This document shows positions 1 through 43,521 of a DNA stretch of 43,521 nt, piece by piece. The position numbers and the translations under genes are program-made. The first letter of the stretch is position 1, and the number at the start of each line of letters is the position of its first letter. The notes beneath the pieces are model-generated. The model ran no database searches, was not told where the DNA came from, and was given only the letters and a program-made list of their open reading frames with translations. Source of the DNA: a virus; IMG/VR virus record IMGVR_UViG_3300022698_000101, positions 1-43,521 of that record; one strand, given 5' to 3'.

Positions 1-177
1 TTCCTTGGGAGGTTCCGGAGGCGGAGCTGGTTCCTCTGCTTGATTCGTGAATGCAAGCTGGTCATCGACCGCGCCGAGATCATAGAAAAAATCGAGTTCC
101 CGTACGTCTACGCGTGCTTTGCGGTAGGGGAACGGGCTGTCTGGTCCAGGTGGAAAGTAAACCCATTGTGACGGCAT
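1..177 (-). CDS. Small protein between coat and gp4 genes, 5' part (cut by window edge)
   Basis: The 59 codons visible begin with ATG at 177, preceded by an AAAGGA ribosome binding site at 7-base spacing, and run off the left edge without a stop. The peptide starts MPSQWVYFPPGPDSPFPYRK and ends in a proline- and glutamate-rich stretch (PAPPPEPPKE). No family is recognised. If the window is circular, the reading frame continues without a break into bases 43521-43453 for 22 more codons and a TAA, giving an 81-residue protein. Its place between coat and the gp4-like tail accessory gene suggests a minor virion or head-completion role, but this is only positional. Confidence 0.7.
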   Translation of the reverse strand, partial: MPSQWVYFPPGPDSPFPYRKARVDVRELDFFYDLGAVDDQLAFTNQAEEPAPPPEPPKE

Positions 178-196
178 GCTGTATTCCTTTCTAATT

Positions 197-244
197 GCCG
201 GGAGCGGGCTGCGTAGACAACCCCGCTGTCTTCCCGCTCCCGGC
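197..244 (-). other. Strong stem-loop downstream of the coat gene
   Basis: A perfect 12-bp inverted repeat (GCCGGGAGCGGG at 197-208 with CCCGCTCCCGGC at 233-244) encloses a 24-base loop that contains a second 5-bp stem (AGACA/TGTCT). It lies between the coat stop at 286 and the next minus-strand gene starting at 177. No T-tract follows on the minus strand, so it looks less like a simple intrinsic terminator than like an attenuator or an mRNA 3'-end stabiliser that would raise coat yield over the genes downstream. Confidence 0.6.
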
Positions 245-285
245 TACTCGCATGAGCGTTTTTACGGCTCACTAGAGTTTACGGT

Positions 286-1551
286 TTAGCCCCAGCCTTT
301 ACCGGCAAAGAACGGATTGAGGCATGCAAAAGCGGGCAGTATATCAAACCTGATTTTCTGGCTGTTTGCATCACCATCGCTATACTTCGATACCCTAATG
401 GAAATACCATCAGAAGTAGTAGCAACAGTATCCGTGCTGTAAAGTTTGGGCAGCTTCACAAAGGCGATTGCGAAAGCATCTTTGTGATAGAACAGGTTCG
501 GCTGATACAATGTAGCAGTCGCGCCTAGAATATTAACAACATCATTTTCGGCGAAAGCCGAATCGACATTGTTATACTGGCCATTGGCCTCATAAATGGC
601 AGGGCCAGATACTGATAATTCAATAACACCTGAACCATCAGCAGTTGCGTCTTCGGTTACAGTACCTTTCCAGGTAATTGCAGCGCCAGAAGCATTCAAA
701 ATAACTTTACCTGTGCGAGGATGCACATAATACCGGCCTTCAACCTCAATCATCTCACCAGCTTTAACAACACCAGCAGCAGTAATACCATCAACTTCAA
801 TGGTCTGAATCATGGTGTCTTTGTGAGTGACATAGGTCTGGTCAATGGCAGTAGCCGTAATGGCGCCCGCGCGGTCTGCACATGCGCCAGACGTATAGGA
901 GCTCAGGCTGTTGCTGGACAAAGCGCGCAAGCCAGCAAACGGGGACGCAATCTGTGCATTTTCCCATGCAGTCTTTACCAAGGATTCGCCGGCATACAAG
1001 CCCGACTGCGCGCTGGCAAGGTTCTGAATGGTGAAAGGATTCATCACATAGTGATGCATACCTTCAGGAACGCCGATAGACTTCATCATAGACATGGCGG
1101 ATGCAACATCAGACCAAGCATCGACAACGGTGCCGACAGTACCAACCTGCAGGGCCGCCCTCTGATACATGAAATCACAGAAGTTGGTTTCCAGCTGGAT
1201 GATTGCAGTTTCGGCCGCAGGCTTGAGGATTTCCTCGAGCTGATCCAAGGAAAGAGCTTCTTCCTTGTTGGTCCAGTCAATCGGCACAGTAATGTAATTC
1301 TGGACCTGCGCAGTGGCTTTACCGCTGATAATATCATTCCATGTTGACAGGGAGATATCACCACCAGAGGTTTCTACCGCACGATACTGGTGCGGACGTT
1401 TAATGTCAACATAGTCGCCCGAGGACGGATTGAACTTGCCCTGGAACATCTGCGTGTTGACGGTCTTTGACAATACCCGCTGTTTCTCAAAGGCGGGAAT
1501 AAAGGCTCGCATCAATTTGCGAGTAATATTGGAAGCTAAATTGTTAGCCAT
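286..1551 (-). CDS. Major capsid (coat) protein, P22 gp5-like
   Basis: This 421-residue protein forms the icosahedral shell. Its length and layout match the P22 coat family (P22 gp5 is about 430 residues): an N-terminal arm, then an N-terminal region with TVPIDWTNKEEALSLDQLEE and the helix AAETAIIQLETNFCDFMYQRA corresponding to the HK97-type spine region, then VMNPFTIQNLASAQSGLYAG where P22 has its FFNPQDYKKAGYDL stretch. A central insertion of mixed beta character (about 225-330) is consistent with the P22 I-domain. An AAGGGG motif precedes the ATG at 1551. It follows the scaffold gene by 19 bases and precedes a strong stem-loop. The identification rests on family resemblance plus position between scaffold and gp4; confidence is high. 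Confidence 0.9.
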   Translation of the reverse strand: MANNLASNITRKLMRAFIPAFEKQRVLSKTVNTQMFQGKFNPSSGDYVDIKRPHQYRAVETSGGDISLSTWNDIISGKATAQVQNYITVPIDWTNKEEALSLDQLEEILKPAAETAIIQLETNFCDFMYQRAALQVGTVGTVVDAWSDVASAMSMMKSIGVPEGMHHYVMNPFTIQNLASAQSGLYAGESLVKTAWENAQIASPFAGLRALSSNSLSSYTSGACADRAGAITATAIDQTYVTHKDTMIQTIEVDGITAAGVVKAGEMIEVEGRYYVHPRTGKVILNASGAAITWKGTVTEDATADGSGVIELSVSGPAIYEANGQYNNVDSAFAENDVVNILGATATLYQPNLFYHKDAFAIAFVKLPKLYSTDTVATTSDGISIRVSKYSDGDANSQKIRFDILPAFACLNPFFAGKGWG

Positions 1552-1570
1552 TTGAGTTTACCCCTTTTCG

Positions 1571-2431
1571 TTACTCGAACTCTACCCCATCAAGAAAAGG
1601 ATCTTTCTTCTCACCGCCGGCCTTACCTTTCGGTATGGTAATCGGATCAGGAGTTGTTGTTACATTCGGTTTCAGCTGTGCAGCTGCAGGTACGACCGTA
1701 GTAGCGATATACGCTGATGCCTCGATCGATGACATACCCTGGAGTTTTTCAAGTTCCTGGGCAGAGGAAGCGAGATATTTGACAACCAGGGCGGATTCAT
1801 CCAGATTAAGCATGAATGTAGCAAGGTCCGGGTCGTTAATATAGTTCGCAACCGTCTTATCTGCCTCTTTAAGTTCCTCGTCCGTAACCCCCAGGTCTTT
1901 GGCGTCTGCATACATCTTGGTGACTGCATTATTGATTGCCTGAGTCTTAGCCTCCGCTGCAGCTTGTAATTCGTCAGCTTGCTGCTTCTGAAGAATCTCT
2001 TTCTGCGCGTTAGCTTGAGCCAGTTTCTGAATTGCTTCATCACGGGCTTTAACTTTGGCCTGGTACTCAGAATCAAAAGTGTCCGGCATTTCTGGGACAA
2101 CAATGTCATCAGCCGCGCCCTGTGCTTCCTTGAGCTTGGCTTCTGCCTCCGCTGCCCGTTTCTCTGCCGCTTCTGCCGCACGTTTCGCCTCATGTTTCTC
2201 GAACGTCAACTTATTGATCTTCTTGTCGACGGCCTCTTGATTGATGGGTTTAGTCTCAGTTTCCTCAGTTGTTTCCTGCTGTTCCTGAGGGGCGGCCTCT
2301 TGCTCTTCTATGGGTGCCTCTTCACCCGCCTCCATCTCTACGCCCTGAAGATGTGGAGATTCTTCTGTCTCTTGCGAGGTTTCTTCCGCTGCCTGAGTCG
2401 GAGTCTCAGTAGTCTCTTCTGTCTCTTCCAT
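1571..2431 (-). CDS. Head scaffolding protein, P22 gp8-like
   Basis: The protein (286 residues from this start) is very acidic and glutamate/glutamine rich for its first 80 residues (EETEETTETPTQAAEE and similar). A long charged alpha-helical or coiled-coil section follows (about 75-190, alanine/lysine/glutamate rich), and the C-terminal tail is GGEKKDPFLDGVEFE. Such proteins nucleate coat assembly and leave the procapsid. Position between portal and coat is exactly that of P22 gene 8. The frame is open up to 2488, but the AAAGGAGG site at 2438-2445 fits the adjacent ATGs at 2434 and 2431, best the second (6-base spacing). The C-terminal GVEFE is shared with the protein encoded immediately upstream. 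Confidence 0.85.
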   Translation of the reverse strand: MEETEETTETPTQAAEETSQETEESPHLQGVEMEAGEEAPIEEQEAAPQEQQETTEETETKPINQEAVDKKINKLTFEKHEAKRAAEAAEKRAAEAEAKLKEAQGAADDIVVPEMPDTFDSEYQAKVKARDEAIQKLAQANAQKEILQKQQADELQAAAEAKTQAINNAVTKMYADAKDLGVTDEELKEADKTVANYINDPDLATFMLNLDESALVVKYLASSAQELEKLQGMSSIEASAYIATTVVPAAAQLKPNVTTTPDPITIPKGKAGGEKKDPFLDGVEFE

Positions 2432-2505
2432 CATTGACCTCCTTTCGTGCCGTGATTGATGGCTCACGTCGCCGTAGCCGGGTCTCACACCCGTGGGGTT
2501 ATGGG

Positions 2506-2763
2506 CTATTCAAATTCAACGCCCTGTAATTCTTTAATTGGTCTTGAATAATATTTTCCATCTTTACCTTTATATATTTCAAAACCTGCTTCTAATTCGC
2601 CTTGCTCTGTAAGTTTAAACGTTTTGTGTTTACGTCCCTTTAAAATTTGTCCAGTTTTAGGATCACGGCTGGGCCAGTGGCCTGTTTCATCAGGCTCTAT
2701 TCCCGCTGCTTTAGCTGTCTCATAATCATACCCACTACCTTCAGGATCAAATGGCTTAGGCAT
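2506..2763 (-). CDS. Conserved small phage protein between portal and scaffold genes
   Basis: An 85-residue hydrophilic protein starting MPKPFDPEGSGYDYETAKAA, with the central motif ETGHWPSRDPKTGQILKGRKH and a C-terminal part containing YKGKDGKYYS. I recall similar short proteins next to portal or head genes in many podoviruses and siphoviruses, but no function is known to me. The ATG at 2763 overlaps the portal stop by 8 bases, so the two are probably translationally coupled. The last five residues, GVEFE, match those of the scaffold although the codons differ, which suggests a shared binding tail. It may be a minor head component or an assembly factor. Confidence 0.75.
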   Translation of the reverse strand: MPKPFDPEGSGYDYETAKAAGIEPDETGHWPSRDPKTGQILKGRKHKTFKLTEQGELEAGFEIYKGKDGKYYSRPIKELQGVEFE

Positions 2764-4870
2764 TGCCCACCTCGCGTGCTAATTCTCTTGCCTGGCCTTC
2801 AATAACTGGCTGGGGTTCCTCTGCGTTCATTGCTTCACTCAGAGCTTTCAAGGTGTCAGCCTGATTTTTCATTTGTTGGGTTACGGCGGTAACTGCTTCC
2901 ACAACCGCCTTCTGTTGATCTAACTGAAGCTTCTGGTCAACACTCTGTTGCTTGATCACCATTTCAAGTTCTTTGAGTTTAAGTTTCTGTTCCTCTATAT
3001 CCAGTTTACGTTGCCGCTCCTGAGTCTTACTCTGAACGTCCATTGCTTGAGCCTCAGCCACCATCAAGTTGGCTTGCTCGATGGGGCTGGGCTCGCCGCT
3101 GCCCTCATTCAGTTGGGCGACAAGTTGTTTTTCCTCTTCAGTCTGCTGCGTGGGAGGTATTAACCCTTGCGATAGCATCATCATACGTTTACGTTCGGCT
3201 ATTTTTGCTATTCCTGGAGCCGCTATGTTGCTCAGGAGAACATCGGAACCTATAGCCATTATAGACGGATCTATCTTAGCAATCTCGTTTATTGCAGTAA
3301 CCGTTTCTTGCTGCCTGCTATGGAATGCCGGACCCGCCTTACATACAATACTATATAAACCTTTTGACAGATCATTCAGCTCTACAATCTTCCCTGTTTG
3401 CTCATCCTTTACCTTTTTATGAATGGTTATAGTATCCGTAGTTCCATCCTGGCCGGTAAGCACCATTTCCTGGGTTGTATCATAGACTTTAGGGATTGCC
3501 TTAACCAGAATTTCACAGGTATGACCAATAGCAACTTCCATAGCCGAAAACCATTTCCGTTTCGGATTATCTGATTTGTTTTGAAGTAGCTGCACCGCCT
3601 CACCAGAACGATGGGCAGGTGCAGCACCACGAGCCTCGTCGAACGTCCCAGAGGTTCGCTGGATAAACCCCTGCGCGGATGCGGACGTTTCAACGAGGCC
3701 GGGGTTCGACTGGGGCGAACCCTGAAAGCCAGGAAGGGGCTGGCCTTCAGCATGGTCATAAAACTGTACCGGATCTGCGTTCGTATTGAGCGTCCGCAAC
3801 GTATTACGAACATCCGGTGAGACAGCTTGGTCTTTCGTCATCCAGTACTTGCCCCGAGGAGAAAGGGCACCCTCTTCAATTTTCCTAGACTCCGCATAAT
3901 TGATGACGCGCTGCGCATCCATCAACTTTTCAACAATACCCCAGTAAATCACTTTATTCTCTGATATTCGAAAATTACCGTATACCGGTACTATAGGTAA
4001 ATAGCAAAACACAGTTTCTTTGGCATCCGACAGCCAATCAGACCCGTCAAAGAGCTTCTGGTACACAGTATCATAATCTCTGCTGCGAGTCCTGTGTACT
4101 TCAATACCCTGTGCAAATAACTCATCCTTTACCATTTCAAAGTTGTCATCTTCTTCAAAAACGGAGCCATCGGTCATCTGGATAAGAGTACGCTGCCTGG
4201 TTTTCTTAAAAAGGTATTCTCCAATAACAACCTCGTGGGGTTTCTTGAAGGAATATACCTGCTGCCTGATCTCCGACCCCACTGACATCCCTGTACCCTT
4301 AGGAAACATCTTCTTATACGCATCATACGTCATGGACGTTGTTACCCAACCGAAGTCAGCGTCTTTCATTGTCGGGTCAACAGCACCCGGGTCAAACCAC
4401 ACAGAATCTTGAAAATTGGGTATCTTTTTAATCAAAAGGTCCTGTTGGAAGCTGTCATCATCCCGGTATTCCTGTACGACCCTCCACCCGTCTAAGCCAG
4501 TCCCAACCATGATTCGGCCCGACCTATTATATACGGTATGCGCGCTAGAAAGGTTTTCTATAGTCCGGATTATCCCTTCAAACTGCTGTGCGGTCTCATT
4601 CGATGCCATCCCGCCGTTGGGATTTACCCGAATACTGAATTCCATGGACTCCATTTCGCCCATTACATCGTCAACGATCGGATTACATTCATCAAATGTA
4701 TACCTGGGTTTTCCTCGGAACTTGGAAATGATCTGCGGTTCCCATTGACCATCACGTTTGTTGAGAAACAGGTCGGCTTCACGGACCATCTCACGATTAT
4801 CATGATCTGACCACTGTGCTTCCTTCAACTGCTTCATCATTTGCATGAATTTGTTTTCTTCGGTTGCCAT
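2756..4870 (-). CDS. Portal protein, P22 gp1-like
   Basis: A 704-residue protein matching the P22 portal family in length (gp1 is 725) and in order. The N-terminal wing begins with READLFLNKRDGQWEP and RYTFDECNPIVDDVMGEMES. Then come IENLSSAHTVYNRSGRIMVGTG and VWFDPGAVDPTMKDADFGWV, then YLPIVPVYGNFRISENKVIYWG with the helix MDAQRVINYAESRKIEEGALS that is typical of the stem and crown region. The C-terminus is a long glutamine/lysine-rich helical stretch (about 590-700) like the P22 barrel. The dodecameric portal forms the packaging motor channel at one vertex. It sits 9 bases after terL and overlaps the next small gene. Confidence 0.93.
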   Translation of the reverse strand: MATEENKFMQMMKQLKEAQWSDHDNREMVREADLFLNKRDGQWEPQIISKFRGKPRYTFDECNPIVDDVMGEMESMEFSIRVNPNGGMASNETAQQFEGIIRTIENLSSAHTVYNRSGRIMVGTGLDGWRVVQEYRDDDSFQQDLLIKKIPNFQDSVWFDPGAVDPTMKDADFGWVTTSMTYDAYKKMFPKGTGMSVGSEIRQQVYSFKKPHEVVIGEYLFKKTRQRTLIQMTDGSVFEEDDNFEMVKDELFAQGIEVHRTRSRDYDTVYQKLFDGSDWLSDAKETVFCYLPIVPVYGNFRISENKVIYWGIVEKLMDAQRVINYAESRKIEEGALSPRGKYWMTKDQAVSPDVRNTLRTLNTNADPVQFYDHAEGQPLPGFQGSPQSNPGLVETSASAQGFIQRTSGTFDEARGAAPAHRSGEAVQLLQNKSDNPKRKWFSAMEVAIGHTCEILVKAIPKVYDTTQEMVLTGQDGTTDTITIHKKVKDEQTGKIVELNDLSKGLYSIVCKAGPAFHSRQQETVTAINEIAKIDPSIMAIGSDVLLSNIAAPGIAKIAERKRMMMLSQGLIPPTQQTEEEKQLVAQLNEGSGEPSPIEQANLMVAEAQAMDVQSKTQERQRKLDIEEQKLKLKELEMVIKQQSVDQKLQLDQQKAVVEAVTAVTQQMKNQADTLKALSEAMNAEEPQPVIEGQARELAREVGNA

Positions 4871-4879
4871 ATGGGCTCC

Positions 4880-6319
4880 TTAATCAAAAAATGAATCAAA
4901 TGCCATCGGATCACCTTCATGCACAGCTTTAGGAGTAATCAGGCTCATCATAAGAGCGTCTGCAAGGTTCGGTGATTGTATTTTAAGCTTTTTCATCTCA
5001 ATTTTGGACATAATTTGGATTTGGCCGGACCCCAGATACTTCCTGGGGACCCGGCACACTTCCGAGCGAAGCAATGGGAGGTCAGCAATGTCGCTCGAAA
5101 TTGAAATTAGGTCTTCAGGATCAATATACTGCTTTTTCTCAACTGCAAGGAACGTATTATGGAGTCTGTCACGAAGTTTCCAGTAGAATTGTGCTCTTCT
5201 GTTACGAAATACGTCCTTATTTGTCCTAACTTTGTCAGGACTGTCCTCTGTCTGGGGTACGCCACTGATCTTCTGGTAGGGTGAGAGCGGATTCTCCGGT
5301 GATTCAGAACCCCGAAACGGTTGAGCAGCTATCTTCTTCCCTTTTAAATTGTCTTTGACTTGTCGTTTAAGAGATAGACCCATGCCGTCAGCGTCCCAAG
5401 TGAAGAGATCCGCCCTTTTATCAACTGCATAGTCCGTTGCCCAGTCACAACCGTCGTTTACATCACCAAATTGCCGTAGTCGGGCATCCAAGATAACGGA
5501 ACCGTGTCTTCGAACCACGGCCTTGTCATCAGTTCCGAGGTCTGAGGGATCATGGGAAACGACGACAGCTCCTTTAGGTTTAATGCCAAGTTTTTTGTGA
5601 GCATCAACTGCAGCATCGAACCACTCTGTCTTAATAATTGAGTTCTCAACTGAATCATTGAACGCGCCTTCCCATATATGATCGTATAGGGCCCTGGGGA
5701 GCATCTGATAATCATGTAGCCTCTCCGCTTCAAGTTCAGGCGGGAACCAGGGATTGTCTCGATAGTTGATTTTTACGATAAGATGCAAATCGTCTATGTA
5801 ATATCCCTTGGTATCCAGCTCTTTCTGAAATGGCACAATAAAGCGTTGGCTAAAAGGATCTGCCGAAGACATTGCGTTAGCTGAAATCCACATCTCGGAC
5901 TCAGATTCACGCAACGAAGGAGTTAAGGTCTTTAAAGATTGCTCAGAAATGAATTGCCCTTCTTCCAGCCAGAAGTATTTGAAGCCGTGCATACTCTTGA
6001 CTGCGTCTATCGACCGGGCTAAGCCCCGGAAGCGGAACCCGCCGCCACTTATATGATCAATATTGGCCTTGCCTAAGTGGTAGCCCGGAATTTCGTATTT
6101 ATTGACCATCGCCTTTATTAAGGAATATACTGAGTCCTCAATAGAATTCTGAAATTCCCTGAAGCAGCCCACCAGGGCCCCTTCAGTCTGAGCCTTCATT
6201 GCCATAGTAGAGGCAAAAGCCACTGATTTTGCGCCGCCCCTGCCCCCATATGCGACTTTAAACCGCCTTTTTAGATCCAGGAAAGGGCGTAACTTTTTCG
6301 GAATTTGGAATGTCGGCAT
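4880..6319 (-). CDS. terL: Terminase large subunit (packaging ATPase/nuclease), Sf6 gp2-like
   Basis: A 479-residue protein, close to Sf6 gp2 (470). Walker A is GGRGGAKS (25-32). Walker B is the FKYFWLEE stretch (113-120) with the catalytic glutamate pair. The coupling motif is in MWISANAM (143-150). The RNase H-like nuclease half contains AHKKLGIKPKGAVVVSHDPS with Asp257, FTWDADGMG (306-313) and a C-terminal SPNLADALMM, all near-matches to Sf6 TerL. It translocates DNA into the procapsid and makes the headful cut. The start at 6319 overlaps the small-subunit gene by 62 bases and has only a weak upstream purine run, which suggests translational coupling. Confidence 0.95.
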   Translation of the reverse strand: MPTFQIPKKLRPFLDLKRRFKVAYGGRGGAKSVAFASTMAMKAQTEGALVGCFREFQNSIEDSVYSLIKAMVNKYEIPGYHLGKANIDHISGGGFRFRGLARSIDAVKSMHGFKYFWLEEGQFISEQSLKTLTPSLRESESEMWISANAMSSADPFSQRFIVPFQKELDTKGYYIDDLHLIVKINYRDNPWFPPELEAERLHDYQMLPRALYDHIWEGAFNDSVENSIIKTEWFDAAVDAHKKLGIKPKGAVVVSHDPSDLGTDDKAVVRRHGSVILDARLRQFGDVNDGCDWATDYAVDKRADLFTWDADGMGLSLKRQVKDNLKGKKIAAQPFRGSESPENPLSPYQKISGVPQTEDSPDKVRTNKDVFRNRRAQFYWKLRDRLHNTFLAVEKKQYIDPEDLISISSDIADLPLLRSEVCRVPRKYLGSGQIQIMSKIEMKKLKIQSPNLADALMMSLITPKAVHEGDPMAFDSFFD

Positions 6320-6710
6320 TGTCTGTCTCAGGTTTTACGTCAACAACTTCAATTTTCCACTCATCGGCACCGTCTTTGCCTTTGCCGGTAATATCCAATT
6401 CTTGCTTGTCGCTCCAGCCATGCTGCTTCAAAGCAAAAATAGGCCCCGAGACTCTTCCCGGTCCCAGCAGCCTAAGCTCCAGAGCGTGCTGAATAATCAA
6501 ACGAGCTTGCCTTATAATAGGTAGAAACTCGTCCTTCTTCGCATATGAGATAATTTGATTCCGCGTGAACCCGATTGCGAGACATAAGCCCGTAATAGTA
6601 TAGGGTTCGGGCGGATCTGCTTCGTCGCACTCATCAAAGTACGCGTTGATCATCTCTCCGAGTATATACGGAGAGGTAAATGTCCTTGGCCGGCCGACGC
6701 GTTTTTTCAT
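6258..6710 (-). CDS. terS: Terminase small subunit, P22 gp3-like
   Basis: A 150-residue protein with an N-terminal basic segment (MKKRVGRPRTFTSPYILGEM), a helix-rich core YTITGLCLAIGFTRNQIISY resembling the MTITGLTLFIDVTLETWRTY region of P22 gp3, and an oligomerisation-type helix (RLIIQHALELRLLGPGR) followed by LKQHGWSDKQEL. The small subunit recognises the pac site and stimulates TerL. The matching site is often inside its own gene in P22-like phages. The gene overlaps terL by 62 bases and begins 7 bases after the arginine-rich gene upstream. Confidence 0.85.
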   Translation of the reverse strand: MKKRVGRPRTFTSPYILGEMINAYFDECDEADPPEPYTITGLCLAIGFTRNQIISYAKKDEFLPIIRQARLIIQHALELRLLGPGRVSGPIFALKQHGWSDKQELDITGKGKDGADEWKIEVVDVKPETDNADIPNSEKVTPFPGSKKAV

Positions 6711-6717
6711 GAGAAAT

Positions 6718-7086
6718 TTACCTTAGGTTATACCGTATGTTATTAGGTCCTCGGTAGTCCCTGCCTGCAGGGCTTCTAGGGTTACTGCGCGGTGTGTGCG
6801 TCTGTCCTCTGCCCCGAGCGCGCGTCCTATTTTGTGCTGCCGCATTCTGTCGTACTCTCTTCCTCAGTGCAGCTGCCCGCGCTCTTGCCGCGACTGCCGC
6901 TCTATATTCTTTCATTCGAGCGCCTACTCTCGGAACCGGCTTCCTCGCTGACCGCTTTCTCTTCATCTGGGCTTCTCGCTGTGCCCGCCTTCTAATCATC
7001 CTGCCCGCTATGCCTCCAGCGGGGCTGCGCTTACTGACTCGGCTGGGTCGGCGACGTCTTCTGCGATATTCCATATTTCGTGGCAT
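6718..7086 (-). CDS. Highly arginine-rich basic protein, first gene of the late block
   Basis: A 122-residue protein with about 35 arginines and only a few acidic residues. It carries a run of six arginines at residues 8-13, an alanine/arginine repeat section (AAVAARARAAALRKR) and a C-terminal GRDYRGPNNIRYNLR. The ATG at 7086 has a good AAGGAGATATC ribosome site. It lies at the head of the leftward late operon, immediately before terS. Composition implies nucleic-acid binding, for example DNA condensation in packaging, a protamine-like virion protein or an RNA-binding antiterminator. No family is recognised. Confidence 0.7.
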   Translation of the reverse strand: MPRNMEYRRRRRRPSRVSKRSPAGGIAGRMIRRRAQREAQMKRKRSARKPVPRVGARMKEYRAAVAARARAAALRKRVRQNAAAQNRTRARGRGQTHTPRSNPRSPAGRDYRGPNNIRYNLR

Positions 7087-7124
7087 GATATCTCCTTAAA
7101 AAGGGAAAGGTTTTATCTTAAACA

Positions 7125-7153
7125 GGCATATCATAATGATTAAGCCGCGTAAA
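7125..7153 (-). promoter_or_regulatory. Possible late leftward promoter
   Basis: On the minus strand a TTTACG (7153-7148) is followed after exactly 17 bases by TATGCC (7130-7125), about 40 bases upstream of the first late gene. The -35 and spacing match the three rightward promoters described here, but the -10 is poor. It would need an activator or may not be used. Confidence 0.3.
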
Positions 7154-7379
7154 GGCCTTTTTTAATAAATAAGTAAATAAGTTTTTGAAAGCGGTGGTTA
7201 GGTATTATATAAGTTTGACGTAAAGTAGTGGGGGTTGGGAGGTTGTGCGGTTATGAAATAAGTAAGATGTAAAGTAGAATCGGTCAAAGCGGAAAAAGTC
7301 ATATAAGGTTCAATGCGCAAGCACAAATTCAATCGGTTAGCTGAAGTGTAATTGAAATTAAAATTGTTTATCCGTCATA

Positions 7380-7488
7380 ACGTGATTCCGATTCAACCAA
7401 TGACTGTCATTCATTCTATAATTTACATTCAACTTATACATTTCATTCAATCAATGAATGTCCTTCATTCGTTGAATCGGAATCACGT
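7380..7488. repeat. Large inverted repeat with 18-24 bp arms
   Basis: ACGTGATTCCGATTCAAC at 7380-7397 is perfectly inverted at 7471-7488. The pairing extends inward to 24-bp arms (7380-7403 and 7465-7488) with a single mismatch, leaving a centre of about 61 bases. The arms include AATGA half-sites of the smaller repeat family. This is typical of an operator or replication initiator-binding structure. Confidence 0.75.
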
Positions 7489-7613
7489 AATAAATGAGAT
7501 TCATTTTTTACCGTGTAATTATGAATTAAACACCAGTTAGGATGTGAAGGCGAATTAATAAATATATAAGTTTTATAATATAAATGACATTCATTGTATA
7601 AATGACATTCATA
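7399..7613. repeat. AATGAnnnTCATT palindromic repeats, left set
   Basis: A 13-bp palindromic element recurs at 7399-7411 (AATGACTGTCATT), 7457-7469 (imperfect, AATGTCCTTCATT), 7493-7505 (AATGAGATTCATT), 7583-7595 (AATGACATTCATT) and 7601-7613 (last base changed). The final two are 18 bases apart, the same period as the right set at 8167-8238. Regular spacing and palindromy suggest binding sites for a dimeric regulator or iterons. Confidence 0.75.
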
Positions 7614-7811
7614 GTATTTATTAAATATATTATTTTAACGGCAAAAACTATATATAAAATATTTTTTTATTATTATATATTTAAAGAATAAAAATAATAT
7701 ATATAATAAATATTAATAACAAAATAAATATGTTAGATAAATGTCTTAATATATATAACCTAAATTTATAATAAATATAACTTTTTATACTTAAAATATT
7801 TAAAAAAAACC

Positions 7812-7840
7812 TTTACTTTTATAAATAAATTTGGTATAAT
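7812..7840 (+). promoter_or_regulatory. Promoter of the 7902 gene (strong sigma70-type)
   Basis: TTTACT (7812-7817), a 17-base spacer, then consensus TATAAT (7835-7840) with an extended -10 TGG immediately before it. It lies about 60 bases upstream of the 7902 start codon and is the best promoter match in the window. Confidence 0.8.
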
Positions 7841-7901
7841 GATTTATAAAACAAAATAAATAATGATTATTTATTTTGAAACCGCCGAAAGGAGATTTAA
7901 A

Positions 7902-8105
7902 ATGAAAAAATTTATGATGATGGGAAGTTATGTGAAGGTCCGGTTGATGAAAGATAATTTCAAAGGAATGAAGGATGAGGAAATTATCAAGGATGTGAGG
8001 AATAATATGGATAAGAAATCCAAATATATCAATAAAGACGTGATGGAATGTGTGAATTGGTATAGGAAAGATTTTTTCCGGAAGGGGATAAAAATAGGAG
8101 GATAA
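7902..8105 (+). CDS. 67-residue protein, paralogue of the C-terminal domain of the 172-residue protein at 11164
   Basis: The start is ATG 7902, with a GAAAGGAG site just upstream; the frame is open further up but without a ribosome site. The protein aligns with residues 106-160 of the 172-residue protein encoded at 11164-11682. Shared features are MGxYxKxRL, DxFKGM, IIKxVR and KDVMxCVxWYR, about 25 identities over 55 positions counted by eye. The fold is probably a short helical DNA- or protein-binding domain; no named family is recognised. Codons are strongly A/T-ending, unlike the paralogue. The gene has its own promoter, a strong hairpin after it, and repeat sets on both sides, which fits a small autoregulated early regulator or replication factor. 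Confidence 0.75.
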   Translation: MKKFMMMGSYVKVRLMKDNFKGMKDEEIIKDVRNNMDKKSKYINKDVMECVNWYRKDFFRKGIKIGG

Positions 8106-8115
8106 AATATAATTA

Positions 8116-8162
8116 GGAATTAGGAATTGGACGGAAGTCCAATTCCTAATTCCCATTCTTTT
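8116..8162 (+). terminator. Stem-loop with 17-bp perfect stem, probable terminator of the 7902 gene
   Basis: GGAATTAGGAATTGGAC (8116-8132) pairs perfectly with 8137-8153 around a GGAA tetraloop, followed by CATTCTTTT. It lies 10 bases after the 7902 stop. It can act as a rho-independent terminator or as an attenuator that limits read-through into the next genes. Confidence 0.7.
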
Positions 8163-8166
8163 AATG

Positions 8167-8238
8167 AATGATATTTATCAAATGAATACCATTCACTGAA
8201 TAAATGATATTCATTTGATAAATGACATTCATTTGATA
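8167..8238. repeat. Tandem 18-bp repeats (right set of the AATGAnnnTCATT family)
   Basis: Four units start at 8167, 8185, 8203 and 8221. The last two are AATGATATTCATTTGATA and AATGACATTCATTTGATA; the first two are diverged. The core is the same 13-bp palindrome as in 7399-7613. With the left set it brackets the 7902 gene. Confidence 0.75.
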
Positions 8239-8341
8239 AACTCGGTTCACAGATTAAACGGAATTCACCGTACTGTGACCAAATCCGAAACACCTGGAAT
8301 TATGAAAAAAATTGATTTTGAAAATCGAAAGGAGCTTTGAA

Positions 8342-8563
8342 ATGATGGACATCGAACGTGATATCGTATTTGAAAGTGAGGACAGTTCCGGTGAAGAATC
8401 GTATTCCTTCAAAATCTTAGAAATTGATGACGATGGGGAATATGGACTCCGCCTTTATACAGACGGCGATGAATGCGGAATGAGCGCAGGATATCACCTT
8501 TATGAGTTAATTGCAGAAGGGTATGAGTGGATAAAGGAACAGAAAGGAGGATTCAATGCCTAA
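8342..8563 (+). CDS. Small acidic early protein, unknown function
   Basis: A 73-residue, strongly acidic protein (MMDIERDIVFESEDSSGEES at the N-terminus; YTDGDECGMSAGYHLYELIAEGYEWIKEQ later). The ATG at 8342, followed directly by a second ATG, has GGAG at 7-base spacing. It opens a tight cluster of very short genes, each with its own strong AAGGAGG site. Acidic early proteins of this size often inhibit host enzymes by mimicking DNA, but nothing here proves that. Confidence 0.65.
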   Translation: MMDIERDIVFESEDSSGEESYSFKILEIDDDGEYGLRLYTDGDECGMSAGYHLYELIAEGYEWIKEQKGGFNA

Positions 8564-8738
8564 AATTGTCATAAGGAAAGACGTGATCATTGATGACTAT
8601 AGAATTGACTGTATACGTGAACCATTACTGGATTACGTGATGACGACTCTGAATACCCACGATATCCCAGGGAAAATTGAAAGTGTTGTCATTGACTGGA
8701 ACACTGACAATATAATCGTCAAAATGTCAGAGGTTTAA
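8556..8738 (+). CDS. Small early protein, unknown function
   Basis: Sixty residues starting MPKIVIRKDVIIDDYRIDCI. The AAAGGAGG site lies within the end of the preceding gene, which it overlaps by 8 bases. Mixed beta/alpha character is suggested by alternating hydrophobic residues (IESVVIDWNTDNIIVKM). No family is recognised. Confidence 0.6.
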   Translation: MPKIVIRKDVIIDDYRIDCIREPLLDYVMTTLNTHDIPGKIESVVIDWNTDNIIVKMSEV

Positions 8739-8739
8739 A

Positions 8740-8802
8740 ATGATATTATTCTGTGGTATGATAATTGTGATCGGATTAATTTATATGAGGATATATGTAT
8801 AA
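8740..8802 (+). CDS. Possible 20-residue membrane micropeptide
   Basis: The ATG at 8740 lies just after the stop of the previous gene with an AGAGG-type site nearby. The peptide MILFCGMIIVIGLIYMRIYV is almost entirely hydrophobic and its TAA overlaps the next ATG (TAATG). Gene arrangement suggests translational coupling, but such a short frame could be chance. Confidence 0.35.
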   Translation: MILFCGMIIVIGLIYMRIYV

Positions 8803-8930
8803 TGAAATCATTAATCACACTCATAATCACATTAGTAATTCTGTGGATCGGGGCTCATTCCGGTCTTGGAATTGCTTTGGCAGTCGCGGCGCTCTATATT
8901 GGATATAGAGTGGGCGACCTTGATTATTAA
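8802..8930 (+). CDS. 42-residue predicted membrane protein
   Basis: The ATG at 8802 overlaps the stop of the preceding micro-frame. The peptide MKSLITLIITLVILWIGAHS followed by GLGIALAVAALYIGYRVGDL has two hydrophobic segments separated by a short turn, and ends with charged DLDY. It fills the otherwise empty gap up to the next strong ribosome site. Probably a small inner-membrane protein; function unknown. Confidence 0.55.
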   Translation: MKSLITLIITLVILWIGAHSGLGIALAVAALYIGYRVGDLDY

Positions 8931-8954
8931 TCGATCAATCGAAAGGAGGTCAGA

Positions 8955-9260
8955 ATGACAAAGACTGACAATCCCGTTCTGCGTGAACTGAAGAAACAGT
9001 TCTCAGACGCGGATGACGTGAAGATGGACAGAGATGGAGGGTTTCTTCTCATCTATCACGACATGGTGAATGCGGAAAATCGGGACATGATGATCGAGTT
9101 TGTGAGAGCATTAGCAGATGACATAAAAATTGAATTTGATTTTCAATTGTATGGCATGGGCATGAATGCTTTCAACGGGAACTTGGTTGTCAAATTTAAA
9201 CAGACTGATGTCGTTACCGAGGCGATGATGGAAGGAGTGCCCTATGCCGAACCGAGTTGA
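8955..9260 (+). CDS. Small early protein, unknown function
   Basis: A 101-residue protein with a strong AAAGGAGG site before the ATG at 8955. An amphipathic N-terminal helix (NPVLRELKKQFSDADDVKMD) precedes an alpha/beta part (GGFLLIYHDMVN, then MIEFVRALADDIKIEFDF). The 3' end overlaps the next gene by 17 bases. No family is recognised. It sits in the cluster of short accessory genes. Confidence 0.65.
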   Translation: MTKTDNPVLRELKKQFSDADDVKMDRDGGFLLIYHDMVNAENRDMMIEFVRALADDIKIEFDFQLYGMGMNAFNGNLVVKFKQTDVVTEAMMEGVPYAEPS

Positions 9261-9465
9261 CCAAGTTATATGCAGATACGCAAACGGATGTTTAGCATTC
9301 AGTTGCGTTCACAAGTATCCGCATGAACGTCGAAAAGTCAAGATGAGAGCACCTCACGAAAAGGAATGTTGGTGCACTCAATATGGGCATTGTCCGAGAA
9401 CTGGGAAAACCGTCAGATGTACGTTCCTCAGACGGATTACTCTTCACAAGGACTTTAGGAGGTAA
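9244..9465 (+). CDS. Cysteine-rich small protein, probable zinc binder
   Basis: A 73-residue protein with cysteines at 10, 16, 21, 42, 44, 50 and 59 and histidines at 23, 27 and 38. The ICRYANGCLAFSCVHKYPH and ECWCTQYGHC clusters look like one or two structural zinc sites. AAGGAG is 6 bases before the ATG. It overlaps the preceding gene by 17 bases, and its stop lies within the ribosome site of the next gene. Function unknown. Confidence 0.65.
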   Translation: MPNRVDQVICRYANGCLAFSCVHKYPHERRKVKMRAPHEKECWCTQYGHCPRTGKTVRCTFLRRITLHKDFRR

Positions 9466-9466
9466 T

Positions 9467-9745
9467 ATGCTCAATCAAATTAAGGAAATCAACGAAGCAG
9501 CTGAGAACGTGCTTCACAACTATGGGCTAGAGGAATGGTGGTTCACCCAGCAATATCGTCACGAATTGGATGGTGACACACTTACGTTAAAAATTGAATT
9601 TGAACATCCAATGACATCATTCCTCGATATGATCAGAATAAAGATCCGACAGGAATTGACCAGCTCCAAATTCAAGGGCAATCAGGAAGCCTGGCAAATC
9701 ATCAACAGCGATCATATGAGGATAGATTATGAGTTTATTCTTTAG
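9467..9745 (+). CDS. Small early protein, unknown function
   Basis: The start is ATG 9467, which has AGGAGG close upstream; the frame is open from 9383 but without a ribosome site there. The 92 residues begin with MLNQIKEINEAAENVLHNYG, followed by EEWWFTQQYRHELDGDTLTL and a mostly helical C-terminal half. No recognised family. Confidence 0.6.
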   Translation: MLNQIKEINEAAENVLHNYGLEEWWFTQQYRHELDGDTLTLKIEFEHPMTSFLDMIRIKIRQELTSSKFKGNQEAWQIINSDHMRIDYEFIL

Positions 9746-9920
9746 GTTGTTACATACAGTTCTGCTCTCCCTTATCTTGGCGGCTCTGATCGCTCTGATA
9801 AATACCGTCAATGATAAGGGAATTAACATGCACCTGTACCAGAAAATTGAAACCGAGCACTGTTCTTGGGATGTTGAGGCTAAATCGGGAACAGTCATTA
9901 ACATGAAAGGAGGTAACTAA
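9729..9920 (+). CDS. Small membrane-anchored protein
   Basis: A 63-residue protein with one strong hydrophobic helix at residues 3-25 (LFFRLLHTVLLSLILAALIA), followed by a soluble tail with a cysteine (ETEHCSWDVEAKSGTVINMK). It overlaps the preceding gene by 17 bases, and its own end carries the AAAGGAGG site of the next gene. It could be a signal-anchored periplasmic or inner-membrane protein; function unknown. Confidence 0.6.
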   Translation: MSLFFRLLHTVLLSLILAALIALINTVNDKGINMHLYQKIETEHCSWDVEAKSGTVINMKGGN

Positions 9921-10135
9921 TGGGGCACAAAATTCAATACGAACTATCAGGCCCGGATGGGAACGTTTTCGCGGTGATGAGTTATGCAAGAAAATTGGGT
10001 GAAGAATTAGACATGCCCGTGAAACCCACTATCGAGGAAATGACCCAAGGTGATTACAATCATGTACTCAGCGTATTTAATGAGCATTTTGGTGACTACG
10101 TTGAACTGACAATGAATGGAGTACCCGTATTTTGA
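9920..10135 (+). CDS. Small early protein, unknown function
   Basis: A 71-residue protein starting MGHKIQYELSGPDGNVFAVM and containing YARKLGEELDMPVKPTIEEM. The ATG shares a base with the preceding stop (TAATG) and has AAAGGAGG 8 bases upstream. The short proteins of this style that I recall from phage early regions have no known function. Confidence 0.65.
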   Translation: MGHKIQYELSGPDGNVFAVMSYARKLGEELDMPVKPTIEEMTQGDYNHVLSVFNEHFGDYVELTMNGVPVF

Positions 10136-10296
10136 TCGGCCTCGATACGGGGTCGTGGCAAATCCAGGTAGGAGCGTTTGTAATACTATTATTGGTGGAA
10201 CCGGCATGGAAAATTGTCATACGCTTATTGAAGGACAACACAGATGAGCTATTAATGATCATCGTATTCTGCGCCATAGCTCTATTCCGCAGATAA
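10132..10296 (+). CDS. Possible 54-residue membrane protein (TTG start)
   Basis: A TTG at 10132 overlaps the preceding stop (TTTGA) and has GGAG about 10 bases upstream. The reading frame gives two hydrophobic helices (VGAFVILLLVEPAWKIVI and LLMIIVFCAIALF) separated by a charged loop, ending RR. It exactly fills the space before the next promoter. No alternative gene fits this stretch. Confidence 0.5.
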   Translation: MIGLDTGSWQIQVGAFVILLLVEPAWKIVIRLLKDNTDELLMIIVFCAIALFRR

Positions 10297-10321
10297 AGTT
10301 TACTTCAATTAGTAAAATGCC

Positions 10322-10350
10322 TTTACGTTTTGCTTTCAATAGTATACTAT
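10322..10350 (+). promoter_or_regulatory. Promoter for the DUF932-like gene
   Basis: TTTACG (10322-10327), 17-base spacer, TACTAT (10345-10350); an overlapping TATACT lies 2 bases upstream. It lies in the 99-base gap before the 10396 start codon and shares -35 and spacing with the promoters at 7812 and 14395. Confidence 0.65.
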
Positions 10351-10395
10351 AAACTAGAACCATAAAAAATAACCCAAAACGGCAAAGGAGGAAAA

Positions 10396-11112
10396 ATGGC
10401 TAAAACGTATGACATTCCAAAGGGGGATTTGAAGCATTTACATACCCCCAAACCGACCCCCACTTGGTCGCCTATCAGCCACTTTGATGTGGTTGATCAG
10501 ACCGAAAAGGCAATTGAGGACGCAGGGATCAGCGTAATTACCTCAAGGCTGGACATCAACGGGCCCGGCACTTACATGTTCGGGCAGATGACGTTGGAAA
10601 CTTCCGGCCACAATGCCACACGCTTCATGCTGGGATTTAGGAATTCCACTAACAAGCACATGGCAGTGGGATTTACCGCTGGTCTTCACGTTTATGTATG
10701 CTCCAACATGATGTTCCAAGGTGACTACATGACCTTTAAACGTCATACCAGCAGTCTTAATCTCGAACGCGTGTATGAATTGGCGAAGGAAGCTGTAGGC
10801 ATTCTGCCCAAGTATAAGGAGGTGATGGACGAAAAATTCGTCGGGTATCGCCATCAGCACGTAGGAGTGGACACTTTTAAGAAGATGACGTTCGACATGA
10901 TGAAGGCAGGCGTTGTCAATCCTAAGATGTTCGGCTCCTTCTTGTCCGCTATGAACGAGGAAATTAACTTGGCACATGGCTCCAGAACTTTGGCCGTCGT
11001 TCACCACGGGGTAACCCGGTTAAACCGGAAACAATCGCTGGAACGGATCATTGACATAACCCCGCGGTTGACCAACATTACCGATGATTATTATGCCCGA
11101 TTGGCGGCATAA
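10396..11112 (+). CDS. DUF932-like phage/plasmid protein
   Basis: A 238-residue protein carrying the DUF932 hallmark region RFMLGFRNSTNKHMAVGFTA, followed directly by LHVYVCSNMMFQGD (about 76-109). The family is common in phages and plasmids next to replication and recombination genes; its biochemical role is not established. AAAGGAGG precedes the ATG, and a consensus-spaced promoter lies immediately upstream, so this gene probably starts its own transcript. A UUCG-capped hairpin separates it from the next gene. Confidence 0.7.
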   Translation: MAKTYDIPKGDLKHLHTPKPTPTWSPISHFDVVDQTEKAIEDAGISVITSRLDINGPGTYMFGQMTLETSGHNATRFMLGFRNSTNKHMAVGFTAGLHVYVCSNMMFQGDYMTFKRHTSSLNLERVYELAKEAVGILPKYKEVMDEKFVGYRHQHVGVDTFKKMTFDMMKAGVVNPKMFGSFLSAMNEEINLAHGSRTLAVVHHGVTRLNRKQSLERIIDITPRLTNITDDYYARLAA

Positions 11113-11122
11113 ACCCACAACC

Positions 11123-11140
11123 GCCCCTCTTCGGAGGGGC
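11123..11140 (+). other. Intercistronic hairpin with UUCG tetraloop
   Basis: GCCCCTC-TTCG-GAGGGGC, 7-bp stem with the extra-stable UUCG loop, 10 bases after the 11112 stop and about 10 bases before the AAGGAGGG ribosome site of the next gene. No T-tract follows, so it is more likely an mRNA stability or processing element than a terminator. Confidence 0.55.
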
Positions 11141-11163
11141 ACAACCCTTAAGGAGGGAAAATC

Positions 11164-11682
11164 ATGAGTATTTATCTTTTGAACGCGGATGACATGAAAC
11201 TCGAAGGCAAGTTCGAATCAACCCTGGATGCTGACCGTGCCGGCCAGAAATCCAAATTCAGCTACCTTGTAGTCAAAGAGGCCAAGGAATTGGAATCGTT
11301 TCCGGCAAAGGAACTGTGCAAACTCCGCCCGAACGTTGGCCTCTCCGTCATGAAGCCCGGCAGCCTGGGAGCGAAAGATAAGGCGTGTCTGGCTATATGG
11401 GAAGCTGCAGAAAAATTGAAATTTGAAATCGTAAAGGAGGGGACGGCTACGGAGAAGAAAAAACCGGGCAAACCCCGGATGGGCAAGTACATCAAAAAAC
11501 GCTTGCTGGAAGACGATTTCAAGGGCATGGATGAAGCGGCCATCATTAAGGAGGTTCGCAGTGCAAACATCAGCGAGAAAGACGCGGAAAAGGATGTTAT
11601 GGACTGCGTTAAATGGTACCGCAGGGCGCTTCGGAAGGACATCGCAAAGGCTGATCCGAAAGCCAGCAGCCTGATGGATTAA
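11164..11682 (+). CDS. Two-domain early protein with C-terminal FKGM/WYR domain
   Basis: A 172-residue protein. The N-terminal half (1-90) starts MSIYLLNADDMKLEGKFEST and is alpha/beta. A lysine/proline-rich linker (95-105, EKKKPGKPR) leads to a C-terminal domain (106-160: MGKYIKKRLLEDDFKGM, IIKEVR, KDVMDCVKWYRRALR) paralogous to the whole 7902 protein. The C-terminal motif ending in WYR resembles a small domain I recall from the ends of various phage and plasmid DNA-associated proteins, but I cannot name the family. It is followed by a strong terminator at 11715. Confidence 0.7.
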   Translation: MSIYLLNADDMKLEGKFESTLDADRAGQKSKFSYLVVKEAKELESFPAKELCKLRPNVGLSVMKPGSLGAKDKACLAIWEAAEKLKFEIVKEGTATEKKKPGKPRMGKYIKKRLLEDDFKGMDEAAIIKEVRSANISEKDAEKDVMDCVKWYRRALRKDIAKADPKASSLMD

Positions 11683-11714
11683 TACCCGCCAGCATACATC
11701 CTACCCATGCACGA

Positions 11715-11746
11715 AGGGCTCCTGCTGATCAGCAGGAGCCCTTTTT
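11715..11746 (+). terminator. Rho-independent terminator
   Basis: AGGGCTCCTGCT-GATC-AGCAGGAGCCCT, 12-bp perfect stem with 4-base loop, followed by TTTTT. It ends the transcript of the 11164 gene and separates it from the convergent minus-strand primase gene ending at 11752. Confidence 0.9.
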
Positions 11747-11751
11747 AGTGT

Positions 11752-14106
11752 TTAACCTAAGGTTTCCCAGGGTATAGGTGTCCGAGCATGTTCAGAAAAT
11801 CGCTCTCTTAAACTTTCAATGGATTCGAACCTATAGACGTTATATTGAGGTACGCTTTCAGTAGCATTGACTTGATGCTTACTAAACGCGGTAGGACCAA
11901 GAATTTTCTTGAGCATTCGGCCAAACCATATATCGGTATGAAGAGTGCCTCTGCTGTACTGCTGCTCATCATGAACCTTTTTGTAAGCAGCATACATATC
12001 TCTTATACGATGCTCTAGTTTTGTATCATTGGTAGGAGGATCGGTTAACGCAGAAAAATCGTCTGAAATATCTACAAAGGAGCCGGCTTGCAGTGACATA
12101 TACACATAGTTTTCCAATGAAGTAAAAGACCGCCTCATTGCCTGAAATTTTGTGTATGATTTGTCTGCTGGCATTACGGCTGGATTAAAGCCTCTAATAT
12201 CTTTATGCCGTAAATACCAGATGAAAGCATCCCCTTCGCCCAGCTTGATCTTATTGGCCAGATGTTCAAAATAATCGTGGTCACCAGCATATTTGTTATC
12301 ACAATCTAGAAAGCAATAACGTCTATCACCCGCTTCCACTGGCACCGGCCATTCTTCATTAGATAAGCACATGAGATGTGTGAAGTTATTTATCTGCCGC
12401 GCATCAGCATACTTACGTTCACTCACAACTGTCGGATCTGTAATAAGTGATTTAAGAAAAGACCGAGCATCTTTATGCCCACTCCATACTGCTTCGGTAA
12501 GAACCGTAAAAATTGATTCAGCAATCAGTGAGTTAAAATTGCCTGTGATATGTCGGTCAGTTGATAAAGCAATTCCGTGGGGGCCGAATGCTTTAACCAG
12601 AATATCAGCAATAATATTCTTACCTGCTCCCTGACGGTCGCTCTTAATTGCCAAGCATGTCTTACCGGGTGTACCTGGGTACTGGAACATATGTGCCAGC
12701 CAGTCGGTAACATATTCATATAGATCTTTGTCATGTTTGCACCAGACCTCTTTAATATGTGTGCGGATAGTAGACCAATCACCTTCAGCACCTGGATTGG
12801 ATAGGCCAAGGTAAGTATTAAGGTATTCCGAATCCGGCAGTACCTCAGGGTCTCCTTGGTCTATAACTATGTCCTTATGCGGTTTAAACCTCATTCCCAT
12901 ATACTGTTTCCGGTGTTCCCATTTGCGCCATTGGGTGAATACATTGAGCATTTTAAAGTTGAATTCACGGTTTGCAGCAGTTGAAGGGACCAGAGTAGGA
13001 ATTAACTTATTGTCATACCAAAGCTCCATAGCCTTTACATCAGAAAATTGTAATGAATAATCGTCCTGTTCATTTAACGTTTTCTGAACCATTTTTAGAC
13101 CGCCGCCATATCTACACATAGCGTGAGTGCGGTTCATGTGGCTAAAAACATGATACCGTTCCTGCCGTATCCAGTGCCATGCTATTGGATCCTCACTTTG
13201 ATACTGACCATCCCAACCGCTTTCCTTGGCCAGCTTATACAATGTACCAACAGTAACAGGGCGACCAGTTCTCTGATTAAAGGATGTCCATTTATGAGGC
13301 CAATCATTTTCATTAAAATTTGCACCAAGTTTACTCCATGTCTTAAACATCTTATAACCTTCATTACTACCAGAAGAAGCATGGTGTATAGCCATTCCGA
13401 TCCTTAGCCATGTGTCGTAATCACAGTTAGGATCGAGGGCCCTTAGTGCCGAGTAAATCTTAGCACAGAGAAAAGGCTGCTTGGGAGCTTTGAAATCAGG
13501 TAAATCATCAACTGTGATTTTATTACCCTCAAGCTTTTCAACTAAAGTTTCCCAGACATATCGGTAACCTTTCATCTGTACAAGTTCCACCCTGGTAGGG
13601 ATGTCACGTTTCCAATTAAGAAAGCCAGGGAGTCTAAGGACCCTGGCTATATCTTTCACTGCTTTATCACTTCCAAGTTTTATCAAAAACTCCATCATTG
13701 CAGAAAATTGATTTTCGATTTCCTTTGATAGAGTTACTTTGTTTGAAAGCAAATAGTACATATGCCCTCTCCCCTTACTGGTTTTGACAACCATTGTGGG
13801 TTTAATGGGCACAACAGCAGGATCAATCCCGTCGTCGTTCTCAAAGAAAAGACCCCGAATAGCCGTGATATTCTCCTTCTTCCGGCCGCCGAGGTCTGTA
13901 TCTTGTACGGTGACGTAAACTCCTGCGCCTTGGTCGTTCAGCATGCAAAGCTGATCCCAAAATTCTTCCAGCGTACCATTCATAATCCTCGTCAAACGAG
14001 GATTTTTTTCTGACGTATTGTCAAACGTTTGAAAGGTAAAGCTATCGGTTGATGGGTCGAGCAGCTTTAGAAACTGCTCTGCATGTTGCCTGTGGGGGTC
14101 TGTCAT
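11752..14106 (-). CDS. Primase-helicase (RepB-type primase / PriCT / D5-like ATPase)
   Basis: A 784-residue protein, encoded against the direction of its neighbours. The N-terminal third resembles RepB-family primases (TAIRGLFFENDDG at 81-93; GRGHMYYLL at 112-120; IARVLRLPGFLNWKRD at 153-168). A PriCT-like segment follows (YSALRALDPNCDYDTWLRIG, 218-237). The C-terminal half is a DUF5906/D5-like superfamily 3 helicase with Walker A SDRQGAGKN (about 489-497) and the downstream LSNEEWPVPVEAGDRRYCFL stretch. It should open DNA and lay down primers at the fork. The ATG at 14106 is 9 bases from AGGAGG; an earlier ATG at 14111 yields only a two-codon frame (ATG GTA TGA). Confidence 0.85.
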   Translation of the reverse strand: MTDPHRQHAEQFLKLLDPSTDSFTFQTFDNTSEKNPRLTRIMNGTLEEFWDQLCMLNDQGAGVYVTVQDTDLGGRKKENITAIRGLFFENDDGIDPAVVPIKPTMVVKTSKGRGHMYYLLSNKVTLSKEIENQFSAMMEFLIKLGSDKAVKDIARVLRLPGFLNWKRDIPTRVELVQMKGYRYVWETLVEKLEGNKITVDDLPDFKAPKQPFLCAKIYSALRALDPNCDYDTWLRIGMAIHHASSGSNEGYKMFKTWSKLGANFNENDWPHKWTSFNQRTGRPVTVGTLYKLAKESGWDGQYQSEDPIAWHWIRQERYHVFSHMNRTHAMCRYGGGLKMVQKTLNEQDDYSLQFSDVKAMELWYDNKLIPTLVPSTAANREFNFKMLNVFTQWRKWEHRKQYMGMRFKPHKDIVIDQGDPEVLPDSEYLNTYLGLSNPGAEGDWSTIRTHIKEVWCKHDKDLYEYVTDWLAHMFQYPGTPGKTCLAIKSDRQGAGKNIIADILVKAFGPHGIALSTDRHITGNFNSLIAESIFTVLTEAVWSGHKDARSFLKSLITDPTVVSERKYADARQINNFTHLMCLSNEEWPVPVEAGDRRYCFLDCDNKYAGDHDYFEHLANKIKLGEGDAFIWYLRHKDIRGFNPAVMPADKSYTKFQAMRRSFTSLENYVYMSLQAGSFVDISDDFSALTDPPTNDTKLEHRIRDMYAAYKKVHDEQQYSRGTLHTDIWFGRMLKKILGPTAFSKHQVNATESVPQYNVYRFESIESLRERFSEHARTPIPWETLG

Positions 14107-14126
14107 ACCATTTTACCTCCTTTGTA

Positions 14127-14288
14127 TTAAGCGTTTACGTTAAGTACAATATATGGTACATACATAATGTCACTGGTTGAAGCTGTGGGGGCAATATACC
14201 AGAGATACTGCCATTTTTTCCTTCTTGAATGCACATCCTCTTCGAACTTTGAAGAGGATGTGTTTCTCTTTCCGAACCCGTTAGCCAT
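14127..14288 (-). CDS. Possible 53-residue protein upstream of the primase gene
   Basis: An open frame from ATG 14288 to TAA 14127 encodes MANGFGKRNTSSSKFEEDVH, then SRRKKWQYLWYIAPTASTSD and a hydrophobic end (MYVPYIVLNV). The stop is 20 bases before the primase start, so an operon would be natural. Against it: no ribosome site before the ATG, a perfect hairpin inside the frame, and a TATAAT immediately overlapping the start. It could be a leader region rather than a gene. Confidence 0.3.
   Translation of the reverse strand: MANGFGKRNTSSSKFEEDVHSRRKKWQYLWYIAPTASTSDIMYVPYIVLNVNA
14146..14173 (-). promoter_or_regulatory. Possible promoter for the primase gene
   Basis: On the minus strand GTGACA (14173-14168), 16-base spacer, TATTGT (14151-14146), about 40 bases before the primase start codon. 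This is a reasonable sigma70-type match and would place transcription start downstream of most of the 53-residue frame. Confidence 0.5.
14232..14262. other. Perfect 12-bp stem-loop
   Basis: CACATCCTCTTC (14232-14243) and GAAGAGGATGTG (14251-14262) around a 7-base loop. On the plus strand it is followed by TTTCTCTTT, weakly terminator-like. Its location upstream of two divergent promoters could mean an insulator between them. Confidence 0.5.
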
Positions 14289-14394
14289 TATAATAGGTTA
14301 ACATAATTGAATAAAAAAGTAAACTCTTATTTTATTCCCAAGAAAATCAACTCCGTTTTGCACAGAAAAAAGTTTACTTGGATTTACATTTTTA

Positions 14395-14423
14395 TTTACT
14401 TTTTAAATTCATTATGTTATACT
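14395..14423 (+). promoter_or_regulatory. Promoter of the replication/recombination operon
   Basis: TTTACT (14395-14400), 17-base spacer, TATACT (14418-14423) with TGT immediately before it (extended -10). The 14466 start codon lies 43 bases downstream. It probably drives the long operon that starts at 14466. Confidence 0.75.
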
Positions 14424-14465
14424 AACTATAGATAATTTTTATTAACCCCAACTAAAGGAGGAAGT

Positions 14466-14819
14466 ATGAGTTTAGAGCAGCAGTTACAAGCATTAACAAT
14501 CGCTATATCTGGTTTAACAGAGGCGATGGCAAACGGGACCGGCTTTCATAGCGGGGCAGGAAATGCAGAACCCGCCCCCGATGTGGAACCGGAAAACACG
14601 CAAGAGGCAGATCCTACCGGGCTGTTTGATGATGTAGACGTGGATACGTCCAAAGAATACACCATCACCGACATCCGTAAGGCCCTTGCAAAACTTGTCG
14701 ATTCCAGAGGCGAAAGCACTGCAATCGACGTACTGGCCAAATTTGATGCCAAAAAGTTGTCCGACATCAAGGAAGCGGACTACGCGAAGTTCGTGGCGGT
14801 GGTTGAAAAGGAGGTATAA
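14466..14819 (+). CDS. Small acidic protein heading the recombination operon
   Basis: A 117-residue protein with an N-terminal helix (MSLEQQLQALTIAISGLTEA), an acidic proline-rich linker (about 33-60) and a C-terminal helical domain (YTITDIRKALAKLVDSRGES, then AKFDAKKLSDIKEADYAKFV). C-terminal domains of this style occur in phage proteins near recombination or ssDNA-binding genes. An AAAGGAGG site precedes the ATG. The stop is 3 bases from the next gene. Function unknown; a partner for the nuclease or ssDNA-binding protein is plausible. Confidence 0.65.
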   Translation: MSLEQQLQALTIAISGLTEAMANGTGFHSGAGNAEPAPDVEPENTQEADPTGLFDDVDVDTSKEYTITDIRKALAKLVDSRGESTAIDVLAKFDAKKLSDIKEADYAKFVAVVEKEV

Positions 14820-14822
14820 ATT

Positions 14823-16055
14823 ATGCCCCCTCAGAAACATTCCAGATTTGGCCCCAGCAGTAGCGGCAGATGGATACCCTGCCCCGGATCTGTTGGGCTT
14901 CAGACGTACGGCAAGGGAAGCGGTTCTATTTATGCAGCGGAAGGCACATTGATGCATAATATTTCAGAGGATTGCTTGTTAAACCCGGATGTAGCACCCG
15001 GGACTTTCGTAGGACAAACTTTTAATGTCGATGGCTATGACATAGAGTTTACACAGGAATTTGCTGATGCTGTTCAATTCTACTTGGATGCAGTTTGGAA
15101 CCTCAAAGATGATTATCCAGATTCAACCCTTACAGTCGAGGAACGCGTCAATCTCGGCTACTATGGTAAGGAGTTCGAAAATATCTTCGGAACCGCTGAT
15201 GCGATCATTAATCAACAGTTCGGGGTTCTCGTGGTGGCTGACCTCAAAGGAGGAAAAGGAGTATCTGTTGCAGCTGACTCTTCGCAGCCTAAATTGTATG
15301 CAGTTATGGCAGCAGGGAAATTGCTCGAAACCTATGAAAAAATTGTAACCGTTATTATCCAACCGCGTGACCGCACCGGTGAATATTACAAGGTGGCGGA
15401 ACACGATCCAGCCGATCTCAAGGCATGGGTGGAAGATACCGTGCTGCCGGCAATTAGGAACGGCCGGTCAGACAATCCAACCTTCTGCGCCTCTGAAGCC
15501 GCATGCCGCTGGTGCGAAGCTTCCGGTCAATGTAAGTATCAGGCCGAGCTGGCATTCAAAGTGGCTGTCGATGACTTTGACATCGACGATCTTGAAAACA
15601 CAACTGAAGAAAATCTAACCGCAAGACAAACTCCCCCAGGGTTGATTGAAGACGACCAATTCTACAAGATTCTAGAACTTTCCAAATTCATCCAGGACTG
15701 GGTAGCCTCAGTCAAGACGGTAGCAAAAGAAAAACTGGAAAAGGGACAGTTCCTGAAAAAATTGAAATTGGTTGAGGGACGATCAAACAGAACTTGGGAC
15801 CCTGAACAGGATATCGAAAAAATCCTGAAGACCAAAGTACGCTTCAAAGTTAGTGAAATATATGAGAAGAAACTTCGGTCGCCAACCCAGCTAATGAAAA
15901 TTGTCCCTAAAAAGAAAAAGGAAATGGTCGAAGCATTGATCATTAAACCCAAGGGGAAACCTACGGTGGCTTTCGAGTCGGATAAACGCCCGGCAATTAA
16001 GCCCACCAAAACTGCAGATACTGACTTTGAGGATATAGGAGGTATCTTTGACTAA
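14823..16055 (+). CDS. DUF2800 family Cas4/RecB-like nuclease
   Basis: A 410-residue protein. Near the N-terminus are SSGRWIPCPGS (Cys20) and YAAEGTLMH (His45). The PD-(D/E)XK core shows GTADAII (Asp126) and VVADLKGGKG (Asp140, Lys142). A cysteine group follows (Cys222, 228, 231, 237 in AACRWCEASGQC). Together with Cys20 these fit an iron-sulfur cluster, as in Cas4/AddB-type nucleases. The family regularly stands beside DUF2815 and a family A polymerase in phages, exactly as here. Probable role: resecting DNA ends during recombination-dependent replication. It overlaps the next gene by 8 bases. Confidence 0.85.
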   Translation: MPPQKHSRFGPSSSGRWIPCPGSVGLQTYGKGSGSIYAAEGTLMHNISEDCLLNPDVAPGTFVGQTFNVDGYDIEFTQEFADAVQFYLDAVWNLKDDYPDSTLTVEERVNLGYYGKEFENIFGTADAIINQQFGVLVVADLKGGKGVSVAADSSQPKLYAVMAAGKLLETYEKIVTVIIQPRDRTGEYYKVAEHDPADLKAWVEDTVLPAIRNGRSDNPTFCASEAACRWCEASGQCKYQAELAFKVAVDDFDIDDLENTTEENLTARQTPPGLIEDDQFYKILELSKFIQDWVASVKTVAKEKLEKGQFLKKLKLVEGRSNRTWDPEQDIEKILKTKVRFKVSEIYEKKLRSPTQLMKIVPKKKKEMVEALIIKPKGKPTVAFESDKRPAIKPTKTADTDFEDIGGIFD

Positions 16056-16233
16056 GTACCGTGATATACTATGCCCAACCCATAAGATCATGTATGGGAA
16101 GCATTTAACCCTATGCCCCATATGTGTTGGAGAAACTATGGGCCCAGCCGAAACGAGTTATAAGCCAAAACTATTAAAACCGTCAAAAGCCAAAAAAGAA
16201 GGCAGACTGACAAAACATTACATTCTTGATTAA
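16048..16233 (+). CDS. Small zinc-ribbon-like protein (TTG start)
   Basis: A 61-residue protein starting at TTG 16048 with AGGAGG at 5-base spacing and overlapping the preceding stop. Cysteines and histidine in LCPTHKIMYGKHLTLCPIC (CxxH...CxxC) suggest a zinc site, and the C-terminal half is lysine-rich (KPKLLKPSKAKKEG). Likely a small nucleic-acid or replication-protein binder; no family recognised. Confidence 0.6.
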   Translation: MTKYRDILCPTHKIMYGKHLTLCPICVGETMGPAETSYKPKLLKPSKAKKEGRLTKHYILD

Positions 16234-16242
16234 GGAGAACCT

Positions 16243-16863
16243 ATGAAAGATACAGAAGGATTTGCCAAAACAGCTAAAAAAGTCGTAACCCCCGTGGCCC
16301 GTGCATCTTACGCTCGGCTACTGGAACCAGCCGAATCATTGAACGGGGATATGAAATACTCCGTTTCTTTGCTTTTCGAATCGGATGCTGACCTCTCTGT
16401 TATGAAGAAGGCAGCCGCCAACGCCCTCATTGAGAAGTGGGGGCCCGATAAGGAAAATTGGCCCAAAAACCTCCGCAGCCCCTTCCGTGACGGCAGCGAC
16501 AAGGATGACCCCCTTTACGACGGAATTACTTTCGTCAATGTGTCATCTGTTGAGCAGCCTGAAATTGTCAAAAAGGTAGGGAATGTTAGCGTTCCTCTGA
16601 CATCCGCCAATGAAGTATATTCCGGGATGTATATCAGAACATCGCTGACTGCCTTTGCTTATGATAAAAAAGGCAACAGGGGCGTTTCGTTCGGCCTGAA
16701 CAACGTTCTGAAAGTTAGGGACGGGGACAGGTTGGACGGTAGGACAAATGCAGATACCGACTTCAAGGACTTCGAAGGTGATGATCCTATTGAGCAAGCC
16801 GGTGAAGCAGCTGAAGCCGCCAACACTGGCAGCACGTCGGCTGCTGAAGATCTGTTTGCCTAA
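16243..16863 (+). CDS. DUF2815 family, putative ssDNA-binding protein
   Basis: A 206-residue protein with features of DUF2815: an N-terminal ARASYARLLEPA, KYSVSLLFESDADLSVMKKA, a region of SPFRDGSDKDDPLYDGITFV, and YSGMYIRTSLTAFAYDKKGN. The acidic/alanine-rich tail ends EDLFA, like the acidic C-terminal tails by which phage ssDNA-binding proteins recruit polymerase and helicase. It lies between the DUF2800 nuclease and the DNA polymerase, as is standard for this module. An AAGGAG site precedes the ATG. Confidence 0.85.
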   Translation: MKDTEGFAKTAKKVVTPVARASYARLLEPAESLNGDMKYSVSLLFESDADLSVMKKAAANALIEKWGPDKENWPKNLRSPFRDGSDKDDPLYDGITFVNVSSVEQPEIVKKVGNVSVPLTSANEVYSGMYIRTSLTAFAYDKKGNRGVSFGLNNVLKVRDGDRLDGRTNADTDFKDFEGDDPIEQAGEAAEAANTGSTSAAEDLFA

Positions 16864-16875
16864 ACCCTTAAAAAT

Positions 16876-16902
16876 GCAGCTCCTGGTTATGCCAGGAGCT
16901 GC
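16876..16902 (+). other. Intercistronic hairpin abutting a ribosome binding site
   Basis: GCAGCTCCTGG-TTATG-CCAGGAGCTGC, 11-bp perfect stem, ends directly at the AGGAGG (16903-16908) of the polymerase gene. There is no T-tract. It may set the polymerase expression level by exposing or stacking on the ribosome site, or serve as a processing site. Confidence 0.6.
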
Positions 16903-16919
16903 AGGAGGTTACCAATATA

Positions 16920-19082
16920 GTGCCCCGTATATCTACAGCCGATAAGGCAAAACTCGATAAGCTGTTTAATATGGCGACCATGAGGGGTAACACCTATGAG
17001 CAGAAGGTTGCCTTACATATGTTAAATGATAGATGTAAACGGCTAGGAATTAAAGCCGTTGATCTATATGATTTTCCTAAGCCGCCAAGCAATGGGAAGG
17101 TTATACATCTTGATTATGAAACATACTCCGCTATAAATATCCAGTCTGCAGGTGCTTGGATATATTCACAAGACGTTAGTACAGATCTCATATGTTTAGC
17201 GTGGTGCTACAATGACGAAGACCCTTTAATCTGGCGAAATAATATGTATCATCTTGATGCAGACAGTCATAAGCTGGACGTATTATTTGACTGTGTTAGA
17301 GATGGTTGGGAATTGCATGCATGGAACGCGCAGTTTGAGTATTATATATGGAATTACGTAGCCGCTCCTAAATTTGGGTGGCCTAGGGTACCAATTGAAC
17401 AGTTTCACGATTCACAAGCTTTGGCCCTATCCCTGGCATTGCCCATGACATTGGAAGCGTGCGGCGCTGCCTTAAATTTAGATATACAAAAGGATAAATC
17501 AGGTAAGAGGTTAATCAATAAGCTATCAAAACCCCGGAAACCTACGAAGTATAACCCGGCTATTAGATGGCTTTACGATGATGCTGTTGATGATTACGAG
17601 GATATGTATGCCTATTGTTTACAAGACGTTAGGTCTGAACGGGCAATATGTGATGTGTTACCTATTAGTTATCTCCCCGGATATGAACGCCGGCTGTGGG
17701 TAGAAACAGTCAAGATTAACGACAAAGGCGTGCCGGTAGATATAGATACGGTAAACAATATTCATGGTATCCTTAAAGAGTATGAACGTGAACAAGTTGC
17801 AAAGTTAGGAAAGATAACAAATAACGAGGTAACAACCCCAGGGCAAACCTCCCGTATGAGGACATGGTTTGAAGAAAAACACGGGGTATTACTTCCCAAC
17901 ATGACAGCGGAAACGGTGAGTAAAGCCTTAGAAGATCCTGCTTTACCGAAACCCGTGCACAACGTTCTTAATATCCGGCGGTTAATGTCCAGAACATCGA
18001 CTAAAAAGTATGACCGGATATTGGATATGATTGACGATGAAGGATTTGTCCATGACATCATTAGATACCATATTGCAACAACTGGTAGATGGGGCGGTTC
18101 AGGACTACAGGTCCACAATCTACCGAATGCTAAGGTGGATGATCCTGATCTTGTTTCCCGCATTGCTCGTTATCAGTCTTTACGTCTATTTCTACTGTTT
18201 TACGATGACCCTATGTTCGTTGGTTCAGCAATGGTTCGACCTATTGTACGAGCTAAACTCGGCTATAAACTCTATGTTTCGGACTTTACATCCATAGAAA
18301 ATCGAGTTGTCTGCTGGCTAGCTGGGGATGAAGAGGCGCTTAGATTATTTCGGGACCACGTTGACCAGTATAAATGGTTTGCAACTAAACTCTATTACGG
18401 GGTGGCTTACGATGATGTTACAAAACACCAGCGAACTCATGCTAAGACGTGTATCCTTGGGCTCGGGTACGGCATGGGTGTTGATAAATTCTACGAGACA
18501 TGTGTCAGTTATGGATTCGATATTACCTATGCAGAATGTAAACGCTCCGTTGATTTGTACCGTGAAATATTTAATTCCATTGTACGTCTATGGTACCGCA
18601 GTTATGAATTAGCAATGAGAACCGTTAAGACAGGGGAAGCAACTGAGTATTTACATCTTAAATTTAGAAAAGAAGGCAAATACTTTTATATGATCCTACC
18701 CTCCGGTAGAAAAATTAATTATTATGATGCCCGGGTGGAACCAGTTGAAACCCCGTGGGGAGAAACTAAACCCGGTATCACCTTTATGGGCCACCAACCT
18801 TATACTAGAAAATGGGGACGCCTTAAATTAATTCCCGGCCGGCTGATAGAAAATGCTGCACAGGGGATGGCCAGAGACGTTATGGCAGAAGCTAAATTGA
18901 GGCTAATAGACAAAGGTTATAATGTAATATTCTCGGTCCATGATGAAATCGTATCCCATGACCCTATTGATTACGGCAGTCTTGCAGAATTTGATGAGAT
19001 TATGTGTGATACTAATTATAACATTTATCCCGGGTTACCCATTGATTCGGAGGGCTTCGTCACAAACAGGTATAAAAAATAA
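16920..19082 (+). CDS. Family A DNA polymerase with 3'-5' exonuclease domain
   Basis: A 720-residue replicative polymerase. The exonuclease domain has HLDYETYS (Asp65, Glu67), HAWNAQFEYYIW (133-144) and YCLQDVRSE (Tyr232, Asp236). The polymerase domain has motif A YVSDFTSIENR (452-462, Asp455), motif B RTHAKTCILGLGYGMG (505-520) and motif C SVHDE (682-686). GTG 16920 is taken as start, with AGGAGG 11 bases upstream, which is a little long; the first in-frame ATG (16971) would remove about 17 residues outside the exonuclease core. The stop overlaps the next ATG. Confidence 0.93.
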   Translation: MPRISTADKAKLDKLFNMATMRGNTYEQKVALHMLNDRCKRLGIKAVDLYDFPKPPSNGKVIHLDYETYSAINIQSAGAWIYSQDVSTDLICLAWCYNDEDPLIWRNNMYHLDADSHKLDVLFDCVRDGWELHAWNAQFEYYIWNYVAAPKFGWPRVPIEQFHDSQALALSLALPMTLEACGAALNLDIQKDKSGKRLINKLSKPRKPTKYNPAIRWLYDDAVDDYEDMYAYCLQDVRSERAICDVLPISYLPGYERRLWVETVKINDKGVPVDIDTVNNIHGILKEYEREQVAKLGKITNNEVTTPGQTSRMRTWFEEKHGVLLPNMTAETVSKALEDPALPKPVHNVLNIRRLMSRTSTKKYDRILDMIDDEGFVHDIIRYHIATTGRWGGSGLQVHNLPNAKVDDPDLVSRIARYQSLRLFLLFYDDPMFVGSAMVRPIVRAKLGYKLYVSDFTSIENRVVCWLAGDEEALRLFRDHVDQYKWFATKLYYGVAYDDVTKHQRTHAKTCILGLGYGMGVDKFYETCVSYGFDITYAECKRSVDLYREIFNSIVRLWYRSYELAMRTVKTGEATEYLHLKFRKEGKYFYMILPSGRKINYYDARVEPVETPWGETKPGITFMGHQPYTRKWGRLKLIPGRLIENAAQGMARDVMAEAKLRLIDKGYNVIFSVHDEIVSHDPIDYGSLAEFDEIMCDTNYNIYPGLPIDSEGFVTNRYKK

Positions 19083-19288
19083 TGGCGCAACCCAAGTACG
19101 AAACAAAGTTCGACGGTATGGAGGAAGAAATAGAAGCATACTGCCCCCGATGTCAATGTATTCATAAGGCCTTTCTTTACTGGACAGGCAAAGGGCGTCC
19201 TCGAGTATACTGTAGATCATGCAGACAGTCTGCTGGGTCCCATAAAGAAATGCCAGATGCCCTAATTGGAGGTAGACGATGGACTTGA
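19082..19288 (+). CDS. Small zinc-ribbon protein
   Basis: A 68-residue protein with AYCPRCQCIHKAF and RVYCRSCRQSAG: cysteines at 21, 24, 26, 44 and 47 form a likely CxxC...CxxC zinc ribbon. The ATG overlaps the polymerase stop (TAATG), which implies coupled translation and equal supply with polymerase. Probably a nucleic-acid-binding accessory; function unknown. Confidence 0.65.
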   Translation: MAQPKYETKFDGMEEEIEAYCPRCQCIHKAFLYWTGKGRPRVYCRSCRQSAGSHKEMPDALIGGRRWT

Positions 19289-19623
19289 TTATTCCGGAAT
19301 TTTTATCACATGTTAAAATCACCAAGGCTGATATCCAGCAAGCGGCCCCCAAGATCAAGAACTGGCTGCGAATGTTCGACATCTACAAGGAGCTAGACAA
19401 ACAGGAAATTGAAAAATATATGCTCATTGAGGTGAATTACAAGCAGAGGAAATCTGTCTTAGACCGCCTGCTGGGACGATACGCAAAATTGGTTAAAGCA
19501 GAAATGGCTGAGGAATTAACCACCGTAATGGGGACAGAATTCAGGACGGGGTATATTACACCCGTCAATGAAGAAATCGACCGGATCATTAAAGAAAATA
19601 GAAATGAAAATATCCCCGCATAA
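19279..19623 (+). CDS. Replication-module protein of unknown function
   Basis: A 114-residue, largely helical protein (MDLIIPEFLSHVKITKADIQ; KNWLRMFDIYKELDKQEIEK; RKSVLDRLLGRYAKLV). A GGAGG site stands 6 bases before the ATG. It overlaps the zinc-ribbon gene upstream by 10 bases and the helicase gene downstream by about 20. Placement between polymerase and helicase suggests a loader or adaptor role, which is inference only. Confidence 0.6.
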   Translation: MDLIIPEFLSHVKITKADIQQAAPKIKNWLRMFDIYKELDKQEIEKYMLIEVNYKQRKSVLDRLLGRYAKLVKAEMAEELTTVMGTEFRTGYITPVNEEIDRIIKENRNENIPA

Positions 19624-20986
19624 ATACCAGGTCAAGGCTGTACAGCATTGGTTGGACAACCCTTGCTCTGCCCTATTTTTAGATATGGGGTTAGGCAAAA
19701 CAGTTATCAGTCTTACCGGGATTAGCAATCTATTACGCCAGAAGCAGTCCAAGGGCTTCTTGATTATGGCGCCTTTAAGGGTAATATATAATGTTTGGCC
19801 TCTAGAAATTGAAAAGTGGAATCATCTTAGGCACTTATCCTATGGGATTCTCCACGGAGATAACAAAGATGCAGAATTAAAAATCAAACGGGATATATAC
19901 CTCATCAATTATGAAGGATTAAAATGGCTCTATAATAAATGGAGACGTGTGCCTAAAAGGCAGCTACCAGTTGACGGTATTATCTTCGATGAGTCTACGT
20001 CGGTAAAGAGTAGAACAACTGCCCGTTTTAAAATGCTGCGTATGATGATAAGGGTATTTAAGTATAGGCTCATATTAACCGGTACCCCGGCACCTAATTC
20101 ACTATTAGACCTATGGGCCCAGTACTACCTCCTTGATGGCGGGGATAGGCTGTTCAATAGCTGGTATTCATACCGCAATTATTTCTTCTATCAAGCAGAT
20201 TATCAGGGCTATAAGTGGGAAGCACGTGAAGGTGCATCTGTTCAAATTAGCCAGAAAGTGAAAGATATCACAATGCGTCTCAAGGCAGAGGATTACCTCG
20301 ACATGCCGAAGTTATTCATAAATGACGTTTTGTGTCAACTTCCAAGAAAATTGAAATCTGAATACGATCAGCTAGAAGAAGAATTTATTATTCGAATTAG
20401 TGATCAAACTATTACAGCAGCCAACGCTGCAGTCCTATCTGCTAAACTACGGCAGTTCGTATCAGGGGCTATGTATACAGAAGAAGGAGGCTTAGCCCGT
20501 ACACATGATGTGAAACTTGATACTTTACAGGAGGTCATAGAAGATGACAAATCAGAACCTATCCTCATTGGAATTAACTTCCGATTTGAGTATGATCTTA
20601 TCAAAACTCGGTTTCCAACTGTCCCCGTCGTTTACGGAGGAATTGATCAGCGAACTTCGTCCCGTCTTATTAAACAGTGGAATGAAAAACGACTGCCTCT
20701 TCTTGTTGTGCATCCACTTTCTATCGCGCACGGGATTAACCTTCAATCAGGCGGTAGAAAACTTATATGGTATAGCATTCCGTGGTCATTCGAACAGTAC
20801 ACCCAACTTAACCATAGACTCTATCGTCAAGGACAAACAAAGCCGGTCATTATTAATAGAATCATTGCTAGGGAAACAGTCGACGTAAGAGTGGCAAACG
20901 GTTTGTCACATAAAGAAGCTGAGGAAAAATCTTTCCTCAATAACCTTCTATCCAATTTAAGGAGGAAATATGGGATACAAAAGTAA
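19604..20986 (+). CDS. SNF2-type DEAD/DEAH-box helicase
   Basis: An approximately 460-residue superfamily 2 helicase. Motif I is DMGLGKTVIS. Motif II is IIFDESTS, with DEST in place of DEAH. Motif III is LTGTPAPNSLLDLW. The C-terminal domain has VVYGGIDQRTSSRLIKQW, HPLSIAHGINLQSGG (motif V) and HRLYRQGQTKPV (motif VI). The start at ATG 19604 (MKISPHKYQ) fits the usual beginning of these proteins; an upstream in-frame ATG at 19568 has no ribosome site. The family completes the DUF2800-DUF2815-PolA module and probably remodels forks or recombination intermediates. Confidence 0.88.
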   Translation: MKISPHKYQVKAVQHWLDNPCSALFLDMGLGKTVISLTGISNLLRQKQSKGFLIMAPLRVIYNVWPLEIEKWNHLRHLSYGILHGDNKDAELKIKRDIYLINYEGLKWLYNKWRRVPKRQLPVDGIIFDESTSVKSRTTARFKMLRMMIRVFKYRLILTGTPAPNSLLDLWAQYYLLDGGDRLFNSWYSYRNYFFYQADYQGYKWEAREGASVQISQKVKDITMRLKAEDYLDMPKLFINDVLCQLPRKLKSEYDQLEEEFIIRISDQTITAANAAVLSAKLRQFVSGAMYTEEGGLARTHDVKLDTLQEVIEDDKSEPILIGINFRFEYDLIKTRFPTVPVVYGGIDQRTSSRLIKQWNEKRLPLLVVHPLSIAHGINLQSGGRKLIWYSIPWSFEQYTQLNHRLYRQGQTKPVIINRIIARETVDVRVANGLSHKEAEEKSFLNNLLSNLRRKYGIQK

Positions 20987-21416
20987 GGCGTACGTGGCAG
21001 GCCCTTTCTTTAACAAGACTCAAGTGGAGATTGTTGAAAGGGTTAAGAAGGAGTTGGACAAACTAGGGATAGAGTATTACTCTCCTAAGGATGAATGTCT
21101 GTATACTCCAGAAAATGATATTACCCCAGCAGAGGTATTCATGGGGAATATCAAGGCAATCATGCAAAGCGACTTTATAATCGCTATCACCGATGGGAAG
21201 GACACCGGGACTATGTTTGAAGCCGGATTTGGATGGGGTATGAGAATTCCTATCCTGTACATTTGGGTCAATCATAACCACCAACCCTTCAACATCATGC
21301 TGGCGGAATCTGCAAGTTATGTCGCCTACGGGTATAAGGAAATGTCAGACGCCCTTAAGGAATTCAAGGCATCCTGCGCGTTTCCTAAGTATCGCCTGAA
21401 AGGAGCTGTGGAATGA
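20970..21416 (+). CDS. Nucleoside 2-deoxyribosyltransferase-like enzyme
   Basis: A 148-residue protein with KAYVAGPFFNKTQVE at the N-terminus and the signature ITDGKDTGTMFEAGFGWG (Asp75, Asp78, Thr79, catalytic Glu84 expected). Enzymes of this family move deoxyribose between bases or hydrolyse (deoxy)nucleoside monophosphates. In phages they salvage host nucleotides and can adjust the dNTP pool. The gene overlaps the helicase gene by 17 bases and the next gene by 4 (ATGA) and opens the deoxynucleotide module. Confidence 0.85.
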   Translation: MGYKSKAYVAGPFFNKTQVEIVERVKKELDKLGIEYYSPKDECLYTPENDITPAEVFMGNIKAIMQSDFIIAITDGKDTGTMFEAGFGWGMRIPILYIWVNHNHQPFNIMLAESASYVAYGYKEMSDALKEFKASCAFPKYRLKGAVE

Positions 21417-21925
21417 TCAGAGAAACGGTTAAACAGTACTACGAGAAAATTGTGCCGTTAAACTACATAGTGCGCTATAGCAATGTGCCTCGCATTAAGG
21501 ATGAAACTGTTGCTGAGCACTCTTTTCTCGTAGCCGCCATTGTCGTCAAGCTGTATGAAAGGTATGAATTCGATATTGGTTGGGCATTGACTATGGCCGT
21601 TTGCCATGATCTTCCTGAATACGCAGTCAATGATGTTACTCATGCTATTAAGCGCGATCATCCCGCAGTAGCGGCAGCCCTACATGACGCTGAACGGGAA
21701 GTGATTAAAACATTACCAGAGGTTGCGCAACGTGCGTATACCGAATTTGAAGAACAGTCTACACGTGAAGCCTTTATAGTTCACCTGGCAGACGTTATTC
21801 AATGTTCCCAGTATGCAGAAAACGAAGTACAACTGGGGAATAAGGAGCGTATGGAAAAAATTGCAATAACATCTCGACAGCGAGCAACTTACTTCAGGCA
21901 TCATTTAGAGAGGTGGCTAAGATGA
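21413..21925 (+). CDS. HD-domain 5'-deoxynucleotidase (YfbR-like)
   Basis: A 170-residue HD hydrolase: DETVAEHSFLVA (His36), AVCHDLPEYAVNDVTHAIKR (His65-Asp66, Glu69) and a distal VHLADVIQ aspartate. The pattern matches YfbR-like dNMP 5'-nucleotidases, which dephosphorylate deoxynucleoside monophosphates. DatZ dATPases of 2-aminoadenine phages belong to the same superfamily, so substrate is not certain. It overlaps both neighbours by ATGA junctions, so the module is co-translated. Confidence 0.8.
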   Translation: MIRETVKQYYEKIVPLNYIVRYSNVPRIKDETVAEHSFLVAAIVVKLYERYEFDIGWALTMAVCHDLPEYAVNDVTHAIKRDHPAVAAALHDAEREVIKTLPEVAQRAYTEFEEQSTREAFIVHLADVIQCSQYAENEVQLGNKERMEKIAITSRQRATYFRHHLERWLR

Positions 21926-22347
21926 AATTAGTAACCATTACTGGTATCGATAAGTCAGGGAAATCAACCCTGATGGACAAATTTAATAAGGCTACCAACT
22001 ACGCTTATTACGTAACCGATCGCGACCCGTCTACTACTTTTCATTTCGATCGTGCATTGGATAGAAACAACATACCGCTTGACGACTACGACAAGTTTAT
22101 GAATCGATTTCGTATGGTTCCGGGGCTTCATGTATGTTTATATTGCCCAGTACAAATTTTGATACAACGATTCCAAGCCCATAATGAACCTACCTTACCT
22201 GGAAACTTAACGTTAGGAGATCACCAGATGTCAATTATTAATCATTTTTTATCAGCAAGATTTGAGCATTCGCTATTCCTAGACACATCAGCTATGATTG
22301 CATCAGACTGTGTAGAGCAAATGGTGCACGCCATTAATAGTATTTAA
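21922..22347 (+). CDS. Small P-loop (deoxy)nucleotide kinase-like protein
   Basis: A 141-residue protein from ATG 21922, which overlaps the preceding stop (ATGA) and has GAGAGG at a fitting distance; the frame also opens at GTG 21913 but with a worse site. Walker A is GIDKSGKST (residues 8-16), and YYVTDRDPSTTFHF provides a DR motif as in thymidylate kinases. It is much shorter than typical dTMP kinases (about 210 residues) and lacks a clear lid. Likely a deoxynucleoside monophosphate kinase working with the neighbouring ThyX-like protein, or a divergent P-loop kinase with another target. Confidence 0.65.
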   Translation: MKLVTITGIDKSGKSTLMDKFNKATNYAYYVTDRDPSTTFHFDRALDRNNIPLDDYDKFMNRFRMVPGLHVCLYCPVQILIQRFQAHNEPTLPGNLTLGDHQMSIINHFLSARFEHSLFLDTSAMIASDCVEQMVHAINSI

Positions 22348-22362
22348 CCTATAATTTATTTG

Positions 22363-22390
22363 GAGCTAACAGGAGTTAAATCGTTAGCTC
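22363..22390 (+). other. Intercistronic hairpin before the ThyX-like gene
   Basis: GAGCTAAC (22363-22370) and GTTAGCTC (22383-22390) form an 8-bp perfect stem around a 12-base loop that itself contains AGGAG. The true ribosome site GGGGG follows 3 bases later. It could regulate translation of the downstream gene or be an RNase III-type site. Confidence 0.5.
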
Positions 22391-22405
22391 AAGGGGGTAA
22401 GTCCA

Positions 22406-23326
22406 ATGCCTATTAATAATAAACTACCCGATTTAAAATTACCGGTAGCATTGAAAACTGGTGAGAAGCCTCAAACTGTATATGAGGATCAGGTCCACGC
22501 CTTAGGGGTTACGCTCATGTACGCCCCTTCTTACAATGATCTGTTAAGCTTTATTCCGGAATTTGGCACCGCCACATGGCGTGATACGCCCCATGAGGAG
22601 ATAACAGATGAAGAACGCCGGGCAGTCATACTGGATCTATTCGATGGCAAAATTCTACCAACTGCTTATGAATGCATTAACCTTGTTTTCAGATTCGAAG
22701 GGATGGATATCATTGACACGACTCATCTATTGCGCCACCGTATGTTTAGTTTTTCTGCTCAATGCACTGCTGATAGGGACTTACGCCATGATAATGCTGT
22801 TGTTAAATCTAGTATCATGGCCAATGCTGACTTTTATGAAAGGTATCGACAAATTACTGAAGCGTCTAAACAATTATACGCTGATATGATCGATTCTAAT
22901 GAGGTTAGCATACTGGATGCCAGAACAATCCTCACCAGGAACTTGAACACTTTCTACTATGTTCGGGGAAATCTTAAGGACTGTATGGCATATATCCAGC
23001 AGCGGTTGGATGAACAGATCCAGCCGACATCGGACAATATCCTGGCCACGCTCATGTGGATTAGGATATGTGAAAAATATCCTATGCTGGTGGATAGAAT
23101 AAAAATCGGGGGCATTGATAATTGGTACGTCAAAACCGCTCCCACCGGCAGGAGCAGTAATATCTATATGCCCAAAAAGGAAAATGACGTCTTTGAATAT
23201 AAGAAGCAGTGGTTTCTATATAATAAACGTCGTGAAGATTTTCCAGGGTATGAAACGTATCAGGCCGGTAAAGATGCTGCTATAGAACATCTGGCCAAGA
23301 TCAAACAACGGGGGTTTACTATATGA
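22406..23326 (+). CDS. Divergent flavin-dependent thymidylate synthase-like protein (ThyX superfamily)
   Basis: A 306-residue protein. The ThyX signature RHRX7S is recognisable as LLRHRMFSFSAQCTADRD, with RHR at 110-112 but cysteine (120) where the conserved serine stands, and the following arginine displaced. The C-terminal half keeps the family pattern (DARTILTRNLNTFYYVRGNL then LQQ/QRLDEQIQP-like helices). ThyX makes dTMP from dUMP with FAD and methylene-tetrahydrofolate. The altered motif may mean another substrate or product, such as a modified pyrimidine. It follows the hairpin at 22363 and overlaps the next gene by 4 bases. Confidence 0.7.
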   Translation: MPINNKLPDLKLPVALKTGEKPQTVYEDQVHALGVTLMYAPSYNDLLSFIPEFGTATWRDTPHEEITDEERRAVILDLFDGKILPTAYECINLVFRFEGMDIIDTTHLLRHRMFSFSAQCTADRDLRHDNAVVKSSIMANADFYERYRQITEASKQLYADMIDSNEVSILDARTILTRNLNTFYYVRGNLKDCMAYIQQRLDEQIQPTSDNILATLMWIRICEKYPMLVDRIKIGGIDNWYVKTAPTGRSSNIYMPKKENDVFEYKKQWFLYNKRREDFPGYETYQAGKDAAIEHLAKIKQRGFTI

Positions 23327-23760
23327 AAGACATTCTAGATGAACAGAATTCGCTACAAGCTCGGTACTCAACCATGAGGGGGTATCCTCTATTAAACCCC
23401 AGCGAATTCGACCACTACTCGGTAGGTGAAGTTTATGATTTCATTCGCCACATGAAGTTCTGTTTGAACGAGGAACTTACAGAGCTGATGGAAGCTATGG
23501 GCAATAATAGCAGAGATATACACAAGCCCTGGTCAAAAGACTATTTCAAAATCAGGGCTGCACCGTCAATATCTACTCCCCATATGCGGGAGGAAGCTAT
23601 TGATGCTTTATGCTTCCTAATGAATATTATGCTGGCTGTGGGTATTACTCCCAGCAATCTTGAGGTAGAGTATTTCAAGGTACTTGACAAAAATATGAAA
23701 AGGATTGAAGCTTATGAAGAGGCCCAAAGAAAGCGCGGTGGAAGAACGGTTGGTTCGTAA
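23323..23760 (+). CDS. All-alpha NTP pyrophosphatase (dimeric dUTPase/MazG-like)
   Basis: A 145-residue helical protein with the two metal-binding motifs of the family: LNEELTELMEAMG and, after a loop, REEAIDALCFLMNIMLAVGI (EExxD pattern). These enzymes hydrolyse dUTP, dCTP or other NTPs to the monophosphate. Here it could make dUMP for the ThyX-like protein and keep uracil out of DNA. It overlaps the ThyX-like gene by 4 bases (ATGA) and the VRR-NUC gene by 47. Confidence 0.8.
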   Translation: MKDILDEQNSLQARYSTMRGYPLLNPSEFDHYSVGEVYDFIRHMKFCLNEELTELMEAMGNNSRDIHKPWSKDYFKIRAAPSISTPHMREEAIDALCFLMNIMLAVGITPSNLEVEYFKVLDKNMKRIEAYEEAQRKRGGRTVGS

Positions 23761-24091
23761 GATTAAGGCTATTGGCGGCATGGCTTTGAAATGGCCTGCC
23801 ATCGGGAAGAAAGGAGTTCCTGATAGGATTATAATTCATCCGGCTATCGGCACTGTGTTTGTGGAGGTTAAGCGGGAGCCAAACCAGGAAGCCACTATCT
23901 TGCAACAGCATGTTCAAGATGAAATCAGACGGGCCGGCGGTATTGCTTTTGTCGTCGGGGGTTATGAAGAAGTTGATCAGTTTATTGAGTTCGTAGTTGC
24001 TTACGGAAAGGATGAAAATGTCGCAGTCAGAAAAGAACAATCAAGAATTCAAAGGACTGGTCTTCGAATTCGAGATCGGCTTGGCCTTTAG
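23714..24091 (+). CDS. VRR-NUC domain nuclease
   Basis: A 125-residue protein from ATG 23714 (a TTG at 23705 in the same frame is too close to the ribosome site). The nuclease core shows GVPDRIIIHP (Asp37), TVFVEVKRE (Glu51, Lys53) and LQQHVQDEIRRAGGIAFVV, the standard stand-alone phage VRR-NUC. Such enzymes cut branched DNA, in the role of a Holliday junction resolvase or debranching nuclease. In related phages this gene travels with the DUF2800/PolA/SNF2 set, so it belongs functionally with 14823-20986 although separated by the nucleotide genes. Confidence 0.88.
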   Translation: MKRPKESAVEERLVRKIKAIGGMALKWPAIGKKGVPDRIIIHPAIGTVFVEVKREPNQEATILQQHVQDEIRRAGGIAFVVGGYEEVDQFIEFVVAYGKDENVAVRKEQSRIQRTGLRIRDRLGL

Positions 24092-24164
24092 AACCATAAA
24101 AATCGTCGCGGGCTGCGTATGCGGCATCGCCTTGGCTATAATCTGTTATTTCATATTCACTTAA
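24018..24164 (+). CDS. 48-residue membrane protein overlapping the VRR-NUC gene
   Basis: ATG 24018 has AAAGGA 5 bases upstream. The frame runs in another phase over the last 74 bases of the VRR-NUC gene and stops at 24164, just before the next AAGGAGGG site. It encodes a charged N-terminus (MSQSEKNNQEFKGLVFEFEI) and one transmembrane helix (VAGCVCGIALAIICYFIF). The fit between flanking genes supports it. Function unknown. Confidence 0.55.
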   Translation: MSQSEKNNQEFKGLVFEFEIGLAFRTIKIVAGCVCGIALAIICYFIFT

Positions 24165-24173
24165 GGAGGGAAA

Positions 24174-24494
24174 ATGAAGCGAGGAATTTATGAAGAGCAT
24201 TGGGTTGACGGAAATAAAGCACCTGCTGGCGGTGTTTCCTCGGGACGAGGATTCGCTATTAGCTGGCAGAATGGCCCGCTCGGTATCGGTAAGGAGAGGA
24301 AAGAGCCAAACGGCGCGTTTGTTGAGGACATACTTGAGGCAGTCAAGGGGAGAATCGACTTTTACCAAAACAGCCCATTCAAATGCAACTACAACGAAAT
24401 GGCAATCCTGTGTGTTAAAGAAGCCTTGGGTTATCTCAATAGACGAACTAGTGATAGAGAAGCCCGAGGCGTTGAAGGCACACACCAGCAGTAA
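24174..24494 (+). CDS. Tad1/Acb2-like protein, putative anti-defence cyclic-nucleotide sponge
   Basis: A 106-residue protein. An N-terminal beta-type part (HWVDGNKAPAGGVSSGRGF, then AISWQNGPLG) is followed by two helices (GAFVEDILEAVKGRIDFYQN and NEMAILCVKEALGYLNRR) and the signature REARGVEGTH at 95-104. I recall this arrangement from the phage proteins grouped under the Acb2/Tad1 hairpin domain. Tad1 binds the gcADPR signal of Thoeris and Acb2 binds CBASS cyclic nucleotides. Assignment is from memory of the signature, not a search. The gene has a strong AAGGAGGG site and stands near the end of the rightward block, a usual place for accessory genes. Confidence 0.6.
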   Translation: MKRGIYEEHWVDGNKAPAGGVSSGRGFAISWQNGPLGIGKERKEPNGAFVEDILEAVKGRIDFYQNSPFKCNYNEMAILCVKEALGYLNRRTSDREARGVEGTHQQ

Positions 24495-24504
24495 GGAGGG
24501 AAAA

Positions 24505-24894
24505 TTGAAAGACAAACCTATTCTATGTCTAGATTTTGACGGAGTCATCCACAGCTATTCCAGCGGATGGCAAGGTGCGCGCATGATACCGGACCCACCG
24601 GTGAAAGGCGCTTTACGTTTTCTCAATGATGCGCAGCGGTTCTTTAAGGTTGCTATATATTCGTCTCGAAGTGGCCAGGAGGGCGGTCTGGAGGCCATGC
24701 AGAAATGGTTAAAGGCTAGTTTGATGGAACGCTATCCGTATTCCTATGATGATATTTACGAAGGAATCTTGTGGCCGACAGAGAAACCGCCTGCGTTCCT
24801 TACGATTGACGACAGAGCAATGCGGTTTGAAGGCCATTTCCCCAACCCGGAATGGCTCACTTATTTCAAACCCTGGAATAAATCTGGGGTATAA
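24505..24894 (+). CDS. HAD-superfamily phosphatase-like protein (TTG start)
   Basis: A 129-residue protein from TTG 24505, directly after AAGGAGGG (24493-24500). The open frame extends further upstream only as a shadow of the 24174 gene. CLDFDGVIHSYSSG is a HAD motif I (DxD), and VAIYSSRSG resembles motif II. EKPPAFLTIDDRAMRFEGHF provides the distal acidic motif. Small HAD proteins of this type are common in phages and may dephosphorylate nucleotides or polynucleotide ends. It is the last gene of the rightward block before the terminator at 24979. Confidence 0.8.
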   Translation: MKDKPILCLDFDGVIHSYSSGWQGARMIPDPPVKGALRFLNDAQRFFKVAIYSSRSGQEGGLEAMQKWLKASLMERYPYSYDDIYEGILWPTEKPPAFLTIDDRAMRFEGHFPNPEWLTYFKPWNKSGV

Positions 24895-24978
24895 CAAAAT
24901 CCAGGCTGCTACCTGGTGTTAGATTTGGGAGGCCGCGTATGACTTTTTGATTATGAGTATTAGGTAACAGAATGGGAA

Positions 24979-25006
24979 AGCCCTACCTTTTGGGTAGGGC
25001 TTTTTT
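24979..25006 (+). terminator. Terminator at the convergence of the two blocks
   Basis: AGCCCTACC-TTTTG-GGTAGGGCT, 9-bp perfect stem, followed by TTTTTT on the plus strand and a short TTT on the minus strand. It ends the rightward transcript about 85 bases after the HAD gene and may work weakly in the other direction for the late block ending at 25056. Confidence 0.85.
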
Positions 25007-25055
25007 ATTTTAGAAGGAGTTAGCTGCTTATGCTTCGGGAGGGAGCGACTTCCTT

Positions 25056-25214
25056 TCACACATCAGGTAACAGACTGGGGTCGTTCGCATCGAACTTCTT
25101 TTTGGAGTCTAAGAAGATCTTCACGATCTCCTCGTCTGTTTTGTTTTTGAGTTTCATTTCTGTGAAGAAAGCTGTGAGCCCTAATTTAATAACTTCTGCA
25201 ATAATCGGATCCAT
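25056..25214 (-). CDS. 52-residue protein, last gene of the late block
   Basis: ATG 25214 has AAGGAGGTGATG just upstream and the frame runs to TGA at 25056. The peptide starts MDPIIAEVIKLGLTAFFTEM and continues KLKNKTDEEIVKIFLDSKKK, an amphipathic helical protein without a clear transmembrane segment. It follows the lipoprotein gene by 14 bases, so it belongs to the lysis region. Function unknown. Confidence 0.65.
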   Translation of the reverse strand: MDPIIAEVIKLGLTAFFTEMKLKNKTDEEIVKIFLDSKKKFDANDPSLLPDV

Positions 25215-25228
25215 TAAGCATCACCTCC

Positions 25229-25585
25229 TTATAAGGCTAAAAGTTCGTCGGTTAATCTCATAATCACAGCTTCTGTATCAGCCGGAGGAAGCGCACCCGA
25301 TTCGGCGTAGCCCACATATAACTTGATAAGTGGATACACCTTAGTAAGTATCTCCTTCTTCTTACGGAGAATAACTTTCTGTTCTTCTGTAAGATCGGGC
25401 TTGGCCGCCTGGATTTTATAATCATCGGATTGGCCATTATACAGATCCATCATCCACACTGCTTTTTCTTGTGGCGTCATCTCCGAGACGGGCTTCATTC
25501 CCCCGTGCTGACACCCCAGAAAAAGGATACATAGTGCCAGAATCAGGACCATTATTGGTGGTAGTTGGATTCTCAATTTTCTCAT
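25229..25585 (-). CDS. Lipoprotein of the lysis region
   Basis: A 118-residue protein with a signal peptide and lipobox (IMVLILALCILFLGCQ, cysteine at 25), followed by a helical domain (MTPQEKAVWMMDLYNGQSDD; LTEEQKVILRKKKEILTKVY). AGGAGG precedes the ATG at 25585. Its 5' 149 bases lie inside the holin-like gene in another frame, reminiscent of nested spanin genes. It is anchored to a membrane, probably the outer one. It may be an outer-membrane spanin or lysis accessory, but it is larger and less proline-rich than Rz1. Confidence 0.7.
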   Translation of the reverse strand: MRKLRIQLPPIMVLILALCILFLGCQHGGMKPVSEMTPQEKAVWMMDLYNGQSDDYKIQAAKPDLTEEQKVILRKKKEILTKVYPLIKLYVGYAESGALPPADTEAVIMRLTDELLAL

Positions 25586-25787
25586 TGTCAGTACCTCCTA
25601 AATAAAAATTGATGATTGTAGTAACTAGTGTGCCAAGTAAAAAACCAAGAATTATTTTAGCATACTCGTCATTAACTGCATCAGCTTGAGCAAACGTAAT
25701 TCTCCAAGTATATAAACCAGAGTATACAATTGCTGCAACAGCAATACCCGCACGAACTAGCATTCTAAAAGCCTCTCGTATTTTCAA
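25437..25787 (-). CDS. Holin-like two-helix membrane protein (TTG start)
   Basis: A 116-residue protein starting at TTG 25787, which has GGGGG at 6-base spacing. It has two transmembrane helices (VRAGIAVAAIVYSGLYTW at about 11-28; IILGFLLGTLVTTIINFYLG at about 45-64) and a hydrophilic tail, the layout of small class II-type holins. The tail (residues 68-116) overlaps the lipoprotein gene in another frame and is glycine/serine/asparagine-rich, which suggests that the overlap constrains it. Neighbouring endolysin and lipoprotein genes support the holin role. Confidence 0.6.
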   Translation of the reverse strand: MKIREAFRMLVRAGIAVAAIVYSGLYTWRITFAQADAVNDEYAKIILGFLLGTLVTTIINFYLGGTDNEKIENPTTTNNGPDSGTMYPFSGVSARGNEARLGDDATRKSSVDDGSV

Positions 25788-25797
25788 ACTACACCCC

Positions 25798-26175
25798 CTA
25801 ATCGTTTACTACCACACCGCTAATAGTTACATTTGTTGGAGCTACAGGTAAAATCACAGAGAATGTTACTTCATTTGACCAATCACTTTCAAAACCTTCA
25901 GAATCGACAGCTGTCACTACCCAGAAATACGTGGCGCCTGTTACAGCATCGAAAGTGTACTCGGCTTCTTGCGTATCAAATTCTGGCAAATGCGCAAACT
26001 CTGCTACATGCTCTCCCTTAGTATAATCTCCACTTACATTACTTTCATATAGCCGGTAAGTAGCAATATCTGGCTCTGGATTCTTATCCCATTGAAAAGT
26101 TATAGTGATGTCAGCAGCTGACGCTACAGTTGCCATAACTATTACCAAGAAAAAAGTTAATGCTAGCTTTTTCAT
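25798..26175 (-). CDS. Secreted fibronectin type III-like protein
   Basis: A 125-residue protein with a clear signal peptide (MKKLALTFFLVIVMATVASA, cleavage before AD) and one FN3-type beta-sandwich: ITFQWDKNPEPDIATYRLYE, then TYFWVVTAVDSEGFESDWSN. AGGAGG precedes the ATG. It is exported without any lipobox or further membrane helix. In a lysis cluster it may act in the periplasm or at the cell surface, for example by blocking superinfection or decorating the envelope. The role is unknown. Confidence 0.7.
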   Translation of the reverse strand: MKKLALTFFLVIVMATVASAADITITFQWDKNPEPDIATYRLYESNVSGDYTKGEHVAEFAHLPEFDTQEAEYTFDAVTGATYFWVVTAVDSEGFESDWSNEVTFSVILPVAPTNVTISGVVVND

Positions 26176-26184
26176 TTATGCCTC

Positions 26185-26538
26185 CTAATTTTCTGACTGT
26201 ATTTGATGCCTTAGTATTATTTCCTGCTCTATACCAGTAATACGTTTATCTTGAATCTCAATCCAAGTATCAAGTTTGTCTGTTAAAGCATTTACAGAGC
26301 CTCTAACTTCTGTTTGCTCTATATGAATAACATGTAGTATTTCTTTATTTTTAGTCAGCTGTGTTAACGGTATCACAAATAGGGCAAGAACTACTAACAT
26401 AACAATCCCTATAGCCCATTTAAACACGGAAAAAGGTACTGGTTTCATATTGCTTAAGATCTCCAATGACTGTGCTACTGCGCTATGATGCATACAATGC
26501 GGAGTTTCTCTCCGTTCTATTCCGTCCCATCCCGACAT
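26185..26538 (-). CDS. Membrane protein with C-terminal coiled coil
   Basis: A 117-residue protein beginning MSGWDGIERRETPHCMHHSA, a motif (WDGIERR) I recall from short phage membrane proteins in lysis regions. A transmembrane helix (AIGIVMLVVLALFVIPLTQL, about 42-61) leads into a probable coiled coil (about 75-117, VNALTDKLDTWIEIQDKRIT). AAGG precedes the ATG at 26538. It could be an inner-membrane spanin or a holin regulator. Confidence 0.6.
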   Translation of the reverse strand: MSGWDGIERRETPHCMHHSAVAQSLEILSNMKPVPFSVFKWAIGIVMLVVLALFVIPLTQLTKNKEILHVIHIEQTEVRGSVNALTDKLDTWIEIQDKRITGIEQEIILRHQIQSEN

Positions 26539-26560
26539 AATTACCTTCTAGCCGTGTTAA

Positions 26561-26956
26561 TCAGTCTATCACTAATTCAAAATGACCTAAATCGTCAAAG
26601 TCATTGTCCTTTACTTGCGTATCCTGGTCCCAATCGCCGCCCCAGCGCAGGGTATAGCCCTTAAGAAAGGCTATCCCTACTACTATACCCGCTAAGTACG
26701 TAAAGCGCTCCCGGTCCTGCCAATCAGTAGGCCAAGGCGCAACGTCTACCCCTAAAGAGGGATAGACATTGTGCTTGCTATATGGATAGCGTACTTTACT
26801 ATGATTATCGTCAAATTTAGCGTTTTGCTGGGCTTCATTACGGTAACCAGATAAGACCGAAAAGTCTATAAAGCGTATAGCAGCTGTTAAGACTTCCCGG
26901 ATTTTATAATGGCAGCTTTGCAGCTGCTCTGCTGATTCGTTACCAAATTTTGGCAT
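26561..26956 (-). CDS. Endolysin, M15-type L-alanyl-D-glutamate/D-Ala peptidase
   Basis: A 131-residue peptidase. SVLSGYRNEAQQN (33-45) is followed by YSKHNVYPSLGVDVAPW with zinc ligands His62 and Asp71. The C-terminal DFDDLGHFEL has catalytic Asp122 and zinc ligand His125. This is the VanY/T5-endolysin-like M15 fold that cuts the peptide bridge of Gram-negative-type peptidoglycan. It has no signal sequence, so release depends on a holin. The ATG overlaps the preceding stop (TAATG). Confidence 0.88.
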   Translation of the reverse strand: MPKFGNESAEQLQSCHYKIREVLTAAIRFIDFSVLSGYRNEAQQNAKFDDNHSKVRYPYSKHNVYPSLGVDVAPWPTDWQDRERFTYLAGIVVGIAFLKGYTLRWGGDWDQDTQVKDNDFDDLGHFELVID

Positions 26957-27348
26957 TATTCTATATCCGTGGTATCAAGAACAGGTTCCAGCGAAAGAAG
27001 CTCTGCCAAAGCCAGCTGGGGCCAATCTTTCTTTGCTTTGACCTTTTTAAAATCGAATTCTACTTCAATGCTATTCAACTCATCAAGTTCCTTGGCTGCT
27101 GCCGTAGCTTCCTCAGGCGTATCATATACTAGCTGATTCTTTTCATTAGGCTTGGCACCGTGTCTATCACAGATTTCACGAAACGTTTCCTGGTAAACTT
27201 TCATCCCTGTTCGAACGGCATCCACTGCTTTCTTTAGCATGAATGCATCATGCACCGGAAAATGCCGGTCTCCGCTACTGAACAGTTTGTCAATTGCTGG
27301 GCCTAAAAGTTTACTTGCCTCACCGTTTGTCATCTTTACTCTTGCCAT
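26956..27348 (-). CDS. Conserved small phage protein upstream of the endolysin gene
   Basis: A 130-residue protein from ATG 27348, which has GGAGG at 8-base spacing; the frame also opens at GTG 27357. Helical N-terminal half (LLGPAIDKLFSSGDRHFPVH; KKAVDAVRTGMKVYQETFRE) with an ICDRHGAKPNEKNQLVYD segment that resembles DUF1617-type phage proteins. It stands between fibre and endolysin genes. Function unknown. Confidence 0.6.
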   Translation of the reverse strand: MARVKMTNGEASKLLGPAIDKLFSSGDRHFPVHDAFMLKKAVDAVRTGMKVYQETFREICDRHGAKPNEKNQLVYDTPEEATAAAKELDELNSIEVEFDFKKVKAKKDWPQLALAELLSLEPVLDTTDIE

Positions 27349-27365
27349 AACCCCCACCTCCAGTG

Positions 27366-29645
27366 TTAGATATTAAGCATAGCTTCCAGCTCTAGAACCC
27401 GTCGTTCTTGATCCTGGGCTACTTTAATTAAAAACGGTATAAAACGATCATAATAAATGCCTTTAAGTTTACCGTTATCTTGAAATGTAAGATCCGGGTT
27501 AACCTCAAATAGTTCTTCTGCAATCATTCCAAAATCGTTAAAACTTAAATCGTTTTTTGGATTAAAAGATACAGGATTAACATCAAATATCCAGTCAATA
27601 TTTTCAATGGGTTTGATATTAGTTTTAACTTCCCGTGTAGATGAATCATATCCCATTAGGCCTGAGGAATCAACATAAACAGCTTTACCAGCGCTAGTAC
27701 TGGTATTATATATAGACACGGCTCTAAAGTATGTGACTTGATTGAAGTCCGCTGTTTCTGCATAAACTCGTACTATATCCCAATCAAGTGTACTACTGCC
27801 TATATATAAGTTGTATGTAGTAGTTGACTTAGGGCGAATATACATGATACTTGAGTTATAATATAAATTTGCATCTTGAGCATCTCCAAAATATATTGCT
27901 TCATTGGACCCTATATACATACTGCCTATTTCTTTTGAAGTGCTACCAATATTAGAGTTTGACGTAGGTAGTAAGTTGCCAAGCTCATCAATTTCCCACC
28001 TTGTTGTCGGGAGTGCGCCTGTTCGGAGATAAATTGACCCAGATGCGTTATTAGCATCGATATAAACGCCTCCTGCACCTGTGCTTTGTATCAGAAAAAC
28101 GTCTTCAGTTCCATTATATCCTATTTGCGCATCTTGAGAAGCTCCAAAATAGTGAAAACCGTTATCGGCTTGATAGATATGTTCAATTTCTTCTGATGTA
28201 GAACCAATATCGTACGTAGCTGCTGAACTGGGCACAAGATCACCAGTAGAATTAATATTCCAACGTTCTGTTGCATCAGTATAGAACTTAATTTCAGTAA
28301 CTGCGTTTATATAGATATCGGCCCAGGAATTCGCATTGGTTCCGATCTTACAATTTCCAGTTCCATCAACGCTCGGAATAATTTCAAAATCAGCACCGTC
28401 CCAATATACAGTTACATCTTGAGCATCTCCAAAATAATGAGCAGAATCATCACCTTGGTAAATATCTTTAATTCTTAATGCAGTAGTGCCTATATCATAA
28501 GAATCAGCAGTTAGCGGAGTAAAATGACCAGAAGCATCTATTGCCCAGTGATCAGTTCCGTCTGTATGGAAATATAGCGGCTCAGCTCCTGTAGTTCCCA
28601 GTTTAAATATTCCAGCTGCTGCATATTGTATAAAAGCATCTTGACTATCGCCAAAATAAACGTAGGCATCGTCTTCAATATAAATATTCTTTACCGGAAC
28701 ACTTGACATGCCTATATTTTGTCCGCCAAGCATAGGCCCAACATTCCCGCTTACTATTGTCCAATCGGTTTCAGCATGATAGTATCTAAGCTCAGCAAAT
28801 GCACCATTTGAGATATCAACAGATGCTTGTCCGAAAATTGTAGCGGCATCTAATGTATCGATAGTTAAGTCGTAAGCCGACCCATTAAACATTGAGATAA
28901 TAAAACCATCCATCGCTGCTGACATAGCTGGAAGAGAAAATGTCTTATCGACAGCAGTTCCAGAACCCAGCACAAGTAGCTTTCCGCGGTCTGTTGCTAG
29001 TACCTCGTAATCGTCTGTTTTTTCATCTACACTTAAAATTTCGCCGGCCACTCGGTGCCAGTTTGTTATATCTTCACTGGGGGTATTCGCAAGATTTGGA
29101 CTAGTTCTGCTAAAGTAAAAAGCTCCAAGATACTCAACAAAATCGCCTATTGCGTAGGAGACATTAGCGTTGTATATTTGGACAAAAGCAATTTCTTCCC
29201 AAGATGACGTTTCAACGGCTGGGTTTTTATTGAGATTGCTTGCTACGATTGATCGATAAATCGCTAAATTGTATTTAACAATATCTCCAATACCGTAGGT
29301 GGTAGCATTATCCCAAGCTTCAAGACCGGCACCTCCGCCGCTGCTACTTGAAGCAGCTACTTCTACAGGGTCGAACATCTGGACTTGAACACCAGGGTTG
29401 CCTTCATCTAGCGGATCATACGTGTATGAAACAACACGATAACTACCGGTCCCAAATACGCTGGGGCATCTACCTTCGGCGTCAAGCTGCAGGGGGTTTT
29501 CATTAGGAACAGCCAGAGCTGAATCTGAGTAAGTATTCTTAAGAGTGTTATTAGAACCTGACTCTAAGAATTTAAGCCATCCTAACGCTAATGGATCACC
29601 GGCTCCGTCTAAAAATTGTGCGAAAGCTTCAATTACTCTACCCAT
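27366..29645 (-). CDS. Tail fibre with C-terminal S74 intramolecular chaperone (fibre B)
   Basis: A 759-residue adhesin. The N-terminal virion-attachment part (1-95, MGRVIEAFAQFLDGAGDPLA) is shared with the fibre encoded next to it. Two short aromatic carbohydrate-binding-like segments follow (WDNATTYGIGDIVKYN and YNANVSYAIGDFVEY). The shaft has at least four repeats of a unit containing YFGDxQDA. The end is a peptidase S74 chaperone (666-759): YDSSTREVKTNIKPI with the Ser669/Lys674 dyad and the FGMIAEELFEVNPDL motif. The chaperone helps trimerisation and cleaves itself off. The start overlaps the stop of fibre A (TAATG). Confidence 0.85.
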   Translation of the reverse strand: MGRVIEAFAQFLDGAGDPLALGWLKFLESGSNNTLKNTYSDSALAVPNENPLQLDAEGRCPSVFGTGSYRVVSYTYDPLDEGNPGVQVQMFDPVEVAASSSSGGGAGLEAWDNATTYGIGDIVKYNLAIYRSIVASNLNKNPAVETSSWEEIAFVQIYNANVSYAIGDFVEYLGAFYFSRTSPNLANTPSEDITNWHRVAGEILSVDEKTDDYEVLATDRGKLLVLGSGTAVDKTFSLPAMSAAMDGFIISMFNGSAYDLTIDTLDAATIFGQASVDISNGAFAELRYYHAETDWTIVSGNVGPMLGGQNIGMSSVPVKNIYIEDDAYVYFGDSQDAFIQYAAAGIFKLGTTGAEPLYFHTDGTDHWAIDASGHFTPLTADSYDIGTTALRIKDIYQGDDSAHYFGDAQDVTVYWDGADFEIIPSVDGTGNCKIGTNANSWADIYINAVTEIKFYTDATERWNINSTGDLVPSSAATYDIGSTSEEIEHIYQADNGFHYFGASQDAQIGYNGTEDVFLIQSTGAGGVYIDANNASGSIYLRTGALPTTRWEIDELGNLLPTSNSNIGSTSKEIGSMYIGSNEAIYFGDAQDANLYYNSSIMYIRPKSTTTYNLYIGSSTLDWDIVRVYAETADFNQVTYFRAVSIYNTSTSAGKAVYVDSSGLMGYDSSTREVKTNIKPIENIDWIFDVNPVSFNPKNDLSFNDFGMIAEELFEVNPDLTFQDNGKLKGIYYDRFIPFLIKVAQDQERRVLELEAMLNI

Positions 29646-32437
29646 TATGCAGCCTCCAATGTGGCTATACGTTTATTTAGGTTGTGAATTTCTTGTAGCA
29701 TCAAGCCCACGAGGTTTCTGTGCTTAACTGCTGCCGGAGTTTTAGCCCCAGTTTTAGGATCAATATCATAATCAACTAACTCAGGATTCACTAATTCAAC
29801 TTCTTCAGCTATTAGACCAAATTCTTTTTCGCCGGGTACAGCTCCATGAACTTTATCGGGATCATATTCATATTCTTGAGGCGTAAGATCATAAATCCAG
29901 CTAAGGTCTGCATCTTTTAACTTTTTGAAGTTGTTTTTATTTTCTTTGGTGGATGATAAGTACCCTAATCGGCCAGAGCTATTTACGTAACAATCTCTGC
30001 CAGTTAACGATGCCGAATAGATATTGGGACAAGTGAAAGTAGCAGATGGCAAATATATATTTCCAGTACCGTCTATTTGAAATCTAATTGTGCCACCCGT
30101 ATAGATATACATCGTAGAGTCGCTATTTATATAGACGTGATCCCAGTTCATAGCAGTACGGCCTATCTTTAGTATTCCGGTATCATCTGTAGTAGGCTCG
30201 ATGCGTAATTCTGTAGTTGAATTATCCCAACCTATAATACCATCATTTGATGCACCCAAACGGATATACCCATCATCAGCTACATATATATCTTCACAGT
30301 AAAGACTACCTACTGGGTAAGAAGCACTACCTATATCAAGGGCACCAGCTAATGGAAACAAGTCCCCACCGACATCGATTAACCATTGAGTAGTTGAATC
30401 TGTTACTAGACCTAATTGACCAGTACTTCCATACACGCCAATTAGCAGATGCTGTCCCGTATCAGCAGGTATATGTTTAATATAGGTCGATCCAGAATGA
30501 TTATACATCTCCAATTGTTGATCAGCGCCTGCAAAAATTGCACCACTATTATTCATGTAAAGATTTGTTACGCCACTAGTAGCATTCCCAATATCAGGGC
30601 TAAGTGTAGATGTTTGTGGAATCAAATCCCCTGTTGTACTTTTTATATACCATGCGTTATCAGAATCATCAGAGGCTGTAGCAACTCTAAGTACTATGCT
30701 ATTAGCATCTGGCGTATCTTGAGTACCTATATTTTGAGATGGTCCTATTTGTATATAGTTACCAGTAGAACATCTAACTTGCAAAACCGTACCTGCTGCA
30801 TCATAAATAGCACCGTTAGGCCCTACATAAAAATATTCTCCATTATCCATAAATATAGAGCCAGTTTCATAAGTAGCCGAGCCTATATCTCTAGCTCCGC
30901 CTATAGGTAAAAAATCTCCACTTGTGTCTATTTCCCATTGGCTAACTGCATAAGGGGCAAAAACAATAGAATCACCGCTAACAGCTGGCGTAGATAAAAT
31001 GACTTGATTTAACGCATGGATTGTTACGTTTGACGAACCCGATACAATATAACTATCTTGACTATCGCTTAAATAGATATATGAAGCATCGCCCAGGTAT
31101 ATATTCGCAAAATCTGCAGTATCACTACCTAAGTCGTAAGTCGCAGCTGCTGCTGGGAGTATATCGCCAGTTACAGTTAGCGGCATGAATATTGAAACTG
31201 CAGTAGCATAAGCATGAATAATATCTACGCCACCCGCAATAAGATTTACTTCATCTGCATCAGGCCTACCTACACCCGTGTTAATATCATCTACAAAGGT
31301 AAACGTAGGAACAATAGAGCTACCTGCCTGAGAATATATTGCACCTCCTAAAGTTGTATTACTATAGAGGTAGTTGGCGTTCATTATCCAAGCAAGAACA
31401 CCAGCCATAGCAAAGTCAACTCTACCTGCACTAGGGCTATAAAAGCCTGTCTGATCATCAAATTGAATTGTAGGAGAAGCTGCATCATCGTCGGATGGGA
31501 GTATTAATTTACCGCCAGTATCTAAATTAACATCTCCGTAAAAATACGCATCTTGACTTTGATCTAATAAAAAACCCAACGTAGGTCCTGCACCAGTATA
31601 TATTTCAAAATCACCAGTTGCATGCTGGACTTGAATTTTAATGTCGCCTGTTGTAGTCTTAATATAGAAGTCGGTACCGTCATGAACTATATGAGCGTCT
31701 TGCCCATCCCCGAAATAATGATAACTATTATCACCCTGATAAAAATTGCCTATCTCATTCCCTACTGCGCCTAAATTATATCCAGCTATGTTAGGCTGGA
31801 GAGTTGTGCCTGATTCACTCCAGTTAAGAAAGATAGTACCATTTCCCACAGGTGTCCACCATGTGGGAGAAGTAAGTGGAGTATTGCCCACATTAGAATC
31901 AGCCAGAGAAAAATACAAACCATTGCCAGAAATAACCACATCATTAAGCGCGTATGTGACGTTGACATTCCAATACCTCAAAAAATCGATTTTTTCCCAT
32001 TTATCGAGATTAGTATCTGGAGCGTTACCCAAATTGCTGTTTATTAACGACCGATAATAAAAGCCGTTATGTGTAGCAATATCGAGTATTGAATATTCTG
32101 TGGTAGCTTCCCACGTTTCAAAATTTGTACCGGAACCTGTGGATGAGTTTTCAGCGTTTACTGGATCAAACTGTGCGACCTGAACGCCGGGCAGGTGCAG
32201 TACTGGGTCATCTTTATATAGGACAACTCTATATTGCCCTGTCCCAAACGCATCTGGGCAGCGTCCTTCGGCGTCAAGTTGAAGGGGATTAGAATTAGGT
32301 ATTGAAAGTTCCTCATCAGCGTAGGTATTTTTATCCGTATTATTAGTATTTGAATACAGAAAATGCAGCCACCCATCGGCAAGCGGATTACCTTCCCCGT
32401 CAAAAAATTGTGTGAACGCGGCAATAACTCTGGACAT
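29645..32437 (-). CDS. Tail fibre with C-terminal S74 intramolecular chaperone (fibre A)
   Basis: A 930-residue paralogue of fibre B. It has the same N-terminal attachment part (MSRVIAAFTQFFDGEGNPLA; LQLDAEGRCPDAFGTGQYRV), similar aromatic segments (YWNVNVTYALNDVV), and a longer shaft with at least five of the same repeats (for example HYFGDGQDAHI, IYLSDSQDSYI). The C-terminal S74 domain (827-930) carries Ser829/Lys834 in LSSTKENKNNF and FGLIAEEVELVNPEL. Both N-termini probably bind the same tail site. The gene starts 9 bases after the ADP-ribosyltransferase-like gene and has GGAG near its ATG. Confidence 0.85.
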   Translation of the reverse strand: MSRVIAAFTQFFDGEGNPLADGWLHFLYSNTNNTDKNTYADEELSIPNSNPLQLDAEGRCPDAFGTGQYRVVLYKDDPVLHLPGVQVAQFDPVNAENSSTGSGTNFETWEATTEYSILDIATHNGFYYRSLINSNLGNAPDTNLDKWEKIDFLRYWNVNVTYALNDVVISGNGLYFSLADSNVGNTPLTSPTWWTPVGNGTIFLNWSESGTTLQPNIAGYNLGAVGNEIGNFYQGDNSYHYFGDGQDAHIVHDGTDFYIKTTTGDIKIQVQHATGDFEIYTGAGPTLGFLLDQSQDAYFYGDVNLDTGGKLILPSDDDAASPTIQFDDQTGFYSPSAGRVDFAMAGVLAWIMNANYLYSNTTLGGAIYSQAGSSIVPTFTFVDDINTGVGRPDADEVNLIAGGVDIIHAYATAVSIFMPLTVTGDILPAAAATYDLGSDTADFANIYLGDASYIYLSDSQDSYIVSGSSNVTIHALNQVILSTPAVSGDSIVFAPYAVSQWEIDTSGDFLPIGGARDIGSATYETGSIFMDNGEYFYVGPNGAIYDAAGTVLQVRCSTGNYIQIGPSQNIGTQDTPDANSIVLRVATASDDSDNAWYIKSTTGDLIPQTSTLSPDIGNATSGVTNLYMNNSGAIFAGADQQLEMYNHSGSTYIKHIPADTGQHLLIGVYGSTGQLGLVTDSTTQWLIDVGGDLFPLAGALDIGSASYPVGSLYCEDIYVADDGYIRLGASNDGIIGWDNSTTELRIEPTTDDTGILKIGRTAMNWDHVYINSDSTMYIYTGGTIRFQIDGTGNIYLPSATFTCPNIYSASLTGRDCYVNSSGRLGYLSSTKENKNNFKKLKDADLSWIYDLTPQEYEYDPDKVHGAVPGEKEFGLIAEEVELVNPELVDYDIDPKTGAKTPAAVKHRNLVGLMLQEIHNLNKRIATLEAA

Positions 32438-32446
32438 AGCTTTCTC

Positions 32447-33952
32447 CTATTGTACTTGCTTTACTTCCTCAATTGTCATATCCTTACCTGCAAACGTCAC
32501 ATAATTATATTTCTTTGACGGCTTGCCGCCAGCAGTAAGAGTTCCGACTGGGTAGCGTATACCATCAATTCCTGCCCGCTTCAGGAATTTTGAGGCTCCT
32601 TTATCGGAGCCAAATACACGTGATAGTTCTTTATAAAGTCTCTGCCCCTCGTGAGCAGTATTAGGTTTATTCAAGGCATGTTGGACGTCACCAGATAATT
32701 GATCCCACATCCCTTCTTTATTAATTTGAACACGTATTTTTGCACGTTCTTTATGACCAGCCGGTTTATGCCAATCCATATAATTATATTCAGACGGATC
32801 TTTGCCTTTATGCAACGTAACCTTATACAAGTACCCAGGATGCATTTCAGCGGTAAGTTTGCCGCCTTCAAATAGTTCATCTATATCGGGATAACCCGTA
32901 AGAAACGGGGGTATCTCTGAATCGGGGTTAGCCATCAGTTTATCCCCTAAATCTCGGATAACACTAGAAACGTACATTTCTATATTACGCCTAACGTCCC
33001 ATCCCTCCTCATCAAACCCATCGGCTAATTCCTGATGCCAGTCATCAAATGCGTCTTCAGGGTCCATAGCCATAATATCTTCTTGGAATGCTGTATACCC
33101 GTTATTCAAGTCATCGATAGTAGGATTAGCGGGGTCCCGTAAATAGTCTTCTCTGTAATGTGGGATTTTATCCCAGAACGGGTGGTCTGGATCGGACCAC
33201 GCTTCAGCCGCCGCGTCAGATAAGCGTCTTTGTATGAATTCAGGATCATTTGTTGCTTGTCGCATGAATTCATCTCTAGCTTCACGCTCAATATGCACGT
33301 CCAAATCGTCATAATTAATTGCTTTCCCATTATTCCGTATAATAGGTTCTGATCTCATTTTAGCATAACTGACAGCGACGCCGGGTTGCTCTGATGTATA
33401 CAAACCCCAGCCAAATGCCTGAACACCCTCGCCTGAACCTATATGTTTGGTGGAAAGCCCTACTTCTGGGTCAATTTTATGAGGTGATCCGTGGTGAACT
33501 TCAATGTAACCTTCGTCACCAAGTTTCTTTAGAACTTTCTGATATTGACGTGATATGGGCGGAACTACTTTACCCACGATACCCATTTCTAAAGCTGCAA
33601 GAGGTAAAGAATGAACGACGGCACCTACATCTGGAGACCCTGTCTTTTCTGCCCAGTAATCACCGGCGGTAGTGAGGGCCTGCTCAGCTTTTGTCATAAC
33701 TGGCTCCACCAATTCACCCATATTCTGCATATATTGTTTACCATGTTCTGTCTTTGGCGTATAGGTTAAAGTTTCTTGGACACCCTGTACTGCTTGGCCT
33801 GCCTCTTCAAGGCTTTTACCCTGAGCTAACGCTCCTAAACCCGCAAAACCCGACAGCGGTTCAGCCACTGCTCCGGAAGCCATTGATAATCCGACCTCAC
33901 CGAGGCCGCCTATAATCTTAAATCTGCTAGTATTCTTGGGTACTGTTGGCAT
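32447..33952 (-). CDS. Predicted ejected protein with ADP-ribosyltransferase-like domain
   Basis: A 501-residue protein. The N-terminal 130 residues are glycine/alanine-rich and resemble ejection-protein leaders (MASGAVAEPLSGFAGLGALA). From residue 148 a domain begins with GYIEVHHGSPHKID (His153/154), then STKHIGSGEGVQAFGWGLYT (168-187) and VSYAK. It ends with FLKRAGIDGIRYPVG and KKYNYVTFAGKDMTI. This pattern matches the ADP-ribosyltransferase domain of phage and conjugative polyvalent proteins (ART-PolyVal type). Position after the gp7/gp20/gp16-like genes suggests it enters the cell with the DNA, like T4 Alt. It overlaps the preceding gene by 26 bases. Confidence 0.7.
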   Translation of the reverse strand: MPTVPKNTSRFKIIGGLGEVGLSMASGAVAEPLSGFAGLGALAQGKSLEEAGQAVQGVQETLTYTPKTEHGKQYMQNMGELVEPVMTKAEQALTTAGDYWAEKTGSPDVGAVVHSLPLAALEMGIVGKVVPPISRQYQKVLKKLGDEGYIEVHHGSPHKIDPEVGLSTKHIGSGEGVQAFGWGLYTSEQPGVAVSYAKMRSEPIIRNNGKAINYDDLDVHIEREARDEFMRQATNDPEFIQRRLSDAAAEAWSDPDHPFWDKIPHYREDYLRDPANPTIDDLNNGYTAFQEDIMAMDPEDAFDDWHQELADGFDEEGWDVRRNIEMYVSSVIRDLGDKLMANPDSEIPPFLTGYPDIDELFEGGKLTAEMHPGYLYKVTLHKGKDPSEYNYMDWHKPAGHKERAKIRVQINKEGMWDQLSGDVQHALNKPNTAHEGQRLYKELSRVFGSDKGASKFLKRAGIDGIRYPVGTLTAGGKPSKKYNYVTFAGKDMTIEEVKQVQ

Positions 33953-35423
33953 TTTGCTCCACTTGTGATACTTGGTAACCTAACAATCGGGCTGATGCCC
34001 AAGTAGGATCAATTGGAATACCTTGTTTCTTCCACTTATTGAGAATAATTGCCAGACGTGATTTAAATCGCGGCATGCTATACACGGCCAGGACGGAGCC
34101 AGCTGCAAGGCCAAGATCGCCGCCCAGTAGAGCGCCGGCACCGAGTTTACTCATTGTGCCAAGACCGCCAATTCCTAATTTGTCTAGCCGATTGACTGCT
34201 GGCATGATAGCTTCTTCCAATGCTAATAAATCGGAGTCAGCTGCGTTAAGCTTCTTTAACTCAGGCATAAAATCGTTTAGTTTATCCCTGGCGGCCCTTG
34301 CAAGTGCCATTTTACGCCTGACTTTTGGCTTGGAATACTGGGTTTTACCATATAAAGAGCGTAACTCATCGTACACCTCTAATTTGTAGTCTTGAAGATC
34401 ACGAGCATTTAACTCTTTTCTACCAATTTGCTTATTTGCTTTGATAACTGCCTGACGCGCTTTGAGAACTGCCTTTTGAGCAGCTTTAGGATCATCTGTA
34501 TTTTTACGAGCAATATCATAAATAATTGAACCATACTCACGGAATAAGGCGTTTACTGGAACAGCTTGTCCTGTCGTAACCGACCTGTCCAGCGCATCAG
34601 AAATCGCTGCATTCAAGAGATCTATATTTGTGCGAAGCTTCTCTAAACCTTTTTGAGTTGGCATGATCGCATTATCTAGAGCAGTATCGTTCAATTTATT
34701 AAGCTGCTCAGGAGAAAGTTTTCCTGCAAAGCGGACTGCCTCTTGATACATCCCCCGTGCTTTGTGCTTGGGAATCATCCGTCTACCGGTCGCTGTAATT
34801 CCTTTAGATGCTAAAGCTATAGGGTCTGCCAACGAGGCAGCTTTTACCGCCTTATCTGCTAACTGGGATAGTTTCTGGAGCTTAGCAGCCTTGCTTAAAC
34901 CCTTTACTGCCATACCTCCGGGGATAAATACAGTAGCTCCATCCATCATAACGCCTACAGGGTCTTTAGCCAACGCCTTTTTAAACCCTTCTATGGTACC
35001 GTATCTATCCTTATAAAAATCCCACATCATCTGGGCGTTGCCTTCAAATTGTGTGCCTAAAAGCCCAGTGGGATCTAAAGCCTGACCAACCCCAGCGGCA
35101 AGGGCGAGAACACCTTTGATAGTTTGACCCGGATGGGCAACTGCTTCCCCAATATCCTTTACAGCTTGAAACGCACTGGACGGAATATTATTTACTGCTT
35201 CACCAAATACGGTTTTCCAATCAGTGTCTGCAGTTATTTCCTGTTCTACTTTACCAAACCGTGAGGGCTCCGCTGCTTGAGCGGGCTGCGGTGTAGCAAA
35301 TCCCATACCTGCAGCAGAAGCCGCAGGAAGCTCCGGCAGGGGCTGCTGTTGAGGAGCTGGCTGTGCAACAGGCTCCATCAGTTCTCCCGGTTGTGCAGGC
35401 TGTACCAAATTAAATCGTGACAT
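33927..35423 (-). CDS. Predicted ejection (internal virion) protein III, P22 gp16 position
   Basis: A 498-residue protein. The N-terminus is proline/glutamine/alanine-rich (QPAPQQQPLPELPAAS). The middle is helical with repeated basic stretches (KGLSKAAKLQKLSQLADKAV; RKMALARAARDKLNDFM), and a hydrophobic glycine-rich segment lies near the C-terminus (GALLGGDLGLAAGSVLAVY, about 430-448). Such membrane-active helical proteins follow gp7 and gp20 in P22-like phages and build the channel for DNA entry. Naming is from gene order and composition. Confidence 0.65.
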   Translation of the reverse strand: MSRFNLVQPAQPGELMEPVAQPAPQQQPLPELPAASAAGMGFATPQPAQAAEPSRFGKVEQEITADTDWKTVFGEAVNNIPSSAFQAVKDIGEAVAHPGQTIKGVLALAAGVGQALDPTGLLGTQFEGNAQMMWDFYKDRYGTIEGFKKALAKDPVGVMMDGATVFIPGGMAVKGLSKAAKLQKLSQLADKAVKAASLADPIALASKGITATGRRMIPKHKARGMYQEAVRFAGKLSPEQLNKLNDTALDNAIMPTQKGLEKLRTNIDLLNAAISDALDRSVTTGQAVPVNALFREYGSIIYDIARKNTDDPKAAQKAVLKARQAVIKANKQIGRKELNARDLQDYKLEVYDELRSLYGKTQYSKPKVRRKMALARAARDKLNDFMPELKKLNAADSDLLALEEAIMPAVNRLDKLGIGGLGTMSKLGAGALLGGDLGLAAGSVLAVYSMPRFKSRLAIILNKWKKQGIPIDPTWASARLLGYQVSQVEQNANSTQEY

Positions 35424-35432
35424 AGTTACTCC

Positions 35433-36848
35433 TTATTGAGCAGGGGGTGCAGCATATACCCATCCGCTGGGTGTGCGTTTGTAATATACGCCGGGATTTT
35501 CCTGATCATCAATTGTAACACCCACAGGATATTGATCTATAGGCAAGGAGCTTAACTCCTGTAGGAGTTCCGGCGAAGCATCCATATCTATAGGCTGGCC
35601 AACTTTTGGATCGGCAGGAGGTTCAGTGGCTGTCTCCTGGACAGCGTTTGGGTCGGCTGCCGTAGGCTGCGGTACAGCACCCGTACCTGCAGGACTTTGA
35701 CGCATACCCGCACGTTCCAAATACTCTTGATACGGCTGCTCGCCAATGACGTGATAAAAAGGAATTCGATCAATTTCACTCATTGCCTTGATACCGCCAA
35801 GTTCCTCGTCGTACGAGGTAGTAGCGGCAATATGCATTTTATCAGATACGTTTTTCATATCTGCACGTTGTTGGTCAGTTAAACGGCCACCAGTTTCCCA
35901 CTTTTCCATCATTACGTCAAGTTTAGACGGTAAGCCGCCAAACTGTCCTCTGACCTTATCAAAAGTGGACTGCATCTGGCTTTTTGCCGCTTCCGGCTGA
36001 GCTGCCCACCACGCTCTGGCTTCCTCTGCCGTCTTAAACTCAGATTCACGTACGACAGACTCAGGATCCTGCATCTTCATAAAATTGAATACCAGAGCAA
36101 GGTCAGAAGCACCAGTCCCCATATCCCAAATACGATCAATTCTTTGCTTGGCATTATTGACGATGCGATATTCCTTTTGAGCAGGATTAAGGCGTTCACG
36201 TAATTTGTTGACCTGTTTACGCTGCCATTCTTCAAGGCCGCCTTGAAGGTTCTCTTGGCCTGGCTGCTCGGGATACGCCCCGTGGAACTTAGCAAAATTG
36301 TACATCTGAAGAAGCGCTTCTTCCCGGTCAGGACCCAGTGGCATTCCCTTGGTTTGCTCAATTTTCATACGCATAGGATTGCCCTCAGGTAATACTTCTG
36401 CAGCCTGCTGGAGTAATGTATTCTGCCCTTCAATATCATCAGGTTCAAGTGCCAGGGCGCCATGAATTTTAAAAGCTCCTTCCACGAAACTTGTGCGGTC
36501 AACGCCCTTAAAAACTGTATCAATTTCCTGTGCAGCCTTCGGGTGTACGAATGCTAACTGCTTCATCTTGTGGCGGTAAGCTTCCATATTACCTGAATCC
36601 CAAAGGTTCATAGCGTCTTTAGCCAAGTTGTCAGCACCAATATCCTTTGCTAACTGGCGTTCCTGTTCAGCTAGGAGGTTTTCCTGTTGACGTAAGGTGA
36701 CTTGACCCAAAGCGGAAGCACGCTCCTCTTGCTGTCGAGCAATACCTGCCTGTTGCCCCATGGATACGGCCTGAAGTCCAGCTAACGCTGCACGAGGGGT
36801 AGTATCTGGAGCGGGTACATGTGCAAAAGCTGTCGGGTTAATCGGCAT
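35433..36848 (-). CDS. Predicted ejection (internal virion) protein II, P22 gp20 position
   Basis: A 471-residue, mainly helical protein. The N-terminal ALAGLQAVSMGQQAGIARQQ plus glutamine/glutamate-rich helix continues into a large helical domain. The C-terminal part is proline-rich (TAADPNAVQETATEPPADP) and closes with a small domain TIDDQENPGVYYKRTPSGWV. Features fit the DNA-transfer proteins that leave the capsid ahead of the genome. It sits between gp7- and gp16-position genes with 9-10 base gaps. Confidence 0.65.
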   Translation of the reverse strand: MPINPTAFAHVPAPDTTPRAALAGLQAVSMGQQAGIARQQEERASALGQVTLRQQENLLAEQERQLAKDIGADNLAKDAMNLWDSGNMEAYRHKMKQLAFVHPKAAQEIDTVFKGVDRTSFVEGAFKIHGALALEPDDIEGQNTLLQQAAEVLPEGNPMRMKIEQTKGMPLGPDREEALLQMYNFAKFHGAYPEQPGQENLQGGLEEWQRKQVNKLRERLNPAQKEYRIVNNAKQRIDRIWDMGTGASDLALVFNFMKMQDPESVVRESEFKTAEEARAWWAAQPEAAKSQMQSTFDKVRGQFGGLPSKLDVMMEKWETGGRLTDQQRADMKNVSDKMHIAATTSYDEELGGIKAMSEIDRIPFYHVIGEQPYQEYLERAGMRQSPAGTGAVPQPTAADPNAVQETATEPPADPKVGQPIDMDASPELLQELSSLPIDQYPVGVTIDDQENPGVYYKRTPSGWVYAAPPAQ

Positions 36849-36858
36849 TGTGTTCTCC

Positions 36859-38469
36859 TTAGTATGTGGGTAAGTTTGCTAAACCCGGGTTCTGTTGTGT
36901 AAAATTTTGCGTTTGATATACGGGTAGACTGGAGGGCTGTGCCGCGGGTTGAACCGCTACGTTTCCTAAACCATACCCTAAAGCAGACGTAACTCCCTGT
37001 ACGCCTTGTGCCGCAGCTTGCCCGGCTGCCATAGTCCCAGCAGCTTGCGTAGCGCCGCCCTGAGTTTGAAGATTGGCAATTTGAGAGCCTGTCCCGGTTG
37101 CGAGATTAGCAAGGTAACTCGATAACGCGTTCTCAGCTTGTAATTCCGTACTGGCTTCACGTTCTGAAAGATTTGCAAGGTTTAATCCAGTTTGGCCGAC
37201 AACGTCTGCCATCTGACCGCCGGCCACTGAAGCTAAGCGGGCCTGAGCCTGTCCAATTTCGCTTTCAATTTGGGCTACATTCAAACCCGTTCTCTCAGCA
37301 AGGGCCCCTCGTTCAGATGCGTTCATTCTCAAGAGGTCTGCCTGTGTCATACCCAGCTGCTGCGCAAGTTGTGCCAGTTGAGTTCCTGCCCCAGTAATAA
37401 TTCCAGCTTCTGCTCCTGCAACCTGTTGACCGCGACTTGCAATGCTCCGGAGGTTTTCAAGGTGCTGTTGCTGTTGAGTAGAAGCAATACCCATCGCCTG
37501 TTCTTGGAGAGCAGTGCGAACGTTACCGCCGCCTAAACCCCCAATAGCAGCCGAGTTACGCAGTAGAGCTTTCTCCTGCCTCTCCCTGAGGTACTTCTGA
37601 CCTGGACTTTCAATATAGGCATCAATTGCGGCCTGCTGTGCTTCTGGACCCATAGCACCAGAGAGGGCTGCTTCCTTTTCCATAGCAGCTTTACCCGCTA
37701 TGGAATACGGAGAAAATCGTTCTAAGGCAGCATCCCTGGCAGTTGATACATCACCTCGGGCTGTCATAGTCCCTGCAGCCGCAGCTGCTAATCCCGATTG
37801 TAAACCTTCTTGCAACCGCGCGTCTGCTCCGCTAAATCCTATATCCGGGAGAGGTTCCTGCGGTTGGTCAAACATTTCAAACCGGTTACCTCCCATAGGA
37901 ACTTCCTCGGGTTCTGCAGGAATAAATCCTCCAGACATTTCCTCGGTAGTAAGTCCCATACCGGGGGTCATCATGGATTCCTCAGCACCTGCAACTCCGC
38001 CTATATCGAGAGAAGAACCTCCCGGTTCTCCTGCAGCAGGAGCCGGGCCGTTCGGAGTCGGTACCATTCCGGGAGCATCATACGCTCCAGATTCATACTG
38101 TTGCATAAACGTTTCCATGGGAATCCCTTGTGAACGGGCCTGCGATCCCAGGATGGCACGTTTTGAATCGGCTCCGGCATTATCCAAGATCTGTGCTGCC
38201 TGACCTGATGTATTTTCAAGAATATCCAGCACATCAGCTTCGCTATTAATGATGGCATCACGCGCATCGCTAATCCCAGCACGATAGTTTGCCATTGCTG
38301 GATCAAACCTATCTAGAATTTCCGCACGAGCGCCTGCTGCTGACATCCTTAAGGTCTTTTGTGCGTTTTTAATTGCGCTAGCCTGTTTACTCGCTGCAGA
38401 TTTTGCGGCGTTTGCGCTAATTGCGGCTCCCGCAACTGCCCCGACGGCTACGACTGCTGCTGCTGGCAT
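36859..38469 (-). CDS. Predicted ejection (internal virion) protein I, P22 gp7 position
   Basis: A 536-residue protein rich in alanine, glycine and glutamine. A hydrophobic N-terminus (VVAVGAVAGAAISANAAKSA) could insert in membranes. Helical stretches follow, with a central glycine/proline-rich linker (about 130-200) and a long helical C-terminal half (AIGGLGGGNVRTALQEQAMG, then AGTQLAQLAQQLGMTQADLL). A similar protein, P22 gp7, is the first ejection gene after gp14. Here it likewise follows the gp14-like gene by 9 bases. Confidence 0.7.
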   Translation of the reverse strand: MPAAAVVAVGAVAGAAISANAAKSAASKQASAIKNAQKTLRMSAAGARAEILDRFDPAMANYRAGISDARDAIINSEADVLDILENTSGQAAQILDNAGADSKRAILGSQARSQGIPMETFMQQYESGAYDAPGMVPTPNGPAPAAGEPGGSSLDIGGVAGAEESMMTPGMGLTTEEMSGGFIPAEPEEVPMGGNRFEMFDQPQEPLPDIGFSGADARLQEGLQSGLAAAAAGTMTARGDVSTARDAALERFSPYSIAGKAAMEKEAALSGAMGPEAQQAAIDAYIESPGQKYLRERQEKALLRNSAAIGGLGGGNVRTALQEQAMGIASTQQQQHLENLRSIASRGQQVAGAEAGIITGAGTQLAQLAQQLGMTQADLLRMNASERGALAERTGLNVAQIESEIGQAQARLASVAGGQMADVVGQTGLNLANLSEREASTELQAENALSSYLANLATGTGSQIANLQTQGGATQAAGTMAAGQAAAQGVQGVTSALGYGLGNVAVQPAAQPSSLPVYQTQNFTQQNPGLANLPTY

Positions 38470-38478
38470 AATACTCTC

Positions 38479-38940
38479 CTAAAGTTTCTCAATTTGTTCC
38501 TTGGTTATTGAGAGAATATCTTGCCCAATTAGCTTACCGCCGCGTAGATAAGATTCAGCAAGTACTCCCTCAAGTTGTAGCCCAACCTCAATAGCGTGTT
38601 GTGCTACATTGACGTGCGCTTCGGGAACGAAGCATACGATTTTATTCAAGTTTGGAATATTCTTTGCAGCCCATTTCAATGCCATAATAGAGGCCTTTAC
38701 GCTAAATTGTTTTCTGTACTCCGGTAAAATTCGGGCATGCAACTGCCAGAGTACTGCCCCGTGAGGATGAATTCGATAACACCCCAATATTTTATGTTTA
38801 TGCTCAATTCCCACCCAGTATTCATGAATTAGATCAGGAATTTCTAATTCCGACCCGTCTTCATGTATCTGGGCTGCGATGATCGGATTAGACAAAATAG
38901 CTAATGGTACGTTATAGTCGGTTATTCTATACGCCCTCAA
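38479..38940 (-). CDS. GNAT-fold protein, P22 gp14-like (DUF2824 type)
   Basis: A 153-residue protein with GNAT-type layout: EYWVGIEHKHKILGCYRIHP (beta-3/4), LWQLHARILPEYRKQFSVKA (acceptor loop/helix) and LNKIVCFVPEAHVNVAQHAI, then VGLQLEGVLAESYLRGGKL. In P22 the head assembly protein gp14, placed just before the ejection genes, is of this kind, and T7-like phages have similar proteins. The start is TTG 38940, overlapping the preceding TGA. Role: virion maturation or incorporation of ejection proteins. Confidence 0.7.
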   Translation of the reverse strand: MRAYRITDYNVPLAILSNPIIAAQIHEDGSELEIPDLIHEYWVGIEHKHKILGCYRIHPHGAVLWQLHARILPEYRKQFSVKASIMALKWAAKNIPNLNKIVCFVPEAHVNVAQHAIEVGLQLEGVLAESYLRGGKLIGQDILSITKEQIEKL

Positions 38941-39224
38941 ATTGCCACCCAGCCCCTCGTACGATCTCCTGCAATGTCTGCAGATTGCTTAATATACTTG
39001 ACAGCGCCTACCCCGCCTGTTTCATCCATATACTCCACACCTTGTTGCGCCTCGACTACTCCCTCTGGTGAGCCGGTGCCAATCAGCAGTCCCCGCTCCT
39101 GAACCTGCAGAATGAATAATCGAAACTGAGTTGTCATAAGACATTCTGCAGGCGTCAAGAGTTCGTCGTTAACAGCTTGCGCAATAGGGTACGTAGGATC
39201 AATTTTTGCTATTGTATTTCTCAT
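38937..39224 (-). CDS. Small structural-region protein, unknown function
   Basis: A 95-residue protein (MRNTIAKIDPTYPIAQAVND). Its C-terminal half, IGTGSPEGVVEAQQGVEYMD followed by TGGVGAVKYIK and RTRGWVAI, is a motif found in many phage tail-fibre or receptor-associated proteins (GxGSPEGVVxAxxGxxY...W). That suggests a virion surface or tail component. It lies with its neighbour 39234 in the slot that P22 uses for the tail needle gene 26. Confidence 0.6.
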   Translation of the reverse strand: MRNTIAKIDPTYPIAQAVNDELLTPAECLMTTQFRLFILQVQERGLLIGTGSPEGVVEAQQGVEYMDETGGVGAVKYIKQSADIAGDRTRGWVAI

Positions 39225-39233
39225 ACTGACCTA

Positions 39234-39929
39234 TTATGCATTCAACGCAGGATGGCCGAACATGCGAATTAGAAACTGACCTGCGGTATACGTATTGTCA
39301 TCAGTTGAACCTTGAACAAGATAAAAATAATAATCGTCTGTGATTGCCGGTGCGAGATTCTGAATGGTCTCGCCTAATGTCCAGTCGCCGGTACCGTCAC
39401 AAATGGTAGCTGTATTGGCAACTGTATCATCGAATTCTTCATCACCGGCTGATCCTTGAACCAGGAGGATGTCAGCATCGCCGGCTGTAGGTACTTCCAA
39501 ACAAGTCATTTCCACTTTGTAAATGATACCATCTTCTTCAACATTCTGTTGCCCAAGATAAGCTGGGTCGCCTGATGAATCTAAACCGATGACATCATTA
39601 GCGGTACCTGATGAATCGAGGCCAGTAAGGTCAATCTGAATTTCCTTGATGATGTCCTCATTCTCGAACCAGCGATATGTCCTCGGTGCAAAAGCTGTGC
39701 CAACTGCGCCTGCGCCGTGTTCAGTCAATGGAGAGCCCTTATCAGCAACAAATCGGGGATAGTCATCCATTTCATCGAGTGAGCGAATCTTGGCGAGTGT
39801 CCATTCTGTCCAGTATTCAGCAATGAGAGCATCACTAATGTTTAAAAGGGCAGCAGTACGAGCTGCAGAATACCCGGCTACATGACAACGTTTTGATAAT
39901 TCTTTCTTCTGTGCGGTTGTAAGTGACAT
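39234..39929 (-). CDS. Structural-region protein of unknown function (P22 needle slot)
   Basis: A 231-residue acidic protein. The N-terminus looks like a small helix-turn-helix (LSKRCHVAGYSAARTAALLN). The rest is beta-rich, with short repeats: GLDSSG twice (about 103 and 115) and LVQGS twice (about 156 and 205). It is not coiled-coil, so it is unlike the P22 needle gp26 despite the same map place. A head decoration, plug or tail-tip protein is possible. Confidence 0.6.
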   Translation of the reverse strand: MSLTTAQKKELSKRCHVAGYSAARTAALLNISDALIAEYWTEWTLAKIRSLDEMDDYPRFVADKGSPLTEHGAGAVGTAFAPRTYRWFENEDIIKEIQIDLTGLDSSGTANDVIGLDSSGDPAYLGQQNVEEDGIIYKVEMTCLEVPTAGDADILLVQGSAGDEEFDDTVANTATICDGTGDWTLGETIQNLAPAITDDYYFYLVQGSTDDNTYTAGQFLIRMFGHPALNA

Positions 39930-39956
39930 TTCGTTCTCCTTTACCTTGGGGGTTAA

Positions 39957-41399
39957 TTATTTAATATCCGCTTCTAACTTGATTATGACGGGTTTTACTG
40001 CGTCTGACCATCTAAATCGCCAGATACAGAAACGCGGAATACGTCCGTTTTTACGCCAAATAACCCTTTGCCCATATTTACCTATTTTACCTATACGCCG
40101 TGAGCGTTCATAATCAAAAGTCTTTGCGTCTTCCGATATTGCTAACGATACAACTGGATCTTCAACTCCGTTACCGACGCCTGATTCGACAGTTAGTTCG
40201 ATCATAGGTATTCTAAGTGGTTTGCCCCCTTTAGCTATCGGCTGGGTTGTAAAGACACGTACAATATTATTGTCATATTCTTGATACTCAGCTTTATCAA
40301 GAATCCCAATTCTACCATCTTGAGAATCTCCCACAATATTGTACCCGTACGCATGAACTAAGGAATTCACTCGCCAGCGGACTTGGGTAGGATCACCGGT
40401 TACGGCATCATCAACCGAAGACTTCTGCTCATGCCACAGGTTTGTTGTCATATTAAACACAAATGTACGCTCAAGAAAACTAAAAGCAACAAAAAATTGT
40501 CCGTCAAAGCTCCACGTAATTGCGAATGTTACATTCAAAACTGCATCTGTAAATCCGCCAATTACGTTGTCAATGGCTATAGTAGAGATCTTTTGAAACT
40601 GACCGCGCACAAAAGCCCAAATACCTGGACTTTCATTCTTGCCTCCGCCAATCATGAAAAATTGCTGATTCGAAGAAACGAGAGAAAAAGGAGCATAGCA
40701 GCCTTTATCTAAGAAGATGTTGTTTCTTTGGAACGGAAATCCTGGGCCTCCGATGTTTTGGAATCCTTCAGTCGTTTCTGAGCCTGTAACGAAAAGCTGG
40801 TTGTTGTGCACCACCGGTGCAACAATAGGATCAGGATCAGCTTCAGCAGTTCCAAAATCCAGTGCGTCCCAAGTGGTACCGTCATTAAGAGCGGATATAA
40901 TCCATTTTTTAGAGTCAGTACTACAAGCGAAATACCCATCAATAAAGACAACGTACTGAGGATCGCCAGAAGCCCTAAAGTCTGCGTCAGTAATTTCAAC
41001 TAATCCTCCCGCAACTGAATAGATATACCCCTTACCACTGGGCACAAGAATCATTAGTTGCGTTCCGTTGTCAGCCATACTGACGCGGGTTGAGCCTTCA
41101 ATTGTGTCAATGGCAGTAAGAGTGAAAGTTTCTACGCCGGATATATACGATCTATCCAGTCGGTATAGCGTATCTCCTTGGACAAAATAAGGAATACCAG
41201 CTAAGTCCCAAGAACCGCGATTAACTTCATCAGTTGTTGCTCCTGCTGTAGCAATCTGACGTATCCCGGGGGTTCCGACAAGCTGGCGTTTGGAAAGGGT
41301 TGGCACTTCAGGAGTTACTGGAATCCAATTTGTACATTCCTGATGTGAAATAGGTAAGGATTTCGCTACATAAAATCCATTTGTCAGCGGTATTTCCAT
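39957..41399 (-). CDS. Tail hub / packaged-DNA stabilisation protein, P22 gp10-like
   Basis: A 480-residue beta-propeller-like protein with features of P22 gp10 (472 residues). The N-terminus is LTNGFYVAKSLPISHQECTN with NWIPV. The middle has GYFACSTDSKKWIISALNDG, and the C-terminal third has GRIGILDKAEYQEYDNNIVR, then RIPMIELTVESGVG and YGQRVIWRKNGRIPRF. That last stretch corresponds to the P22 gp10 VYDKRVLWKRVGRIRR region. gp10 binds gp4 under the portal and carries tailspikes. Its ATG overlaps the preceding gene's stop. Confidence 0.85.
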   Translation of the reverse strand: MEIPLTNGFYVAKSLPISHQECTNWIPVTPEVPTLSKRQLVGTPGIRQIATAGATTDEVNRGSWDLAGIPYFVQGDTLYRLDRSYISGVETFTLTAIDTIEGSTRVSMADNGTQLMILVPSGKGYIYSVAGGLVEITDADFRASGDPQYVVFIDGYFACSTDSKKWIISALNDGTTWDALDFGTAEADPDPIVAPVVHNNQLFVTGSETTEGFQNIGGPGFPFQRNNIFLDKGCYAPFSLVSSNQQFFMIGGGKNESPGIWAFVRGQFQKISTIAIDNVIGGFTDAVLNVTFAITWSFDGQFFVAFSFLERTFVFNMTTNLWHEQKSSVDDAVTGDPTQVRWRVNSLVHAYGYNIVGDSQDGRIGILDKAEYQEYDNNIVRVFTTQPIAKGGKPLRIPMIELTVESGVGNGVEDPVVSLAISEDAKTFDYERSRRIGKIGKYGQRVIWRKNGRIPRFCIWRFRWSDAVKPVIIKLEADIK

Positions 41400-42955
41400 T
41401 ATCCAGAAATCCTCATTATAATGTTCTCAATGATAACGTTGACTGCGGTATCATCGTTCTGTACCCACAATTCAACGTAATCATCAGTAGCAAAGTCATA
41501 GCTCCAAATCAAAGACATATTACCAATATCTCCGGAATTAACTTCTCTTGTAATTTGGCTTGCAGCAACTTGAACGTCATTTATATATAGAAAAAAGGAG
41601 ATATCATCAATCCCAGATGCAAGATCTACTGATATAGAGGCTGTAATATCTAAATGCGCCCCTTTGCCAGTATATGTAAATCGTCCGCCAGACGTAATAG
41701 TAAATCTGTGATTTGCCTGAGCTGTCCACGTTGCCCCCACAATAACCGGAGTAGCGGAGGCTGCGATTGTAATAGTCGCTCCACCGTGTGTAGCTAAGGC
41801 CAGATTTGTTGAGTTGACAGCGTTGGGGTTAAGAGCAAATTCCCAGAGATCATCATAAGGAGAGATATTCTCAAGGAAAGTGCCGGAACCGAACTGCTGT
41901 GTAGTCGTAATTGAAGCAAACCCGCCGGCAGCAATATTCCCGTCGTTAGCTAGACCTGCAATGCAATAGGATGTTGCGTCGGCCAGAATAAAGATGCCGT
42001 CTCCTATTGCTATAGCCAAGAACGTAGCAGAACCCAAGTCAAAAGCCTTGGCGCCGGTGGCGGTAATATCAAAATCAAAAATCTTGCAATAGAAAGTAGA
42101 GTTAGTGCCGGAAAAAGCCAATCCGTCAGTGGCTGCGATAAAACTAATAGACCGGAAGAACGTCAGGTTCATTTCATCAATAGTACCCACAGTATCACAG
42201 TCTACAGTACCCTCTGTAAAAATGAATTCATGATCGCCGGTAGTAGAAGAAATGTCAAATGCCTGGGCGCTGGTGCAAGACAACTTAATACCTTTTATAG
42301 TACAGCTGTTGTCAAGAGCTGTAATCATTGTATTGGACCCAGTGTATGTGAGAGTAATCAGTCTATCATCTGGAGCCTGGATAACAGTACCCGCTCCCAT
42401 TACAAATCGGCTGGCTGTGCTCACATCATTAACAATACGGTATTCAGTATCTCCTGCAAGGGTAATCACACCGCTGACAGGGGTTGGAAAATCAGATTCC
42501 TGATACACGAAAACCGTCTTACTCGTACCCGGGGTACCGGATTCTGAAATTTGGATAATGTCGCCAGATTCGGCAACTGTGATACCTGTTCCACCTACAA
42601 TACTCCGGAAAGTGGGCTGAACAGCTGTCTCATTTGCCATAACTGCCGCACCAGTTTGGTCAACATTGAAATTATGGCTAATCTCGATGCCGTCTTGGGT
42701 GCTTAGGCTAGTAGTGATACCTGAGCCGCCCAAAATCGCTCTGATATAGTTGGCGGTAGCAACCTGTTTCAGGACAGGAATTGCCGCTACCTCGCCTATG
42801 CTTGACAAAGACCCCAGAGCAGTTAGACTAGCTAGGAAATCGCTTTGGGATACTTTGTAATTTTGCCCGTTTCTAACTATATCAATATAGTCACCTGCTT
42901 GGAAGGCTGAAACGGCTACAAAATCACTCTTTTTAATATCACGTGCTCTTGTCAT
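41399..42955 (-). CDS. Beta-rich structural protein inserted between gp4 and gp10 genes
   Basis: A 518-residue protein rich in threonine, serine, alanine, isoleucine and glycine. The N-terminal part (MTRARDIKKSDFVAVSAFQA, then AGDYIDIVRNGQNYKVSQSD) is phage fibre-like. Repeated IVGGTGIT/LGGSGITT turns occur at about 75-130. The middle looks like a beta-helix, and the C-terminal 140 residues (GGRFTYTGKGAHLDITASIS; WVQNDDTAVNVIIENIIMRI) look like a C1q/TNF-type jelly roll. P22 has no gene here. A tail appendage or head fibre is likely. Confidence 0.65.
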   Translation of the reverse strand: MTRARDIKKSDFVAVSAFQAGDYIDIVRNGQNYKVSQSDFLASLTALGSLSSIGEVAAIPVLKQVATANYIRAILGGSGITTSLSTQDGIEISHNFNVDQTGAAVMANETAVQPTFRSIVGGTGITVAESGDIIQISESGTPGTSKTVFVYQESDFPTPVSGVITLAGDTEYRIVNDVSTASRFVMGAGTVIQAPDDRLITLTYTGSNTMITALDNSCTIKGIKLSCTSAQAFDISSTTGDHEFIFTEGTVDCDTVGTIDEMNLTFFRSISFIAATDGLAFSGTNSTFYCKIFDFDITATGAKAFDLGSATFLAIAIGDGIFILADATSYCIAGLANDGNIAAGGFASITTTQQFGSGTFLENISPYDDLWEFALNPNAVNSTNLALATHGGATITIAASATPVIVGATWTAQANHRFTITSGGRFTYTGKGAHLDITASISVDLASGIDDISFFLYINDVQVAASQITREVNSGDIGNMSLIWSYDFATDDYVELWVQNDDTAVNVIIENIIMRISG

Positions 42956-43437
42956 GGTGCTGCCTCCGTCTCATCTTCCAGTGCCACGCTTCCACCAGAT
43001 TCCGTAAGGATGGTTGATTCCTCATCCGAATAGAATGTAGTATCAGCGTAACCCGGGTAATCATTCCCTGAGCCCTGCGGTAAAGTACACGGGTATTCAG
43101 TATCGGTTATATCGACAGCTAAGTCTACAAGGATCATCATTCCATCTTTTGCAGCTTTTGCTAGCGCCGGAGGAACGGGCACTTCATACTTAGGAGCAAG
43201 TAGAACTGCAAGGTTCTTCTTAATCCCGAATATAGCCCCCTCAGGTACCGTCATCTCATCACCCATATCGTTGACAACGGTATACCCTAGAGTTATGCCC
43301 TTTGCTTCAAGTGCTAGCATCATATCATTCAGCGCTCTAATTGCAGCAGCTGCTTCAGACGCTTCCACGGGAGCCTCGTCGGCTTGTACAACCAAATCCT
43401 CTAACGCGTCAATAACGACTTCGTTAACTTTGGCCAT
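42952..43437 (-). CDS. Tail accessory factor / head completion protein, P22 gp4-like
   Basis: A 161-residue protein matching P22 gp4 in length (166) and in sequence style: VVIDALEDLVVQADEAPVEA, then IRALNDMMLALEAKGITLGY, VPEGAIFGIKKNLAVLLAPK and VPPALAKAAKDGMMI. gp4 binds beneath the portal to close the head and build the tail. A GGAG site (43448-43451) lies 10 bases before the ATG. The stop overlaps the next ATG by 4 bases. Confidence 0.88.
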   Translation of the reverse strand: MAKVNEVVIDALEDLVVQADEAPVEASEAAAAIRALNDMMLALEAKGITLGYTVVNDMGDEMTVPEGAIFGIKKNLAVLLAPKYEVPVPPALAKAAKDGMMILVDLAVDITDTEYPCTLPQGSGNDYPGYADTTFYSDEESTILTESGGSVALEDETEAAP

Positions 43438-43452
43438 TGTCCAGGTGCTCCT

Positions 43453-43521
43453 TTATACGTTTAAGAGCGTTACGTTGAACATCTTCGAGACCGCCTCGGT
43501 TAACGACCCTGCGTCCTGTAA
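43453..43521 (-). CDS. 3' end of the gene cut at the left edge (if circular)
   Basis: Reading leftward from the right edge in the frame that joins the 1-177 gene gives 22 codons ending in TAA at 43455-43453: LQDAGSLTEAVSKMFNVTLL and two more residues. The stop is immediately followed by the AAGGAG ribosome site of the gp4-like gene. An alternative open frame at this edge (ending at 43424, containing RNALKRIKEH) overlaps the gp4 start and, in the circular model, has no good start codon, so it is less likely. Confidence 0.6.
   Translation of the reverse strand, partial: LQDAGSLTEAVSKMFNVTLLNV

Follow-up and report, generated by a model that had tools for sequence, protein, structure and literature searches.

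A predicted ADP-ribosyltransferase joined to an ejection-protein leader in the late ejection cassette of a P22-type phage

Closest described systems

Work on injected phage ADP-ribosyltransferases (ARTs) has mainly concerned T4-like phages. ARTs are the commonest protein-modifying domain in polyvalent proteins, for which packaging and injection are predicted; Alt is placed in the R-S-E clade and the polyvalent-protein ARTs in the H-Y clade (Iyer et al. 2017, PMC5512222). Head-packaged ARTs have been widely proposed, with a bias toward myoviruses, and in one survey just 3% of podoviruses had ARTs (PMC9503650). Mosaicism and domain swapping are established features of ejection proteins (PMC8954989), and the stretch from gene 16 to the tailspike in P22-type phages holds extra DNA, which amounts to 836 bp in phage L (PMC10883804).

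The window analysed here is the whole stretch of an IMG/VR record of 43,521 bases, and the protein under study, P0001, is encoded in its ejection cassette. ART-PolyVal domains (PF18760; Tox-ART-HYD2-like, Iyer et al. 2017) have the motifs HG[ST]P, GTGEGxQxxGxGLY, GIxGIxY, and NYVxF in common with P0001, as well as the predicted fold and late or virion gene settings. Unlike the multi-domain giants, P0001 is a two-part protein of 501 aa with a large helical insert, and it has Ala after motif III where relatives mostly have Asp or Glu. Pseudoalteromonas phage vB_PspP-H6/1 (H6/1) gp19 and Vibrio phage 1.275.O NVP1275O_17 resemble P0001 in a leader of ~120 residues (33-41% identity) and in their place beside the tailspike, but their bodies are non-ART ejection-type regions. 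Standalone ARTs of ~400 aa from P22-like and other podoviruses (loci L030, L077, and L038; Sulfitobacter phage phiGT1 gp5) consist of a short N-terminal segment and an ART, and are found beside ejection genes or between portal and scaffold; these N-terminal segments are mostly unrelated to that of P0001, whose leader is detectable only in L038.

An ART-like fold is also present in packaged ejectosome proteins of short-tailed phages, namely the cyanophage A4 pre-ejectosome protein (PDB 9k3a chain B) and Pf-WMP3 ORF26. In A4, this region is the C-terminal part of a 1,717-aa protein, with ~15% identity in structural alignment to L044, a compact relative of P0001. The A4 structure is reportedly that of Hou et al. 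in PNAS, 2025; chain B is deposited as 'Tail protein'. PfWMP3_26 (Pf-WMP3 ORF26, L247:6215-10702) has its C-terminal region in common with the A4 protein and contains an HGT...Y-type motif pair.

The ART enzyme family is therefore already known in phages, and the new points are the clear two-part build of P0001 and a documented leader swap. We consider it probable that P0001 is a packaged and ejected accessory virion protein of a P22-type phage, whose ART modifies a host macromolecule in favour of the phage. The compact arrangement of one ejection leader and one enzyme makes this prediction simple to test.

The P0001 gene and its ejection cassette

The window contains a P22-type morphogenesis module, with coat, portal, TerL, gp4, gp10, gp14, and a gp7-like ejection protein. 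Genes are ordered gp4 ... gp10, gp14, gp7, gp20-like, gp16-like, P0001, and two fibres, of which the following are discussed:

39957..41399, minus strand: gp10 (Phage_stabilise), the anchor in the search for relatives
36859..38469, minus strand: gp7-like ejection protein, 536 aa (PHROG 'DNA ejection'; H6/1 gp17, 34%)
35433..36848, minus strand: gp20-like second ejection protein, 471 aa (by position; phrog_13634; homologues at the same position in relatives)
33927..35423, minus strand: gp16-like third ejection protein, 498 aa; in locus L090 its body is joined to a P0001-type leader
32447..33952, minus strand: P0001, predicted leader-ART protein, 501 aa, 55.6 kDa; fourth gene in the ejection cassette
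29645..32437, minus strand: tail fibre directly downstream of P0001, 930 aa, with an S74 chaperone C-terminus

The open reading frame at 32447-33952, first picked out from the sequence alone, is genuine, running on the minus strand from an ATG at 33952 to a stop at 32447. The ATG is preceded at 4 nt by a GGAG, the start falls 26 nt inside the end of the upstream gene, and 9 nt separate the P0001 stop codon from the fibre ATG. Scans for promoters and terminators gave signals at shuffle level. The gene lies within the late ejection cassette, between the gp14-like and fibre genes, as is typical of P22-type E-proteins. Its position after three P22-type ejection genes and before the fibres, as described in the earlier note, is firm with respect to gp7, and for the other two ejection genes it is supported by position and by homologues at the same positions in relatives. 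The two fibre genes (window 27366-32437) have related N-termini and both end in an S74 chaperone; both also contain a CBM_5_12 (chitin-binding type) segment, which is weak in the first fibre.

The C-terminal domain and its active site

P0001 had no useful match when searched directly against Pfam, NCBIfam, and PDB sequences, and no close relatives of P0001 or P0006 were found in IMG/VR. As P0001 alone did not reach any Pfam ART model, a leave-one-out profile became the key test. Against a profile of 54 relatives built without it, P0001 scored 150.5 bits (E 1e-45), compared with a best score of 6.5 bits for 200 shuffles. PF18760 (ART-PolyVal) was matched by 47 of the 55 aligned sequences and the PARP catalytic domain by one, so that P0001 is placed by sequence homology with ART-PolyVal (Tox-ART-HYD2-like). 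When residues 147-501 were used in tblastn searches, relatives were seen in phages whose hosts include Rhodobacteraceae, methanogens, and Sulfitobacter; a scan of IMG/VR returned at least 509 relatives, of which 80 were kept, and 74 further loci from many phyla came from scanning bacterial genomes. When profiles were searched against the PDB, all matches were of the gp41/coiled-coil kind, lay around the linker, and were judged to be chance. The leave-one-out profile, the PF18760 matches of relatives, and the predicted fold all agree with the ART domain that the earlier note had proposed and, on sequence and modelled structure, residues ~147-501 are an ART domain of the phage polyvalent-protein type. 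The parts of the protein are as follows:

33545..33919, minus strand: residues ~12-136, predicted helical leader, homologous to the leader of related phages' last ejection protein
32450..33514, minus strand: residues 147-501, predicted ART-PolyVal-type domain with a mostly helical insert of ~160 residues (~205-365)
33482..33496, minus strand: motif I, HHGSP (153-157); H154 invariant in 55/55
33398..33433, minus strand: motif II, GEGVQAFGWGLY (174-185); Y185 invariant
33365..33367, minus strand: Y196, invariant, 11 residues after Y185
32492..32509, minus strand: motif III, YNYVTF (482-487); N483 invariant, aligning by motif with the catalytic Glu of PARPs; followed by A488

HHGSP, GEGVQAFGWGLY, and IDGIRYP (462-468) are all present, as first reported, and so is the conserved tyrosine, although this is Y185 and not residue 186. 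H154, Y185, Y196, Y376, and N483 do not vary in the 55-sequence alignment; for H154 and Y185 this is in part a product of the selection, since loci were picked by patterns around motifs I and II. Y196 and Y376 lie outside these patterns, and the pattern used to read N483 would equally have accepted D, S, or H. H154 and Y185 provide the strand-1 His and strand-2 Tyr of ART-PolyVal, and H154-Y185-Y196-N483 follow a PARP-like order. The spacing of Y185 and Y196 is that of Y896 and Y907 in PARP1, and YN-YVTF of P0001 was aligned with YNEYIVYD of PARP1, which puts N483 at the catalytic Glu place. Asn occupies this position in all 55 sequences. The next residue after motif III, position 488, is D or E in 45 of the 55 and Ala in P0001 only. 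The polyvalent-protein clade has been described as H-Y-D, the Asp being that of strand 5 (Iyer et al. 2017, PMC5512222); if this Asp is the residue after NYVxF, P0001 has Ala488 in its place, and it is N483 that is invariant in this strand.

With Asn in place of the catalytic Glu, and with Ala488, catalysis by P0001 could be weak, altered, or lost, and the active site is the weakest part of the enzyme claim, leaving activity uncertain as judged from sequence. In PARPs, from which the comparison motifs were taken, loss of the Glu fits mono-ADP-ribosylation and also inactivity (PMC7955679). P0001 might then be packaged and ejected with its ART as a pseudoenzyme, carrying out no transfer but binding to NAD+, to nucleic acid, or to a host protein, as the Asn common to all 55 sequences, the unique Ala488, and inactive PARP-fold proteins such as PARP13 (PMC7955679) would allow. 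We consider this unlikely, as H154, Y185, Y196, and N483 do not vary even among highly divergent relatives, fitting a retained active site, and several active mono-ART PARPs are without Glu at that place (PMC7955679).

The same residues bear on the comparison with T4 Alt suggested in the earlier note. Alt is of the R-S-E clade and P0001 has H154/Y185/Y196; the R-S-E active site of T4 Alt and VIP2 ARTs is not seen in P0001, its H-Y-Y-N motif pattern was the ground for excluding it from the Alt clade, and the two are not homologues at family level. The likeness lies in the proposed logic of a packaged ART injected with the DNA, and by this analogy it is plausible that P0001 works as Alt does, being packaged, injected, and host-modifying.

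For fold comparison, an AF2 model of P0001 was used, in which the ART strands have pLDDT >90 and the first 27 residues and the linker are of low confidence; strands were seen at 150-156 and 184-187. Foldseek searches of viral models with the P0001 model gave 21 matches at E <= 0.001, several of them named ART-PolyVal, so the structural check suggested at the outset supports an ART fold by prediction. Searches of the PDB with the full-length model gave no match at E <= 0.001, probably because of the large helical insert; ARTs among the weak matches listed are MbcT, diphtheria toxin, and PARP-2. The compact relative L044 (192 aa, pLDDT 92) was therefore modelled in place of full-length P0001. 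The sole PDB match of this model at E <= 0.001 was 9k3a chain B of the cyanophage A4 pre-ejectosome (E 1.7e-5, prob 1.00), followed by RES toxins and tankyrase/PARP domains. The match to this solved structure gives independent support for ART folds in podovirus ejection complexes.

MbcT and RES toxins degrade NAD, and weak fold matches to both would fit an ejected enzyme with a non-protein target, which could ADP-ribosylate DNA or RNA, or consume NAD+ or an NAD-derived signal, so as to guard the incoming genome or block NAD-based defence. The ART superfamily has DNA-, RNA-, and NAD-directed members (PMC9503650). This seems quite improbable for P0001, given that protein-modifying tankyrases/PARPs are the most numerous cellular fold matches and that nothing points specifically to nucleic acid. 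If P0001 is an active enzyme, as we favour, its product would most likely be single ADP-ribose units on a protein.

The N-terminal leader, relatives, and proposed role

Residues 4-135 of P0001 match NVP1275O_17 of Vibrio phage 1.275.O at 41% identity. A second match, at ~33%, joins residues 23-143 to H6/1 gp19, whose annotation is 'putative ejection protein'. P0001 scored 106 bits against a leader profile built without it, with shuffles reaching at most 9.6. The resemblance of the N-terminus to ejection-protein leaders, noticed before any search, is thus homology; it is confined to the leader, as the ART body is not homologous to ejection proteins. The leader helices are of low to moderate confidence in the P0001 model.

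With the window copy taken once, the leader profile covers eleven proteins. Two are ART proteins (P0001 and that of L038), and the other nine are long and have no ART. Of the latter, six (H6/1 gp19, 1.275.O gp17, L097, L105, L171, and L090) occupy the place of the last ejection gene, with L089, L091, and L092 left out of this placement. All but L090 of the six adjoin a fibre or tailspike, and the L090 protein is preceded by one gene at the gp7 position and one at the gp20 position. In L090, a P0001-type leader is fused to a gp16-type body, which the window encodes in the adjacent gene. Its presence on a gp16-type body in one phage and on an ART in the other indicates that the leader was swapped between ejection protein and enzyme, which suggests a route by which short-tailed phages could add ejection cargo. 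Among other loci, leaders common to ART and non-ART proteins were limited to the L038-L105 pair and one short L050 match, so the swap cannot be taken as general; the leader was absent from the ART-bearing loci scanned in bacterial genomes.

Searches with gp10 gave 80 relatives, 29 of which have the whole gp7-to-fibre interval. Exactly three ejection genes were present in 28 of the 29, the exception being L097 with an extra 304-aa ORF, and none of the 29 has an ART gene in this interval. L094 and L095 (gp10 67% and 63%), the two closest of the relatives whose interval is complete, have gp16 directly before the fibre. The P0001 gene, missing from this position in relatives, looks like added cargo, and its absence beside full three-gene ejection sets suggests, from gene content, that it is dispensable. 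That P0001 is instead a late protein of the producing cell, or an ejection-channel part with the ART fold as scaffold, is very unlikely: gene position cannot tell these options apart, and the ART fold of the solved A4 protein may be structural there, but a gene missing from relatives with the full ejection set is probably dispensable for ejection, and an ejection leader would serve no purpose if the protein never left the producing cell.

From the domain, leader, and position we infer packaging, ejection, catalysis, and a benefit to the phage. For P0001 as an ejected accessory enzyme, the protein would be synthesized late alongside head and ejection proteins, would be brought into the head by its leader, and would leave via the portal with gp7, gp20, and gp16 as infection starts. 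In the cytoplasm, the C-terminal H-Y-type ART would then move ADP-ribose from NAD+ onto a host macromolecule, a modification that may favour the phage. The earlier note suggested RNA polymerase, ribosomes, or defence proteins as the target; the evidence favours none of these and speaks against none. The common leader could reflect membrane or ejectosome binding instead of packaging. More tentatively, it is possible that the leader is a portable packaging-and-ejection tag and that effector enzymes are put behind the N-terminus of the last ejection protein, yielding a fourth, cargo-type ejection protein; the leader alone would then direct a protein into the virion and on to the next host cell.

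ART genes also occur elsewhere in such genomes. In L030 and L077, a gp20-type gene and one further gene are followed by an ART protein of ~400 aa, and an ART protein lies between portal and scaffold in phiGT1 (annotated) and in L038, L041, and L149 (by gene order). The L149 protein (L149:3706-6000, 764 aa) has two ARTs, the second of which passes the PF18760 (ART-PolyVal) threshold, and adjacent genes in L079 (8148-9563 and 9563-11458) both match the ART domain, perhaps through duplication. Two large ART-bearing phage proteins are annotated only as 'MutT/NUDIX hydrolase' (L007:583-5052, Tunturi_5) and 'methyltransferase' (L004, LS06-2018-MD07). In L118, L151, and L161, the gp7-like ejection protein is enlarged to ~1,000-1,400 aa, perhaps also by added domains.
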